Position numbers and translations under genes: made by a program | Notes under the pieces: generated by a model | The model's input: the letters and a program-made list of their open reading frames with translations, nothing else | The model's database searches: none | Told to the model about the DNA's origin: nothing | Assembly (NCBI GenBank): GCA_947628135.1 | Contig: CANQYT010000011.1 | Location: 1 to 64,000 of the forward strand | Length of the DNA: 64,000 bases | Reading direction: 5' to 3' | From: an uncultured Clostridia bacterium | GTDB lineage: Bacteria > Bacillota > Clostridia > Christensenellales > CAG-314 | Part shown: positions 1 through 64,000 of the stretch, piece by piece | Numbering within the stretch: position 1 is the stretch's first letter | Layout: each line of letters begins with the position of its first letter

Positions 1-56
1 TGGTAGACGCCGGCGGAAGAGTGGACAAGTTCAAGAAAAAATACGGCTTGCAATAG
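1..56 (+). CDS. rpmE: 50S ribosomal protein L31, C-terminal end only (gene runs off the left edge)
   Basis: Encodes ...[17 protein letters not shown], identical to the C-terminus of the L31 ORF at 112-312; followed by an intrinsic terminator. Confidence 0.8.
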
Positions 57-63
57 TCACCGA

Positions 64-97
64 GAAAACAGCAAAAACGGCTGTTTTCTTTTTTTTT
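64..97 (+). terminator. Rho-independent terminator of first rpmE copy
   Basis: GAAAACAGC-loop-GCTGTTTTC followed by a T run. Confidence 0.8.
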
Positions 98-111
98 GTT
101 TATTTTCCGCT

Positions 112-312
112 ATGCCGTCGCTTGCTGTGTTGCATCAAGCGACTGTTGTATGTGCTTGCGGCGCTACCTTCGAAACCGGCACGACCAAGGATACGGACGT
201 TATCAAGGTGGAGATCTGCAACAAATGTCACCCCTACTTTACGGGTAAACAGAAGTTGGTAGACGCCGGCGGAAGAGTGGACAAGTTCAAGAAAAAATAC
301 GGCTTGCAATAG
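112..312 (+). pseudogene. rpmE: Second, 5'-chimeric copy of ribosomal protein L31
   Basis: [53 protein letters not shown] is L31; the first residues MPSLAVLHQ come from a repeat also present at 402-438, and no Shine-Dalgarno is visible. Confidence 0.6.
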
Positions 313-319
313 TCACCGA

Positions 320-353
320 GAAAACAGCAAAAAAGGCTGTTTTCTTTTTTTTT
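320..353 (+). terminator. Rho-independent terminator of second rpmE copy
   Basis: Same GAAAACAGC/GCTGTTTTC stem and T tract as 64-97. Confidence 0.8.
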
Positions 354-556
354 GTTTGTTAGCCGTTACTATGTTGCTTGATGTTCTTACTTTTTTTACT
401 CCGTCGCTTGCTGTGTTGCATCAAGCGACTGTTGTATGTTTTTTCGGCTTTTTGCAGGGTAAAAGGGTCTGTTTTGGATATTTTTCCGCACCCCGTGTCG
501 CGTTTTTTACATTTCGCGCCCAATGGTATGCTCGTTTTACATTATCTTTCAGACAG

Positions 557-585
557 TTGCAAAATTTTGTCAAAGTTGATATAAT
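557..585 (+). promoter_or_regulatory. sigma-A type promoter for ABC transporter operon
   Basis: TTGCAA - 17 bp - TATAAT. Confidence 0.65.
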
Positions 586-611
586 ACAAAAAAAGTACTA
601 CGGAGGCGAAT

Positions 612-1523
612 ATGGCTACTGTCATCAGCGCCGAAAATCTCACCAAAGTATACAACGGCGTGTGCGTTGTGAACAACGTTACTTTTTCCGTTGAGGAAGG
701 CTCTATCGTCGGTTTGGTGGGGAAAAACGGCGCGGGAAAAACAACTCTTATACGATTGCTTACGGGACTTGTCAATCCCAACGGCGGAAGTTTTCAATTG
801 CTGGGCGGAGCGGCTCGCGCAAGCACGGACGTCGCCGCAATTGTGGAACGCCCGTCGCTGTACAACGACTCGTCCGCAATGGAAAACCTGCGTATACAAT
901 GCAAATTGCTGGGTATCGAAGTCAAATCGGACTACCTTGCGCAAACTCTGCTGATCGTGGGACTTAACCCCAACATTACGCGACCCGTAAAAAACTTTTC
1001 GTTGGGAATGAGACAGCGTCTTGCAATTGCTATGGCGCTTGTGGGACGTCCGAAATTGCTTTTGCTGGACGAACCCACAAACGGGCTCGACCCCGACGGA
1101 ATTGCGCAGATACGCGAAGTACTCGTCAAACTCAACCGCGAAAACGGCGTGACGATATTTATTTCCAGCCATATCCTTTCGGAATTGGAAAAATTGGCGA
1201 ACGTGTTTTACATAATGGACAGAGGAAAACTGCTCAAACACGTGACCGCTGAGGAATTGGCGGGAATGTCGGCGAAAAAATACCGCTTGACGGTGGACAA
1301 AACGGGCATTGCAAAGCAGATACTCGAACAGTTCGGTAAGACGGAAATCGTCAACGCCACTCAAATCGACGTGTTTACCGACGCGCCCGTCACAGAAATA
1401 CTGCGGCAGTTGTCGTCGGCGGACGTAGCGGTGACGGCTCTCAACCAAACGGGCAGCGGTTTGGAGGACTTCTACCTGAAAACCATTGCCGAAGGCGCGC
1501 CTTACGAAGGAGGTATATTGTGA
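612..1523 (+). CDS. ABC transporter ATP-binding protein
   Basis: Walker [19 protein letters not shown]-like signature ([19 protein letters not shown]), Walker [13 protein letters not shown]. Confidence 0.95.
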
Positions 1524-2344
1524 CGAATATTCTTTCTACGGAGTTTTACCGTCTGAAAAAGAGCAAAATGTTCTGGGCGCTTTTCGGCATTTCTACGGGG
1601 TTGCCTATCCTTTCTATGCTGCTGTTCATCGCATTTCCGTCGATAATCAACAGTTTCGGCGGAGAAATGGAGGTGGACGGTTGGGATCTTATTCGTTCGC
1701 TCAACATACCTTCGCTTATGCTGAACGAATACGCTTCGCTGCTGCACATCTCGGGGTTGTTCGCCGTGATATGCACAAGTATCTTTTTGAGCAGAGACTT
1801 TTCATACGGCACGTTCCGCAACGTTCTGCTTGCAAATTACAGCCGCTTGCAACTGTATCTGTCGCATCTGGTGATCGCGCTGGTCGTGGGGGCAAGTTTC
1901 CTCGGAGGCTCGATGTTGACGACGTTGGTGTTCAACGGCTCGGTATTCGGCTTTCATAATATGAACGCCTTGCAAGTGTTCACCGCGATAGCGACGGCGT
2001 TTGCATTGGGGTTGGTATCGGTTGCCTTTGCGCAGACGTTGATGTGTATGTTCCTGTTTGCCACACGCAAACTGTCCGTTACCCTCGCCTGCACCATTGT
2101 TATCACTACGTTTTTGCCCGAGATAATGGGCATCATAGTGGAACTTTACGGAATTTTGGGATTGGTGCTTACGGACAACGTCTCGTTAGACTACACCTGG
2201 ATACCTTTCTTCAACGCTCAATTACTGAACGTTGCCGACATAGACGGCGCGTTGGTGGGCAAGATACTTTTGTACAACGTACCCGTCACGGTGTTTTTCG
2301 GCTTTATGGGTTGGGTCGGTTTCCGCAAAAAGGATCTCAAATAG
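1520..2344 (+). CDS. ABC transporter permease
   Basis: Overlaps upstream ATPase stop; multiple hydrophobic segments. Confidence 0.85.
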
Positions 2345-2402
2345 TTTTCGGCGAATTATTGGGAATATCCGCGCGGCAAAAAAAATCGACGCGGCACTAC
2401 AA

Positions 2403-2433
2403 AAAATCGACTTACGAATTGCAAGTCGATTTT
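2403..2433. terminator. Bidirectional terminator between convergent ABC genes
   Basis: AAAATCGACTT/AAGTCGATTTT stem flanked by A and T runs. Confidence 0.8.
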
Positions 2434-2463
2434 TTTGTTTTTCAAATTGGGTGGGCGGGCGGG

Positions 2464-5400
2464 TTACTCCGTGCGCAAGGCGACGACGGGGTCTTTCTTG
2501 GCGGCGCTGCGAGAGGGGATAAGCCCCGACAGCATTGTCAGCACCACGCTGATAGCCACCAATATCGCCGCCGCGCCGATGGGCAGCACCGCGTTCAGAT
2601 CGGGTATCATTGTTACGGCGTGCAATATCAGATTGATGGGAATGGTAAGCAGATACGTGACAAGCACTCCCAACAAACCTGCGGCAAAGCCTATGATGAT
2701 GGTTTCGGCGTTGAACATACTCGAAACGTCCCTCTTGGACGCGCCGATCGCGCGCAATATACCAATTTCCTTGGTGCGTTCCTGCACGGATATAAGCGTA
2801 ATTACGCCTATCATTATCGAACTGACGATGAGGGAAATTGCCACAAACGCTATCAATACGTAGGTGACGGCGTCAATAATAGTTGTGACGGCAGACATCA
2901 CAAGGGCGACGAGGTCGGTGTACTGAATTTTTTCCTCCTCGTTGTCGCGAGAGTCGTTGTACTTTTCTATTTCGTCGGCAATTACGTCCTTTGCCGCAAA
3001 ACTCGTGGCATAGATACTCACTCCTACGGGCGTGTTGATATCGACGTTGGAAAGCAGCGCCAGATTGCCCTCGTAAGTGGCGGAGGACATCTGTTCATTG
3101 TCGTAGTAGACGGCTATCTGATCGTCCGTCTTGCCGGAAAGCGCGCCATCCAATTCGCCCTTCTGCTCCTCTTGCGGCAAATTGTTGAATTCCTGCCGCC
3201 GCTGATTCAAGCTGTTGGCAAAGGACACTAACATCATCTTTGTCTGTCCGTCGGGAATTGTGTCCGTTTTCCCCGCCTGCGCAAGTTTCACCATAGACAC
3301 CATTTGCGAGCGAATAAAGTTGAGAATCTGTTCGTCGGTTTTTCCCGCAAAAAAGGACAGCATAGTCGACTCGTTCATATTCATAGCCTCCGCCAATTGC
3401 TCCGCAACAACTTGGGCGAGAGTCTTGTCCTCGGTCACTTGCGACTTTATCATAGTGATGAGGGGTTCGACGGAATCCAACCGCTGAATATTCCAATAGG
3501 CTTCCCGCTTGTTGTCGAAACTCAACGCTTCGTAGTACGCCCTGAAAGCATCCGCTTTGCTTGCGTTGTCGGCGTTAACGTCGCCGAGGATACCGAACGC
3601 TTTGCCGCTGAAAATATCCACGTCGGGTCTGCTCTTTTGCTCTATTACGGCGGGGGTGCCCTCGGAACGCGTTATCATATATTCCGTAAGCGCCGAAGTG
3701 TAGGCGATAGAGCCCGTGTGAAGAATGGATGTGGACTCGTCTTTTGCCCATACGATACCGGAAATTTCGATGGGGACGCTAGCGTCTTTGTCGTCGAAAA
3801 GTTCCTGCAATTTGTAGGGTTGGGCGTGGTCGCCTTCCGTTATGTCGTACCAGATACCGTCGGCGGCGGGCGCATAGAGATAGCCGTTGAGTATCATACG
3901 GCAGTCGGTTTTCATTATGTCGTCGAAACTCCACGAGCGAAGATTGGACTTGTCGGGGGCTTTTCCGCTGTCAACGTCGGCGTACAGTTGGTCAAGATAG
4001 TCGTTGCCCAACAATCCCAGCGTAACCAACGCCATATCGCTCACTTCCATATTTTTGTTTACCACAAGCACGGCTTGATTGTACTCTTTGGGCCACTCGC
4101 CGTAAATTTCGTATTGATCTTTTATCAATTGGTTGACGAAACCGCCGTCGGGATCGGCAAGCATTTCCTGCCAGATGTTCATAGAAAACCGCGCCATAGA
4201 TTGCATATAGCCGCCCATAGCCGACTGAATGTTGCTGCCCAACAGACGGGGAACTATCTCGTTCATTTTCTTGGAGACGCTGGCTTCTTCCACGTTGCCT
4301 TCCACCGTCTTGGAGAACACCCTCATATCCGCGTCGTATTGGTACTGAACGCCCGCAACGGCTTCGTGCAGCGCTCCGCCCTCTTTTATCGCGTTGTCAA
4401 GGTATTCTTCTTTGAAGGTTTTCAAATCGTTGGATATGCCGACCGAACTCTTGATGACGTTGGCAACGTTGTAAATAAGCGTGCTGTTGTAAACGGTGTG
4501 TTCTTCACGATCGGGGTTGCCGTTTTTGCTGTCCTCGCTGTCGATGTTGTTCATCATCGTACTTACCAGACTTGACAAGTCCATAGCCGTGGATTCTATC
4601 GTGAGGGGGTAACTCGCAAGCGTTCGTTCCTCGGTGATGTGAATGTAGTTGGTCGTTCCCTGGCTTACGGCAAGTATCAAGGCAATGCCTATTATGCCGA
4701 TGCTGCCCGCAAACGAAGTTAGCACCGTACGCCCTTTCTTGGTGAACAAGTTGTTGAGAGACAGTTTGAACGCCGTCCAGAAAGACATAGAAGAACGCTT
4801 TTTCTTTGGTTTGCGCTTCTTGGCGGGGGCGGCGGTTTTGCCGTCCGAAGCGTCCTGCGCCGCCTCGACGGGCTGTTCGTCCGCATTGGCGCGTTCTTCC
4901 GCTTGTTTTTCCGCGGCGTATTCCTCTGCGGTAAGAGGAGCGCTGTCACCCACTATCACCCCGTCCAGAATGCGGATAATGCGCGACGAATACTGTTCGG
5001 CGAGTTCTGGGTTGTGAGTGACCATAATTACCAAACGGTCGCGGGACATTTCTTTGAGAAGTTCCATTATCTGAATGCCCGTTTCCGTGTCCAGCGCGCC
5101 CGTGGGCTCGTCCGCGAGAATTATGTCGGGGTCGTTGACGAGAGCGCGCGCTATCGCTACGCGCTGCATTTGTCCGCCGCTGAGTTGGTTGGGACGTTTG
5201 TTTATATGTTCCCCCAAGCCCACCTTTTTCAACGCTTCTTCGGCGCGAGGTTTGCGCTCGTTAAGCGGAACGCCCGCAAGAGTAAGCGCCAATTCGACGT
5301 TTTTGAGTACCGTCTGGTGGGGGATAAGATTGTAAGTCTGAAACACAAACCCTATCGTATGATTGCGGTAGGTGTCCCAATCGCGATCCTTGTAGTTTGT

Positions 5401-5607
5401 CGTGGATACGCCGTCGATGATAAGATCGCCCGTAGTGTACTTGTCCAGACCGCCGATGATGTTGAGCAGCGTTGTCTTGCCGCAGCCGCTCGGACCGAGT
5501 ACGGATACAAATTCGCTTCTGCGAAATTGCAGGTCCACGCCTTTCAACGCGTGTACCGTGGAGGAGGCTACGGGATAGTCTTTTACGATTTGCTTTAATT
5601 CCAGCAT
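2464..5607 (-). CDS. MacB-type ABC transporter, fused ATP-binding and FtsX-like permease (1047 aa)
   Basis: [52 protein letters not shown]-terminal FtsX-like region [15 protein letters not shown]. Confidence 0.95.
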
Positions 5608-5710
5608 ATTTGTTCCTCACAGCAAATTAGTTCAAAATTGAACGAATTGATAATAACATATTATTCCGTTGTTGTCAAACTTTTGTGCGGGAAATATCCC
5701 GCATAGCGGC

Positions 5711-6349
5711 TCATTCGTCCGAATCTGCCGCCGTCTGTTGCGCGGGATCGCCGCGTTTACTTGAAAAAGCGGGCGTATCGGGTAGGTATTTTACCAAAAT
5801 TCCTCCGCGCTGCATTGCAAACAGCAAAGCGGGGATAAGCGTGATTTGCAAAATGAGTCCCGCCCAAGTGTTGGCGAAGGTGTTGCCGAGGCTTATGAGA
5901 AAAGCGGTAAACGTCGTAGAGCCCTCTATCGCAAGCACCACCGCTCCCACCGAGGCGTTTACGAGACGTCCCGCGACCATAGCGACGATCATCGCAAGCA
6001 CGGAGGCGAAACGGTTTGTCGTGCGGTTTTTTAGGAAAACCTTGCGCAAAAGACCCGTTACCGCACCGTAAACGGCAAGTTCGAATATCATCGGTATCAG
6101 ACCGTTGGGGAAAGGAGGTCTCGCCCCGCCCGAAGCGAGGAAAGACATCAGCGGCGTTACCACACCGCATATCAACCCCAATATCGGACCGCACATAATT
6201 CCGCACAGCAGCACGGGGAAGTGCATAGGGCTGAACAAAGTCGCTATTTTCTGACCGCCCAACATATGAAACGCCGAAGCCGCTATCACTCCCATTGCGG
6301 CGAGCATTGCCGTTGTAACTACGTTCAAAGTCGTAAATCTGCTTTTCAT
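5711..6349 (-). CDS. ECF transporter S component family protein
   Basis: Small membrane protein, MLAAMGVIAASAFH...FPVLLCGIMCGPILGLICGVVTPLMSF pattern of ECF S components. Confidence 0.75.
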   Translation of the reverse strand: MKSRFTTLNVVTTAMLAAMGVIAASAFHMLGGQKIATLFSPMHFPVLLCGIMCGPILGLICGVVTPLMSFLASGGARPPFPNGLIPMIFELAVYGAVTGLLRKVFLKNRTTNRFASVLAMIVAMVAGRLVNASVGAVVLAIEGSTTFTAFLISLGNTFANTWAGLILQITLIPALLFAMQRGGILVKYLPDTPAFSSKRGDPAQQTAADSDE

Positions 6350-6411
6350 TGTAATTTCCCAAAAGCGTCCGCCGTTTTTTTTGCCGCAGAACGCTTTGTT
6401 ACGCGTCGTTT

Positions 6412-8067
6412 TCAGTTGAAAAATTTGTCCGTTTGCCCTTTGATAGCCTCAAAACGCGCGCCGTTGCCCGTTTCCTCCCCTTTTACCGTGACGTAGCACT
6501 TGACGAGAGGTTCTGTTCCGCTGGGGCGCACTATCAACTGACTACCGTCCTCACTGTTGAAACGAAGCACGTCCGCTTTGGGCAAAGCGTACTTTGTTTG
6601 CGTGAGGAAATCGCAACGGTCGATGACGGGACTGTCTCCCAAACGTTCAAAGGGACGTTGGCGCAACTCCGTCAAAAGACGTTCCTTGTCCTGCGCGCCG
6701 CTCAAACCGTCGAAACGGTAACTTACAGTGCGTTGAAGATAGTGTCCGTAGGCGGCGTACAATTCCGCAAGGCGGTCGGCAAGAGTTTTGCCGCGCGCTT
6801 TCCACAGCGCCGCGCACTCCGCCGTAAGCAACGCCGCGACGACTCCGTCCTTGTCCCGTACGTAACTGCCCTTCAAGTAGCCGCAGCTTTCCTCGAAGCC
6901 GAACATATACCGCTCGGTATGTCCTTCTTTTTCCAAAGAGGCGATGACGTTGCCGATATATTTGAACCCCGTCAGCACACTGCGCACTTCCGCGCCGTAA
7001 TTGCACGCGATGGCGTCCAACATAGGGGTGGTGACTATCGTCCGCACCAACACCGGCTTGTCGGGCAGGGTGTGCGCGGCTTTCGCCTCGGCAAGTATGC
7101 AGTCGGCAAGCAACACGCCCACTTCGTTTCCCGTCAGTTGACGGAAAGTTTTGCCGTCGCGCACAGCCACCCCCAAACGGTCGCAGTCGGGGTCGTTGGC
7201 GATGACTATGTCCGCAAGGGACTGTTTTGCGAGAGTTGTCGCAAGGGCGAGCGTTTCTATCTTTTCCGGGTTGGGGTAGGGGCAGGTGGGAAAATTGCCG
7301 TCGGGAAGGGCTTGTTCCTCTACCACCGTCAAATCGGTAACGCCAGCAAGCCGAAGCGTTTGCGGCACAATGCGGTGACCCGCGCCGTTGAGCGGGGTGT
7401 AAACCACTTTAAGCGAGGCGAGGGAAGTATTCGTCATACGTTCGCGCAATACGCAGTTAACGTACTGCGATTCCGTTTCGTCGTCGGTGTACCGCACAAG
7501 ACCGCCTTCGTACTCCCGGAAATTCGGCAGCGGTCTCTCGAAAAGTTTCACCCCGTCGATGAAACGCGTAACTTCGTCCGCGTCCTCGTCCAGCAGTTGA
7601 CAGCCGTTTGCGTCGTACACCTTGTAACCGTTGTACTCCGACGGGTTGTGACTTGCGGTGACGTTTACGCCCACGTCGCAGTGCAGTGTGCGCACCAAAA
7701 AAGACAAATACGGGGTGGGCATACACTCGCGCGTGATGTACACGGCGACGCCGTGGCTTGCCAACGTGGCAGCCGCCAATTGACTGAAAAGTTTGCTGTT
7801 GTTGCGCGAATCGTATGTTATCGCGGCGGTGCGCATACCTTTCGCGGACATATAGCGCGCAAGTCCTTCCGTTGCGCGGTAAACGGTGTAAACGTTCATT
7901 CGCGCAGTGCCCGCCGACATAATGCCGCGAAGCCCCGCCGTGCCGAACGTCAATTCGCCGCCGAACGCTTCTTTGCGTTCCTCCTCGCTCATAGCGCGCA
8001 GTTGTTGGGCAATCTGCGGATCGTCCGCCTTGTCAAGCCATTCGTTGTAACTGTCGATGTAATTCAT
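6412..8067 (-). CDS. Phospho-sugar mutase (phosphoglucomutase/phosphomannomutase family)
   Basis: GTAGLRG, TASHNPSEYNGYK, DPDCDRLG, GFEESCGYLKG, RPSGTEPLVKCY motifs. Confidence 0.95.
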   Translation of the reverse strand: MNYIDSYNEWLDKADDPQIAQQLRAMSEEERKEAFGGELTFGTAGLRGIMSAGTARMNVYTVYRATEGLARYMSAKGMRTAAITYDSRNNSKLFSQLAAATLASHGVAVYITRECMPTPYLSFLVRTLHCDVGVNVTASHNPSEYNGYKVYDANGCQLLDEDADEVTRFIDGVKLFERPLPNFREYEGGLVRYTDDETESQYVNCVLRERMTNTSLASLKVVYTPLNGAGHRIVPQTLRLAGVTDLTVVEEQALPDGNFPTCPYPNPEKIETLALATTLAKQSLADIVIANDPDCDRLGVAVRDGKTFRQLTGNEVGVLLADCILAEAKAAHTLPDKPVLVRTIVTTPMLDAIACNYGAEVRSVLTGFKYIGNVIASLEKEGHTERYMFGFEESCGYLKGSYVRDKDGVVAALLTAECAALWKARGKTLADRLAELYAAYGHYLQRTVSYRFDGLSGAQDKERLLTELRQRPFERLGDSPVIDRCDFLTQTKYALPKADVLRFNSEDGSQLIVRPSGTEPLVKCYVTVKGEETGNGARFEAIKGQTDKFFN

Positions 8068-8079
8068 ACCATATCTCCG

Positions 8080-9318
8080 TCATTTGACCGTTACGCTGTC
8101 CACGCCCGCAAGCGTGCAGGATAAAAACGCCGTCAGCGCTTTGCGCATAGTGTCCAGATCTTCTGTTCCGCAAGTTTCGCAAGCGGAATGCATAGCAAGT
8201 TGCGCAATGCCTATGTCGCACACTTTCATTCCCAATTCTCGCGCGGTAATCAGCCCCAAGGTGCTTCCGCCGGACAATTCGCTGTTGTTGTACAGGTCCT
8301 GATAGGGCAGAGAGACGTCCTCCATCAGCCGTTTGAACACCGCCGCGCTCAACCCGTCGGTGGCATAGTTGACGTGATGTTTTACTATTACGCCGCCGTT
8401 CATACGGCATCTGTACTGCGGGTCGTGTTTTTCCGCGTGAGCGGGGTGCGCCGCGTGACCGTTGTCCACGGACAGCACCATACCGTTTTCCGAGGCGTAA
8501 AGGCGCTCGGTGGGGGTGAGTTCCAACGCCGAAACGATACCGTCGAGGACCTGCCGAAGAAAACTCGGCGCGCCTTGCCGCGTTCCGCTGCCCGTTTCTT
8601 CGTTGTCGAGGCAGGCTACCACGGCTATGTCCTGCGGTTCTGCGTCCACAAGCGCGTAGAGAGAATTGTACACGTTGGTAAGATTGTCCAAACGCGCCGA
8701 ACACAGAAATTCGTTATGTACGCCGCATTCGAACGCGTCGGAAGCGGGCACTACGTACAGATCCGCGTCCAACACGCGCCTGTCGGTGAGACTTGCGTAC
8801 AGTTGCGCCTCGCCCTGCGCAAACAGCGGCAAAAGGTCTTTTTGCACGTTGAGAAGAGGTTTTTCGTTGGATTCGCGATTGAGATGTATCGCGAGGCTGG
8901 GTATCACCACGTTGTAGTCGCTCACTGCGAGGATAGGTTCGACGCCGTCCGCCGTTTCCGTAAGCAACCGTCCCGCCACCTTCATCTGACGGTCGAAGTA
9001 ACTGTACAGCAAACCGCCGCCGTATTTTTCCGTGTTGAGGCGTTTCAAACCCTCGTTTTCTATCAGTCGGTCGCCCTTTATCTTGAACGACGGGCTGTCG
9101 GTGTGACTGACCTCCACGTTGAACACGTTGGACTGTCCCAAACAAAACGCCACTACCGAACTGCCGTTACGCGTTACGAAGTAACTGCCGCCCCGCTCCA
9201 ACTGCCAACCGTCTCCGAGAGTAAGTTGCACAAACCCTGCCTCTTTGAGAATTTCGCAGGCGTTTGCCGTGGCGTGATAGGCAGTGTAACTGCTATCCAA
9301 AAAATCTTTCAATCTCAT
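8080..9318 (-). CDS. M18 family aminopeptidase
   Basis: EVSHTDSPSFKIK, CLDNEETGSGTRQGA, GGSTLGLITARELG motifs. Confidence 0.92.
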   Translation of the reverse strand: MRLKDFLDSSYTAYHATANACEILKEAGFVQLTLGDGWQLERGGSYFVTRNGSSVVAFCLGQSNVFNVEVSHTDSPSFKIKGDRLIENEGLKRLNTEKYGGGLLYSYFDRQMKVAGRLLTETADGVEPILAVSDYNVVIPSLAIHLNRESNEKPLLNVQKDLLPLFAQGEAQLYASLTDRRVLDADLYVVPASDAFECGVHNEFLCSARLDNLTNVYNSLYALVDAEPQDIAVVACLDNEETGSGTRQGAPSFLRQVLDGIVSALELTPTERLYASENGMVLSVDNGHAAHPAHAEKHDPQYRCRMNGGVIVKHHVNYATDGLSAAVFKRLMEDVSLPYQDLYNNSELSGGSTLGLITARELGMKVCDIGIAQLAMHSACETCGTEDLDTMRKALTAFLSCTLAGVDSVTVK

Positions 9319-9337
9319 ATTTTACAAACCTCCTCGG

Positions 9338-10213
9338 TTATTTTTGCATAGAAACGCAACGTACTATGTGTTGGGCGTACGCCCGTCCGACGTTGAAGCC
9401 CGTTACCTGTTCCATTTTTTCGAACATCGCGTTGCTGTTGAGTTCGCACAATTTCGGCGGATCTGTAAGCAGTACGTCCGCTCCGCAGAAATCCAACCCG
9501 ACGATACGCGCGGCTTTTTCGCACATAGCGGCAATATCGGGCGGCACGTCCGCTTTTTCGCAAACTGCTCCCAACGCCGCGTTGGAACGAAAATCGCCGC
9601 TGTTTTTGCGTATCATTGCGCAAACAGCCTTGCCGCCGATGACTATCACGCGCATATCCCTGCCGCAACTTGCGCTTTCGTAGCGCTGCAACAGATAGGG
9701 CTCGGTCTTGACGGAATCCAAGACGGATCTGAGTTGTTGCTCGTCGCCGCACAAATACACCTGCTCGCCGAAACTGCCGTGACACTTCTTGACGACGACG
9801 GGCAGACCCAACTCGGAGACAACGCGTTGGACGTAAGTTTGCGAACAGACGGCGGCGGGGTTGTAACACAACGGACCGGCTATCGAGTCGGGCATAGGTA
9901 TGCCGCTGTTTGCGAGGGTGACGTGGGTGAGCATTTTGTCGTCGCAAATTTCCGTGGCGGCGGCGCGGTTGAACAGGCGGATACCCGCTTTTTCCAACAG
10001 CCTCGCCGCAATGCGATCCTTGTCGAAGTACAGCACAAAGTCCGTTTCGAGGGCGCAACGCACCTTTCCGTGCGCAACGTACGCCGCAAAACCGTCGTTT
10101 TCCGCCACCGAAACCTCAACGCCCAAAGCGGAGAGTTCTTCCCGCATACGTTCCGTCTTGCGCCGTTGCACGGGATAAACGTCGTATGGGTTTACTAAAA
10201 TCGTGCCTTTCAT
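9338..10213 (-). CDS. RimK-like ATP-grasp ligase
   Basis: ATP-grasp pattern LPVVVKKCHGSFGEQVYLC, GRDMRVIVIGGKAVCAMIRK; FCGADVLLTDPPKLCELNSN; start chosen at MKGTILVN. Confidence 0.85.
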   Translation of the reverse strand: MKGTILVNPYDVYPVQRRKTERMREELSALGVEVSVAENDGFAAYVAHGKVRCALETDFVLYFDKDRIAARLLEKAGIRLFNRAAATEICDDKMLTHVTLANSGIPMPDSIAGPLCYNPAAVCSQTYVQRVVSELGLPVVVKKCHGSFGEQVYLCGDEQQLRSVLDSVKTEPYLLQRYESASCGRDMRVIVIGGKAVCAMIRKNSGDFRSNAALGAVCEKADVPPDIAAMCEKAARIVGLDFCGADVLLTDPPKLCELNSNAMFEKMEQVTGFNVGRAYAQHIVRCVSMQK

Positions 10214-10312
10214 AACATAATAGTATACTATAAACAAACAATGCAGTCAAGATAATGAACAATTGTCCGTCGGAAATCGGGTTTTAGTGTCAGTAAATTC
10301 TTCGCTGCCGAC

Positions 10313-10346
10313 AAAAAAACGTCCCGCAAGCAAAAACGAGACGTTT
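10313..10346 (-). terminator. Terminator of gerA operon
   Basis: AAACGTC/GACGTTT stem, T run on minus strand. Confidence 0.6.
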
Positions 10347-10360
10347 GAAAAAAAGAAAAA

Positions 10361-11488
10361 CTATCCTTCGGCTATCTTTACGGTGAGGCGAACGGGAAAC
10401 TCGCTCATCGGTTTTGCCGCAAGCGCGGTCGACGTTCCCTCTATACGGCGGTACGCCTCGTGAAAGTCCAACAAATCGAAGTTGTACTCCCTCTGGGAGG
10501 CGAGATATTTTTCCGCTACCGTCCTTACCTGTTCCGCCACGTCGCCCAACACTTTTTGAGGTATTTCTTTGTCGTTTTTCGCTGTGACGGGTCCGCTTAC
10601 CTCTTCGCTGTCCGTCCTGCCGTAACGCACGCTCACTTGCACGACTATGTCGAAACCGCCCTTTTTGTCCGTTTGTATATTAACGGACTTTTCCGTCACC
10701 TGAACGGTGCGCGTAACTTCGTCCTCGAAGGACACGAAAGTTTCGCCGTATACCTCCGGCAGAAACATCGACAGACCCTTTACCTGCCTTTCGTCAAGCA
10801 AAGTTACAAACTTATTGCCTCGGAAAACGCACAATTCTCTGTAACTTACGTAACCCATAGGCTTGTCGGGCAGACTGCTGTCGGTGTTTTCGGAGGGGAC
10901 GAACTTTACCCTGTTGAGATAACCCGTGCAAAACAGTTCGTTTTGACTGCGAGCAAATTCCAACAGACTGTTGTTGGGCACGGCTATCTTCTCCGCCTGC
11001 TCCAACAACCCCGTCGCGATGGCGAGAGACATACTCTGCGACAGCGCGTTGCCCTTGTTGAAAAGATCTTCCGCACTGCCCTCGCAACAGCACACGACGG
11101 CGCTTTCCTTGAAACTGTGGTGATTGATGAAATATTCCGTAAGATCGCTGAAATCCACCTTTTCCGAATACTCCTGACCCAACACCAACACTACGCACTG
11201 CCCGAGAGAGGCTTCCTTGCCCGTGACCTCGGCAACGTTTTGTATCGCGACGTTGATGGTTTCGCCCTGTACGGTGACTATCTTGCTGAACGTGCCCACC
11301 TGTTCCGTTCCGTTGCCCGGAGAGACCACTTCGGCGGTGAGCGTGATACCGTTGTCCGATGAAATATCCACACCCAAGCCGAGAATTATCGCGCGGTCGA
11401 GCACATCGCTGCCCTTGAAACTCGCCGCGACCACCGCTACGGCGGCAACGACCAACAGCACCGCCGCTATTCTTTTGAAATTACTCAT
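10361..11488 (-). CDS. gerAC: Ger(x)C family spore germination lipoprotein-like protein
   Basis: RAIILGLGVDISSDNGITLTAEV; third gene of a gerAA-gerAB-gerAC order. Confidence 0.88.
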   Translation of the reverse strand: MSNFKRIAAVLLVVAAVAVVAASFKGSDVLDRAIILGLGVDISSDNGITLTAEVVSPGNGTEQVGTFSKIVTVQGETINVAIQNVAEVTGKEASLGQCVVLVLGQEYSEKVDFSDLTEYFINHHSFKESAVVCCCEGSAEDLFNKGNALSQSMSLAIATGLLEQAEKIAVPNNSLLEFARSQNELFCTGYLNRVKFVPSENTDSSLPDKPMGYVSYRELCVFRGNKFVTLLDERQVKGLSMFLPEVYGETFVSFEDEVTRTVQVTEKSVNIQTDKKGGFDIVVQVSVRYGRTDSEEVSGPVTAKNDKEIPQKVLGDVAEQVRTVAEKYLASQREYNFDLLDFHEAYRRIEGTSTALAAKPMSEFPVRLTVKIAEG

Positions 11489-12584
11489 TTGCCACCTCCG
11501 TCCTGCGTTGCGCGGTTTTCGTGAGCAACGGCATCAACAACGGCAAAAGATACTGCACCAACGTAAATGGTATCACTCCCCACTTGATTACGGTGTTGAG
11601 CAATTGCTCGGCAGAGGCGAACATAGGCAGAGTAAGCGTCAACAGCACTATCGCCGCCGCTATCCAATTGAAGCGCACAAAATGCGCGCCCGCTATCTTT
11701 TCCAGACACTTGTACGCGCAAAAAGCAAACACCGCCACTTTGATGAACACGCTCGTCAGCCACACGGACAGCGTAAGCCAATCCCACCGTCCGTTGGTGG
11801 TGTTTGCGGCGGAAAAAACGCCTATCTTGCTCATAGCCATATCGAAATCGGGCGCAAGATACCCGAACAGCGCCACAAACACGGCGTTGAGCAACACGCT
11901 GAGCGCCGCGCCCACGCCGAAAGAAACGAGCATAGGCGTAAATACGTGCTTTTTTATCTTTATTCCGTCCATCACGAAGTAGACGAAGATGTAATCGCTG
12001 AACCAAAAACTGCGCGTATAGGACGTGAGCAGTATCTTGCCCCAACCCGCTTCGCCTATTGGAAGCAATTGTCCGAAATCCGCTTCCGCAAGGGGCGAAA
12101 CGAACAGCGCCACCACGGAAACGAGTATCAGTCCGAACAGTATCTGCCCCGTGCGGGCAATGGCGTTGAAACCTTTTGCAATAGCGAAAAAGGACAGCGC
12201 GGCAACGGGCAGCAGGTAAACTATCCAATTGGTGGACACGTCGAAGGTTACGGAAAACATCGTGTAGCACGAGCCGAGCAAGATGTTGATACGCAGCACG
12301 AATATCACGAAAAATATTGCCAACAGCGCCTTGGATACGGGCTTGGATACGCTTTTGTCGAGAATTGTCGAGACGTCCAACTTGGATTTGTCGTTGATAC
12401 GTATCGCCCACAGCAAAAAGCACAGACATATCCCGTCCCACAGGAAACTGAAAATCACGCTCAGCCAACTGTCGTGACCGAGGTCGCCCGCAAGCAGGGC
12501 GGGAAGAGAAAGAAATTTGCCGCCCATAACCAACATCAGATACAGCAACGCCAACTGATCAACGCTTACTCTGTCTTTCATCAA
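11481..12584 (-). CDS. gerAB: GerAB/spore permease family germination protein
   Basis: Multi-spanning membrane protein MMKDRVSVDQLALLYLMLVMGGKFLSLPALLAG; overlaps gerAC and gerAA. Confidence 0.88.
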   Translation of the reverse strand: MMKDRVSVDQLALLYLMLVMGGKFLSLPALLAGDLGHDSWLSVIFSFLWDGICLCFLLWAIRINDKSKLDVSTILDKSVSKPVSKALLAIFFVIFVLRINILLGSCYTMFSVTFDVSTNWIVYLLPVAALSFFAIAKGFNAIARTGQILFGLILVSVVALFVSPLAEADFGQLLPIGEAGWGKILLTSYTRSFWFSDYIFVYFVMDGIKIKKHVFTPMLVSFGVGAALSVLLNAVFVALFGYLAPDFDMAMSKIGVFSAANTTNGRWDWLTLSVWLTSVFIKVAVFAFCAYKCLEKIAGAHFVRFNWIAAAIVLLTLTLPMFASAEQLLNTVIKWGVIPFTLVQYLLPLLMPLLTKTAQRRTEVANE

Positions 12585-13987
12585 CCCCTCCTGTCGCCGT
12601 TTTCGTTGGGAATGGACTTGGGACGTTTCTTCATCTGCGGCACGGGCACTTGCGCAAGCGCGTCCTGACGGTCCTCGGGAATGTCCGGCGCAAAAGGCGC
12701 AAGAAAGGGCGTTTTGTAATTCTGCATAGACGCAAGATAAACGATGATTGCGAGTACGGAAATTATCACTCCCAACAATCCCATAAAACCGCCCACCAAC
12801 GTAACGGCAAGTCTAAGCAGCGACAAAATGAGCGTATTGTCGGGCATCGTAAACAAACCTATGCCGGAAAGCGCCCCTATCATCACCGCGGGAGCGCCCA
12901 ACAGTCCAGCCTGCACAGCCGCGTCCCCCAACACGATAGCGCCCACAAGGGACAGCGAAATACCCACCGCCGACGGCATACGCAGGTTTGCTTCGCGCAA
13001 AATGTCAAACACGATGAGTACCAACAGCATTTCCGTCAGCGGACTGAACGGTATCGCTTCGCTGGCGTTGAGCACTGTGATGAGAAAACGCAACGGAATT
13101 ATCTGATAGTTGTACACCTGCAAACACACGTACAGCGCGGGCAGCAGCACGGAAGCGACGACGCTTATGAAACGCAGAATGCGGCTGAGCGTCGTCATTG
13201 CGGAATTTTCGTAGTAGTCGCCGGGGGACTGCATATCCTCCACGAACAAATAGGGCACGGTGAGCGCCATAGGACTGCCGTCCACAACGATGGTCAGCCT
13301 ACCCTCCAACATTTTCCCTACGGCTATGTCGGGCTTTTCCGTACTGCCGATACGTCTGAACAGAAAAGTTCTGTTTACGTCCAGATAGCGCGCGAGATAA
13401 CTGCTGTCCAACACTCCGTCCACCTTGACGGATTCCAGCCTCTGCACGACGCTGTCCACTACGCTTTTGTCCGCAATACCGTCGATGTAGCACACTGCGA
13501 CGGCGGTATTCGTGTACTTGCCCACCGTCAGATTGATAATTTTGAAATCGGGGGTTTTCAGACGTTTGCGCAACAGCGTGATGTTGGTCTTTACGTCCTC
13601 CACAAAACCCTCGCGCGGTCCGCGCATAACCATAGACGTGGGCGGTTCGGCAATACTCCGTCCCACGGCGGTGCGCGTATCTACGGAAATACAGTTGTCC
13701 TCCCCGTCGAAAACAAGCGTGTAACCGTTGGTCAGATCTTCCGCCGCGGCGAAAAGATTGGGCGGTTTGCGCACTCCCGTGCCCACAGCCAATTTCCGCT
13801 CCACTTCGGAAAAAGCGTCGGCGTTGACGTAGGCGAGCGGTTGAAGCACAAACGCCGACACCTTTGCGTCGTCGCACATAGTGTCCAGACACACCGCTTT
13901 GAGACTTATGCCGCAGTTGAGTTCCCTTATACGGAAGTCGTCCTGTCCGCGCCACAACTTTTGCAGTTTGTCAAAAGATATTTTCAT
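12581..13987 (-). CDS. gerAA: GerAA family spore germination protein
   Basis: PPTSMVMRGPREGFVEDVKTNITLLRKRLKTPDF and DGSPMALTVPYLFVEDMQSPGDYYE motifs. Confidence 0.95.
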   Translation of the reverse strand: MKISFDKLQKLWRGQDDFRIRELNCGISLKAVCLDTMCDDAKVSAFVLQPLAYVNADAFSEVERKLAVGTGVRKPPNLFAAAEDLTNGYTLVFDGEDNCISVDTRTAVGRSIAEPPTSMVMRGPREGFVEDVKTNITLLRKRLKTPDFKIINLTVGKYTNTAVAVCYIDGIADKSVVDSVVQRLESVKVDGVLDSSYLARYLDVNRTFLFRRIGSTEKPDIAVGKMLEGRLTIVVDGSPMALTVPYLFVEDMQSPGDYYENSAMTTLSRILRFISVVASVLLPALYVCLQVYNYQIIPLRFLITVLNASEAIPFSPLTEMLLVLIVFDILREANLRMPSAVGISLSLVGAIVLGDAAVQAGLLGAPAVMIGALSGIGLFTMPDNTLILSLLRLAVTLVGGFMGLLGVIISVLAIIVYLASMQNYKTPFLAPFAPDIPEDRQDALAQVPVPQMKKRPKSIPNENGDRRG

Positions 13988-14040
13988 ATCTCATTTGTTG
14001 ACCGATGCGCGGCAAAATATACTTTTGCGTAAATCGGCGC

Positions 14041-14069
14041 AAAAAAAACGCCCCCATAGGGCGTTTTTG
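14041..14069 (-). terminator. Terminator downstream of lepB
   Basis: AAAACGCCC-tatg-GGGGCGTTTTTTTT on minus strand. Confidence 0.75.
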
Positions 14070-14086
14070 CCGATATTCTTTTCAAA

Positions 14087-14830
14087 CTAAATCACGACGC
14101 CGTACATTCTTTCCATCGGAACGTCTCCCAACTCGCCACGCGAGTCCTCCGAATTGCCGCGATTGTCGCCGAGCGCAAAGAAACAACCGTCCTTTACAAC
14201 GTAAGGGTGAGCGGAATCGCAGTTTGCCAGACAGCCCAAGCCCAAACCTCCGAAGGGGGATATGTCGAACGCTTCTACGTCCAGCGTAACGTTGTTTTTG
14301 ACGTAATACGTTTCGTGTAGTACGTCTCCCTGCGGCGTTTGCACCGCAAGACGGTAATTACCGTCGGGCAACGGCTCTAACCATATTTTGTCTCCGCCCA
14401 AAGCCACGACGCGCTTGATTATCTTCTCGTTGTCGTTCGGCAGTTTGTAAAACACGGCTACGTCTCCGCGCTGAGGTTTTTTCAATTTGTTGACCGTCAC
14501 CACTTGATCTTCGAAAAAAGTCAAATCGGGGTTGCGTGTGGGCGAATATTCCTCGCCGTAATAGGGGGAAGTCATCGAATCGCCCTTGATGGTGATTCTG
14601 CCGAAAAAGAACACGCGCAAAACCAACACCGCCAGCAACACGGCGACCGTCACCCAAAGAATGACGTCTATCGCCACGCTCAACTTGCCGCGTTTTGTGC
14701 GCGCGCTCGCCCCCGCAGACTGCTGCGTAGGCTGATTTGCCTCGTCGGAAAGGGATTCCGCAGCGGTTTCCGCCTCTACGGATTGGGTTTCGTCCAACGT
14801 ATTTTGTTTGAGATCGTCGTTATTTTCCAA
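14087..14830 (-). CDS. lepB: Signal peptidase I
   Basis: TM segment, GDSMTSPY, RGDVAVFY, IIKRVVALGGD, FALGDNRGNSEDSR. Confidence 0.93.
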   Translation of the reverse strand: MENNDDLKQNTLDETQSVEAETAAESLSDEANQPTQQSAGASARTKRGKLSVAIDVILWVTVAVLLAVLVLRVFFFGRITIKGDSMTSPYYGEEYSPTRNPDLTFFEDQVVTVNKLKKPQRGDVAVFYKLPNDNEKIIKRVVALGGDKIWLEPLPDGNYRLAVQTPQGDVLHETYYVKNNVTLDVEAFDISPFGGLGLGCLANCDSAHPYVVKDGCFFALGDNRGNSEDSRGELGDVPMERMYGVVI

Positions 14831-14996
14831 TATGAACTGCCTTGTGAAATTTTTGCGAGTCGAGCATTACCACCCGACCGCACTTGTTGCATTTGATTTT
14901 GTAATCTGCGCCTACGCGCACCACCGTCCAACTGTTGCCGCCGCAAGCGTGAGGTTTGCGCGTTGTAACAGTATCTCCAACGTTGAACTCCGTCAT
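14820..14996 (-). CDS. DUF951-type small protein (58 aa)
   Basis: MTEFNVGDTVTTRKPHACGGNSWTVVRVGADYKIKCNKCGRVVMLDSQKFHKAVHIGK; ATGA overlap with upstream gene; below the ORF-track length cutoff as its own start. Confidence 0.85.
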   Translation of the reverse strand: MTEFNVGDTVTTRKPHACGGNSWTVVRVGADYKIKCNKCGRVVMLDSQKFHKAVHIGK

Positions 14997-16633
14997 ACGA
15001 GGAAAATGTTGTTTACGAGATATTCCTCGTCGGCGAAGATGGCGAGCATTTCCACCTTTTCGGCGTCGGGCAGTTGTTTGCCGTCCTCTTTGCGGTGGAA
15101 ATTTATCTTGTCGAAAGTGACGTGTTCCCACTTGCCGTTGCCCGCAAGTTGCGTATACTGCACGTATTGCGAATTTTTTTCGCCGAATTTGGTGACGGCG
15201 ACGAGTTGCAGTTGCTGTCTGACAGTGCTGCACACGTCGAATACGACGGTAAACGATTGATTGATACGTATGCTCTTGTCGTTGATGGCGAACGTGGCAA
15301 GCGCCCTGCCCTTTGCCCCGACGATGTTGAGGTAACCCTTGTCCAGCTGCGGTTCGAGGTTGAGATTCCACCACTTCACCTCGTCGGAAAGGGGCACGAG
15401 AGTTTGTTTGCCCGTTCCGCTGAAAATGATGTTGAGCGCCTTGGTGACGTTGTTTGCAACCACCTTTTCGGAGAGCAGCAGCGTGGAGGTGGAAACGTCG
15501 TCGTCAAACGTGGCGAAAGCCGCGACGTTGCACTCCTTTTCGTAGAGGTTGAGTTTCGCCACGTAGCCCTCCTCCGACTGCGCGAGAGTCGCTTTCGTCC
15601 AATACTTGGCGCGCGATTCGGCGTCGGTGCAGTACCACAGCGAAGTTTTGTTGAGCGGTCTGTCCGTCTTTACGGAAATGCAGTAGTCCCCCGTCTGATT
15701 GCGGAAAGACTTTATTTCCGACTTGGGTTTCGGCTCGCAGCCTTTGAGCCACTGCAACACGCCCGCAACGTAACGGGAGGGCAAGTAGTCCATACTCGTA
15801 GGCAAAATGAGCAGCCGCGACTCGGCGTTGAGACGCTGCATAGTTTTGCTTGTCTGCATTACGTCCACAAAGGGACTGTTTGCCGAATTTATCACGTAAA
15901 CGGGAACTTTTATCTGCTGAGCGTATGTTTGCGGCGCAAGCCCCAGCGTCCATTGCTGACGGCGCGTATCGTAGGCGATGTGCCTTTCCAATTCGTCTTT
16001 GCCTGCGTCCAGCACGTTTTCGTCCTTGTCCAACACGGGGAAGTTGCGATACAGATTGCCGAACAGTATCGCGCCGTTTGCAAGACGGTCCTCCACGCCC
16101 AACACGATGATACCCACGTAAACGCCTCTGCCCGCCGTAAGCACCGACACCTGCGAAACGTGTTCCTCTTGCAGCAGGTAGGTGATGGCTCTGCGGCAAC
16201 TTACGGAGTACTCGTACAACTTGGTCTCGCGCGCCGTTTCGGAAATTTCGTACATAGAGCGCGCAAAGTCCTTGTTGCAGTACTCTATTTCTTCCGGGTA
16301 CACCGTGTGCAGTCCCTTGGGACGTTTTCCCGCAAGGTCCACCGCCATTGCGACGAATCCGCGCGAAGCAATGTCCGTGAGTATGGACGTGTCTATCGGG
16401 TGCGTGTAGTTGTCCACCACAAGTACCGCAGGCTTGTTTTCGGCGCTTTTTTTGTAGCAGACCACGCCGAACACGCGCGTCTTTGCGCCGCTCGGAAGCG
16501 TCCTGCCCGTAAAATAGAGCGTCTCGGTGACGATACCGTCTTTTTCCGTCTGTTTGATTGGATCGATGTCCAGTTGTTCCGCCGCGGGGTCGTAACCATC
16601 CCACAGCGTTTGAGAAGTCAATACACTTTCCAT
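14993..16633 (-). CDS. alpha/beta-hydrolase (esterase-like) protein with C-terminal extension
   Basis: Start at MESVLTSQTLWDGYDP; PAVLVVDNYTHP, RGFVAMAVDLAGK, VSVLTAGRGVYVG region resembles acetyl-esterase type hydrolases. Confidence 0.6.
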   Translation of the reverse strand: MESVLTSQTLWDGYDPAAEQLDIDPIKQTEKDGIVTETLYFTGRTLPSGAKTRVFGVVCYKKSAENKPAVLVVDNYTHPIDTSILTDIASRGFVAMAVDLAGKRPKGLHTVYPEEIEYCNKDFARSMYEISETARETKLYEYSVSCRRAITYLLQEEHVSQVSVLTAGRGVYVGIIVLGVEDRLANGAILFGNLYRNFPVLDKDENVLDAGKDELERHIAYDTRRQQWTLGLAPQTYAQQIKVPVYVINSANSPFVDVMQTSKTMQRLNAESRLLILPTSMDYLPSRYVAGVLQWLKGCEPKPKSEIKSFRNQTGDYCISVKTDRPLNKTSLWYCTDAESRAKYWTKATLAQSEEGYVAKLNLYEKECNVAAFATFDDDVSTSTLLLSEKVVANNVTKALNIIFSGTGKQTLVPLSDEVKWWNLNLEPQLDKGYLNIVGAKGRALATFAINDKSIRINQSFTVVFDVCSTVRQQLQLVAVTKFGEKNSQYVQYTQLAGNGKWEHVTFDKINFHRKEDGKQLPDAEKVEMLAIFADEEYLVNNIFLV

Positions 16634-16677
16634 AATTTCACCGCAATTTATTGTAACACAAATAAATATTTTGTCAA

Positions 16678-17148
16678 TTACTTGTGGTAAGTAACGTTGT
16701 TTTCGATACAGCACGCCCTGTACAACTGCTCGGCAAGCACCGCTCTGAACAATTGGTGAGGCAGCGTTATCCGCCCGAAGGATATTCGCGCGTCGGCGCG
16801 CGCCTTGACGGCGTCCGACAGCCCATTGCTTCCGCCCACCACGAACGTGAGGACGGAAAAACGCTGTTTTTGCTTTGCTATAAGCGCGGAAAACTGTTCG
16901 CTGGACACAAGTTCGCCCTCTATGTCCATAGCCGCCACAAAACCCTCCGCCTTTGCGAGAATGGCTTCGCCTTCGACGTTTTTGACGCGGGAAATCTCCC
17001 CCTCCGTCTGCGCGCCGCGGCTCAGACACTCGTCAACTTCCACGATTTCGAACTTGGCAAAGCGGGAAATTCGCTTTGCGTATTCGACGAAAACGTCTTT
17101 AATCGCGTTTTCCTTGATTTTTCCCACTGCAACTATCTTCAATTTCAT
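16678..17148 (-). CDS. rlmH: 23S rRNA (pseudouridine(1915)-N(3))-methyltransferase RlmH
   Basis: MKLKIVAVGKIKE...FVVGGSNGLSDAVKARADARISFGRITLPHQLFRAVLAEQLYRACCIENNVTYHK. Confidence 0.96.
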   Translation of the reverse strand: MKLKIVAVGKIKENAIKDVFVEYAKRISRFAKFEIVEVDECLSRGAQTEGEISRVKNVEGEAILAKAEGFVAAMDIEGELVSSEQFSALIAKQKQRFSVLTFVVGGSNGLSDAVKARADARISFGRITLPHQLFRAVLAEQLYRACCIENNVTYHK

Positions 17149-18044
17149 ACAAACAAAGCCGATACCCACAACACGAGACACACCGCCGCGGAAGCGACAA
17201 GCACGATGACGGACGCGGAATCCGTTTTCTGCCCGTCGTTTGTCACCGTCCACACGCTGCGAGTGGTTTTGAGATAACCGAACACGCACAGCGCAAAGCC
17301 GATAAGTCCCGCAAACATAATGGGAAGCGCCGTCCCCGCGTTGGTAGAAACGCGCCAAAATTCCTCTTTGCCCAACTCCGTGTAGTTGAGAGCCACCACA
17401 AAAGCGTTGTTGAACAGGTGCGCGGCGATACCCGTCCACAAACTGCCGCTTCTCAGCACCAACAGCGTGATAAACGCGCCCAACACAAATTGGTGCAGCG
17501 TTTGCGCGGGATTGGCGTGAAACAGCGAAAAGAGCGCGCCGCTCACCGCAAGCGCAGCCAACTTGCTTTTCATACCCGCCGCAGACTGCGCAACCACTCC
17601 GCGGAAGATAAATTCCTCGCAAAAAGCCGGCAACAATGTAGCCACGAGCAACAGACCCGCGACGCTTGCGTTTGCGGGGTCGTCGAAAGGCGATTTTGGA
17701 CGGTTGAGTCCGATAGCCTCTATCGCGTCGAGAAACATACAGTTAAGCGGCATCATACCGAAAATGAGACAGCCGATAGCCAAAATTCCCCACCCCATAT
17801 GCGCCAAACGCGGTTTTACGTTGAGTTTGGACGCGGCAATGGGATTTGTCTTGACGAATGCGGCGTACAAAAACGCCGAACCGCCCAAGCAAAGCGTATA
17901 GAGAGCCTGTTCGAGCCAGAACTTCCAGCCGACGGCGTTTTCTCCGAAAATCAGACTCAACGCCAGACTTGCCGTTACCATCACCGCAACGGCAATACCG
18001 AAAGAATATCCGAGATCCTTTTTTTCGTAGTTCAGTCTATGCAA
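17145..18044 (-). CDS. CPBP family intramembrane metalloprotease (TTG start inferred)
   Basis: FCEEFIFRGVV and FSLFHANPAQTLHQFVLG motifs; ATGA overlap with rlmH; no ATG in frame, TTG follows GAGGTGA. Confidence 0.85.
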   Translation of the reverse strand: MHRLNYEKKDLGYSFGIAVAVMVTASLALSLIFGENAVGWKFWLEQALYTLCLGGSAFLYAAFVKTNPIAASKLNVKPRLAHMGWGILAIGCLIFGMMPLNCMFLDAIEAIGLNRPKSPFDDPANASVAGLLLVATLLPAFCEEFIFRGVVAQSAAGMKSKLAALAVSGALFSLFHANPAQTLHQFVLGAFITLLVLRSGSLWTGIAAHLFNNAFVVALNYTELGKEEFWRVSTNAGTALPIMFAGLIGFALCVFGYLKTTRSVWTVTNDGQKTDSASVIVLVASAAVCLVLWVSALFV

Positions 18045-18811
18045 ACCGTCACCTCGTTTTCGTACTGATTGGCAACATAAATGCGCACGTCCTTGCCCTC
18101 CGTCAGCCCGACGGACGCGAAAGCCCCCACCGCGCTGTTGAAAGCAAGTTCGCTGTTGTTGTTTTGCTCCGAAAGGTGCGCCAGAATAACCGTTTTTACC
18201 GCGCTGCCGCTCAATTGCCGCAACACTTCCGCCGCCTGCGCGTTGGACAGATGTCCGTAGGGGGAAAGAATACGCCGTTTGAGCGAGTAACTGTAATCGC
18301 CGCGTTTGAGCATATCTTCGTCGTGATTGCTCTCCAACATTATCGCTTCGCTGTCCCGCAGAAAATCCGTCAACGCCGCGTCGCCGTGCCCCGTGTCCGT
18401 TACGCACGCGAAACGACTGCCGCCGCACGTGAATTTGTAACCGTAACAGCACGCCGCGTCGTGAAAACACTCGTAACGTTGTATTTCGACGTCGCCGACT
18501 TCGAACGCGCCCGAAATTCCGCGCACGTCCGAACACCCGACGCGCCGAGTTATCCAATCGACTGAGGGCAACGGAACGTACAAAGGCGTGGACGCGTGTT
18601 TGTACCAGACGGGCAGCGCGCCGATGTGATCGTTGTGTTCGTGCGTGACTACGATAGCGGCAATGTCGTCGGGGGTCAACCCTTTACGCGCAAGCGCTTC
18701 CGTAAGATAGCGGTAGGGATAGCCCGCGTCCAACAGAACGTTGACTTGCGGCGATTGTATCAATGTGCAGTTGCCCTTACTTCCGCTGAACAGCGGAGAA
18801 ATTTTCAGCAT
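18032..18811 (-). CDS. MBL-fold metallohydrolase (WalJ/YycJ-like)
   Basis: MLKISPLFSGSKGNCTLIQ...THEHNDHIGALP...ESNHDEDML. Confidence 0.92.
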   Translation of the reverse strand: MLKISPLFSGSKGNCTLIQSPQVNVLLDAGYPYRYLTEALARKGLTPDDIAAIVVTHEHNDHIGALPVWYKHASTPLYVPLPSVDWITRRVGCSDVRGISGAFEVGDVEIQRYECFHDAACCYGYKFTCGGSRFACVTDTGHGDAALTDFLRDSEAIMLESNHDEDMLKRGDYSYSLKRRILSPYGHLSNAQAAEVLRQLSGSAVKTVILAHLSEQNNNSELAFNSAVGAFASVGLTEGKDVRIYVANQYENEVTVCID

Positions 18812-18900
18812 AGCGTACTTTCCTCGTGCGAATACAACCATTATACCATAATGCAATCAAAAGGACAACTCTCGGCGCGCCGCCGAAAAACTTTTTCCCA

Positions 18901-18934
18901 AACAAAAACGCGACCCCGATTGGATCGCGTTTGA
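18901..18934 (-). terminator. Terminator of the MFS gene
   Basis: AAACGCGATC/GGTCGCGTTTTT stem-loop. Confidence 0.7.
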
Positions 18935-18949
18935 AAAGACTGTGAAATA

Positions 18950-20782
18950 TCACTGTTCGGACTTGTCCGAATGTTCTTTGCCGCTTGCCGAACCGCCGTC
19001 CGATCCCCGCTGTTCGCTTGCGGCGGTTTCGGAGATTTGTTCGTTGTCCTGCTGCGTTGCGTCGGCGCTCACGTCTATTTCGGGCAGTTTGTCGGTGTTT
19101 TCGCCTAATGCGGCAAGCAATTCCTTGCGCTCCGTCTGCCACTCTTCGCCGCCCTTGTCGGCACGGCGATTGAGGTTTACGATACGCTCCTGCAATTTTG
19201 CCGTAAGTTTGTAGCGCGAGGAAATGAATATTCCCAAACCTACGATGAATATGGGCAAAAGGATAAAGGTCAACTTTATCGCAATTTGCGCCGCATCCGG
19301 TTGCTGCAACGGCATAATTTGCACAACGTTGTTGCCGACGGTAAATTGCCAAATCAAACCATTTTGCGTGAATGTTCCAAACGTCATTCCTTCCGTGTAT
19401 TTTGACGCCAAATCGCCGTATTCCGCCAAATGATTTTGCAACTGTCCCAACTCGACGTATTTTGTTTCAACATAGCCGGCAAGCCCTATCACCGCCGGGG
19501 GAATGGCAAGCCCCACCGCTTGCGCCGTAGTGTTGAGGAAGTTGTTGAGTCCCGAGAAGTTGCCCTCGGTGCGTTCGCCGAAGTACAGTTCGCCCACGTC
19601 GCACACGTCTCCGAACGCGCTGTGCGGCACAAACACCGTGCCGCCGATACCCAAGCCCAACAAAAGTCCGAAACAGATAAGCAGCCAATCGGGCGCGCCC
19701 TTGACGGTACTCACTAAGCCGTCGGTTACTTTCACGTCCCCCTCTACGGGCAGGAAAGACATAAGCGCCGCCACAACTATCCACACGATAGCGCCCGTTA
19801 TGTAAGCGAAACGTTTGGATCTCTTTTTGATTATCTTCAAGTAAATGGGCAAGGCTATCACCTGCGCAAGGAACATCGCCGCGGCGGCAACGGTCGCAAT
19901 GGGGAAGCGGCGCAATTCGCTGTTGATACTTACCGCAAGATAGGTGTTACGTCTCAACACGAAATCGCACAGCGTAAAGAAGAAACTGCTCATCACCGCC
20001 ATACCGAAACTGGCGCACATCTGCATACCGAGATGACGGCGGTAAGTTGCCATTTTCAGCGGACGGAAGAAAGAGGAGAAGTCGAATTTCGTCTTTATCG
20101 CGGGGGTGACGACTTGCTCGCGGCTGAACAGCGCAGCAACCAAAACGGAAACCATAAATATTCCGCCGAACGTCGCAGCCATAACGATGTACGAAAGCGA
20201 AGGATTGTCCTTGAATACCGCGGGATTGGTGGGAGAAGCGATCCTTCCCGGCACTGCCACGCAGATAAGACTGGAAAGTATCGAGAAAGCCAATCTTACC
20301 GCATTTGTGCGGTTGCGCTCGGTAAAGTCGTCCGTCATTTCGCTTGCGTGGGAATAGTAGGGAATAAGCACAAAACTCTGCGCCGTGGCGTACAGCATAT
20401 ACACCAACACCACAAGCAGACACTTTGCCCACACCTCGGTGGTTACGAGATTCCAAGGGAAAAACAGCAAAACGAATCCCACCAACACCAACGGTGCGAA
20501 AATCAGCATAAAGAACCGCCGCTTGCCGAACTTGCCCGGGCGTTTTGCGTCGGTTATCTTGCCGATAAACGGGTCGATAATACCGTCCCAAACCTTGGTA
20601 AGCAACAAAATCGGGGTAAGGTATATCATAGGTATACCGACAATTAATGTCAAAAAGGGCGTAAACAAAAAGTTGATTATGTTGAAACTGCCGCCGCCGA
20701 AAATGTCGCCGCAGGCAAAAGCCAACTTGTTGCCCAAACTTACCTTGCCGGGGGCAAGAGGCTTCTTTGTTTTTGCACTCAT
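18950..20782 (-). CDS. MFS transporter, GPH sugar:cation symporter-like
   Basis: LGNKLAFACGDIFGGGSFNIINFLF, TKVWDGIIDPFIGKITDAKRPGKFGKRRFFML typical of the GPH family. Confidence 0.9.
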   Translation of the reverse strand: MSAKTKKPLAPGKVSLGNKLAFACGDIFGGGSFNIINFLFTPFLTLIVGIPMIYLTPILLLTKVWDGIIDPFIGKITDAKRPGKFGKRRFFMLIFAPLVLVGFVLLFFPWNLVTTEVWAKCLLVVLVYMLYATAQSFVLIPYYSHASEMTDDFTERNRTNAVRLAFSILSSLICVAVPGRIASPTNPAVFKDNPSLSYIVMAATFGGIFMVSVLVAALFSREQVVTPAIKTKFDFSSFFRPLKMATYRRHLGMQMCASFGMAVMSSFFFTLCDFVLRRNTYLAVSINSELRRFPIATVAAAAMFLAQVIALPIYLKIIKKRSKRFAYITGAIVWIVVAALMSFLPVEGDVKVTDGLVSTVKGAPDWLLICFGLLLGLGIGGTVFVPHSAFGDVCDVGELYFGERTEGNFSGLNNFLNTTAQAVGLAIPPAVIGLAGYVETKYVELGQLQNHLAEYGDLASKYTEGMTFGTFTQNGLIWQFTVGNNVVQIMPLQQPDAAQIAIKLTFILLPIFIVGLGIFISSRYKLTAKLQERIVNLNRRADKGGEEWQTERKELLAALGENTDKLPEIDVSADATQQDNEQISETAASEQRGSDGGSASGKEHSDKSEQ

Positions 20783-20887
20783 ATTTTCCTCCTTGTAGCA
20801 CAGCGCAAAAAAAGCGTTGCGCTTGCAAATAAAATAACAAAAATTGCCGTGCGTCGCAAGACCTGCTTGGACGGCGGCAAGTTTACG

Positions 20888-21979
20888 TCAGACGTTGAAT
20901 CGGAACAGCACCACGTCGCCGTCCTTTACGACGTAGTCTTTGCCTTCGCTGCGCACCTTGCCGTGTTCCTTGGCTTGGTTGTAGCCGCCCGCTTCCAACA
21001 TAACTTCGTAGGGGACTACCTCGGCGCGAATAAAACCTTTTTCGAAATCGGAGTGTATTTTGCCCGCCGCTTGGGGCGCTTTCGTGCCCTCCGTCACGGT
21101 CCAGGCGCGCGTTTCCTTTTCCCCCGCGGTGAGAAAACTTACCAGACGCAGCAGTTTGTAACACTTTTTTACAAGTCTGTTCAGACCGCTTTCCGCAATG
21201 CCGTAACTCTCCAAAAACATCTGTTTTTCAGCGGGGTCCAACCCCGACAGTTCTTCTTCCACCTTGGCGCATATAACCAGCGTTTCGGCGTTTTCCTTTG
21301 CCGCCTGCGCCTCCACCGCCTTGACGAGCGGGTTGTCGGCTTTGCCTATGTCCTCTTCGGAGATGTTTGCGGCGTAAATAACGGGCTTTGCGGTGAGCAA
21401 CATCATTTCCTCCGCCGTTTGCCTCTCCTCATCGTCGAAAGTCATTGTGCGAACGGGACGTTCGGCTTCCAGCCAATCGAGAATGCGGCGCAGCAGATCC
21501 GCCTCCGTCTTGTACTTTTTGTCGCCCGTTTTCTGCATAGATACGGCTTTGTTGAGACGGTTGGTAACCGTTTCGATGTCGGCGAATATCAATTCGAGAT
21601 TTATCGTCTGCATATCCGCCACGGGGTCTACCTTGTCGGACACGTGCGTAACGTTGCTGTCCTCAAAGCACCGCACCACGTGGACGATAGCGTCCACCTC
21701 GCGAATGTGCGACAAAAATTTGTTGCCCAACCCTTCGCCGCGGGAAGCGCCCTTTACCAACCCCGCAATATCCACAAAACGCAGATAGGTTGGGGTGATT
21801 TTTTTGCTGTCGTACAAAGCCGCCAACTTGTCCAGACGTTCGTCCGGCACGGCGACAACGCCGACGTTCGGCTCTATCGTGCAAAACGGATAGTTGGCTA
21901 TTTCCGCCCCCGCTTGCGTAATTGCGTTGAAAAGAGTGCTTTTTCCTACGTTGGGCAGCCCAACAACTCCTAACTTCAT
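20888..21979 (-). CDS. ychF: YchF family GTPase/ATPase
   Basis: MKLGVVGLPNVGKSTLFNAIT, NYPFCTIEPNVGVVAVPDERL, VDIAGLVKGASRGEGLGNKFL. Confidence 0.98.
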   Translation of the reverse strand: MKLGVVGLPNVGKSTLFNAITQAGAEIANYPFCTIEPNVGVVAVPDERLDKLAALYDSKKITPTYLRFVDIAGLVKGASRGEGLGNKFLSHIREVDAIVHVVRCFEDSNVTHVSDKVDPVADMQTINLELIFADIETVTNRLNKAVSMQKTGDKKYKTEADLLRRILDWLEAERPVRTMTFDDEERQTAEEMMLLTAKPVIYAANISEEDIGKADNPLVKAVEAQAAKENAETLVICAKVEEELSGLDPAEKQMFLESYGIAESGLNRLVKKCYKLLRLVSFLTAGEKETRAWTVTEGTKAPQAAGKIHSDFEKGFIRAEVVPYEVMLEAGGYNQAKEHGKVRSEGKDYVVKDGDVVLFRFNV

Positions 21980-22102
21980 TCTGACCTCGGTCTAAAAGAC
22001 GCAAAAAATGCGTAAACTTGTACTGCGCATACCTTGCGTACGTTGAATTTCAGTAAAAGTTTACCATACTATTTGCCAATTGTAAATAGAAAAAGGACGT
22101 GT

Positions 22103-22861
22103 ATGACGGTTTTGCAAAGTATATTTTTGGGTTTGTTGCAGGGGTTTACGGAGTTTCTTCCCGTGTCCAGCAGCGGACATCTTATGTTGGCGGAAACGCT
22201 GTTCGACGTAAAGGCGGGGCTGTTTTTCGACGTGATGCTCCACCTCGGGACGCTGCTCGCCGTCGTAATTGCGTTGCGCCGCTCTCTTTGGCAGACGATA
22301 CGTCACCCGCTGTCCGACAGAAAATTGCTGTTCGTAACGGCGGCAAGCATACCCACGTTCGCTATCGCGCTGCTCGTCAAACTGTTTGTGCCCGAACGGG
22401 CTATGAATTACGTACTGCCGATTGGGTTTGCTCTGACGATGGTGTTGATAATTTTGTCCGACAGGCTGTCCGCGGCGCGCGTGCGGCTGCAACAAGCAAG
22501 TTGGGCGAGCGTGATAGTTACGGGTGTCACGCAGGGAATTGCCGTCTTTCCCGGTTTGTCGCGAAGCGGCAGTACAATTTCCGTTATGAAACTGTTCGGA
22601 ATAAACGGTAGCGACGCGGCGGAGTTCAGTTTTCTCCTGTCCGTACCTGTGATACTCGCAAGCGCCGCCGTGGAGGGATGGGAGGCGCTTCACACCGCCG
22701 TGACCGTTCCTTGGTACTGCGTTGTGACGGGCATTGCGGCGGCGTTTCTGTCGGGGCTGGTGTCGGTGTATATGGTTATGCGCGCGATAAAGACAAAAAG
22801 TTGGATATGGTTTGCGGTATATCTTGTAATACCCCTCACCGCGTCGCTGATAGTTCTTTGA
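22103..22861 (+). CDS. uppP: Undecaprenyl-diphosphatase
   Basis: LGLLQGFTEFLPVSSSGHL and AVFPGLSRSGSTIS motifs. Confidence 0.97.
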   Translation: MTVLQSIFLGLLQGFTEFLPVSSSGHLMLAETLFDVKAGLFFDVMLHLGTLLAVVIALRRSLWQTIRHPLSDRKLLFVTAASIPTFAIALLVKLFVPERAMNYVLPIGFALTMVLIILSDRLSAARVRLQQASWASVIVTGVTQGIAVFPGLSRSGSTISVMKLFGINGSDAAEFSFLLSVPVILASAAVEGWEALHTAVTVPWYCVVTGIAAAFLSGLVSVYMVMRAIKTKSWIWFAVYLVIPLTASLIVL

Positions 22862-22870
22862 TACCTGCGC

Positions 22871-22911
22871 AAAAAAATCCTTCCCCGCTAAAAGGGAAGG
22901 ATAATTTTTTT
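22871..22911. terminator. Terminator between convergent uppP and degV-family gene
   Basis: ATCCTTCCC/GGGAAGGAT stem with A and T runs on both sides. Confidence 0.85.
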
Positions 22912-22933
22912 CGATAGGTCGGCGGGAAAAAGT

Positions 22934-23815
22934 TTACTCCTCCGCCAAAGGAATGGGACGTTTGTCGCCCACAAAGATGACGCCCACAGTGCCCGGACCG
23001 CAGTGAGAGCCGATGACAGGTCCTACTGTCTGGCGCACTATCTTCGCCTCGGGACGGGCTTCGCGAATCATCTCCGCAAGCGCGTCGCCCTCTTCGGGAA
23101 CGTCCGCGTCCAATACGTAAACGGAATACTCCGTGCCCGTGAGTTCCGCTATTACGCGGTCCGCCATTTTGCGAAGCGCTTTCTTTTTGCCCGTTATCTT
23201 TTCGAAAACTTTCAGACTGCCGTGTTCGTCGATGGTGAGTACGGGTTTGAGACTGAGCAACGTGCCCGCAAACGCCGCTATGCCCGAAAGACGTCCGCCG
23301 CGTTTGAGGTGCATAAGGTCGTCCACAACGAAGTAAACGCAAACTCTGTCGCGGAACGCTTTGAGTTTGTCCAATATTTCTTCGTCGCTTGCGCCGCCGT
23401 TTTTCAGTTCCGCCGCGTATTCCATCTGTATGCCCGACCCCAAACAGATGGATTTGGTGTCGAAAACCGTGCATTTGCGATCGGAGTACTTTTCCCGCAA
23501 TTGTTCCAAAGCCTTGTCGAGGTGGTCGAAAGTTCCGCTCATAGCGTGAGAGAAACTCACGTACAGCACGTCCTCGCCCGCCGCGAAGTACGGCTCTAAT
23601 ATCTGCACGTATTCTTCGGGATTGAGCGCCATCGTTGTGGGTATCTCGCCCGCGCGCACAGCGTCGTAAAAATCTCTGAAATCGGTGTTTTTACCTAAAT
23701 CGTAGTAGTAAACGTTGCCTTTGTAACTGTACGGCATCGCGATGGAATACAGACCCAACTCCTCCGCCCGTGTATACCACAGATCGCCGTCTGCGTCGCA
23801 AATAAGCACACTCAT
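22934..23815 (-). CDS. DegV family fatty-acid-binding protein
   Basis: AMSGTFDHLDKALEQLREKY, LHLKRGGRLSG-like DLMHLKRGGRLSGIAAFAGTLLSLKPVL. Confidence 0.93.
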   Translation of the reverse strand: MSVLICDADGDLWYTRAEELGLYSIAMPYSYKGNVYYYDLGKNTDFRDFYDAVRAGEIPTTMALNPEEYVQILEPYFAAGEDVLYVSFSHAMSGTFDHLDKALEQLREKYSDRKCTVFDTKSICLGSGIQMEYAAELKNGGASDEEILDKLKAFRDRVCVYFVVDDLMHLKRGGRLSGIAAFAGTLLSLKPVLTIDEHGSLKVFEKITGKKKALRKMADRVIAELTGTEYSVYVLDADVPEEGDALAEMIREARPEAKIVRQTVGPVIGSHCGPGTVGVIFVGDKRPIPLAEE

Positions 23816-23913
23816 ATATTATCCTCCGCAAAAATTATGTCTTTATATTACTCTTTTGTGACCGTTGTGACAAGACCTTTGGGAAAAATTTTTCTCGACA
23901 AAGGGATTTTTTT

Positions 23914-24990
23914 TTACTGTTTTTTATTCTCTTCGTCCGAAACCACAGCGTCTTTTCCTTCCTCCGCGCCCTCGGCAGCGGTTTGCGAAGTTGCTTGGGC
24001 GTCCTTTTTCGCAAGCGAGTTGGTATCCAATTTGCCGCGGAACACCACGAATTGCTGCCACAGAAATTCCAACACGAAGTTGATGAGCATACAGGTGACA
24101 AGCCCTATCATCCAACCCCAAAAACCTATGTTCAGACCCTGCTCGACCATAGGAATGTACCATATCTGGAAAGGATAGAACGGTACGTAAAACAAAAACG
24201 CCAACAGCATAGCGACGGGCACGTTGTTTGCCGCCTTGAAAGTGAATTTGCGGTTGAAAGTGAAGTTCCATATTATGGAAAGGGCAAGCCCAACGGTATC
24301 CGCGACAAACGTGCTTACGTCCTGTTCTATTATGAATTGGAAAGGTATCTTTTCGACGATTACCGCGTCCAGCACGAGTTTGAGTATCGCGGAACTGATA
24401 AGTTGTATCGCGCCCGCCGAAATGGCGAACAAGGTGTACTTCAACGCGCGCCACAATTCCTTTTTTGCAAGCGCGCGCTTGTGCGCCGTTTCGTCGAACA
24501 GCAAAGACAGCGTTTGCTCGTCTACGCTCTCCGTCACCTGCAATTTTGCGCCGGTGTTTTTCAGTATGCGCAGGTCGCGTTCGCGCTCGGCACGCAAGTC
24601 CTCTCCGTCAAATTGCGGCTGCGTATCGGTACTTGCCCTATCGTTTGCGGCGGAGGCGGTTTCTTTGTCTGCCGCAGTGACGTATATCACCGACGGCTCT
24701 GACCGTTTTACCGCGCCGAGTGTGTTTTCGACATAACGTTGTAACGCCTGTTCGTCCCCCGAAAGATCCGCCCCGTCCGCCGTCGGTTTGCGCAAGAGCC
24801 TTCCAGCAAAAACGTAGACGGCGTCGAGATCCGCTCCCTCTCCCTCGGTACTGTCTGCGGCGCAAAGGGGATATTCTGCGCACAACTTTACTTTTTCGCC
24901 CTGTTTGCCGAGATATTCGGCTATCGCTTCTGCGGCGGCGCGCACGTCGCAGCCGAGCGAACTTTCCACAAAAATCGCTTTACTTTTCAT
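23914..24990 (-). CDS. GtrA-like membrane protein fused to an N-terminal nucleotide-kinase-like domain
   Basis: C-terminal GtrA pattern (ALKYTLFAISAGAIQLISS...SIIWNFTFNRKFTFK); N-terminal IFVESSLGCDVRAAAEAIAEYLGKQGEKVKLCAEYP resembles a thymidylate-kinase N-terminus. Confidence 0.75.
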   Translation of the reverse strand: MKSKAIFVESSLGCDVRAAAEAIAEYLGKQGEKVKLCAEYPLCAADSTEGEGADLDAVYVFAGRLLRKPTADGADLSGDEQALQRYVENTLGAVKRSEPSVIYVTAADKETASAANDRASTDTQPQFDGEDLRAERERDLRILKNTGAKLQVTESVDEQTLSLLFDETAHKRALAKKELWRALKYTLFAISAGAIQLISSAILKLVLDAVIVEKIPFQFIIEQDVSTFVADTVGLALSIIWNFTFNRKFTFKAANNVPVAMLLAFLFYVPFYPFQIWYIPMVEQGLNIGFWGWMIGLVTCMLINFVLEFLWQQFVVFRGKLDTNSLAKKDAQATSQTAAEGAEEGKDAVVSDEENKKQ

Positions 24991-25006
24991 AGCGCACCCG
25001 TACATT

Positions 25007-26440
25007 TCATTGCAAATTGCATATCGATTTGTCGAGACGGCGAAGCGTTTCTTCGCGCCCCAACAGTTCGGCTATTTCGCTTGCTCCGCCGGGAGTGGCG
25101 GCAAGACCCGTCAACGCGATACGCGCTGGCCAAAGCACTTTGCCGTTTTTTACCCCGAGTTCTCCGACGAGTTCCAACAACGCGGCGTACAGAGAGGCGT
25201 TGTTCCACTCGGTAAGTTTTTCAAACTTGTCCCTCACCGCGGGAAGTACTTCGCGCGCGGTGTCGGCGTTTGTTTTTTGCTTCTGATTGTCGTACAGCGC
25301 AACGTCGAAGTCGTCAAACTGCACCAAAAAGCGCAACTTGTCCTCTATTTCCGCAAAAGTTTCTATCCTGCCCTGTATCAGTTTGCACACAAGCGCCTTG
25401 TCGAAATTTTTCAGATAGCACTTGTCTATCCACTTGGACGCGTACTCCGCAAAGGCTTCCGGGGTCATCTCCTTGATGTACAGCGAGTTGAGCCAAGCAA
25501 GTTTGAGCGGGTCGAAGATGGACGGGCTTTTGTTTATGCCCGAAACGTCGAACTTTTCTATCAGTTCGTCGAAACTCATTTTTTCGCTGTCGTCTTTGGG
25601 AGACCAGCCGAGCAACGCTATGTAATTGATTATCGCGTCTTTGAGAAATCCCTTTGCGATGAGATCTTCGTAACTTGCGTCGCCGTTTCGTTTGGAAAGT
25701 TTGTGCTGAGCGTCTTTCATAATGGGCGGCATATGTATGTACATCGGGCGTTCCCAACCGAACGCGTCGTACAACAGGTTGTACTTGGGGGTACTGCTGA
25801 GATACTCCGTGCCGCGCATAACGCAGTTGATACCCATCAGGTGGTCGTCGATGACGTTTGCGAAATTGTAAGTAGGCATACCGTCCGACTTGATGAGTAT
25901 CTGATCCTCCAATTCGCTGTTTTCGACGGTGATGTCGCCGTAAACCGCGTCGTGATAGGTGGTGCTGCCCTCCGTGGGCATATTCTGGCGAATGACGAAC
26001 TTGTCGCCGCGCGCAAGACGTTGCTTTACTTCCTCTGCGGACAGCGAAAGACAATGCTTGTCGTAACGCCGCGCGCCGTTTACCGCGGGCAAACTCGCCA
26101 GCCGCTCCTCGTCGCAAAAACAGTAGTATGCGTCGCCGCTTTCCACCAACTGCAAGGCGTACTTCATATATTCGTTGGCGCGCTCGCTCTGAATGTACGG
26201 TCCGTAGTCGCCGCCGACGTCCGGACCTTCGTCGTAATTGAGCCCCGTCTCGTGCAAAGTTTTGTAGATAACTTCCACCGCGCCCTCCACGTATCTGCCG
26301 CGATCGGTGTCCTCTATGCGCAAAATAAACTTTCCGTTGTTCTTTTTTGCGTACAAATAGGAATACAGCGCGGTGCGCAAACCGCCTATGTGCAAATACC
26401 CCGTGGGGCTGGGTGCGAATCTCGTGCGTAATTGTGACAT
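25007..26440 (-). CDS. gltX: Glutamate--tRNA ligase
   Basis: RTRFAPSPTGYLHIGGLRTALY and KLSKRNG motifs. Confidence 0.98.
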   Translation of the reverse strand: MSQLRTRFAPSPTGYLHIGGLRTALYSYLYAKKNNGKFILRIEDTDRGRYVEGAVEVIYKTLHETGLNYDEGPDVGGDYGPYIQSERANEYMKYALQLVESGDAYYCFCDEERLASLPAVNGARRYDKHCLSLSAEEVKQRLARGDKFVIRQNMPTEGSTTYHDAVYGDITVENSELEDQILIKSDGMPTYNFANVIDDHLMGINCVMRGTEYLSSTPKYNLLYDAFGWERPMYIHMPPIMKDAQHKLSKRNGDASYEDLIAKGFLKDAIINYIALLGWSPKDDSEKMSFDELIEKFDVSGINKSPSIFDPLKLAWLNSLYIKEMTPEAFAEYASKWIDKCYLKNFDKALVCKLIQGRIETFAEIEDKLRFLVQFDDFDVALYDNQKQKTNADTAREVLPAVRDKFEKLTEWNNASLYAALLELVGELGVKNGKVLWPARIALTGLAATPGGASEIAELLGREETLRRLDKSICNLQ

Positions 26441-26452
26441 AAATACCTCTCG

Positions 26453-27160
26453 TCAGTTGCCCTTTCTGAAACGGCTTTGAATACGTGCCATATCTCCGTG
26501 GCAATAGAAACTGTAAAAATTGTTGCTGTCGCTGAAAATGATGTGTTCCAACAACGACAGACCCAAACTTGCAAGGGCAACGGTCAGCCTTTCGGTGAAC
26601 TCCTCGTCGGCAACGCTGGGCGTACAGGAACTGTGCGGGTGGCAGTGAAACAGTATCACTCCCGCAGCCCCGACGCGCAACGCGCTGTTTACTATCTTCT
26701 TTACGTCCACCGTGACGCTGTCTACGCTGTCCGACGAATATTCGTCGCGGAAAAGATACTTCGTGTCGTTGTCCACGTACACAACGACGAGCCGTTCCAC
26801 GTAACTTTCGGCAATGAGTTTTTGAGCAAATTCCACAATGGAATTTACGCCTTTGAGGGACACTGCCGCTGCCTCGCTCGCTTTGCACCGCCGCCAAACC
26901 TCTTTGAGCATAGACAGATTGCACGCGGTAACTTCGCTTACGCCTTTTACCATCATCAGCCGTTCGGGCGACGCGTTGAGTACCCCCGAAAGCGAGCCGA
27001 ACCTGTCCAACAGACTATGCGCAAGTTTGTTTGTGTCCTGCCGAGGCAGATACTGAAACAACAGCAATTCCAAAACTTCGTGGTCCTGAAAGGAACTCAA
27101 CCCTTCTTTCATCATTCGTTGTCGAAGCCGTTCGCGATGTCCTTTGTTTTCGTTTGCCAT
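26453..27160 (-). CDS. radC: RadC/JAB-domain protein
   Basis: HRERLRQR...LELLL...HCHPHSSCTPSVADEEFT. Confidence 0.92.
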   Translation of the reverse strand: MANENKGHRERLRQRMMKEGLSSFQDHEVLELLLFQYLPRQDTNKLAHSLLDRFGSLSGVLNASPERLMMVKGVSEVTACNLSMLKEVWRRCKASEAAAVSLKGVNSIVEFAQKLIAESYVERLVVVYVDNDTKYLFRDEYSSDSVDSVTVDVKKIVNSALRVGAAGVILFHCHPHSSCTPSVADEEFTERLTVALASLGLSLLEHIIFSDSNNFYSFYCHGDMARIQSRFRKGN

Positions 27161-27334
27161 AGCCCATCCTTTGCAAAAATGCAGTCCGACGGCAAAAATT
27201 TTGCCGCAAGTATCTTATATGATAGCACATAATTGCAAATTTGTGTATAATATAGGAGATAAAAAATCAACTCACACCGACAAATAACGCCGAAACGGGG
27301 CTTGCGGGCGCGTTGTCGGCACAAGGAGCGCTTA

Positions 27335-28729
27335 ATGAAGAAAACGATACCAAGCAAAACCGTCTCTCAAAACGACGAACTGTCCGCGGCTTACGAGATT
27401 TTGGACGGGCTGTTTGCCCTGCCCGCGGAAAACTCTCAAATTATATCCGAATTGCGCAACGTACTGCGTTTCAAATCGGAGAAATCTTCCCCCGCACCCG
27501 ACGCGCCTTTCGGCAAAGAGATAAAGGCGTGTCTCGACTACGTTCTGCGGCTGGCGCGCTCGTTCGGGCTGGAAACGTACGACTGCGACGGTTACGCGGG
27601 ACACGCCGATTGGAAGGGCACGGGCAACGAAACGCTGGGCATACTCGGACACCTCGACGTTGTGCCCGCAACCCAAAGCGACGGCTGGATATGCGACCCC
27701 TACGGCGCAAGCCTACGCGACGACGATTTGCAAACGCGGCTGTACGGACGGGGCGCAATGGACGACAAAGGTCCGATGATAGCGTGCCTGTTTGCGGTAA
27801 AGGCGTTGAAAGACGCCGGCTGTACTCTGTCCAAAACGGTGCGCCTCATCTTCGGCTGCGACGAAGAAAGCGGTATGGAGTGCGTGGAACACTACTTTTC
27901 GAAAATGCCCAAGCCGACGGTAAGTTTCTCGCCGGACGGAGACTTCCCCGTCATCAACCGCGAAAAGGGAATTTACCAATTCGACGTGATATGCGGCAAA
28001 CTGCCCGACGGCACGCGCATAGAGGCGGGCGACCGCGCCAACGTCGTACCCGCGCGGTGCACGGTTTTTTCCCGCAGGGAACTGAAAGGACTGCGTTGCG
28101 AAAGGACGAAAGAGGGTTATTTCTGCACGACCGTTGGCAAAGCGGCGCACGGCAGCACCCCCGACGAGGGAATAAACGCCGCCCACGAAGTTATTCGCGC
28201 CCTTGCCGAGACCTATCCCGACGACAAAACGGCTGCGTTTCTGTTGAAAACAACGGACGCCACCGGCGGCAAATGGGGCATCGCCCTTTCGGACAAAGAA
28301 AGCGGCAAACTCACCTGCAATCTCGGCGTGCTGAAAACGTCCGCGGACGGCACGATCACCGCCACCGTGGATATACGCTTCCCCGTAACTTACAACTGCA
28401 AACAGATGTACGAATTGCTGCGCGCCAACACCCCTGCGGAATTCGAAATTGCGGAACGTCACACAAGCGAACCGCTGTTCGTCCCGTCGGACAGCGCGCT
28501 CGTTACGACGTTGATGGACGTGTACAACAGCCGAATGGGCACAGATATGCAACCGCTCGCTATCGGCGGCGGCACGTACAGCAGATGTTTGCCCAACTGC
28601 GTTGCGTTCGGACCGCTGTTTCCGCGCGAGGAGCAGACGATACATATGCCAAACGAATGTATCGATTTGTCCAATCTGCGCACAATGACTCAACTGTATA
28701 TGGAAGCAATTTACCGATTGGCAAAGTAA
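27335..28729 (+). CDS. M20 family peptidase (PepV-like dipeptidase)
   Basis: LGILGHLDVVP, GRGAMDDKGPMIA, FGCDEESGMECVEHY; AAGGAG upstream. Confidence 0.93.
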   Translation: MKKTIPSKTVSQNDELSAAYEILDGLFALPAENSQIISELRNVLRFKSEKSSPAPDAPFGKEIKACLDYVLRLARSFGLETYDCDGYAGHADWKGTGNETLGILGHLDVVPATQSDGWICDPYGASLRDDDLQTRLYGRGAMDDKGPMIACLFAVKALKDAGCTLSKTVRLIFGCDEESGMECVEHYFSKMPKPTVSFSPDGDFPVINREKGIYQFDVICGKLPDGTRIEAGDRANVVPARCTVFSRRELKGLRCERTKEGYFCTTVGKAAHGSTPDEGINAAHEVIRALAETYPDDKTAAFLLKTTDATGGKWGIALSDKESGKLTCNLGVLKTSADGTITATVDIRFPVTYNCKQMYELLRANTPAEFEIAERHTSEPLFVPSDSALVTTLMDVYNSRMGTDMQPLAIGGGTYSRCLPNCVAFGPLFPREEQTIHMPNECIDLSNLRTMTQLYMEAIYRLAK

Positions 28730-28813
28730 ACAAAACGGGGTGCGAAAAATTCGCACCCCATTGTCGTATTTATTGAAAAATCGATTTCCGCCGCGGTCGC
28801 GCTGAACAATCGT

Positions 28814-29401
28814 TCAGTGCTTTTCTTTGAGCAGTTCCACAATTTCTCCAAGCAGTTGCTGTTCTGTCTTGGGAGCGTTTGCGGCGGCTTCCTCTGCGGC
28901 CTTTCTGTCCGCCTCTTCCTGTTCCGCCTTTTTGGTTGCGGCAGCGGCGAGTATCTCGTCGGAGGTTTTGCCGTTTCTGCGAAGTTCGCGCACTTCTTCC
29001 CTGGTAAGCGGAGCGTACTTGCCCTTTTGCTTTGCAGCATTGTCGCGAACGCCGTTGATGAGTTTTACAATGCAGAACAACACTATCGCGATGAGCAGGA
29101 AGTTGATGATTGCCGTGATAAACGCGCCCCAATCAATGTAAATGGACTTGGCAAGATCGATGACCTGTTTTCCTGTGGCGGGGTCTGTCTCATAGGTCGT
29201 TTGCAGGAAGGTGTAAATGTTTTCGAAGCCCTTGCCGCCCGTGATGGCAAACAACACCCAATTGATGATGGGCATAAGAATCTGATTGGTAAGCGCCGTT
29301 ACTATTGCCGTAAATGCGCCGCCGATGATCACGCCGACAGCCATATCCACGACATTGCCGCGAGTGATAAATTTCTTGAATTCACCAAAAAATTTTTTCA
29401 T
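28814..29401 (-). CDS. mscL: Large-conductance mechanosensitive channel
   Basis: MKKFFGEFKKFITRGNVVDMAVGVIIGGAFTAIVTALTNQILMPIINWV. Confidence 0.97.
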   Translation of the reverse strand: MKKFFGEFKKFITRGNVVDMAVGVIIGGAFTAIVTALTNQILMPIINWVLFAITGGKGFENIYTFLQTTYETDPATGKQVIDLAKSIYIDWGAFITAIINFLLIAIVLFCIVKLINGVRDNAAKQKGKYAPLTREEVRELRRNGKTSDEILAAAATKKAEQEEADRKAAEEAAANAPKTEQQLLGEIVELLKEKH

Positions 29402-29524
29402 AACTTCTCCTTTACGTAAAATATTTGTAGTAACATCAGTATACCACCTGTTACGCCATTGCGCAAGCGGTTTGCGCAAATTGTACTTGCAATCAACAAG
29501 ATCGTAAAGAATTGGCGCAATCGG

Positions 29525-29553
29525 TTGCAAAAAAACAATTTATACTGTATAAT
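29525..29553 (+). promoter_or_regulatory. Strong sigma-A type promoter for the tRNA-Pro locus
   Basis: TTGCAA - 17 bp - TATAAT. Confidence 0.7.
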
Positions 29554-29562
29554 AGTAACGCA

Positions 29563-29583
29563 ATCGAGGTGTAGCGCAGTTGG
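29563..29583 (+). pseudogene. Truncated 5' end of tRNA-Pro (direct repeat)
   Basis: ATCGAGGTGTAGCGCAGTTGG identical to 29824-29844, then diverges. Confidence 0.8.
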
Positions 29584-29825
29584 GGTACGCGTTAAGCAAA
29601 CACCACGGTGTGGTGTTTGTAGCAAGTACCCACGAGAGCAACGCTCGAAGTGCGGAAGCAAAAGGGTCCCCACAAGGTGTCTGCACCGCGTGGGAGAGGA
29701 GCGACCGAGCCATCAGCGGTACTGACAGTGCTTGCACTGTTGGTGCTGACAAGCGAGGGTAGCGACGACGGCGCTACCAACTGCTATCAAGCAGATAATA
29801 ATATTCAGAAAAATAAATTTTATAT

Positions 29826-29901
29826 CGAGGTGTAGCGCAGTTGGTAGCGCGCTTGGTTCGGGACCAAGAGGCCGCTGGTTCGAGTCCAGTCACTTCGACC
29901 A
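29826..29901 (+). tRNA. tRNA-Pro (anticodon CGG), CCA encoded
   Basis: Acceptor CGAGGTG/CACTTCG, D arm GCGC/GCGC, anticodon arm CTTGG-TTCGGGA-CCAAG, T arm GCTGG-TTCGAGT-CCAGT, 3' ACCA. Confidence 0.95.
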
Positions 29902-29902
29902 A

Positions 29903-29991
29903 GTGGGCGGACATTCGCCTTTATGTTGCAACGGAAAGGGAGCAGAAAACTGCTCTCTTTTCCATTGCTGTCTTTTGGCTCGTCCGCCCAC
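29903..29991 (+). other. Nested inverted-repeat element immediately 3' of tRNA-Pro
   Basis: Outer GTGGGCGGAC/GTCCGCCCAC perfect 10-bp stem; inner GGAAAGGGAGCAG-aaaa-CTGCTCTCTTTTCC. Confidence 0.7.
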
Positions 29992-30072
29992 GGGCAAGTG
30001 ACCGGACAGTTCGAAATATGTAGCGCTCCGCAATGTTACACATTGCTCCGCTTACTCCCACTGCGTGGGAGA

Positions 30073-30091
30073 CGAGTCCAGTCACTTCAAC
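30073..30091 (+). pseudogene. Truncated 3' end copy of tRNA-Pro (direct repeat)
   Basis: CGAGTCCAGTCACTTCAAC matches 29881-29899 at 18/19. Confidence 0.75.
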
Positions 30092-30142
30092 TTTCCCCGC
30101 AATTGAGACTTGCCGCAAAAATAATAAAGAGAATCGGATAAA

Positions 30143-30769
30143 TTACAATGTTTTGCCATATATCCACAGAATATGGTCGAGTTCCACATAGTTCAAGCCT
30201 GTTTTCAGGGATAAATCTGCCATAATTCTTGCAAATTCAAAGTAAGGCAGGTTTTGTTTGGTAGCGTGAGTATAACCCAATTCCGCTAACGCCCTACATA
30301 CGGGTTCGTTGTATAGCGGAAACCGATGTTGACGTTGTTTTTTGTCAAGTACGCTGCCCGACGTCCACTCGCTCAAATAACGACACAACGCACTGCAAAG
30401 ACAAATTTCCTCTCTTCCCTCGCGGCTTAAAGAAAATTCTGTCATTTTGTTAACAACATAAACCGGGTCAAAATTTTTTGTTTTGCCCTCAATATTATCC
30501 CAAAATTCATTATTACCCATTATATACTGGACTAATGCTTTTTTCGATTTTCCGGTATCTCCGGATATCGGCAATTTGTTATCAAGTTCATCGAGAGCCC
30601 TCTCCAATATTTCTTTATCCGCAAAACGACCGCACTCGTGAGTTGCTTCCAAGTTTTTTTCAAATTCGTCAAAGTACTCCTTGTTAACAATTGCCACATT
30701 CTCTTTTGAAAGTTGTGGAATCACTTTCATTTTTGCTAAAATTTGTGTTGTGTCAACATTTCTTGCCAT
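30143..30769 (-). CDS. Uncharacterised protein (208 aa)
   Basis: Complete ORF with TAAAAGGAG-type RBS upstream; C-terminus ELDHILWIYGKTL; no family assigned confidently. Confidence 0.7.
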   Translation of the reverse strand: MARNVDTTQILAKMKVIPQLSKENVAIVNKEYFDEFEKNLEATHECGRFADKEILERALDELDNKLPISGDTGKSKKALVQYIMGNNEFWDNIEGKTKNFDPVYVVNKMTEFSLSREGREEICLCSALCRYLSEWTSGSVLDKKQRQHRFPLYNEPVCRALAELGYTHATKQNLPYFEFARIMADLSLKTGLNYVELDHILWIYGKTL

Positions 30770-30819
30770 TGTTGTTTCTCCTTTTATTTTTATTTGTTCT
30801 CTATATAAAGACCGTTAGG

Positions 30820-33800
30820 TCATTGTTGTTTGTATCCCCACTCAACGGGGCGGTTGTCGGGATTCCAAGAACTATCCCAAGTAGAGGGTTGCTGTTCTGC
30901 CTCACAACAGATTGTCAATTGAGTGCAACCCTGAAAGGCATACGCGCCTATGCTTGTTACCGTACTTGGAATTGTTATTTCTGACAAGTTACTGCAATCG
31001 AGGAAAGCGGAGCCACCTATACTTTGTAATTGGCTGTCACCGTCAAAAGTTACCGTTCGCAACTTACTGCAACCGTTGAAAGCGTAGTTACCTATGCTTG
31101 TGACAGTGCTTGGAATTGTAATCGACGTTATGTTGCCGAAACAGTAAAATTGATAATCGCCGATTTTTTCGATGCCTTCGGGAATTTCAATTTCAGTCAC
31201 CTCTTTCCATTCGACACCCTGTTTCATAAAGAAGTGGTCGGCATAGTACATCGGGTTGGCACCCTTATCGCCAAACTTAATGCCGCACCAATCTCCGATT
31301 GTGCCGCCGTAGTAGACATCTTGCAGACCGTTGCAACCGCGGAAAGCGTAGTAGCTTATGCTTTGCAATTGATTGCCCTCAAATGTTACCGTTTGCAAAC
31401 TACTGCAACTGTCGAAAGCGTAGGAGTTTATGCTTGTTACCATACTTGGAATTGTTATTTCCGTCAAATTACTGCAACTGTCGAAAGCGGAGTAGCCTAT
31501 GCTTTGCAATTGACTGTCACCCTCAAACGTTACCGTTTGCAAACTGCTGCAACCGTAGAAAGCGCGTTCGCTTATGCTTGTAACAGTGCTTGGAATTGTT
31601 ATTTCCGTCAAATTGTCGCAACCGCGGAAAGCATAGCTGCCTATACTTTGCAATTGACTGTCGCCCTCAAACGTTACCGTTTGCAAACTGCTGCAACCGT
31701 TGAAAGCGTAACCGGGAATAGACTTTACGTTATCCCCTATCACAACTTGTGTTAAAAGCGAGCAGCCATCAAATATTGAAGCGCTGTAACCACCGGCCTT
31801 TTCGCAATTGACAGCGTTCCAATACACCGTATTCAATTGACTGCAACCCTGGAAGGCATACGCGCCTATGCTTGTTACCGTACTTGGAATTGTTATTTCC
31901 GTCAAATTGCCACAACCGTAGAAAGCGTATTCGTCTATGCTTTGCAATTGACTGTCACCCTCAAATGTTACTGTTTGCAAGTTGGTGAAATTGCAGAAAG
32001 CGCGACTCCCGATTTTTGAAACAAGATACTGCCTTCCTTTAAATTCCACATTTTGCAGAATCGTAACTTGTGCAGGCAATTTGACTGTTGTGTTTGCCAC
32101 GATTGCCGTATTGTCGTTATGTAACACATATACAACCCCACCAATCGTTGTACTACCACAACAATTCCACACAACGGGGCGTTTTTCGTAGTTCCAACTT
32201 TTGTTCCAGCCGCTCGGTTCGCTCGTAGCCTCGCAATAAATTGTCAATTGACTGCAACCCCAGAAAGCGGACTCGCCAATGCTTGTTACCATAATTGGAA
32301 GTGTGATTGATGGCAAATTGCTGCAAGCGCAGAAAGCGTTGTTGCCTATGCTTTGCAATTGGCTATCGCCATCAAACGTTACTGTTTCCAAATTGCGGCA
32401 ACCGCTGAAAGCGCGTTCGCCTATGCTTGTAACAGTGCTTGGAATTGTAATCGACGTTATGTTGCCGAAACAGTAAAATTGATAACTTCTTATAATTGTG
32501 ACGCTTTCGGGAATTTCAATTTCAGTCACCTCTTTCCAATCGTCACCCTGTTTCATAAAGAAGCGGTCGGCATAATACATTGGGTTTGCACCATCACCGC
32601 TAAACTTAATGCCGCACCAATCTCCGATTGTGCCACCGTAGTAGACATCTTGTAGACCGTTGCAACCGTTGAAAGCGTAGTAACCTATGCTTTGCAATTG
32701 ATCGCCCTCAAAGGTTATCGTCTGTAATTTATTGCATTGTCTAAAAGCATATTGGTCTATGCTTGTTACCATACTTGGAATTGTTATTTCCGACAATTTG
32801 CTGCAACCGCTGAAAGCGCCGTCACCTATGCTTTGCAATTGACTTTCGCCCTCAAACGTTACCGTTTGCAAATTGGTGCAATCGTTGAAAGCGTAGTTGT
32901 CTATGCTTTGCAATTGACTGTCGCCCTCAAACGTTACCGTTTGCAAATTACCGCAATCGCCGAAAGCGAAGTAGCCTATGCTCGTGACCGTGTTTGGAAT
33001 AACAATTGATGTAAATCTATCACAACCGTAGAAAGCGCTTTCGTCTATGCTTGTACCGCCCGTGATAACAACTTTTTTGAGAGAGGTCGGAACGCTTGTT
33101 TTGTTTGCTTTGTAATCTTTCGCGCCGAAAATATACCCAAAGTGTGTAGCACCCGAGCCGTCGGCTTTTTGTCCCGCAAAGGGCAACGTAATACTATCCA
33201 AACTGTTACAACCGTAGAAAGCGGAGTTGCCTATACTCGTAACCTTACTCGGAATTGTTATTTCCGTCAATTTGCTGCAACCGCTGAAAGTGTATTCGCC
33301 TATGCTTTGCAATTGGTTACTCTCAAATGTTACCGTTTGCAAACTGACGCAATCGGAGAAAGCGGAGTTGCCTATGCTTGTAACAGTGCTTGGAATTGCG
33401 ATCGACGTTAGACCGCTATTGCAAAAAGCGGAGTTGCCTATACTCGTAACTTTACTCGGAATTGTTATTTCCGTCAATTTGCTGCAACTGCTGAAAGTGT
33501 AGTTGCCTATGCTTTGCAATTGATCGCCCGCAAACGTTACAGTTTGCAAATTACTGCAACTGTCGAAAGCGTAATTACCTATGCTTGTGACTGAACTTGG
33601 AATTACAACTGACGTCAACTGACTGCAATCGCTGAAAGCGTTGCCGCCTATACTTTGCAATTGATCGCCGTCAAGCGTTACCATTTGCAAATTGCTGCAA
33701 CCGCTGAAAGCGTAGTTACCTATGCTTTGCAATCGACTGTCGCCCTCGAACGTTACCGTTTGCAAACTTCTGCAATACCGGAAAGCGTGTTCGCCTATGC

Positions 33801-35643
33801 TTGTAACAGTTCTTGGAATTGTTATTTCCGTCAATTTGGTGCAATTGTAGAAAGCGTAGTTGCCTATACTTTGTAATTGACTGTCACCCTCAAACTTCAC
33901 CGTTTGCAAACTACTGCACCAGTCGAAAGCCTCGTTACTTATGCTTGTAACAGTGCTTGGAATAGTTATTTCCGTCAAATTGCTACAACCGTAGAAAGCG
34001 TCGTTACCTATGCTTTGCAATTGACTGTCGCCCTCAAAAGTTACCGTTTGCAAGTTGCTACAACCGTAGAAAACGCGTTCGTCTATGCTTGTACCGCCCG
34101 TTATAGCAACTTTTTTGAGAGAGGTCGGCACGTAACTGCTGTTGTAGGAATAATTACTCGCTCCGAAAATATACCCGAAGTGTTTAGCACCCGAGCCGTC
34201 GGCTTTTTCTCCCACAAACGACAGCGTAATGCTCTGCAAACTGTTGCAATCACGAAACGCGCCGCTGTTTATACTTGTAACATAGTTCGGCACAACAATA
34301 TCTGTGACGACACTATCTTTTACGCCCGTAATCGTACACGTCGTGGGCGTAGATGTAAATTCAATTGAAGATAAGGGTTCGTCCACTGCCCAAGTTGCCG
34401 TGTAGGTTGTGCTTTTGGCGGGCATATCAAAGGCGTACACAAGTTCGTCCGAAACAAGGCTTTCGCCCTCGTACCAACCCAAGAAGTTATAACCCAAATT
34501 GGTGGTCGCCGTTAGCGTTACGCTGTTGCCGTAGGTAAAAGTTCCGCCGCCCTGTACAGAGCCGCAAGCATTGCCGCTAACTTCAACGCCCAAGGTGTAG
34601 TCGTTTATTTGCCAATGTGCTTGAAGTTGCACGTCGTCGGCTATGTTCCACGCTTCTATGTTGGTGTTTGTGCCGTCGGTTATTTCCTCCTCGCCGTTGT
34701 ACCAACCCAAAAAGGTGTGACCCTCGCGAGTGGGCGTGGGCAAGGTGAACTCGCTGTCGTAACTGACGGAGTACTGCGTTTGGTTGAGGCTGTCGCCGTC
34801 GTTTACGTCCAAAGTGACGTTGTAGTTGTTGGCTGTGGCGTCGGCATACAGATCCAGCGACGCCCACAACGTTTGCGTTACATATTGTTGCTCTTCACCG
34901 TCGCGCCAACAATTGAATGTGTAGCCCGTAAAGTCGGGAGTCCACTCCGCTTGCACCTCGTTGCCCGTGTAGAACTGTTGGGTGCGGACGACGGAATTTT
35001 TGAAGTGGTAACTGATTTGCGTTAAATAACTGCGGTGAATGGTTATCGTGTAAACGCTGATAAGGCTTGGGTCGAGTTGAGACGAAACCACTATGTAAAA
35101 GGTGTTGTCGCCGTTGGCAAGTTGACCGTCCTTTTGCGTGGCGACCTTGGAGTTGATTACGTCGTTGCCGATTTTGTCGTAGGAAAGCGTCCAGAGGCAA
35201 CCGTCGCTTACCTTGACCATTTGCGCAAGCGGCACGTCGGAAACAGTCGGCTCTACCAACATAAAGATGTTGAGACCTTGTATTTGACCGTTTTGCACTT
35301 CCAACACCGACGCACCCGGCTGCGCGCGCGTGTAACCGCACACGTCGCACTCGTTGTCGTTGCCGAAAACGTGTTGACCCATTTCGCTTTTTTCGGAATG
35401 TCCGCAATCTGCGTCGTGCCAATGGTAGTCGTCATCGCTGCTCCACGCCTCGGCAAAAGTATGCTGATGATCGCCGCCTGTGCCACTACCTGTACCTGTA
35501 CCGCCACCTGTGCCTGTACCGCCGCCGTCGGGCGTTTGGGGCAATTGCGGCTCGTCGTTGGGATTGCAGGCAGCAAACGTCATTGCCGTCGCAACAAGCA
35601 CGACAAGCAAAACCGCAAGCGCAATTTTCCAAATTCTTTTCAT
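30820..35643 (-). CDS. BspA-like leucine-rich-repeat surface lipoprotein with InlB-like B repeats (about 1607 aa)
   Basis: Start at MKRIWKIALAVLLVVLVATAMTFAAC (lipobox) after AGGAGG; Gly/Thr linker; repeats GYTFNCWRDGEEQ/GHTFLGWYNGEEE/GYNFLGWYEGE; many copies of LTEITIPSTVTSIGNYAFYGCSNLQTVTFEGDSQLQSIG. Confidence 0.95.
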   Translation of the reverse strand: MKRIWKIALAVLLVVLVATAMTFAACNPNDEPQLPQTPDGGGTGTGGGTGTGSGTGGDHQHTFAEAWSSDDDYHWHDADCGHSEKSEMGQHVFGNDNECDVCGYTRAQPGASVLEVQNGQIQGLNIFMLVEPTVSDVPLAQMVKVSDGCLWTLSYDKIGNDVINSKVATQKDGQLANGDNTFYIVVSSQLDPSLISVYTITIHRSYLTQISYHFKNSVVRTQQFYTGNEVQAEWTPDFTGYTFNCWRDGEEQQYVTQTLWASLDLYADATANNYNVTLDVNDGDSLNQTQYSVSYDSEFTLPTPTREGHTFLGWYNGEEEITDGTNTNIEAWNIADDVQLQAHWQINDYTLGVEVSGNACGSVQGGGTFTYGNSVTLTATTNLGYNFLGWYEGESLVSDELVYAFDMPAKSTTYTATWAVDEPLSSIEFTSTPTTCTITGVKDSVVTDIVVPNYVTSINSGAFRDCNSLQSITLSFVGEKADGSGAKHFGYIFGASNYSYNSSYVPTSLKKVAITGGTSIDERVFYGCSNLQTVTFEGDSQLQSIGNDAFYGCSNLTEITIPSTVTSISNEAFDWCSSLQTVKFEGDSQLQSIGNYAFYNCTKLTEITIPRTVTSIGEHAFRYCRSLQTVTFEGDSRLQSIGNYAFSGCSNLQMVTLDGDQLQSIGGNAFSDCSQLTSVVIPSSVTSIGNYAFDSCSNLQTVTFAGDQLQSIGNYTFSSCSKLTEITIPSKVTSIGNSAFCNSGLTSIAIPSTVTSIGNSAFSDCVSLQTVTFESNQLQSIGEYTFSGCSKLTEITIPSKVTSIGNSAFYGCNSLDSITLPFAGQKADGSGATHFGYIFGAKDYKANKTSVPTSLKKVVITGGTSIDESAFYGCDRFTSIVIPNTVTSIGYFAFGDCGNLQTVTFEGDSQLQSIDNYAFNDCTNLQTVTFEGESQLQSIGDGAFSGCSKLSEITIPSMVTSIDQYAFRQCNKLQTITFEGDQLQSIGYYAFNGCNGLQDVYYGGTIGDWCGIKFSGDGANPMYYADRFFMKQGDDWKEVTEIEIPESVTIIRSYQFYCFGNITSITIPSTVTSIGERAFSGCRNLETVTFDGDSQLQSIGNNAFCACSNLPSITLPIMVTSIGESAFWGCSQLTIYCEATSEPSGWNKSWNYEKRPVVWNCCGSTTIGGVVYVLHNDNTAIVANTTVKLPAQVTILQNVEFKGRQYLVSKIGSRAFCNFTNLQTVTFEGDSQLQSIDEYAFYGCGNLTEITIPSTVTSIGAYAFQGCSQLNTVYWNAVNCEKAGGYSASIFDGCSLLTQVVIGDNVKSIPGYAFNGCSSLQTVTFEGDSQLQSIGSYAFRGCDNLTEITIPSTVTSISERAFYGCSSLQTVTFEGDSQLQSIGYSAFDSCSNLTEITIPSMVTSINSYAFDSCSSLQTVTFEGNQLQSISYYAFRGCNGLQDVYYGGTIGDWCGIKFGDKGANPMYYADHFFMKQGVEWKEVTEIEIPEGIEKIGDYQFYCFGNITSITIPSTVTSIGNYAFNGCSKLRTVTFDGDSQLQSIGGSAFLDCSNLSEITIPSTVTSIGAYAFQGCTQLTICCEAEQQPSTWDSSWNPDNRPVEWGYKQQ

Positions 35644-35829
35644 AGTGTGCCTCCTGTTTGAATTTTCAACAAAAAAAGTGCCGTCCCTATCGAAACGGCA
35701 CTTGTAGATGTGTGTCCCGATAGTTACCACACTACTATTTCCCAAAAACTTGCGCTATGGAAACGACACACCAATCTACCGATAGATTGTGCGCAAATTT
35801 TTGGAAATATTAAAATAGTAATGTGGTAA
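35644..35829 (-). promoter_or_regulatory. Structured 5' leader (candidate attenuator/riboswitch) of the BspA-like gene
   Basis: Long imperfect hairpin 35724-35755 / 35791-35829, internal CAATCTA-TAGATTG hairpin, complementary GTGTGTC/GACACAC segments, then an intrinsic terminator before the RBS. Confidence 0.65.
35671..35703 (-). terminator. Intrinsic terminator inside the leader
   Basis: Minus strand AAGTGCCGT-ttcgataggg-ACGGCACTT followed by TTTTT. Confidence 0.85.
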
Positions 35830-35833
35830 TGTA

Positions 35834-35862
35834 ATTTTACAACAACCGTTACAAGATGTCAA
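35834..35862 (-). promoter_or_regulatory. sigma-A type promoter of the BspA-like gene
   Basis: TTGACA - 17 bp - TAAAAT on minus strand; predicted +1 coincides with the 5' arm of the leader hairpin. Confidence 0.7.
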
Positions 35863-36807
35863 CATTGGTAAAAGTAAAATAATTTGTAAACTTATTATAT
35901 AGATTACTTATTTTATCCGCCGCGCGGCAAAATTGCCCGCTTGTTGCGCGATATATTTTGCGGCGGTGACAATTACCTGCACCACAAACTTTGCCCTGTT
36001 GCTTGCGGGCGAAGCGGCGATGCTGCTTGTGCCAATCGTCGCAACGGTTGTTTGCCACGAAGTACTACGGCGCAGAAAAACGCCGAATCGTTGAAATACG
36101 CGCAAAATTGCGACCGCTCCGCCGATAGGCGCGCTGTGCCGTGCGGGAAAGGAAGGCGGGAGGGACAGCACCGCGGGCGGACAGTCGTCCGTTTGATTGC
36201 AACAAAAGGGCAACAAGGTGCGCCCTTTTTTTCCTGTCTTTTTTTAAGGAGGGCAATTGCAGAGAAATTTGTCAGCGCAAGCAGATTGGTTGTTGTGCCG
36301 TTTCCCGTCACAAGCAGAGCGGGGCGCAACGCGAACGGAAGGTTTCGGCGCACCGAAACGTAGACTTTGGGGCGTGACGATGTGCAATTGCAAAAAAGAT
36401 TCAAAAATTTTTTACCAAAATTTCCATTTTGCTTAATTTTTTCCCACCGAAAACAGTATATATATCGACTGAAAGTAAAAACGGGAAATATTCGGCGGCA
36501 AACGGGGCGCAAAATGCTTTTTGCGGCGCATAAACCGTATCGCACGCGTTGAAAGCGCCTTTTGTGAAAAACGTGGTGAAGAACTCGCGCGGAATATATT
36601 TCCAATAAAACTCAATATCGTTTGTACAGAGTCGAAACGGCGCATTTTAATATCTGATTTATGCTGAAATAATTGTACCGGATTGCACCTATCGAAGCCG
36701 ACAAAACGCGCTGAAAGAATAACAAACCGTACTCGTTTATATCGACCGTCTGTTGACGCGTCACGGCTGTTTCGACCGTACTATGCGCAATCGGCAAGGT
36801 GCAAAAA

Positions 36808-36830
36808 GAAGAGGGGCAAATGCTCCTCTT
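36808..36830. terminator. Hairpin/terminator-like structure in non-coding region
   Basis: AAGAGGGGC-aaat-GCTCCTCTT with flanking A and T stretches. Confidence 0.45.
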
Positions 36831-37096
36831 ACTTTTTGTTTGTCCCGTCGTGACGCACACGCGCAAACGCTGCTCACCGCAGTTGAAGTAGGGTACGAAC
36901 AATTTGAGTTTAGAAAAATTGTGCGGAAAAGGATTGCCTATTCGTCGGCAGTATCAAGTTCGCTTGCGCAATACCGTCGAAATCATTTCGCCTGATAGCA
37001 AACAGAAAATTTACTCAGCCGCCCCCTTTTGAGGGGCGGCGTTGCATTTATAGGCAAATGCCTATACTAATTTTGTCGGATTGTGTCGTTTTTGTC

Positions 37097-37125
37097 TTGC
37101 TTTTGCGAAAAAAATCGGGTATAAT
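37097..37125 (+). promoter_or_regulatory. sigma-A type promoter for SDR/EFR1 operon
   Basis: TTGCTT - 17 bp - TATAAT. Confidence 0.65.
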
Positions 37126-37181
37126 ATAAAAGTTATAATGGGCGGTGTGACCGTTCGATCATTTACCGAGGAGCAAACAAA

Positions 37182-38717
37182 ATGAAGGTCGCTTTGACGG
37201 GCGTAACGGGAAATATGGGAGTACAGGCTCTGCGCGAGTTGATAAAACTTCCCGACGTGCAGTTGAAACTGCTTGTTTTTCCCAAAGAAAAACGCCTTAG
37301 TGAAATCAAAAAGATCTGCAAAGGGCAAATGAAACGCGTACAGTTTGTGTACGGCAGCGTCAATCACCCGGAAGTGTGCGACGAGTTGGTAAGCGGCACG
37401 GACTACGTTGTAAATATGGCGTCGGTGATACCTCCGCACAGCGACAGGTCGCCGCTCTACGCCATTGCCTGCAACGAAAAGGGCGCGGAATGCCTTTGCA
37501 CCGCTATCGAATCGCTGCACGATCAGCCCAAATTGATACACATATCTACCGTCGCGCTGTACGGCAACCGCAACAGCAAGCATATGTGGGCGCGCGTGGG
37601 CGATCCGTTGGTAATTTCCCCGTTCGACATATATTCGCTTACAAAAATGCGCGGCGAGTTCCGCGTGCTGGAAAGCAATATCCGCTACAAGGCGGTGCTT
37701 CGTCAAACGGCGATGCTGCACAGCCATATGCTCAGCGACAATATGAGCGACGGGCTGATGTTCCACACCTGTTTCAACGCTCCGTTGGAATGGGTCACGG
37801 CGGAAGATTCCGGCAGACTCATCGCCAACATAATAAAGGCGGATATGGAAAACGGCTCGACGCTCAAAAACAACTTTTGGGGGAGAGTGTTCAACATCGG
37901 CGGCGGACTCGTCAACTGCGTAACGGGTTACGACGTACTTAACGACGGCTTCGAAATAATCGGCGGCAACGTAAAAAATTTCTTCGACCCCGATTTCAAC
38001 GCGATACGCAATTTCCACGGGGTGTGGTTCAGCGACGGAGACGTGCTCAACGATATGTTCGATTACCAACGTCAAAGCACGGCGGACTTCTGGAAGCAGT
38101 TCAAAAAGACGCACGGCATACTTTCGGCGGGAAAGATCGTCCCCAAGAAACTCATCAAAAAGTTCGCGATAGAACGTCTGTGCAAAAACCCAAACAGTCC
38201 CGCCTATTGGAAAGCGCACAAAGACACGGCGCGTATGCTCGCCTACTTCGGCGGCGACGCGGCGTACGACGCATTGGGAAAGGATTGGAGCAAATTTCCG
38301 CTGCTTTTCGAGGGAAAAGACGAACAGGGCAACCCGATAGACTACCGCAAATTGCTGGACAAAAATTCCGCGCCGCAGGTGGACATCGGCTACGACCCGC
38401 AAAAGGAAATAGGCTACAAGGACTTGCGCCGCATTGCGGCTATGCACGGCGGAAAACTGCTTTCCCAAAAGGGCGGAATATACGACACTTTGGAATGGGA
38501 AAACAGCGACGGACAGCGTTTCCGTATGAAAGGCTACACGGTGCTTGCGGGACATTGGTGGAATCCGAGTTACACAAGTTACTGCTGGGACTTCGACCGT
38601 CTGGCGAAGAAAGACCGTATTTACGCGCAGGTGTGGTACGACAGTCACGACCCCAACGAGGACAACTTCTACTACTTCAACGACAAGTTCGAGGCAAAAT
38701 ACGGTAAAATAAAATGA
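37182..38717 (+). CDS. NAD-dependent epimerase/dehydratase (extended SDR) with long C-terminal region
   Basis: TGVTGNMGVQALREL, VVNMASVIPP, ISTVALYG, YSLTKMRGE motifs; about 200 aa extra C-terminal part. Confidence 0.85.
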   Translation: MKVALTGVTGNMGVQALRELIKLPDVQLKLLVFPKEKRLSEIKKICKGQMKRVQFVYGSVNHPEVCDELVSGTDYVVNMASVIPPHSDRSPLYAIACNEKGAECLCTAIESLHDQPKLIHISTVALYGNRNSKHMWARVGDPLVISPFDIYSLTKMRGEFRVLESNIRYKAVLRQTAMLHSHMLSDNMSDGLMFHTCFNAPLEWVTAEDSGRLIANIIKADMENGSTLKNNFWGRVFNIGGGLVNCVTGYDVLNDGFEIIGGNVKNFFDPDFNAIRNFHGVWFSDGDVLNDMFDYQRQSTADFWKQFKKTHGILSAGKIVPKKLIKKFAIERLCKNPNSPAYWKAHKDTARMLAYFGGDAAYDALGKDWSKFPLLFEGKDEQGNPIDYRKLLDKNSAPQVDIGYDPQKEIGYKDLRRIAAMHGGKLLSQKGGIYDTLEWENSDGQRFRMKGYTVLAGHWWNPSYTSYCWDFDRLAKKDRIYAQVWYDSHDPNEDNFYYFNDKFEAKYGKIK

Positions 38718-39634
38718 AAATAGCCATTTTTTACTTTTCCGGTACGGGCAACACGCGCCGTATCGCCGAGCGCTTTGCCGAAACAATGCGCCAACGTGAC
38801 AACGAAGTGGAATTGCTGTCCATAGACGGACTGACTCTTGAAAAAAAACTTCCCGACAGCGTTTGGCAGACGGCAGTAAATTGCGATCTGTTGGGAATAG
38901 GCTACCCCGTGTACGCATTCAACGCTCCGCCGATTGTGTTGAGTTTTGCGAAAAAACTTCCGCACCTTCTGAAAAACAAGCGCGCGTTTCTGTTCAATTG
39001 TTCGGGCGAACCGCTCAAATTGAACAATATTTCTTCCATAAAATTGTGCGGCATACTCAAACGCCGCCGTCTCAACGTAACCAACGAATACCACTACTGT
39101 ATGCCCTACAACATTATGTTCCGCCACTCCGACGAAATGGCGCTCAAAATGTGGCAAACGGCTCGGCAGTTGATACCTCTCGACGCGGAAGAAATTCTGC
39201 AAGGGCAAAAACATCTGCTGGAACGCGTCGGTTGCGGCGCGGCTATCGCTTGGGCTATGCGTTGCGAACAATGGGGCGGACAACTCAACGGACGTATGTA
39301 CAGCGTATCCAAAGATTGCGTAAAATGCGGCAAATGCGTCAACGACTGCCCCACGCACAACATTCGGATAACAAAGAACGGCAAGTTCCGCTTCGGCGGC
39401 AAATGCCTGATGTGTATGCGCTGCGCACACCTCTGCCCGCAAAACGCTATCCGTATAGGAATGTTCAACAGTTGGAAAGTAAACGGTCCGTACACCTTCA
39501 AACAACCCAAAACGGAAGAAGAACGCCAACGCTACAACAAAATGCTTACAAAAGCGTACGAACGCTACTTCGCGGAGGCGGAACAACGTATAAACGCAAC
39601 GACGGTCGAGCCTGCGGCGAAGCGTTCGGAATGA
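38714..39634 (+). CDS. EFR1-type flavodoxin/4Fe-4S ferredoxin protein
   Basis: FYFSGTGNTRRIAERF flavodoxin P-loop; CVKCGKCVNDCPTHNI and CLMCMRCAHLCPQNAI clusters; ATGA overlap with upstream SDR. Confidence 0.92.
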   Translation: MKIAIFYFSGTGNTRRIAERFAETMRQRDNEVELLSIDGLTLEKKLPDSVWQTAVNCDLLGIGYPVYAFNAPPIVLSFAKKLPHLLKNKRAFLFNCSGEPLKLNNISSIKLCGILKRRRLNVTNEYHYCMPYNIMFRHSDEMALKMWQTARQLIPLDAEEILQGQKHLLERVGCGAAIAWAMRCEQWGGQLNGRMYSVSKDCVKCGKCVNDCPTHNIRITKNGKFRFGGKCLMCMRCAHLCPQNAIRIGMFNSWKVNGPYTFKQPKTEEERQRYNKMLTKAYERYFAEAEQRINATTVEPAAKRSE

Positions 39635-39703
39635 CGTTGAAAATAGCGCCGCTCACCGAATATCGGACAACCGAAAGCGCGTTTGCGCCGCAACACGAAT
39701 AAA

Positions 39704-39742
39704 CAACGGTCGGGAATCGTTTGGATTCTCGACCGTTTTTGC
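39704..39742 (+). terminator. Terminator of SDR/EFR1 operon
   Basis: AACGGTCGgGA/TCtCGACCGTTTTT stem-loop. Confidence 0.7.
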
Positions 39743-39868
39743 ACGAATTTGCTCTCTCGTTTGCTTTCGTCCGCAATTGCGGCAATTTACAGCGCACAAA
39801 AGGCAACAAACAAGCGGTCGGGATATGCGCCCGACCGCTTGCCGTAAATTATTGGTTCAAAAGTGTTG

Positions 39869-40789
39869 TCATAGATTCTTGGTGCGGCGAACGGTGCGAA
39901 CGGTCTGTATCACTTCGAAAACGCACCCCAACACCGTAAACAGCGCCGTCATAGCAATATCGGAATAAAACGCCGCGGCAAATTCGCTGTCTTTCAACAG
40001 CATAGCGAACGCGTCGAACACGTTCATATTCAGACCCTCTTGGTTGAGCGCAACGGCTGTCGCCACTAAGTAGATGGATACGACGCTTGCCATCATCAAT
40101 ACAAACGTAGTGGCGGTGACGATAACTATCATCATCTTGTTGGGCTTGCCGCCGAACTTTTTGTACAGCAGAACTCCCACAAAAAATGCCACGAAAGAGG
40201 ACAATGCGGAAATAAATCCCGCCAAATAAAGCAATATCGCCACGACAACGCCGGCAACTCCTCCCACAAGCGCTCCGCAAAAACCGCGCAGATAGTTGTT
40301 GGGCGCTTCGTCGAATATCTTGTTTTCCGTGTCGATAGCGGTGTTTATCTTGTCCACACAGTCGTTGTCGATGGTGACGGTCATTCCGTCCACAACGCAC
40401 TTCTTCGCCTCGTCAAAATTCAACTCTTTGCCGCACACGGGGCAGTAACCCACGCCGAGCGCGCCCTGCTGCTTGCATATAGATAAAACGTTTTGCAGCA
40501 GTTGTTCCAACCGTTTCGCCAGAGCGCCCTCCGTCCAATCGTTGAGAATAAGCGTCAAGCCGTAATTGTCGAATCGATAAGCGAAAAATCTGTTTTTGTA
40601 CGACAGCAACGCCTGCGAAATCTCCGAACGCTGACGGTCGTCTGCGTACATTGACAAACGTATCACCATACCGTACGCGTTTATGTAACTGTTGGCTTCG
40701 TAACCCAACAGCGCGCCGTACATATATTTGCCGTTTTCACTCATTCCCATTCTTCCGAGAACTTCGTTTATTTTGCGATGTAGTTTCAT
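39869..40789 (-). CDS. Membrane protein with CPVCGKEL zinc-ribbon-like motif, unknown function
   Basis: Start at MKLHRKINEVLG after GGAGGGAC; hydrophobic segments in the C-terminal half. Confidence 0.8.
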   Translation of the reverse strand: MKLHRKINEVLGRMGMSENGKYMYGALLGYEANSYINAYGMVIRLSMYADDRQRSEISQALLSYKNRFFAYRFDNYGLTLILNDWTEGALAKRLEQLLQNVLSICKQQGALGVGYCPVCGKELNFDEAKKCVVDGMTVTIDNDCVDKINTAIDTENKIFDEAPNNYLRGFCGALVGGVAGVVVAILLYLAGFISALSSFVAFFVGVLLYKKFGGKPNKMMIVIVTATTFVLMMASVVSIYLVATAVALNQEGLNMNVFDAFAMLLKDSEFAAAFYSDIAMTALFTVLGCVFEVIQTVRTVRRTKNL

Positions 40790-40817
40790 TTGTCCCTCCT
40801 TGGCGGTATTCGGTATC

Positions 40818-40851
40818 ATTATAACACGGGAGTGCCCCCCCCCCCCGTCAA
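40818..40851 (-). promoter_or_regulatory. Promoter with G12 tract in the -35/-10 spacer
   Basis: Minus strand TTGACG, then 11 further G plus CACTCCCGTGT (22 bp spacer), then TATAAT. Confidence 0.55.
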
Positions 40852-41154
40852 TATTTTTACAAAAAAAAATTCGCGGAATTTGCGGTTGGGTGCGATTTGC
40901 GGGCGGCAAACGGGGAGGGGGCGTTTTTGCACAAAACCTTTGCCTGAGACGCGCAAACCGCCGCATATTTTCGCGAGGCGCGCGCCTCCGAAACCCTTTC
41001 ACCGTGCAAACCCGCAAAGCGGTGGCTTAATCAATATACGTAATTAAGCGCAAACCCGTTACTTTTCAGCGCCGCAAAAAAAAGTACCGTCCGCCCAATC
41101 GACTTGTGAAACCGTTTTGAGCGGAATACTCGCGCGGCGTATCTACCAATCAAA

Positions 41155-41190
41155 AAATGGCGTCGCACAAATTGTTTTGTGCGGCGCCCG
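41155..41190 (-). terminator. Terminator downstream of dnaA
   Basis: GGCGCCGCACAAAACAATTTGTGCGACGCC followed by ATTTTTTG on minus strand. Confidence 0.75.
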
Positions 41191-41223
41191 AGGTGAAACC
41201 TTTTTTCACCGAATGCCCTCGTC

Positions 41224-42585
41224 TTAGCGATTGTAAATTTTGTCGCGTATGTCTTTGACCTGCGCGGCGGTGATGTCGTTGGTCTTTATCTCTTCGCTTA
41301 TTTTGTCGCGCGCGTGCATAACGGTAGTATGATCCCTGCCGCCGAAGTACTCGCCTATGCTGGCAAGGGGTACGCTCTGCCCCAAAATGTCGCAAATGAG
41401 GTAAATACATATCTGCCGCGGAACGACGATCTCCTTGTTCTTCTTTTTTCCGACGAGGTCCTCGCGGCGCACGCGGAAATATTCGCAAGCGGCTTTGACG
41501 ACCTGGTCTATCGTGATGATGTCGGTGCTGGCGTCGGCGTAGTCTTTCAACGCTTCCTGCACGATACTCATATCGTTGGGGTCGCCGCCCACAAGCGTGC
41601 TGTAACTGATTATCCTGTTGAGCATACCTTCCATTTCGCGGATATTGTTGGTGATTTTCTCCGCGATGAGGGTAAGCACGCGTATGTTGAGAGTGTACCC
41701 TTTGTTGCTGCACTTCTTTTGCAGGATCGCGATACGCGTTTCCAGATTGGGCGGCTGAATGTCCGCAATAACTCCCGTGGCAAAACGCGTTTTGAGCCGT
41801 TCCTCTATCTTTATCTCTTTGGGAGGGCGGTCGCTGCTGAGAATGATTTGTTTGTCTGCAAGGTACAGTTCGTTGAAGGTGTGGAACATCTCCTCCTGCG
41901 TGCCTTCTTTGTTGGCAAGAAATTGCACGTCGTCCATCATCAGCACGTCCAACTTGCGGTATTTTGCGCGGAAATTCTTTGTGGCGTTGGGGTCGTTGTC
42001 GTGTATCGACTCGATAAATTCGTTTACGAATTGGTCGCAGGTGACGTACATTATGCGTTTTTCGGGGAAGTTGCGCTGCAAACTGTTGCCTATCGCGTGC
42101 ATCAAGTGCGTCTTGCCCAAGCCGACTCCTCCCCAGATGAACACGGGATTGTACTTTTCTCCGGGGTTGTCCGCAACCGCTTTCGCAACGGCGGCGGCAT
42201 ATTCGTTGGACTTACCCACGACAAAGTTTTCAAACGTGTACTGCGCAACAAAGTTTACTTTGCTTTCCGTGTCGTCCACGTAGTTGGAGGAAACGGGTAT
42301 GTCCACTTCTTTTGCGGCGTTGCCGACGTTTTCCAACTCCGATTCGACGATAACTTCCACGTCCGCTATGGACGGGAAAACCTGATTGGTGCATTTGCGC
42401 AGCACCTCTTTGTAGTTGTTGTCCACAATGTTCTTGATGGCGCGGTTGTCCGCAAGCAAGATCAAACGGTCGTGATAAATACCCACGGGCGCAAGCGAAT
42501 TGATGTACAGATCGTAGGCAAGAGTGGTAGTCTTTGCCTCCGCCGCCAACAGAATATTCTTCCAAATCTGGTCAATCTTCAACAT
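41224..42585 (-). CDS. dnaA: Chromosomal replication initiator protein DnaA
   Basis: FVVGKSNEYAAAVAKAVA, GGVGLGKTHLMHAIGN, MMDDVQFLANKEGTQEEMFHTFN, GGRDHTTVMHARDKI. Confidence 0.99.
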   Translation of the reverse strand: MLKIDQIWKNILLAAEAKTTTLAYDLYINSLAPVGIYHDRLILLADNRAIKNIVDNNYKEVLRKCTNQVFPSIADVEVIVESELENVGNAAKEVDIPVSSNYVDDTESKVNFVAQYTFENFVVGKSNEYAAAVAKAVADNPGEKYNPVFIWGGVGLGKTHLMHAIGNSLQRNFPEKRIMYVTCDQFVNEFIESIHDNDPNATKNFRAKYRKLDVLMMDDVQFLANKEGTQEEMFHTFNELYLADKQIILSSDRPPKEIKIEERLKTRFATGVIADIQPPNLETRIAILQKKCSNKGYTLNIRVLTLIAEKITNNIREMEGMLNRIISYSTLVGGDPNDMSIVQEALKDYADASTDIITIDQVVKAACEYFRVRREDLVGKKKNKEIVVPRQICIYLICDILGQSVPLASIGEYFGGRDHTTVMHARDKISEEIKTNDITAAQVKDIRDKIYNR

Positions 42586-42592
42586 ACAGATA

Positions 42593-42621
42593 ATTATACA
42601 ATATACCGACGAATTTTGCAA
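42593..42621 (-). promoter_or_regulatory. dnaA promoter
   Basis: TTGCAA - 17 bp - TATAAT on minus strand. Confidence 0.65.
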
Positions 42622-42744
42622 CAAGAAAGCGTACGTTGCTCTCAGAGGAAAAATTACGCCGAACGGGTAGGAAAAACGTTTTTGACGTTAAGTAAGCCCG
42701 AACGTTTGCTCCGTTCGGGCTGAAAAGCGTTACGAAAAACTTGT

Positions 42745-43491
42745 TTATGCGCTCTGCCGCGTAATGGTGTACGTCGCCACAAGCGCTCGCTTGCCCTCGT
42801 CGCTGTCCGTGCCGAGGGTGCGGCTGAACGTATAGCCTTCGCTTTCCAACGCGACGTCCACAAAGCAGAGGAATATGCCCATATCCACCTTGTTCCAACG
42901 CTTGTACAACTGCGCCGAAAGCAGCGGCACGCCGCCTTTTTTACGGTAGACGTTGAATTTGTTGTCCACCTGCTCAACGCGCCAAGGCTGCGAGTTTACC
43001 GCGCTGGGGGCAAGACGGGCAATTTCCGCAATGCGCAGATCGCTTGCGCCCGTCCAAAAGTCCGAAGCGGACTTGCGGTTGAAATCGTAGTCGCCGTTGC
43101 GGAACAATTCGGGGTCGCACTTGCCGAAACTCAACATTATTGCGTACACAAGGTCGCACTGACGCTCTTCTTCCACTTTGCCCATTCCGTACCAGCACAC
43201 GCCGATACCCATTGACGCAAGTTTAAGATCCCACTGCTCCAACATATATCCGACGTTGGTAAGCCACAGATTGCCCTCCGTGCTGTACACGAGCAAACAA
43301 TATTCGGCGTTGAACTTGCAGTTGGTTTCGCTGCAAGGCACAATTTGAAATTCCACCTGCAACTCGGGAATGAGCGGTTTGAGTTGGTGCAGATATTCTT
43401 CCGCGGCGGCGTATTCCTCGGAGGAAAGTTTCTCCTTGCTGTAAGTGCGCACGGAACGGCGCTTGTAGATGCTTTCGAGAAGCTCCTTCAT
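42745..43491 (-). CDS. Nitroreductase family protein
   Basis: MKELLESIYKRRSVRTYSKEKLS, LAPSAVNSQPWRVEQVD. Confidence 0.85.
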   Translation of the reverse strand: MKELLESIYKRRSVRTYSKEKLSSEEYAAAEEYLHQLKPLIPELQVEFQIVPCSETNCKFNAEYCLLVYSTEGNLWLTNVGYMLEQWDLKLASMGIGVCWYGMGKVEEERQCDLVYAIMLSFGKCDPELFRNGDYDFNRKSASDFWTGASDLRIAEIARLAPSAVNSQPWRVEQVDNKFNVYRKKGGVPLLSAQLYKRWNKVDMGIFLCFVDVALESEGYTFSRTLGTDSDEGKRALVATYTITRQSA

Positions 43492-43585
43492 AAATTCTCC
43501 CTTGCCTTGCGGCGTTTCAGATCCCTACTATTGTACCACATAACGCCCGTTTGTCAACAAAAGCGAGGAACATTTTTGCCCCCAT

Positions 43586-44971
43586 TTACGCTTTTTGGGC
43601 AATTGACTGTTTTTTCGAGGCGGCGCTATCCTCCTTGTGACGGCGAATGTACTGCGTCCACTTGATGTAGCCGTAGGTAGTGTTGGTGAGATAGCCTGCT
43701 TTCAGTATCAGCAACACCCATTGGTGCGCCAAGATGTCTATCACCGTCTCCAAGATAGCCACTATGTACCAGGCTATCCACTGCTCGCGGTAGCGGAAAA
43801 GTATAAGTAAGCCGTTGGCAATACCCACCGCGCTTGCCGCCGCGTCAAGATAACAAACGATACGCTCCACCGTCAGATTGGTAGCGAATATTCCGCCCTC
43901 CACCTCTATCAGCGTAAGCAGGTAGCCTATACCTACCGTCCACACCGCAATTGCGGCTACAAGTAACACGTCCTGCCACCAAGTGAGTTTTTTGACTACC
44001 GTCAGTTCTTCCTGCTGTCTGTCCGGGTGACGATGCCACACGACGAAACTTATTATGTCGCAGGGTATCCAGAACAGCAGCGTGACCGCCATCGTCGCAA
44101 AACGGTAGATACACACTATGCAGATGATTATTTCCACTATCTCCACGCCCAGCGACACGATGAAGTTCCATTTGCTCTGTTTGGAAATGAGCAGCTCGCA
44201 GGCGATGTTGAGAATTACGTCCAGCACGTAGAGGAAAGTTATCACCCCCGCCGACACGAGGAAACTGTTTACCTGAACGTTCGGACCTTCTTCCAAGGTG
44301 ATTTCCGCCCCGTCGATAAGTTTGTTTCCGCTTGCCGAATCAAACAGCGACACTACCAGCGGCGCGGGTTCGTCCTCGTCGCCGTTGTAGTAGCACTCTA
44401 TGGATATGGTTGTGCCTGCGTCTATTGCAAAGTCAAACGGCTCTACGCCGCCCGTTTTGCCGTCGTACAAACCGAGTTTCAGCGTCATACTCTCGACGTC
44501 CTCTTTGCTGTCGCCCGGTTGGACGGTCCATTCGCCGAATTTGGAAATATCCGCAAGGCTGTAACTGTGTTCCGTGCCGTCGGCTTCCGTAAAGTCGATG
44601 TGGCAAAGCACGTAGGTATCCGTTGTGCCTTCGAAACTGAGCGTATCGAAATTGCCTTGCGCGGCAACGTTGTAGACGGACTTGTCCAGCGTGACCGTGT
44701 AGGACGGCTCGTCCGTCTCCGGGAAGATAAACGCAAACGCCACCGCCAATACGAGTATGCTGAAAAACCAGATTTTTTCGTACACGGTAAAGTAACGCCA
44801 CAGATCCTTGCAACGCTGTTTGAAACCGGGGCTGTTTGCGGCGCGCGGTTTCTTGTTTTTACGCCGCAGTACCGCCAAAACGACGATTGCGGCAAATTGC
44901 AGTACGATTATTATGCCCAGCGCTATCCACACCCATTCGGTCACGGTTGCCGCCGCCAATGCGTTTAACAT
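43586..44971 (-). CDS. PnuC-like nicotinamide riboside/mononucleotide transporter domain with an unusual N-terminal half
   Basis: C-terminal WWQDVLLVAAIAVWTVGIGYLL...LFRYREQWIAWYIVAILETVIDI...YGYIKW; N-terminal TM plus predicted beta-rich region. Confidence 0.65.
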   Translation of the reverse strand: MLNALAAATVTEWVWIALGIIIVLQFAAIVVLAVLRRKNKKPRAANSPGFKQRCKDLWRYFTVYEKIWFFSILVLAVAFAFIFPETDEPSYTVTLDKSVYNVAAQGNFDTLSFEGTTDTYVLCHIDFTEADGTEHSYSLADISKFGEWTVQPGDSKEDVESMTLKLGLYDGKTGGVEPFDFAIDAGTTISIECYYNGDEDEPAPLVVSLFDSASGNKLIDGAEITLEEGPNVQVNSFLVSAGVITFLYVLDVILNIACELLISKQSKWNFIVSLGVEIVEIIICIVCIYRFATMAVTLLFWIPCDIISFVVWHRHPDRQQEELTVVKKLTWWQDVLLVAAIAVWTVGIGYLLTLIEVEGGIFATNLTVERIVCYLDAAASAVGIANGLLILFRYREQWIAWYIVAILETVIDILAHQWVLLILKAGYLTNTTYGYIKWTQYIRRHKEDSAASKKQSIAQKA

Positions 44972-45386
44972 ATGTTCGCCTCCTCGTCAGAGGAAGTATT
45001 TTGTTCCTTATGCTCCATCGGTAGTACCTCTGAATTTAAGTTGATAACATTATATTACCGCCCGCAAATTATGTCAAATACATTATCGGATATGAGACGG
45101 TTAAGCGGCTTTCCCCGACAGCGCCGCGTAAAGTTTGCGGCAATTGCGCTTGAATATCTTTTGATGAGGGCGAGTATTCGCGATTCGCCGCATAGCGCCG
45201 CCGTTTTTCTTGCGGCAGACTGCTCCCGCTCCGCGCTATTCCCGCCGCAATTGCGGTTTAGGTGCGTATGAGCCCTCAACTGCGGACGCAACCGCAATAA
45301 CAAAGCGCATATATGCGATTTTTGCGGCGAAACAGGTTTAGCGCCGCTTTCAGTGGGGCAAACTTCTCAAAAAAAGGAGAAACTAT

Positions 45387-45983
45387 ATGAAATTGTTGGA
45401 AAGTAAAACGTATATCAACTTGGCAAAGGCGTTTGCCGCGGAGACTCAGGCGCGCACGCGATACGAATTTATGGAATACGGTATGCGCTACAACGGATAC
45501 AAAACGATGGCGGAGATCGTGGATTCCATCGCTTATCAAGAGTTCAACCACGCAAGAATGTTTTACACCTTTTTGCAAAAGGCAAGCGACAAACCCATAG
45601 ACAACATAGACATCGCGGGCGGCTTCCCTTTCAAAGAGAAATGGGACATCGAACAAAACCTCAAATTTGCCGCCGACGACGAACACGTTGAGGCGTACGA
45701 AATTTATCTGCCCGCCGCAAAGACAGCACGCAAAGAAGGTTTCGACGACATAGCGGATCTGTTTGAACTGACCGCAAAGGTGGAAATGCAGCACGAGGCT
45801 ATCTTTACCGAACTGTACAACCAGATGAAAAACGGCACGCTGTACAAAAAAGACCGCGAGGTCACTTGGATGTGTTCCGGCTGCGGACATACCGCCGTCG
45901 GCAAAGAGGCTTGGGAGACCTGTCCCCTCTGCGGCGCAAAACAGGGCACTGTCTGCCTCAAATTGGAAAGTCTCAATTCCTAA
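45387..45983 (+). CDS. rbr: Rubrerythrin
   Basis: ETQARTRYEFMEYGMR, EFNHARMFYTFL, rubredoxin-like CSGCGHTAVGKEAWETCPLCGAKQG. Confidence 0.95.
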   Translation: MKLLESKTYINLAKAFAAETQARTRYEFMEYGMRYNGYKTMAEIVDSIAYQEFNHARMFYTFLQKASDKPIDNIDIAGGFPFKEKWDIEQNLKFAADDEHVEAYEIYLPAAKTARKEGFDDIADLFELTAKVEMQHEAIFTELYNQMKNGTLYKKDREVTWMCSGCGHTAVGKEAWETCPLCGAKQGTVCLKLESLNS

Positions 45984-45995
45984 AACTTTTGACGA

Positions 45996-46035
45996 AAAAA
46001 AATACCTTCCCGTGCGGGGAAGGTATTTTTTGTTG
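45996..46035. terminator. Bidirectional terminator
   Basis: AATACCTTCCC-gtgc-GGGGAAGGTATT with A and T runs. Confidence 0.85.
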
Positions 46036-48483
46036 CTATTTGTTGCGTATTGCGTCTATCGGTTTGCGTTTGGAAATTTTCTTTGCAGGTATCCACGCCG
46101 CCAAAAGAAGCAAACCGAAACACGCCACGATAAGCGTTGCCACCGCAAGGAAGTTGATGTTGAAGTAGGACACCACTATGCCTTCGGGGTATTCTTTGAC
46201 GGCGGCGAAATAGTTGTTGAATATGCCGGAAAATACCGCATACGCGGTAAACACCAACACAAAGCAAATTATCGCTACGAACAAAATTTCCAACAAAAAC
46301 ATATACACAATGTCTCTGTCAGACGTTCCCAACGCGGACAATATGCCGATTTCCCTTTTGCGATCCGATATGCTGAACGAAATGAGATTTATCACAAGCA
46401 ACAGCAATATCGCCACAAGCGCGACAGTCAACGAAACAAAAACCCATATAAACGTGCCGAGTTCGAGAACAAAGTTATCCACCGACGATGTGCAACTGAA
46501 ATCGCGCTCCCATCTTTCTTCCAACTCCAAGCCGAAATACTCGTATACTTTTTTGTAGTGGCTGCCCACGTCTTTCGCAACGCAGTTGTCTTTGCCCAAT
46601 CTATCCAAAAACACGCGCATATTCGTCACGCTGTCCGTTTTGACCAATACCGACTCCACGGGTTTTGGTCCGGTCAAATTTTTCCACGTCTTTAAGTTTG
46701 CCGCGAGATATTTGTTGTTATTGGGATTTCTTTCGAAAATCACCCCTTTCAACACAAATTGAGACTTGACAATGTAGTTGCCGTTGTGATCTTTCAACCC
46801 CAACTCAAAACTTTCGCCTATATGCGGCAATGTCTTTGCGCTGTCATACCAAAACGTATTGGACGCGTCCACATAAACGAGTTTGCCCTTACAGTCGAAA
46901 AGCCGTTGATACAACTCGAAGTTCAGAACCAACTCGTTGTCCTGCAAAGTAAGATTATCCGCCGCGTCTCCTATCAAATACCCTTCGGCAGTGGCTATTC
47001 CCCGCTCGGAATTTCCAAGTTCGTCGTATTTGTTTATCGAAAACATTTCCGAAAAGGTAGAATTGTAACAAAGTTCCACCTTGTCCACCAAGTCGTTTTG
47101 ATTGTACTCTCTACCCATTTCGTAATAGAATTTGAAATTTTCCGTAGAGAAAAATGCGTCGCACATACCGTAACTCATTCCGAGCGGTTCGCTTACCAAC
47201 CCGGCGAAAACGGGCACTTCGCCGTCCACCGCGATCAAATACGGAAATATATAAATATGTTGTCCGACATAATTTTCGATGTGGTCTTCGGGTTGGACAA
47301 ACGTACCGTCATCCTTTTGCACCCAAATAACCTTTGTTCCTTCCATTTGTCTTGCAAATTTTTCGGACACATAGAAAGAGTTGTCGTCCAACGGCAAGTG
47401 TTCCCCTACAAAACCCAAGCCGAAATCGATAATATCCTGATCGCTGTGTAATCTGTTTTGTATCAATATTTCGGAATTGTCGTCAAGATACTGCAAGGTC
47501 GCGTCGTTGAAAATTGTTTCGCGCCCCTTTTTTTCTTCGCGACACAGTTTGATGTGAGGCACGTCGTAGTCGGAAATAAACTTGGCGTAGGTCAAATTTG
47601 GGGAAAATGCGGTGAGCATCTCGGTGAAAAGCAACGCAAGCACAGTAAAGAAAGATACAAGCAACACGCATAACGCCCTTCCTTTGCGCCTGAAAAGACT
47701 GTTCCAAGCCATTTTTAGCAGAACCTTGAAGGGCAAATGCTTTTTTTGCGGGGCAAACTTGCCTTGACTCTGTTGGGGTTGCATTGATGTGCCGACGTCC
47801 GACGCGGACTTGTCGCCCGTGTCGGATATGATACGCCCGTCGGCTATTTCTATCGTGCGGTCAGCGTACTTTTCGGCGCTTTCTCTGTCGTGCGAAACAA
47901 CCACTACGAGTCGCGTTTCGGACAGTTTTTTGAGAATGTTCCAAATAGCTTCGCCCGTTGCGCTGTCCAAATTGCCCGTCGGCTCGTCGGCAAGGATAAT
48001 CTTGCTGTCCTTGACTATGCAACGGGCAATGGCAACGCGCTGTTTTTCACCGCCGGAAAGTTCTCCCACGCGGTGAGAAAGATACTCTTGCGGAAGTTCC
48101 ACCTTTTGCAAAGCCTCGGCGACTTTGTTTTGTATGTCCGTTCCGCGTTCCAACTGCAACGCAAGCGCTACGTTGCCCTTGACGTCGAAGTCGTCGATGA
48201 GATTAAACTCCTGAAAAACGAAGCCGACATAACCGTTGCGATAGCCGTCGTAGTCGCTTCGCTTAAAATTCTTCATAGACGTTCCGTCAACGACTATTTC
48301 GCCACCGGTAGGGTTGTCCAAACCGCCCAAAAGGTTGAGCAACGTGGACTTGCCGCTACCGCTTTTGCCGAGAACAAACACTAAGCCTTTTTCGCCCAAC
48401 TCCAAACTTACGTCTTGCAACGCCTGAACTTTATGTTTGGATTTGGAAACGTATTCCTTGCTTACGTTGCGTAGCGCTATCAT
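46036..48483 (-). CDS. ABC transporter, fused ATP-binding/FtsX-like permease
   Basis: [70 protein letters not shown]. Confidence 0.95.
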
Positions 48484-48509
48484 TGTTTTTTTTCTCCTTA
48501 TCACTTCTT

Positions 48510-49277
48510 TTATCTTCCTATCGCATCATTTGTACAGTAAGTAGCTTGACTTGATGTCAATTTAGAATAATCCGTGCTTCCGAACAATTTATTTCCTACT
48601 ACTGTACCACCCTGTAACCAACCCACTATTTGCGCCATACACGGCTTGATGCTTGAGGAGTCGCTTTTTTCGCCAAAATAAATAATTTCGCCATTATTTG
48701 TATTGTAATTAACAACTCCATTTATACATCTTCCAACAATTCCTGCGGCGCAACCGCTTTGTGTGTTAAATTTATAGTTAATTGAACCGCTGTTGATGCA
48801 ATTGGAAACCGATATCTCTCCGTTTATTTGTCCAGATATGCCTCCGAGCCTACCCGTACCGTATATATCTACATTACTTTCACAATAAGATATCGTTCCT
48901 GTAAACGCAGAGCCTACAATTCCACCAACACCTGCATTATACATATCGACGTCTATTGTGCCGCTTACCGAACAGTTGTATATTTGACCGTAATTCAAAC
49001 CGGCAATACCGCCTACAAAACCACCGATTCCATTATAACCGCTTGGGTTTAAATATGCAATACTTAATTCGCTAATTGTTAAATCTTTTACAACGCATAT
49101 ATTTTCAAATGTCTCAAACATAGCGTGATTCCGTCGATAATCCCCCGAAGTAACACTCACCATTAGTTTGAAACCGAAACAAATTTCACAAGCAGACACT
49201 TGATACACCGAAGTCTTGGCTATATTTTGCAACTGTTCGGCATTATAAATAAGATACGGAAAACTCGCCGTACCTGT
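48510..49277 (-). pseudogene. 5'-truncated GLUG-repeat surface protein fragment
   Basis: GGFVGGIAGLNYGQIYNCSVSG, GGIVGSAFTGTISYCESN, GGISGQINGEISVSNCINSG; frame upstream of the ATG reads GGTGTASFPYLIYNAEQLQNIA and is cut at the rbr fragment. Confidence 0.75.
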
Positions 49278-49372
49278 TCCGCCGTCGGCAAGGAGGCTTG
49301 GGAGACCTGTCCCCTCTGCGGCGCAAAACAGGGCACGGTCTGCCTCAAATTGGAAAGTTTGGCAAACTGATT
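49278..49372 (+). pseudogene. 3' fragment of a rubrerythrin gene (AVGKEAWETCPLCGAKQGTVCLKLESLAN*)
   Basis: Near-identical to 45891-45972 of the intact rubrerythrin; followed by a terminator. Confidence 0.9.
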
Positions 49373-49378
49373 TCGTCG

Positions 49379-49407
49379 CTCGCCCCGCTTTGCGGGGTTT
49401 TTTTTAT
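49379..49407 (+). terminator. Terminator after the rubrerythrin remnant
   Basis: CCCCGC-ttt-GCGGGGTTTTTTTT. Confidence 0.8.
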
Positions 49408-50216
49408 ATACAAAAAAGACGAAGTACGTGTGTTCGGCACACATTTTTTCGAGTGTGATTCGTTGTAATTTATAAAACTATTCGGATTTTTATAATTTTT
49501 TTTCTTACAAAGTAACTTTATAATATAAAATTAAAGTTTATTTTGAAAATAGTTATAAAATAACGGTAATTTTTACACATATTAAATAAAGTCTTTATAA
49601 AGTTGGTAAAAAAATATAAACAAACAAATTTGCGCCGATAAACAATTACGTTGGACTTTGCCGCAAAACTTTCTGCCGCGACCGCAATAATTTTTTTCTG
49701 CTGCGGTACGGAGCATTTTCCCCCTGCGCCGAACCGCCGTTTGCCGCAACTGCCCCGTTTACTATATTATTTTGTTTTCGCCCTATTCGCAACAACTATT
49801 TAATTCGCTGTTTTTCCGACCTCATATGCGTTTTTTTTACTTAAAACCGCTATTTCGACATACTTTCGTACATACAAATTCGCCGGTTATTTTAGGGGGA
49901 AATTTACAGGATATAACGCTGATTTATACGCCGATTGCGCGTACGGAATTTTTCATAACGCCGTCATTATTTTTGCAAAACCGCTTGACCGACTTTTGCG
50001 GCTTTTTTTGTGGAAAATTTTTCACCGACCGCAAAATTATAAAATTTTTCATATATGCAGATTTTCGACGATGGAGCAACTTTCTTTGCGGCGTTTCGGC
50101 AATCGAAATCAAACTTTTTTCGGCGGAAAACTGTGCCGAACAACGGGGCGAGCGCGGTTTTTCGGCAAGCAAAAAGCGCTCCGAATAAATATCGGGGCGC
50201 TTTTCAAACGCTTTAT

Positions 50217-50804
50217 TCAACGTCTGCGCTTTTTTTCCGAACGGTAAACAAAGTTGAGCGTTTTGCGCGGTGCGTTCGGACTGTTGAGAATGTCGTTCTT
50301 GGCTATCGGGATGACAACGACGTGCCGCGAAAGCCCTTCGCCTTCGCTTTGGGTGGCAACGAATTTGCTGCCCTGCAAAGCGGTGTGTATGACTCTGCGT
50401 TCGTAGGGATTCATCGGCTCTAACGACGTCGATTTGCCTGTGCGCTTTACCTTTTGTTCCAATTTGGAAGCAAGGCTTTGAAGCGCGCGTTCGCGTTTGG
50501 CGCGGTAGTTTTCGGCGTCCAACGTCACCCGTTTGAAACCGCCGCTCTTTCCGTTGTGCATCAGACTGCACAGATACTGCAACGCGTCCAAAGTTTCGCC
50601 GCGGTGACCGATGGTTGCTCCCGCGTCCTTGCCGACGATGTTGAGAAAAAGCGTTTCTTCCCGTTCGGCGGTTTCTATCTGACAGTCAAACCCCATTTTT
50701 GCAAGAACGTTCTGCAAAAAATCCACTACCGCTTGTTGCTCGGATGTTTCCGAAACTTCCTCCGCAACGGATTGCTCAGATTGCAAATTTTCCTTTTTTT
50801 TCAT
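50217..50804 (-). CDS. jag: Jag/KhpB KH-R3H RNA-binding protein
   Basis: GKDAGATIGHRGETLDALQYL, RR3H-like PMNPYERRVIHTALQ; next to yidC. Confidence 0.95.
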   Translation of the reverse strand: MKKKENLQSEQSVAEEVSETSEQQAVVDFLQNVLAKMGFDCQIETAEREETLFLNIVGKDAGATIGHRGETLDALQYLCSLMHNGKSGGFKRVTLDAENYRAKRERALQSLASKLEQKVKRTGKSTSLEPMNPYERRVIHTALQGSKFVATQSEGEGLSRHVVVIPIAKNDILNSPNAPRKTLNFVYRSEKKRRR

Positions 50805-50811
50805 TTTGGCG

Positions 50812-52227
50812 CTACCTCTTGTATTTCGCCTTGACGGTGTTGTTCTTCGCCTCTTCTTTGTTGATGCGCCTTAGCACAAGTTTTTCCACGGGAACACGCA
50901 GCGCGACCGTACTGATGATGCTCAACGTGTAGTTGACCACCATATATATTGCAAACGCGCCCGTGTAGATGAAACCGAACCACGCCATCATCAAGGGCAT
51001 AATGATCATCATTGTTCTGTTTGTTACTTTTTGTTGCTGATTTTGCTCTACAACTTGTCCTTTGCGGTTTTTACGCTCCATACGCTGCGAAATAAACATC
51101 GAAAGGAAACTCAGTCCGATGGAGGCAAACGGCAGTATCATCAAGCCGTTCCAACCGCCTTTGCCGTCGTAACCGTTCCCGTCCATAACCGCATTGCGCA
51201 ATTTGTTGTAGATATCCTCTCCGCCGTCGGGGAAGTTTTTCATTTCCACCGCGGCAGAAAAGCCGCCGCCCTCGAACTGTCCGCCGCTGAACGGCTGCAT
51301 AATCTCCGCCCAAGTGTCGGGCTGCCACACGTTCTTTATCCACAGCCAACTTTCGTGGTTGGAATTGTAATATTCCTTTACCGCTGCAAGCGCGGTTGTT
51401 TCTGCGGCGTCGCACGTCTCATATTTTTTGGTGTCGTCATTTTCTTTGGCGCGGGCGGCAAGTATACCGTAGTTTTGGCATCTGATTTGACTTGCAAGGT
51501 CGTTGGCGAGTTCCGCGCGGATCTGCTCTTCCGTTTTCTTGAAAGTGCCGTCCTCGTCTTTGTTCGCATCGGAATTGTAAGCGGCGCTTACGTCTTTCTC
51601 GAAAGCTTCGTTGTAGCCGAGCTTTTTTTGCTGCGTTCCGTCTCTGTCGATGTACTCGTAGCCGTCAAGATATGCGCTGCCGTATTCGCCCGCTTTCAAC
51701 TGTTCGGAATAAGTCGTGTAGTAGGTGCGAGTCAACTCGCGGAAGTTGGTGATACTGCTGTACGTGGAGTAGTTGCGCAATCCCGCGAACATAATGAAGA
51801 ATATCACCATAGACACGATCATAGGCAAACAACTGCTGAGCATACTCACGCCCTGCTTTTTGTAGACTTTTTGCTTTTCGCTGTTGGCGCGTTGGGTGTT
51901 TGCACCGTATTTTTTGTCGATATTTTCCATTATCGGCTGAATGATCTGCATTTTCAGACTGCTCTTGCGGGCGGCGTAACGCTGCCAGATATCCAGCGGC
52001 AACATCAGAATCTTCAAAAATACGGTAAACACAACGACGGTCCACCCGTAGTTGCCCTTGCCCATCATATTTTCGTGCATCAACTTGACCAATTTGCCCA
52101 TTACGCCGAGATCGCCCTCGCTGTAACCGAAGAAATCGGGCTTTGTCTGTCCGCACGCGGCGAAAATGCCGAGGCAAAACAGCGCCAGCAATACAATATT
52201 GATTGCACATTTTGTCTTTTTACTCAT
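50812..52227 (-). CDS. yidC: Membrane protein insertase YidC/Oxa1
   Basis: NYGWTVVVFTVFLKILMLPLDIWQRYAARKSSLKMQIIQPIMENI; yidD/rnpA/rpmH context. Confidence 0.95.
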   Translation of the reverse strand: MSKKTKCAINIVLLALFCLGIFAACGQTKPDFFGYSEGDLGVMGKLVKLMHENMMGKGNYGWTVVVFTVFLKILMLPLDIWQRYAARKSSLKMQIIQPIMENIDKKYGANTQRANSEKQKVYKKQGVSMLSSCLPMIVSMVIFFIMFAGLRNYSTYSSITNFRELTRTYYTTYSEQLKAGEYGSAYLDGYEYIDRDGTQQKKLGYNEAFEKDVSAAYNSDANKDEDGTFKKTEEQIRAELANDLASQIRCQNYGILAARAKENDDTKKYETCDAAETTALAAVKEYYNSNHESWLWIKNVWQPDTWAEIMQPFSGGQFEGGGFSAAVEMKNFPDGGEDIYNKLRNAVMDGNGYDGKGGWNGLMILPFASIGLSFLSMFISQRMERKNRKGQVVEQNQQQKVTNRTMMIIMPLMMAWFGFIYTGAFAIYMVVNYTLSIISTVALRVPVEKLVLRRINKEEAKNNTVKAKYKR

Positions 52228-52252
52228 TGTTTCTCCTGAATTGCTTTCAATG

Positions 52253-52498
52253 TTACACGTGCCACTTCATCGCGCCGCGAATATTTGCGGGGACAGGGTC
52301 AAAACCGCCCTTTCCCCACGGCGCGCATCTGAGCAATCTTTTCAATGTCAACCAACTGCCGACAAAAAATCCGAAACTGCGGTACGCCTCCATAGAGTAG
52401 ACCGAACAGCTCGGCGTGTAAATGCACCTTTTGCCGCCCTTCCACTTGGATAGGGTGGCTTTGTACAGTTTGAGCAGGGCGATAGCAACGTATTTCAT
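52253..52498 (-). CDS. yidD: Membrane protein insertion efficiency factor YidD
   Basis: CIYTPSCSVYSMEAYRSFGFFVGSWLTLKRLLRCAPWGKGGFDPVP. Confidence 0.96.
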   Translation of the reverse strand: MKYVAIALLKLYKATLSKWKGGKRCIYTPSCSVYSMEAYRSFGFFVGSWLTLKRLLRCAPWGKGGFDPVPANIRGAMKWHV

Positions 52499-52827
52499 CG
52501 CAGCAACCCCGCCTTGCTGAGCAGACCGTCCAAACTGCAAACGATCTCGTCGAAGTCGTACTCGCCGTGCCTTCGGGGAATGAACACTACGTTGTAACCT
52601 GTTACAAGCCGTTCCGCAACGGCGGAGACTGCGGCTTTCATCTGTCTGCGAATGCGATTGCGGCGCACCGCCTTGCCGTATCGCTTACTCACGGAAAAGC
52701 CCACCCTCGTAGGATTGCTGCGGGCTGTGCAGTACAGCATAATGAAGTTTTTGTCCGCGACGCTTTCGGCGTGCTTGTACACGTAGTTGTATTGGGAATT
52801 TTTTTTCAGTCTGTAAATAGACTTCAA
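52495..52827 (-). CDS. rnpA: Ribonuclease P protein component
   Basis: RVGFSVSKRYGKAVRRNRIRRQMKAA. Confidence 0.97.
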   Translation of the reverse strand: MKSIYRLKKNSQYNYVYKHAESVADKNFIMLYCTARSNPTRVGFSVSKRYGKAVRRNRIRRQMKAAVSAVAERLVTGYNVVFIPRRHGEYDFDEIVCSLDGLLSKAGLLR

Positions 52828-52839
52828 AATTGCCCTCCG

Positions 52840-52974
52840 CTAAGCGGAAATGCTGTGACGACCCTTGTTTCTGCGTCTGGCAAGCGTTCTGCGTCCGCCG
52901 GTGGTTTTCATTCTCGCGCGGAAACCGTGTACTTTGCTTCTTTGTCTTTTCTTGGGTTGATAAGTTCTTTTCAT
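52840..52974 (-). CDS. rpmH: 50S ribosomal protein L34 (44 aa)
   Basis: [44 protein letters not shown] read from the minus strand; missing from the ORF track because of length. Confidence 0.98.
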
Positions 52975-53157
52975 ATCCGTCTCCTTGTGTCGGCGCTTTC
53001 GCGCCCGTAATTCGAATTAGGGGGCATACCGTCAATTGAGCATACTCAACCACGATAGCATACGGTGTCATTTTAGCAAATAATTATATATAAGTCAAGC
53101 AAAAACGCCCACCTTGCGTTTGAGACAGGGAGGGCGTTGCCGTACCGCGAATAAAGT

Positions 53158-53862
53158 TTACGCTATTTCCAGCGCGAGCGTCATCATATCGTGGAAAGAT
53201 ATCTGCCTTTCCTCGCTTGAAAGTTCCTCGCCCGTAAGCAGGTGGTCGCTTATCGTGCAGATACACAGCGCCTTTTTGCCGGCGCGCGCGGCGTTGAGGT
53301 AGAGCGCGGCGCTTTCCATCTCCACCGCAAGCACTCCCATCTTGCCCCAGATCGCGCTGCTGCCGCCGTCGTCGTAGAACGTGTCGCTGGCGAGAATGTT
53401 GCCCACTTTGTAGGAGTAGCCCGATTCTTTGGCTTTGTTTACCGCTTTTTCCAACAGTTCGTAACTGCAAATGGGAGCAAGCGTGCCCGGCATACCGAAC
53501 TGGCGCGCGTAATTGCTGTTGGTGCAAGCGCCCTGTCCGAAAACGAGGTCGCGCAGTTTAAGATCGGGGTGTATCGCCCCCGCAGAGCCTATGCGAATGA
53601 TGTTCTCCACTCCGTAGAAGTTGAACAATTCGTAACTGTAAATCCCTATCGACGGAATACCCATTCCGCTTGCCATTACGGATACGCGCTTTCCCTTGTA
53701 GAAACCCGTGTATCCCTGAACGCCGCGCACGTTGTTGACTAACGTCGCGTCGGTGAGATAGTGTTCGGCAATATATTTGGAACGAAGCGGATCTCCCGGC
53801 ATAAGCACCGTCGGAGCAAAATCGCCTGCTTTTGCGGCTATGTGAGGGGTGGGAATTGGCAT
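53158..53862 (-). CDS. deoD: Purine-nucleoside phosphorylase (DeoD type)
   Basis: MPIPTPHIAAKAGDFAPTVLMPGDPLRSKYIAE, IIRIGSAGAI, AVEMESAALY. Confidence 0.96.
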   Translation of the reverse strand: MPIPTPHIAAKAGDFAPTVLMPGDPLRSKYIAEHYLTDATLVNNVRGVQGYTGFYKGKRVSVMASGMGIPSIGIYSYELFNFYGVENIIRIGSAGAIHPDLKLRDLVFGQGACTNSNYARQFGMPGTLAPICSYELLEKAVNKAKESGYSYKVGNILASDTFYDDGGSSAIWGKMGVLAVEMESAALYLNAARAGKKALCICTISDHLLTGEELSSEERQISFHDMMTLALEIA

Positions 53863-53981
53863 ATAACTGTCTCCTTGTCGAAAATATTGTTTGCGGAAAA
53901 CGTTCCGCCCACTAATTATAAAGGCAAATCGCCCGATTGTCAATACTCAACTTCCCAAGCGCAATTTTGTTGCATTTAGTC

Positions 53982-54010
53982 TTGCTTTTTCCGTTGAGAT
54001 ATAGTATAAT
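53982..54010 (+). promoter_or_regulatory. dnaN promoter
   Basis: TTGCTT - 17 bp - TATAAT. Confidence 0.55.
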
Positions 54011-54291
54011 TATCGTATATGGGGCAAAAACAAAGTCGGGGCGACTGCCGCTTGCGCTTTGTACACAATCGCTCCACGCAAAAGGACGGAAAACTCGGCG
54101 AATTTTCCACACAAATTATTTGTGGCATACCACAACATTTAGACGCAGCGGCGAATTTCGCCACAAGATGTTGGGGCGGATTTGAGGAGTTTTGCGAGTA
54201 GTCCACATTTTCACAGCCACTACGACAACGACTACCCGAAGAAGGGATATATACATTGTCTGCACCCGCAGCGAAAAAAGGAGAAGAACTT

Positions 54292-55398
54292 ATGAAAATC
54301 ATCGTAAACAGTCAGGATCTCAACGACGCAGTCGGCAAGGTCGCAAAAGCGCTGTCCGTTAAAGACGTTGCGCCGGTATTGGAGTGCATAAAGGTGACAG
54401 CGGAGAACGACAAACTGACTTTGTACGCCACGGACAAGGATCTTGCGATAGAACGCACGATAGACGCCAACGTCATTGTGGGCGGCTCGTTTCTCGTTCC
54501 GGGCAGGATATTCGGCGATTACATTCGCAACATAGCGGAAAACGGCAGCGACATATCCCTTGAAATGGCGGATGAAAACAGACTGCTTGTAAGTTCCGCC
54601 AACAGCGAGTGCAACATCGGAGTGTTGGACGCGGATGATTACCCCGAAACGGAGAGCATAGACGGCGGCAATTACTTTGCCATTCAGGAAAGCAACTTGA
54701 AGGACATAATAAACAACGTTATTTTCTCCGTTGCCACCGACGACAGCCGTCCGATGCTCAAAGGCGTGTTTTTCGAAGCCAAGGAGTACACGCTGTGCGC
54801 GGTAGCCACCGACGGGTATCGGTTTGCTATGAGCAAAAAGGCGTTGGAGGAACGCGTTGATTATATCTCGGCGACCATTCCCTCGCGCAGTCTCAACGAA
54901 CTTGCGAAATTGCTCTCCGACAGCGACAACGTTCTCAAAGTGTTCATCGAAAACAATTACCTGTTTATTTGTATGGAGAACACCAAGTTGATGACGCGTT
55001 TGCTTGCGGGACAATACATCAAGTACGACAACATCGTGCCCAAGGATTTCCTCTCCACTTTGTACGTCAACAAGGAAACTTTCGAGCGCGCGCTCAACAC
55101 CGCTTCGATAATGTCCCGCAGCGAAAAGAACAATCTTGTGGTGCTGGATATAGAGGAGTACAATATGAATATCTCCTCCACCAGCCAATACGGCACGGCA
55201 AAGGAGAACATCACCATTTCGCTCAGCGGCAAGGACGTAAGGTGCGCCTACAACAGCAAGTACATCAACGACTGCCTCAAAGTTATCTCCGCGGAAACGA
55301 TAAAGATGGAATTTGCTCAACACAACAGCTGCGTGATAACGATAAAGGACAGCGACGAAGTGCTGTACTTCATCTTGCCCGTAAAGCAAATAGTGTGA
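54292..55398 (+). CDS. dnaN: DNA polymerase III beta subunit
   Basis: MKIIVNSQDLNDAVGKVAKALS...TLYATDKDLAIERTI...ATDGYRFAMSK; AAAGGAG upstream. Confidence 0.97.
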   Translation: MKIIVNSQDLNDAVGKVAKALSVKDVAPVLECIKVTAENDKLTLYATDKDLAIERTIDANVIVGGSFLVPGRIFGDYIRNIAENGSDISLEMADENRLLVSSANSECNIGVLDADDYPETESIDGGNYFAIQESNLKDIINNVIFSVATDDSRPMLKGVFFEAKEYTLCAVATDGYRFAMSKKALEERVDYISATIPSRSLNELAKLLSDSDNVLKVFIENNYLFICMENTKLMTRLLAGQYIKYDNIVPKDFLSTLYVNKETFERALNTASIMSRSEKNNLVVLDIEEYNMNISSTSQYGTAKENITISLSGKDVRCAYNSKYINDCLKVISAETIKMEFAQHNSCVITIKDSDEVLYFILPVKQIV

Positions 55399-55433
55399 TA
55401 GCTACGCAATTGTGCGCTAAAACGTAAAAAAAT

Positions 55434-55464
55434 TACCGACGTAGTTGCGTCGGTATTTTTTTTT
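55434..55464. terminator. Terminator between convergent dnaN and rsmG
   Basis: ACCGACG-tagt-TGCGTCGGT followed by T run. Confidence 0.8.
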
Positions 55465-55474
55465 GTAAAACGAT

Positions 55475-56155
55475 TTACAGCGGCTGCTTGCGCGGTTTGT
55501 TTTGTCCGCGGGGATATTTTTTCGGAGTGTGCGCCGTCTTGCGGAAAACAAGTATCGAGCGGCGGCTGCCGTCGGCAAGGGTGAAAGCGCGGTGCGTTTC
55601 AAACCGCAAACCCAAAGTTTTGCAGGCGTTTGCCGCCCCGTCCAATTCCGACAGGTCGGTTTTGTACGCCACGATAGAGCCGCCGATTTTTACCGTTTGC
55701 GCAGTGTATTCCAGCAAAACGTTGAGCGGAGCGACCGCGCGGGCGGTGGCAACGTCGAATCGTTCGGAGAAGTTTGCGGCAAAGTCCTCCGCCCTCTCGT
55801 GAAAAAATTCCGCTTCCACTTGAAGCTGAGCGCACAGTTTTTTGCAGAATTCTATCCTTTTTGCGAGGCTGTCCACAAGCGTGACGGATATGTCGTCGCG
55901 TATCAATTTGAGCGGGATAGATGGGAAACCCGCACCGCAACCGACGTCGCAAACGGCAGCGCCCTCCGGCACGGCGAAACTGCCGAGCATACTGTCGGCA
56001 AAGTGTTTTATCCACACTTCCGTCACGTCCGTAATGGCTGTGAGATTGTACTTTTCGTTTTCCGAAAGCAAAAAATCGCAGTAGAGATCGAACTTTTTCC
56101 GAAGTTCTTCGTCAATGTGGATATCTATGTCTCTGATAGTATCAATTACATTCAT
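55475..56155 (-). CDS. rsmG: 16S rRNA (guanine(527)-N(7))-methyltransferase RsmG
   Basis: NEKYNLTAITD, CDVGCGAGFPSIPLKLI, ATARAVAPLNVLLEY. Confidence 0.96.
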   Translation of the reverse strand: MNVIDTIRDIDIHIDEELRKKFDLYCDFLLSENEKYNLTAITDVTEVWIKHFADSMLGSFAVPEGAAVCDVGCGAGFPSIPLKLIRDDISVTLVDSLAKRIEFCKKLCAQLQVEAEFFHERAEDFAANFSERFDVATARAVAPLNVLLEYTAQTVKIGGSIVAYKTDLSELDGAANACKTLGLRFETHRAFTLADGSRRSILVFRKTAHTPKKYPRGQNKPRKQPL

Positions 56156-56205
56156 TTTGCAGTTAAATTCGCTTACTTGTACACTTAAACGCTTTTACTT
56201 GCACA

Positions 56206-58068
56206 CTATTCATTGTGGATATTTTGTGCAAGATATACAATGAGTATCTGAATATCCGCGGGAGAAACTCCGAGTATCCTGCCCGCCTGACCGAGGTTTT
56301 GGGGGCGTATTTTGTTTAGTTTCTGCCGCGCTTCTATGCGCAGACCGTCTATTTTGAGGTAGTCTATATCCTGCGGCAAGGTCTTGTTTTCCAACTTGTC
56401 GGCTTGCCGTATCGCTTCCTTTTCCTTTTCGATGTAGCCGCGGTACTTACATTCCAATTCTATTTGGTACAGCGCGTCGCAGTCTATTCCTTCGAAGTAT
56501 CCGAGTTCTTGCAGATCGCGCGCGGTGATGTTGGGACGGCGCAAAGCCTCGTCGAGAGTCAGCCCCGCGCCCGTGATCGCTTCGTTTTTACGCTCAAACA
56601 GCGGTCCGTAAATTTTGGGCGAAAGTACCGTTTTCAGTTGTTTTTGTCCGATGGAAATTTGCCGCGCTTTGCGCAGGTACTTGTCGTAGCGTTCGTCGCT
56701 TACCAGCCCTATCTGTCTGCCCAGTTCGGTCAGCCGCAGGTCGGCGTTGTCCTGCCGCAAGATGAGTCGGTGTTCGGCGCGGCTCGTCATCATTCGGTAC
56801 GGTTCGACGCTTTCTTTTGTGGTGATGTCGTCGATGAGCACTCCGATGTAACTGTTGTCGCGGCGGAGGGTAAACGGGGTTTTGCCGTGAACGTACCGTT
56901 CGGCGTTTATTCCCGCAACTATGCCTTGCCCGGCGGCTTCTTCATAGCCGCTTGTGCCGTTGATCTGCCCCGCGAAAAACAATCCCTTTACGTGCTTTGC
57001 CATCAAAGTTGCGTCCAACTGCGTTGCGTCTATGCAGTCGTATTCTATTGCGTAGGCGTCGCGCATAATTTCCACGTTTTCCAAACCTTCTATACTGCGG
57101 TAAATTTGTTCCTGAACGCTTGCGGGCATAGAACTTGACGCCCCCTGCACGTAAAATTCGCAGGTATCCTCCGATTCCGGTTCGAGGAATATCTGATGCC
57201 GTTCCTTGTCGGCAAAACGCACTATTTTGTCCTCTATGCTCGGACAGTAACGCGGACCGACGCCGTTGATACTGCCGTTGTATATGGGAGCAAGGTGCTT
57301 GTTTTCGAGGATTATGCGTTTTGTTTCCGCAGTGGAATAGGTAAGATAGCAGTGGCGTTTGGCTGTGGGAACAGATCCCGACATATAGGAAAAGGGCTGT
57401 ACGTCCTCTTCGCCCGATTGTTCGACCATTTTGGACAAATCGATGGAATCCAGTCTTACGCGCGCGGGAGTGCCCGTTTTGAATCGGGCTACGTTGAAAC
57501 CGAGTTTTATCAGACTTTGCGTAAGATACTTTGCGTTTGCAAAACCGTTAGGACCGCTTTCCCGTACGCATTGCCCAACAAGCGTGCGCGAATTGAGGTA
57601 CACTCCGCAGCAGACAACCGCCGCTTTACAAGTGTAGGTAAGTTGTACCGCCGTGGTGACGGAAAAGGTTTTGTCGTCGTTGATGACGATTTCCGTCGCT
57701 TCGCCTTGACGGAGCAGCAGGTTGGGGGTGCGTTCCACGGTGCGTTTCATATTGACGTGGTAGGCGTTTTTGTCCACTTGCGCGCGCGGAGAAAATACCG
57801 CAGGACCTTTTCCGCGGTTGAGCATACGCATTTGCAGTAAACTTTTGTCGGCGTTTATTGCCATTTCGCCGCCGAGCGCGTCTATCTCTTTTACTATTTG
57901 CCCTTTCGCCGTGCCGCCGATACTCGGATTGCACGCCAAAAAAGCCACCGTGTCGAGGTTGGTAGCCAACAAAAGGGTGCGGCAGCCGAGTCGTGCCGCC
58001 GCCAACGCCGCTTCGCAGCCTGCGTGTCCTGCCCCGATTACAATTACGTCGAAATTTTTGTCTGTCAT
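56206..58068 (-). CDS. mnmG: tRNA uridine-5-carboxymethylaminomethyl modification enzyme MnmG
   Basis: DVIVIGAGHAGCEAALAAARLGCRTLLL, NPSIGGTAKGQIVKEIDALGGEM, GQINGTSGYEEAAGQGIVAGINA. Confidence 0.99.
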   Translation of the reverse strand: MTDKNFDVIVIGAGHAGCEAALAAARLGCRTLLLATNLDTVAFLACNPSIGGTAKGQIVKEIDALGGEMAINADKSLLQMRMLNRGKGPAVFSPRAQVDKNAYHVNMKRTVERTPNLLLRQGEATEIVINDDKTFSVTTAVQLTYTCKAAVVCCGVYLNSRTLVGQCVRESGPNGFANAKYLTQSLIKLGFNVARFKTGTPARVRLDSIDLSKMVEQSGEEDVQPFSYMSGSVPTAKRHCYLTYSTAETKRIILENKHLAPIYNGSINGVGPRYCPSIEDKIVRFADKERHQIFLEPESEDTCEFYVQGASSSMPASVQEQIYRSIEGLENVEIMRDAYAIEYDCIDATQLDATLMAKHVKGLFFAGQINGTSGYEEAAGQGIVAGINAERYVHGKTPFTLRRDNSYIGVLIDDITTKESVEPYRMMTSRAEHRLILRQDNADLRLTELGRQIGLVSDERYDKYLRKARQISIGQKQLKTVLSPKIYGPLFERKNEAITGAGLTLDEALRRPNITARDLQELGYFEGIDCDALYQIELECKYRGYIEKEKEAIRQADKLENKTLPQDIDYLKIDGLRIEARQKLNKIRPQNLGQAGRILGVSPADIQILIVYLAQNIHNE

Positions 58069-58074
58069 TCGGTG

Positions 58075-59379
58075 TTATTTTCCAAGACAGAACTTGCTGT
58101 AAATTCTGTCTATCACGTCCTCCTGAGCGCTGTTTCCCGTGATCTCTCCCAGCGTTTGCCACGCCTGCTTGATTTGGTTCGTCACCACGTCGAGAGTGGT
58201 TTTGTCGCAGTCGGCTATCGCCTCGGCAAGTTGTTTTTCGGCGCGTTTGAGACAGTCGAGATGACGTTCGTTGGTTATCAACAAATCGCTCGAACCTATT
58301 TCGTCGGCGCTGAACATTTCGTAGAGAGTTTCTTTGACGATTTCCACGTCGCCGTACTTTGCCGAAACTACAAGACTGTCCACACAGCAGGGCTTGCTGT
58401 CAAACAGGTCGCATTTGTTGTAAATGCGTACCTGGGGTCGGATAGTTGGGTAAACGGAGCGGTCGTTGGGGTCGTCCGTGACGTGCAGCACCACGTCGGC
58501 GCTGTCGGCGGCTTTTTTGGCGCGCCGTATACCTTCTTTCTCTATCTCGTCCGAGGATTCGCGCAGACCCGCCGTATCCACGAAGTTGAAACGAATGTCG
58601 CGGTAGTTTACGCTTTCCGTCAACGTGTCGCGCGTTGTGCCGCGAATGTCCGATACGATTGCGCGGTCCGTCCCGATCAACGCGTTGAGCAGGCTGGATT
58701 TGCCGACGTTGGGCTTGCCCACTATTGCGACGTCAATGCCGTATTTTGCCACTTTGCCGAGGGCAGACGTGGCTATCAGCGCGTTCAGACTTTCCGCGAC
58801 AGTACGCAATTGTTCTTTTACCGTTTGCACGGTAGGCAGTTCGAGGTCTTCTTCGGGATAGTCAAGCGCCGCTTCGCAGGCGGATACCGCGTCCAGCAAA
58901 ACGTTTTGCAGTTCTACGATACGCTTGCCCAATTTATTTTCCAGCAGGTTTGCCCCCGCTTTTGCCGCGGAAGCCGTTTCCGCTTCTATCATTTCGATTA
59001 TTCCTTCGGCGTTGGTCAGATTTTGTTTGCCGTTGATGAACGCGCGTTTGCTGAACTCGCCGTTTTGCGCCATAACCGCACCGTTGTCAAGACAGGCTTC
59101 TATCACCGCCTGCGAAACGGCAGTACCTCCGTGGCAGTGAAATTCCACGGTGTTTTCTCCCGTGTAGGAGTGCGGCGCGGCAAAATACACGCACATTGCG
59201 TGTTCGTTGAAATGTTTTGTTTCCAACACGCCCGGTTTGAGCAAGTTGGGTTGAGTGGGAAACGGATGAAATATTTTTTTCGCTATCTCTATCGCATTGT
59301 CGCCGCTCATACGCACCACAGCAATTGCCGCGCGGCCTCGTGCTGTTGACAATGCCACTATCGTATTGTTCATACGCAT
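58075..59379 (-). CDS. mnmE: tRNA modification GTPase MnmE
   Basis: IVALSTARGRAAIAVVRMSG, GKPNVGKSSLLNALIGTDRAIVSDIRGTTRDT, C-terminal FCLGK. Confidence 0.99.
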   Translation of the reverse strand: MRMNNTIVALSTARGRAAIAVVRMSGDNAIEIAKKIFHPFPTQPNLLKPGVLETKHFNEHAMCVYFAAPHSYTGENTVEFHCHGGTAVSQAVIEACLDNGAVMAQNGEFSKRAFINGKQNLTNAEGIIEMIEAETASAAKAGANLLENKLGKRIVELQNVLLDAVSACEAALDYPEEDLELPTVQTVKEQLRTVAESLNALIATSALGKVAKYGIDVAIVGKPNVGKSSLLNALIGTDRAIVSDIRGTTRDTLTESVNYRDIRFNFVDTAGLRESSDEIEKEGIRRAKKAADSADVVLHVTDDPNDRSVYPTIRPQVRIYNKCDLFDSKPCCVDSLVVSAKYGDVEIVKETLYEMFSADEIGSSDLLITNERHLDCLKRAEKQLAEAIADCDKTTLDVVTNQIKQAWQTLGEITGNSAQEDVIDRIYSKFCLGK

Positions 59380-59583
59380 ACCTCTTTGTCAATATTGTAC
59401 CACTTTGCCGCCAAACCGACAACTGCTTTTTTACGTAAATAACCGCGAAAGGCGCGTTGTCGGTCGGACGTTTTACCGCCGAGCAATAAACTTTGTCGCG
59501 CGGTAAAAGTGAGCGCGTAATCGAAAAGCAAATAACTTTTGAAATAAAGCGGGAGACGTGAGTTTGAAACGCTATTGCCGCAA

Positions 59584-59840
59584 CGCAAAGTGACGTCGTG
59601 CAACGCACGAAAACAAGCGCGGGGATACACGTTTATCTATGGTGCAAGTAATGAATATGCTTGCGAAAGATATAAGCAAGTATTGTGACTGACTGCCATT
59701 GCAACAATTTGATAAAAAATAACGTGAGGCAAAGAGACATCGCGCAACGAAAAAAAACGCCGGGCATACGCAGATATATAGTGTAAGTAACGTAGTAATT
59801 TTGAGATATATAACACAAGTATTGCTACTGCGGTTGCAAC
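59584..59840. repeat. Two diverged tandem repeat units in the mnmE-parA intergenic region
   Basis: Unit A about 59584-59705 and unit B about 59729-59840 align from GCAAAG(T/A)GAC(G/A)TC to ATTGC...GTTGCAAC. Confidence 0.65.
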
Positions 59841-60034
59841 AAAACGTTTTTACGAAATTTTACCTTACAGCGGACAAGCGATTTGCAAGCGAAACGGTGA
59901 TGCAATTTTCAACAATGAGGTATTTGCGCGAACGTTTACGCAAGAGTCTGCGTCTGCTTTTGTAAGATAGCGGAAAACGTATAGTCGAAACCGCGCTTGC
60001 TGCACGTGTGCACCGCAGTTCTGTCGGAAATTAT

Positions 60035-60063
60035 TGTTTCACGAATGAAAAAATTTGTTTCAC
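60035..60063. promoter_or_regulatory. parS-like half sites upstream of parA
   Basis: TGTTTCACG at 60035 and TGTTTCAC at 60056, left half of the TGTTTCACGTGAAACA consensus. Confidence 0.35.
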
Positions 60064-60079
60064 AAAATCCGTTTAATTG

Positions 60080-60108
60080 TTGAAATGATTGTTGTTTTAT
60101 GTTATACT
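60080..60108 (+). promoter_or_regulatory. parAB promoter
   Basis: TTGAAA - 17 bp - TATACT. Confidence 0.6.
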
Positions 60109-60168
60109 GTATGTGTACGAAGTTGCGCTTACGCGCAAGATAGATAAAAACTCGTTCGGGGTGAAAAA

Positions 60169-60945
60169 ATGGGAAAAATTATTGCGTTTTCAAATCAAAA
60201 AGGCGGAGTGGGAAAGACCACCACGGCGATAAACCTCGCCGCATACGTTGCTATCGACGGTAAAAAAGTGTTGCTTGTGGACTTCGACCCGCAGGGCAAC
60301 GCCACCAGCGGATACGGTTTTGAAAAGAACACGTTGGACGGTACTGTATACGACGTTCTGATGGGGGATAGTTCCGCCGCGGAAGTCGTTTTGCAAACGG
60401 TTATACCCAATTTGCAATTGATGCCGAGCAACAGCGATCTTGCGGGAGCGGAAGTCGATCTCGTCTCCATACCTGCGCGAGAAAGCGCGTTAAAGCGTGC
60501 ATTATCGCCCATTAAAGGAGATTACGACTACATATTTATCGATTGTCCGCCCAGCCTCGGGCTGCTTACGCTCAACGCTATGGTTGCGTGCGACAGCGTT
60601 ATTATTCCCATTCAAAGCGAATTTTTCGCGTTGGAAGGGGTGACTCAACTGCTGAACACCTTCAAGATAGTCAAACAGCGGCTCAACCCGAAAATCGAAA
60701 TAAACGGCGTAGTACTGACTATGTACGATATGCGCACCACGCTTTCGAAACAGGTGACCGCGGAGATTTACAAATATTTCAGCAACAAAATATACACCGT
60801 TCCCGTGCCGCGCAATATCAAACTTGTGGAATCGCCGAGTTTCGGCGTTCCCGTTGTGTTGCACGCACCGCGTTCCAACGGCGCGCTGGCGTACAGGGAA
60901 CTTGCAAAGCAGTTTTTGGAAAGAGAGGAGAGAAACAATGGCTAA
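60169..60945 (+). CDS. parA: Chromosome partitioning ATPase ParA/Soj
   Basis: MGKIIAFSNQKGGVGKTTTAINLAAYVA, VDFDPQGNATSGYG. Confidence 0.98.
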   Translation: MGKIIAFSNQKGGVGKTTTAINLAAYVAIDGKKVLLVDFDPQGNATSGYGFEKNTLDGTVYDVLMGDSSAAEVVLQTVIPNLQLMPSNSDLAGAEVDLVSIPARESALKRALSPIKGDYDYIFIDCPPSLGLLTLNAMVACDSVIIPIQSEFFALEGVTQLLNTFKIVKQRLNPKIEINGVVLTMYDMRTTLSKQVTAEIYKYFSNKIYTVPVPRNIKLVESPSFGVPVVLHAPRSNGALAYRELAKQFLEREERNNG

Positions 60946-61855
60946 CAAAGGATTGGGAAGGGGATTGGCTTCTTTGATGGGCTCGAATACGATTGAGGAA
61001 TTTGTGCCCCAAACGCCGCACGCAAGCGAACTCCCCGCGACAGAACCTGCCGACAACGTTGTGCGCATCGCGCTTGCCGACATCGACCCGAACTACGAAC
61101 AGCCGCGCAAAAAGTTTGACGAGGCGGCATTGAAAGAACTTGCCGACAGTATCAGACTGCACGGGGTAATTCAGCCCATTGTAGTTACTCCCATCGGAAA
61201 GCGCTTTATGATAATTGCCGGCGAACGTCGTTTCCGCGCAAGCAAAATGGCGGCGCAAAAGGATATTCCCGCAATTATCCGCCACTACACACCACAGCAG
61301 ATAAAGGAAATAAGCCTTATAGAAAACTTGCAGCGCGAGGATCTTTCTCCAATTGAGGCGGCGCGCGCTATCAAGACGTTGATGACGGAATTTAATATGA
61401 CGCAGGAAGTTGCCGCGGACCGTATCGGCAAGAGCAGGTCTGCCGTGGCGAACACGCTGCGCTTGCTTACGTTGAACGACGACGTAATTAATCTGATAGA
61501 ACAAGGCAGGCTTTCCGCCGGACACGCCCGTACGCTTGTGGTCGTACCCAACGATCAGCAGTTCAAATTGGCACTGAAAGGTTGCGACAATCAACTGACC
61601 GTTCGCGAAATGGAAAAAATGGTTCGGGAATTTCTCAACCCAAAAGAGGACAAACCGAAGCCGTCGATACAGGACAGCAAGGAACTTGTCAGTCTGGTCG
61701 CCAATATGCAGCGCGCCTTTGCTACAAAAGTGTCCGCCATCGGCAACGGAAGAAAAGGACGTATTTACATCGACTACTTTACCGCCGACGACCTCGACCG
61801 TATTTGTGCGCTGGTTGAAGAGTGGATGACGGAAAGGTTCAGAAAAGACGATTAA
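60938..61855 (+). CDS. parB: Chromosome partitioning protein ParB/Spo0J
   Basis: NKGLGRGLASLMG, QPRKKFDEAALKELADSIRLHGVIQPIVV, GERRFRASKMA; overlaps parA. Confidence 0.98.
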   Translation: MANKGLGRGLASLMGSNTIEEFVPQTPHASELPATEPADNVVRIALADIDPNYEQPRKKFDEAALKELADSIRLHGVIQPIVVTPIGKRFMIIAGERRFRASKMAAQKDIPAIIRHYTPQQIKEISLIENLQREDLSPIEAARAIKTLMTEFNMTQEVAADRIGKSRSAVANTLRLLTLNDDVINLIEQGRLSAGHARTLVVVPNDQQFKLALKGCDNQLTVREMEKMVREFLNPKEDKPKPSIQDSKELVSLVANMQRAFATKVSAIGNGRKGRIYIDYFTADDLDRICALVEEWMTERFRKDD

Positions 61856-61907
61856 ATTCGTTTCATCTCCCCCGACTTATGTCGGATGTTTATGGAGATT
61901 CTATGAG

Positions 61908-61945
61908 TAAGCGGTTTGGCGGTTAGTTAAACCGCTTTTATGCTT
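61908..61945 (+). terminator. Terminator after parB
   Basis: AAGCGGTTT...AAACCGCTTTT stem-loop. Confidence 0.6.
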
Positions 61946-62144
61946 AAAAAAAGTAGGCGACCTACTTAATGGAAAACCGAATAAAGATTGTGAGCAGTCT
62001 TGCATCAATCGTTTCTCAACAAGCGGGGAGGTCGCTTGAAAACCCACGGTAGTTGACAAAACTGCCCAATTTTTACTATAATAAAAGCGATTATTGCTCG
62101 TCTGTTTTAATCTTTTAAGTTCGAGCGAAACTTTAAGGTGTTTA

Positions 62145-63053
62145 ATGGCTGAATTGCAAAAATCCTATGTGCGGCAACACTATATACCGCAGTTTATATT
62201 GAAAAACTTTTGCCATGATCAACGTAAGGATAAGGTATTTTTCTTTGAGGTCGGCGAGAATGAGTATTCGTCCGAATTTGTATCGAATGTCTTTATGGAA
62301 AAGTGTTTGTATTCAACAGCGGAAAATTCTGTAAAAATTGAGGAAAGTCTGGCAAGATTTGAGGCGGAAATCGCTCCTATTTTCAGAAAACTCAGCCAAG
62401 ATCCCGAAATTTGTTTGACTTTTGCAGAAGATGAGCGCTTGCGGATATTCCTTTCGTTACTGGCTTTTCGCGCGGTAAACACGAGGAATCAATTTGTCAA
62501 TATGTCCGATTTTTCAAAAGCATTATATAGCGGAAGCCCGGACAACACGGGTATGAGAGATTTGTGGCTGAATAATGTTCACCTTTTAAGTCAGCACCGC
62601 ACAATCAAAGAAATTTTAACAGATCCCGCAGTAAGCAGTCCTTTGAAGAATTTTATTAAACAGGAATTTTCTACGTTTTATATGTGTTTATTGGAGAGGC
62701 GCGGCAATGTGGATTTTCACATATCCGACTGCTATCCCGTGGTAATGAACGGTGAGGTTTTATTGCATGGTAAAGTATCTAACTTGCCGATTTACTACTT
62801 CTATCCCATTTCGGATAGCAGAATTATTGTTCTTGTAACAAATTGTATAGAAAATATTCCGAGAAGTGTAGCATATTTAGATTTTGACAAACTGCTTAAA
62901 GGACCGAAGTGCTCACTTGACAGAACTCATTTGATTTTCCGTCCCGCAAGGGTATATTCTTCCGAAGTGGAATGGATTAATGAAATGATTATCAAAAATG
63001 CAACAGTGGGTACAGTTGTTAAATATATAGAAAGGTGCAGTAATCATTTATAA
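62145..63053 (+). CDS. DUF4238 family protein
   Basis: SYVRQHYIPQFILKNFC...FMEKCLYSTAENSVKIEESLARFEAEIAPIFRKL typical DUF4238 N-terminus. Confidence 0.8.
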   Translation: MAELQKSYVRQHYIPQFILKNFCHDQRKDKVFFFEVGENEYSSEFVSNVFMEKCLYSTAENSVKIEESLARFEAEIAPIFRKLSQDPEICLTFAEDERLRIFLSLLAFRAVNTRNQFVNMSDFSKALYSGSPDNTGMRDLWLNNVHLLSQHRTIKEILTDPAVSSPLKNFIKQEFSTFYMCLLERRGNVDFHISDCYPVVMNGEVLLHGKVSNLPIYYFYPISDSRIIVLVTNCIENIPRSVAYLDFDKLLKGPKCSLDRTHLIFRPARVYSSEVEWINEMIIKNATVGTVVKYIERCSNHL

Positions 63054-63290
63054 TGTATAAATCTTGTGGAATTTTTACGTTCGTCACTATTCTTATGTTT
63101 ATAGATCCCCTATGGAAAAAACAAGTAAAAATGTCAACAAGAATGTTAAATAAATTTGAAGCAATATTGATAAACTATATTTTTGAATAGATGATAACAA
63201 ATTTACTGTCTTGTCAGTATTCTGATTTTATTGTTTACCGAAAACACTACCATTGTCGTGAGGTTCTATGAAGGTTTACAATTGAACAAA

Positions 63291-63353
63291 GAAACCTCCT
63301 GGGGTAAAATCAGAATGAGCCCAGCGGCTTACCAAAATACCACAGGAGGTTTC
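63291..63353 (+). promoter_or_regulatory. RBS-sequestering hairpin in tnpA leader
   Basis: GAAACCTCCTG/CAGGAGGTTTC 11-bp stem that buries the AGGAGG next to the tnpA ATG. Confidence 0.75.
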
Positions 63354-63358
63354 GTCAA

Positions 63359-63829
63359 ATGAATGACACAGAAAGTTTAGCACATACGACGTGGAATTGC
63401 AAGTACCATATAGTGTTTGCGCCCAAGTATAGGAGAAAAGTGTTTTATGGAGAAAAGCGTAGAGAGATTGGAGCAATTCTACGTCAGTTGTGCGAATGGA
63501 AAGGAGTAGAAATAATAGAAGCAGAAGTGTGTCCCGATCATGTACACACGTGTGTAAAGATACCCCCCCCCCAAATGAGTGTTTCGGGATTTATGGGATT
63601 TTTGAAAGGCAAAAGCAGCGTAATAATATACCAAAAATTCGGAAATCTCAAATTTAAGTACAGAAACAGAGAGTTTTGGTGTAGAGGGTATTATGTCGAC
63701 ACAGTCGGCAAGAATACGAAAAAGATAAAAGAATACATAGCGAACCAACTTAGCGAGGACAAGCGAATGGAGCAAATGACAATATATGAGATAAACGACC
63801 CGTTTGCGAAAGACAAACTGGTTCACTAA
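63359..63829 (+). CDS. tnpA: IS200/IS605 Y1 transposase TnpA
   Basis: NCKYHIVFAPKYRRKVFYGEKR, CPDHVHTCVKIPP (HUH-type), FMGFLKGKSS, YYVDTVGKNTKKIKEYIANQ. Confidence 0.95.
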   Translation: MNDTESLAHTTWNCKYHIVFAPKYRRKVFYGEKRREIGAILRQLCEWKGVEIIEAEVCPDHVHTCVKIPPPQMSVSGFMGFLKGKSSVIIYQKFGNLKFKYRNREFWCRGYYVDTVGKNTKKIKEYIANQLSEDKRMEQMTIYEINDPFAKDKLVH

Positions 63830-64000
63830 CGCGCGACAGCCGCCAGGCTCACAAAAACACGTTCAGCCGAGCGAAGCGAATACCACGATGTATTTCGTGT
63901 GGCTACAACAGATGGTTTTACCCTCTTTTGTAAAACCACCGGCTTTGTCGGTGGATATTTCTTATTAAACCAATTTCACAAAAGTCTGCTACGAAGATAG

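What the first reader, a model, noticed from the sequence alone, without database searches (positions are those of the whole stretch)
29563..30091. tRNA-Pro flanked on both sides by small structured insertions, each delimited by a duplicated tRNA end
The 5' 20-21 nt of tRNA-Pro (ATCGAGGTGTAGCGCAGTTGG) occur at 29563-29583 and again at the intact gene 29824-29844; the 3' 19 nt (CGAGTCCAGTCACTTC[G/A]AC) occur at 29881-29899 and again at 30073-30091. The offsets are 261 bp and 192 bp. Both inserts are chains of short hairpins and have no convincing ORF. Integration into tRNA genes leaving duplicated tRNA ends is well known at 3' ends; having it at both ends with tiny non-coding inserts is unusual.
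Basis: partly seen in the sequence, partly recalled or inferred. Interest (0 to 1): 0.62.

Follow-up and report, generated by a model that had tools for sequence, protein, structure and literature searches.

The report
Structured mobile elements at tRNA gene ends
The two odd stretches beside this tRNA gene belong to a large, apparently undescribed family of short non-coding DNA elements that settle at either end of many tRNA genes (and tmRNA genes) in one order of gut bacteria, each time carrying a copy of that gene's own end.

Summary
In detail: the 5' copy is tRNA-Pro nt 1-19 and the 3' copy starts at T-loop C56, so the copies stop at the two partners of the G19-C56 elbow pair. It is no local curiosity. 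A covariance model of the 3' unit finds 13 strong copies in this genome, all behind tRNA genes of 11 kinds, nearly all followed by that tRNA's own 3' end. In the genus I catalogued 87 tRNA-copy arrangements (nearly all genuine units) over about 20 anticodons; clean empty sites exist. The 5' unit has a four-helix fold. Its model hits 52 of 396 genomes of the order and 0 of 398 elsewhere in the phylum, at 5' ends of Pro, Ala, Thr, Gly and Lys genes with the gene's own 5' end, and antisense at tRNA and tmRNA 3' ends. Most 5' units hold a reverse complement of their local target across the insertion point. Large 3' units carry the 5'-type core on the opposite strand, so both seem one family in mirror image. 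Best reading: non-coding mobile elements that target tRNA-gene ends and copy the end, sparing the gene; mobilised in trans by an unidentified enzyme. No Rfam match; no constant link to a Y1 transposase or reverse transcriptase. Mobility and RNA function are inferred.

The parts
29525..29553 (+). Promoter-like site (TTGCAA-17-TATAAT) that now lies in front of the 5' tRNA copy, so a transcript would start near the copy and run through the 5' unit into the tRNA
   Evidence: 10 of 12 consensus matches; a similar promoter directly abuts the intact tRNA in the empty-site relative L019
29565..29583 (+).
29584..29659 (+). 5'-unit core: helices P2 and P3 (GCGTTAAGC - hairpin - TAGC ... GAGC hairpin)
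   Evidence: model R2 hit 29566-29684, E 8.6e-18
29660..29769 (+). Extra structured module M (present only in large units; also found inside some 3' units of relatives); takes the place of the short P4 loop
29771..29784 (+). Guide-like segment GCGCTACCAACTGC, reverse complement of the intact tRNA D-arm across the insertion point G19|20
29785..29825 (+). AT-rich spacer of the 5' unit
   Evidence: same layout in relatives
29826..29901 (+). Intact tRNA-Pro(CGG)
29902..29990 (+). 3' unit, first part: nested hairpin with terminator-like inner stem (29934-29964)
   Evidence: the terminator reading is by inspection, the simple scan scores only other stems here
29996..30015 (+). Anti-arm, imperfect complement of the tRNA 3' end (helix A)
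30013..30072 (+). Conserved core GAAAT(AA)TGTAGCGCTCCGC with helices B and C, ending ..GAGA immediately before the tRNA copy
   Evidence: model R1 hit 29994-30090, E 1.9e-22
30073..30091 (+). Copy of the tRNA-Pro 3' end starting at C56

Best explanation
The two inserts are members of one family of short (about 130-330 nt), non-coding, highly structured insertion elements that target the ends of tRNA and tmRNA genes. SHOWN by sequence: a unit lies between a copy of the gene's terminal segment (tRNA nt 1-19, or C56-76 in small 3' units) and the intact gene; relatives have empty sites; units occur in tandem; related bodies sit at different tRNAs, each with the local end; 5' units share a four-helix fold; large 3' units contain the 5'-type core on the opposite strand. 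INFERRED: insertion itself creates the duplication, like a roughly 20-bp target-site duplication bounded by the gene end and the tRNA elbow, so the tRNA stays intact and the insertion is tolerated; the segment complementary to the target across the insertion point either recognises the target by pairing or is copied from it during insertion, and then closes the element's own stem; the 3' units bring a terminator. No enzyme is encoded, so a trans-acting recombinase is assumed; which one is unknown.
For: Own genome: 13 strong R1 hits (E<1e-9), all behind tRNA genes, 11 different tRNAs, out of 42 tRNA genes. Genus: 87 tRNA-unit-copy arrangements (a few are tandem tRNA repeats or fragments rather than units), copy mostly 18/18 to the local tRNA; where tails differ between species the copy follows the local one. 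Empty sites: L019 vs L009 at tRNA-Pro (119/120 identity downstream, offset 0 vs 192) and L083 vs L058 at tRNA-Met (25/25); promoter joined directly to the tRNA in L019. Change of host tRNA: Val-CAC and Ser-CGA units 79% alike, each with 21/21 of its own tRNA tail; isotype label changes on the body tree 37, against 48.4 for shuffled labels and a possible minimum of 19. 5' side: model R2 finds units in front of Pro, Ala, Thr, Gly, Lys genes; of 24 units with local tRNA most copies are perfect and 21 guides span G19|20. Compensatory changes in 11 of 32 pairs, including one in P1. 7 of 9 own-genome R2 hits overlap opposite-strand R1 hits. Dispersed copies: a 265-bp unit 95-99% identical at three places in G268.
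Against: No transposition was observed and no autonomous copy or enzyme found. All genomes are MAGs or unnamed assemblies with units often at contig ends. Anti-arm pairing in small 3' units is only partial (mean longest run 5.7 vs 4.1 for foreign tails), and small 3' units are linked to the 5' type only through the large ones. Isotype clustering means much of the distribution is inherited, not fresh jumping. Some R2 cores sit away from tRNAs, including on phage contigs, so tRNA ends are a favoured but not the only site.
Confidence: 0.6

Rival explanations
1. Miniature satellites of tyrosine-integrase islands: the unit is a minimal attP cassette mobilised in trans by a resident integrase that crosses over in the T-loop (3') or D-loop (5').
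For: The 3' copy begins in the T-loop, a known crossover subsite of tRNA islands (PMC4383910; T-loop integration of phage Ms6, PMC1762012). Phage integrases occur in nearly all these genomes, one next to tRNA-Pro(GGG) in this genome.
Against: No integrase in the units; D-loop is not among the listed subsites; an attP with one tRNA's tail entering another tRNA would make a chimeric gene, yet nearly every copy matches its own tRNA; the junction-spanning complement and conserved multi-helix core are not needed by such integrases.
Confidence: 0.25
2. Cis-acting RNA: leader and trailer of the tRNA transcript that control its processing or level; the copies sequester or mimic tRNA ends, and spread is secondary.
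For: A compensatory change in P1 between the copy and the guide after insertion; promoter-like site in front of the 5' unit; terminator-like hairpin in the 3' unit; copies stay 18/18 while bodies diverge.
Against: Presence varies between close relatives; the 5'-type core is antisense to the tRNA at 3' ends; cores also sit away from tRNAs and on phage contigs.
Confidence: 0.2
3. REP-like repeats mobilised by the resident IS200/RAYT-type (Y1) transposase.
For: Y1 transposase genes in the window (63359-63829) and near or inside some units.
Against: G006, G008, G013 and G014 have units but no Y1 hit; IS200-type elements make no target duplication (own knowledge) and here look like later insertions into units.
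Confidence: 0.05
4. Degraded tandem tRNA genes or assembly artefacts.
For: Short repeats and frequent contig ends in MAGs.
Against: Bodies match no tRNA model; same layout in independent rabbit, chicken and deer assemblies; covariation; precise empty sites.
Confidence: 0.02

Closest known systems
Genomic islands integrated in tRNA/tmRNA genes (tDNA islands, Islander; PMC4383910)
   Same: Gene end displaced as a fragment, intact gene restored, 3' and rarely 5' fragments, tandem arrays, tmRNA targets
   Different: No integrase, 130-334 nt instead of at least 2 kb, about 20 tRNA types in one family each with its own end, D-loop boundary, target-complementary segment and conserved fold
REP/BIME sequences with RAYT (Y1) transposases (PMC2817692)
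   Same: Short non-coding hairpin repeats thought to be mobilised in trans
   Different: No dependence on a Y1 gene seen, sited at tRNA ends, carries a copy of the target
Bacterial MITEs
   Same: Small, non-autonomous, hairpin-forming, direct duplication of target
   Different: No constant terminal inverted repeats (stem arms are made of target sequence), no autonomous parent found, about 20-nt duplication defined by tRNA end and elbow
IS110 bridge RNAs and group I introns (guide pairing with target; from own knowledge)
   Same: An internal segment complementary to the target across the insertion point
   Different: No recombinase or intron core, no Rfam match; resemblance only, not a claim of membership

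Membership tests
tDNA islands | Displaced tRNA-gene fragment marking the far end | tested here: met
tDNA islands | Integrase gene inside the element | tested here: not met
   window units have no convincing ORF; whole units are 130-334 nt
tDNA islands | Crossover in anticodon loop, T-loop or the listed junction subsite | tested here: inconclusive
   3' copies start at T-loop C56 (met); 5' copies end at D-loop G19 (not a listed subsite)
REP/RAYT | Y1 transposase gene in element-bearing genomes | tested here: not met
   absent in 4 element-bearing genomes; gaps in the assemblies are possible
MITE | Direct target duplication at insertion, empty site known | tested here: met
MITE | Constant terminal inverted repeats and an autonomous relative | tested here: not met
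   arms vary with the local target; no autonomous relative seen in the loci read
Retroelement using a resident reverse transcriptase | RVT_1 gene in the same genome | tested here: not met
   0 RVT_1 hits in own genome and in most of the genus
Known RNA families, self-splicing introns, ribozymes | Match to an Rfam model at gathering score | tested here: not met
   only tRNA above gathering score

The most novel reading that the evidence does not exclude
A new class of small mobile elements whose target is recognised, or copied, through a segment complementary to the tRNA gene across the insertion point, giving insertion at either end of tRNA and tmRNA genes with duplication up to the tRNA elbow.
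Probability: 0.35. Interest if true: 0.95.

Novelty: new variant of a known kind. Interest (0 to 1): 0.78.

Why it matters
It shows a way for selfish or regulatory DNA to live at some of the most conserved genes without breaking them, at both gene ends. If the target-complementary segment guides insertion, it would be a new pairing-guided insertion system with natural examples at many different targets. It also gives tRNA genes in a whole order of gut bacteria new leaders and trailers, which could affect tRNA supply.

Tried and rejected
Degraded tandem tRNAs (no tRNA match in bodies). Y1/RAYT mobilisation (absent from several element-bearing genomes; IS200 copies look like later insertions). 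Reverse transcription by a resident RVT_1 enzyme (none in own genome). Hammerhead or other known ribozyme (no Rfam match). attC-type sites (the box is not conserved). G-U versus A-C bias as a test of the functional strand: the R2 alignment favours the core strand, but the P2 hairpin count over 55 cores is dominated by one A-C position and points the other way, and helix B of the 3' unit shows no bias, so inconclusive. Phage-borne origin: none of the 3' core in viral contigs; three viral contigs carry the 5'-type core, no tRNA found on them. BLAST of the two units against phage and plasmid records: no match.

Full report
WHAT IS THERE. The window holds one tRNA, tRNA-Pro(CGG) at 29826-29901. 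Its first 19 nt recur at 29565-29583 and its last part, from T-loop C56 on, recurs at 30073-30091. Both inserts fold much better than shuffled sequence (z -4.9 and -7.2). The copies end exactly at G19 and begin exactly at C56, the two bases that pair at the tRNA elbow (established tRNA structure).

THE 3' UNIT IS A GENUS-WIDE FAMILY. A search of the own genome found the same body behind other tRNAs, and reading these loci showed a copy of the local tRNA's own 3' end after the body. Alignment of 20-21 units shows a terminator-like nested hairpin, an anti-arm, a conserved GAAAT(AA)TGTAGCGCTCCGC core with two helices, then GGGA or GAGA and the tRNA copy. A covariance model gives 13 hits below 1e-9 in the own genome, every one behind a tRNA gene; the genome has 42 tRNA genes. 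In 297 genomes of the order 20 have hits, 15 of them in the window's genus. The catalogue lists 87 arrangements over about 20 anticodons; a few rows are tandem tRNA-Glu repeats or fragments rather than units. Where orthologous tails differ between species, the copy follows the local tRNA.

INSERTION. At tRNA-Pro(CGG), L009 has the 3' unit and a copy, followed by the same 120 bases (119 identical) that follow the tRNA directly in L019; L019 also has a promoter directly against the tRNA. At tRNA-Met, the 25 bases after the copy in the own genome follow the tRNA directly in L083. Units occur in tandem on both sides. Bodies at different tRNAs can be close relatives (Val-CAC and Ser-CGA, 79%) although each carries its own tRNA's end; the body tree shows fewer isotype changes than shuffled labels (37 vs 48) but far more than the minimum of 19, so units are partly inherited with a tRNA and partly change tRNA.

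THE 5' UNIT. Alignment of 11 units gives a four-helix fold with compensatory changes in 11 of 32 pairs. Helix P1 pairs the copied GCAGTTGG with CCAACTGC; in one relative the copy changed G to A and the guide changed C to T, so the pairing was kept. The model finds units in front of tRNA-Ala, Thr, Gly and Pro(GGG) in the genus and family, and in other families in front of Pro, Ala, Thr and Lys; antisense or far-end hits lie at 3' ends of Ser, Arg, Asn and Gly tRNAs and at two tmRNA genes. Of 24 units with a local tRNA most copies are perfect and 21 units contain a reverse complement of the local D-arm spanning G19|20. The family is found in 52 of 396 genomes of the order and in none of 398 other genomes of the phylum.

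ONE FAMILY IN MIRROR IMAGE. In the own genome 7 of 9 R2 hits lie on the opposite strand of R1 hits, in 3' units and their relatives. So in both cases the order, read from outside towards the gene, is: copied gene end, core, complementary segment, spacer, intact gene. This link is direct for large 3' units; that small 3' units are shortened relatives is an inference.

NOT ONLY tRNAs. Some cores sit elsewhere, a 265-bp unit is 95-99% identical at three unrelated places in G268, and three viral contigs carry the core, one of them twice between genes. A second module (M, window 29660-29769) occurs inside both 5' and 3' units.

MECHANISM. Shown: layout, copies, empty sites, fold, local complementarity. 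Inferred: mobility, target duplication at insertion, a trans-acting enzyme. Y1 transposase is not constant, RVT_1 is missing, tyrosine recombinases are present almost everywhere and thus not excluded.

NAMES. The exact core pattern is found in 46 stretches of named genomes, 42 in uncultured gut Clostridia from rabbit, chicken, roe deer and others, among them Candidatus Fimimonas merdipullorum (contig lengths identify it with G006 of the window's genus). NCBI's placement of that name in Myxococcota looks wrong to me.

LITERATURE. In the Islander database tDNA islands must hold an integrase and measure 2 kb or more, with 3' (3760) or 5' (159) fragments (PMC4383910). Searches found nothing describing these elements, but subscription papers are not held.

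Noticed in passing
window 63359-63829: IS200-type Y1 transposase gene, 156 aa, in the window; other copies in this genome have inserted into the 3' units (L116, L117).
   Followed up: partly
window 29660-29769; L016, L096, L166, L080: Module M, a ~110-nt structured sequence that occurs inside both 5' and 3' units at one relative position and perhaps alone elsewhere (L191).
   Followed up: partly
L303 1270-1316 and 4274-4321; L304; L305: The 5'-type core also sits on viral contigs, twice between genes of one 5.3-kb contig, with no tRNA nearby.
   Followed up: partly
L283, L284, L285 (G268): A 265-bp non-coding repeat with the same core, 95-99% identical at three unrelated loci: the best candidate for a recently active copy.
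   Followed up: partly
window 30820-35745 (-): Large reading frame of 1641 aa that looks like a BspA-type leucine-rich-repeat surface protein (from its sequence, not searched).
   Followed up: no
L002 and L146: Another repeated structured family (CCCGGGGATGCCGGGGGTA..GGGAGACCCCGGCGAAAG) interrupts or follows some units.
   Followed up: no
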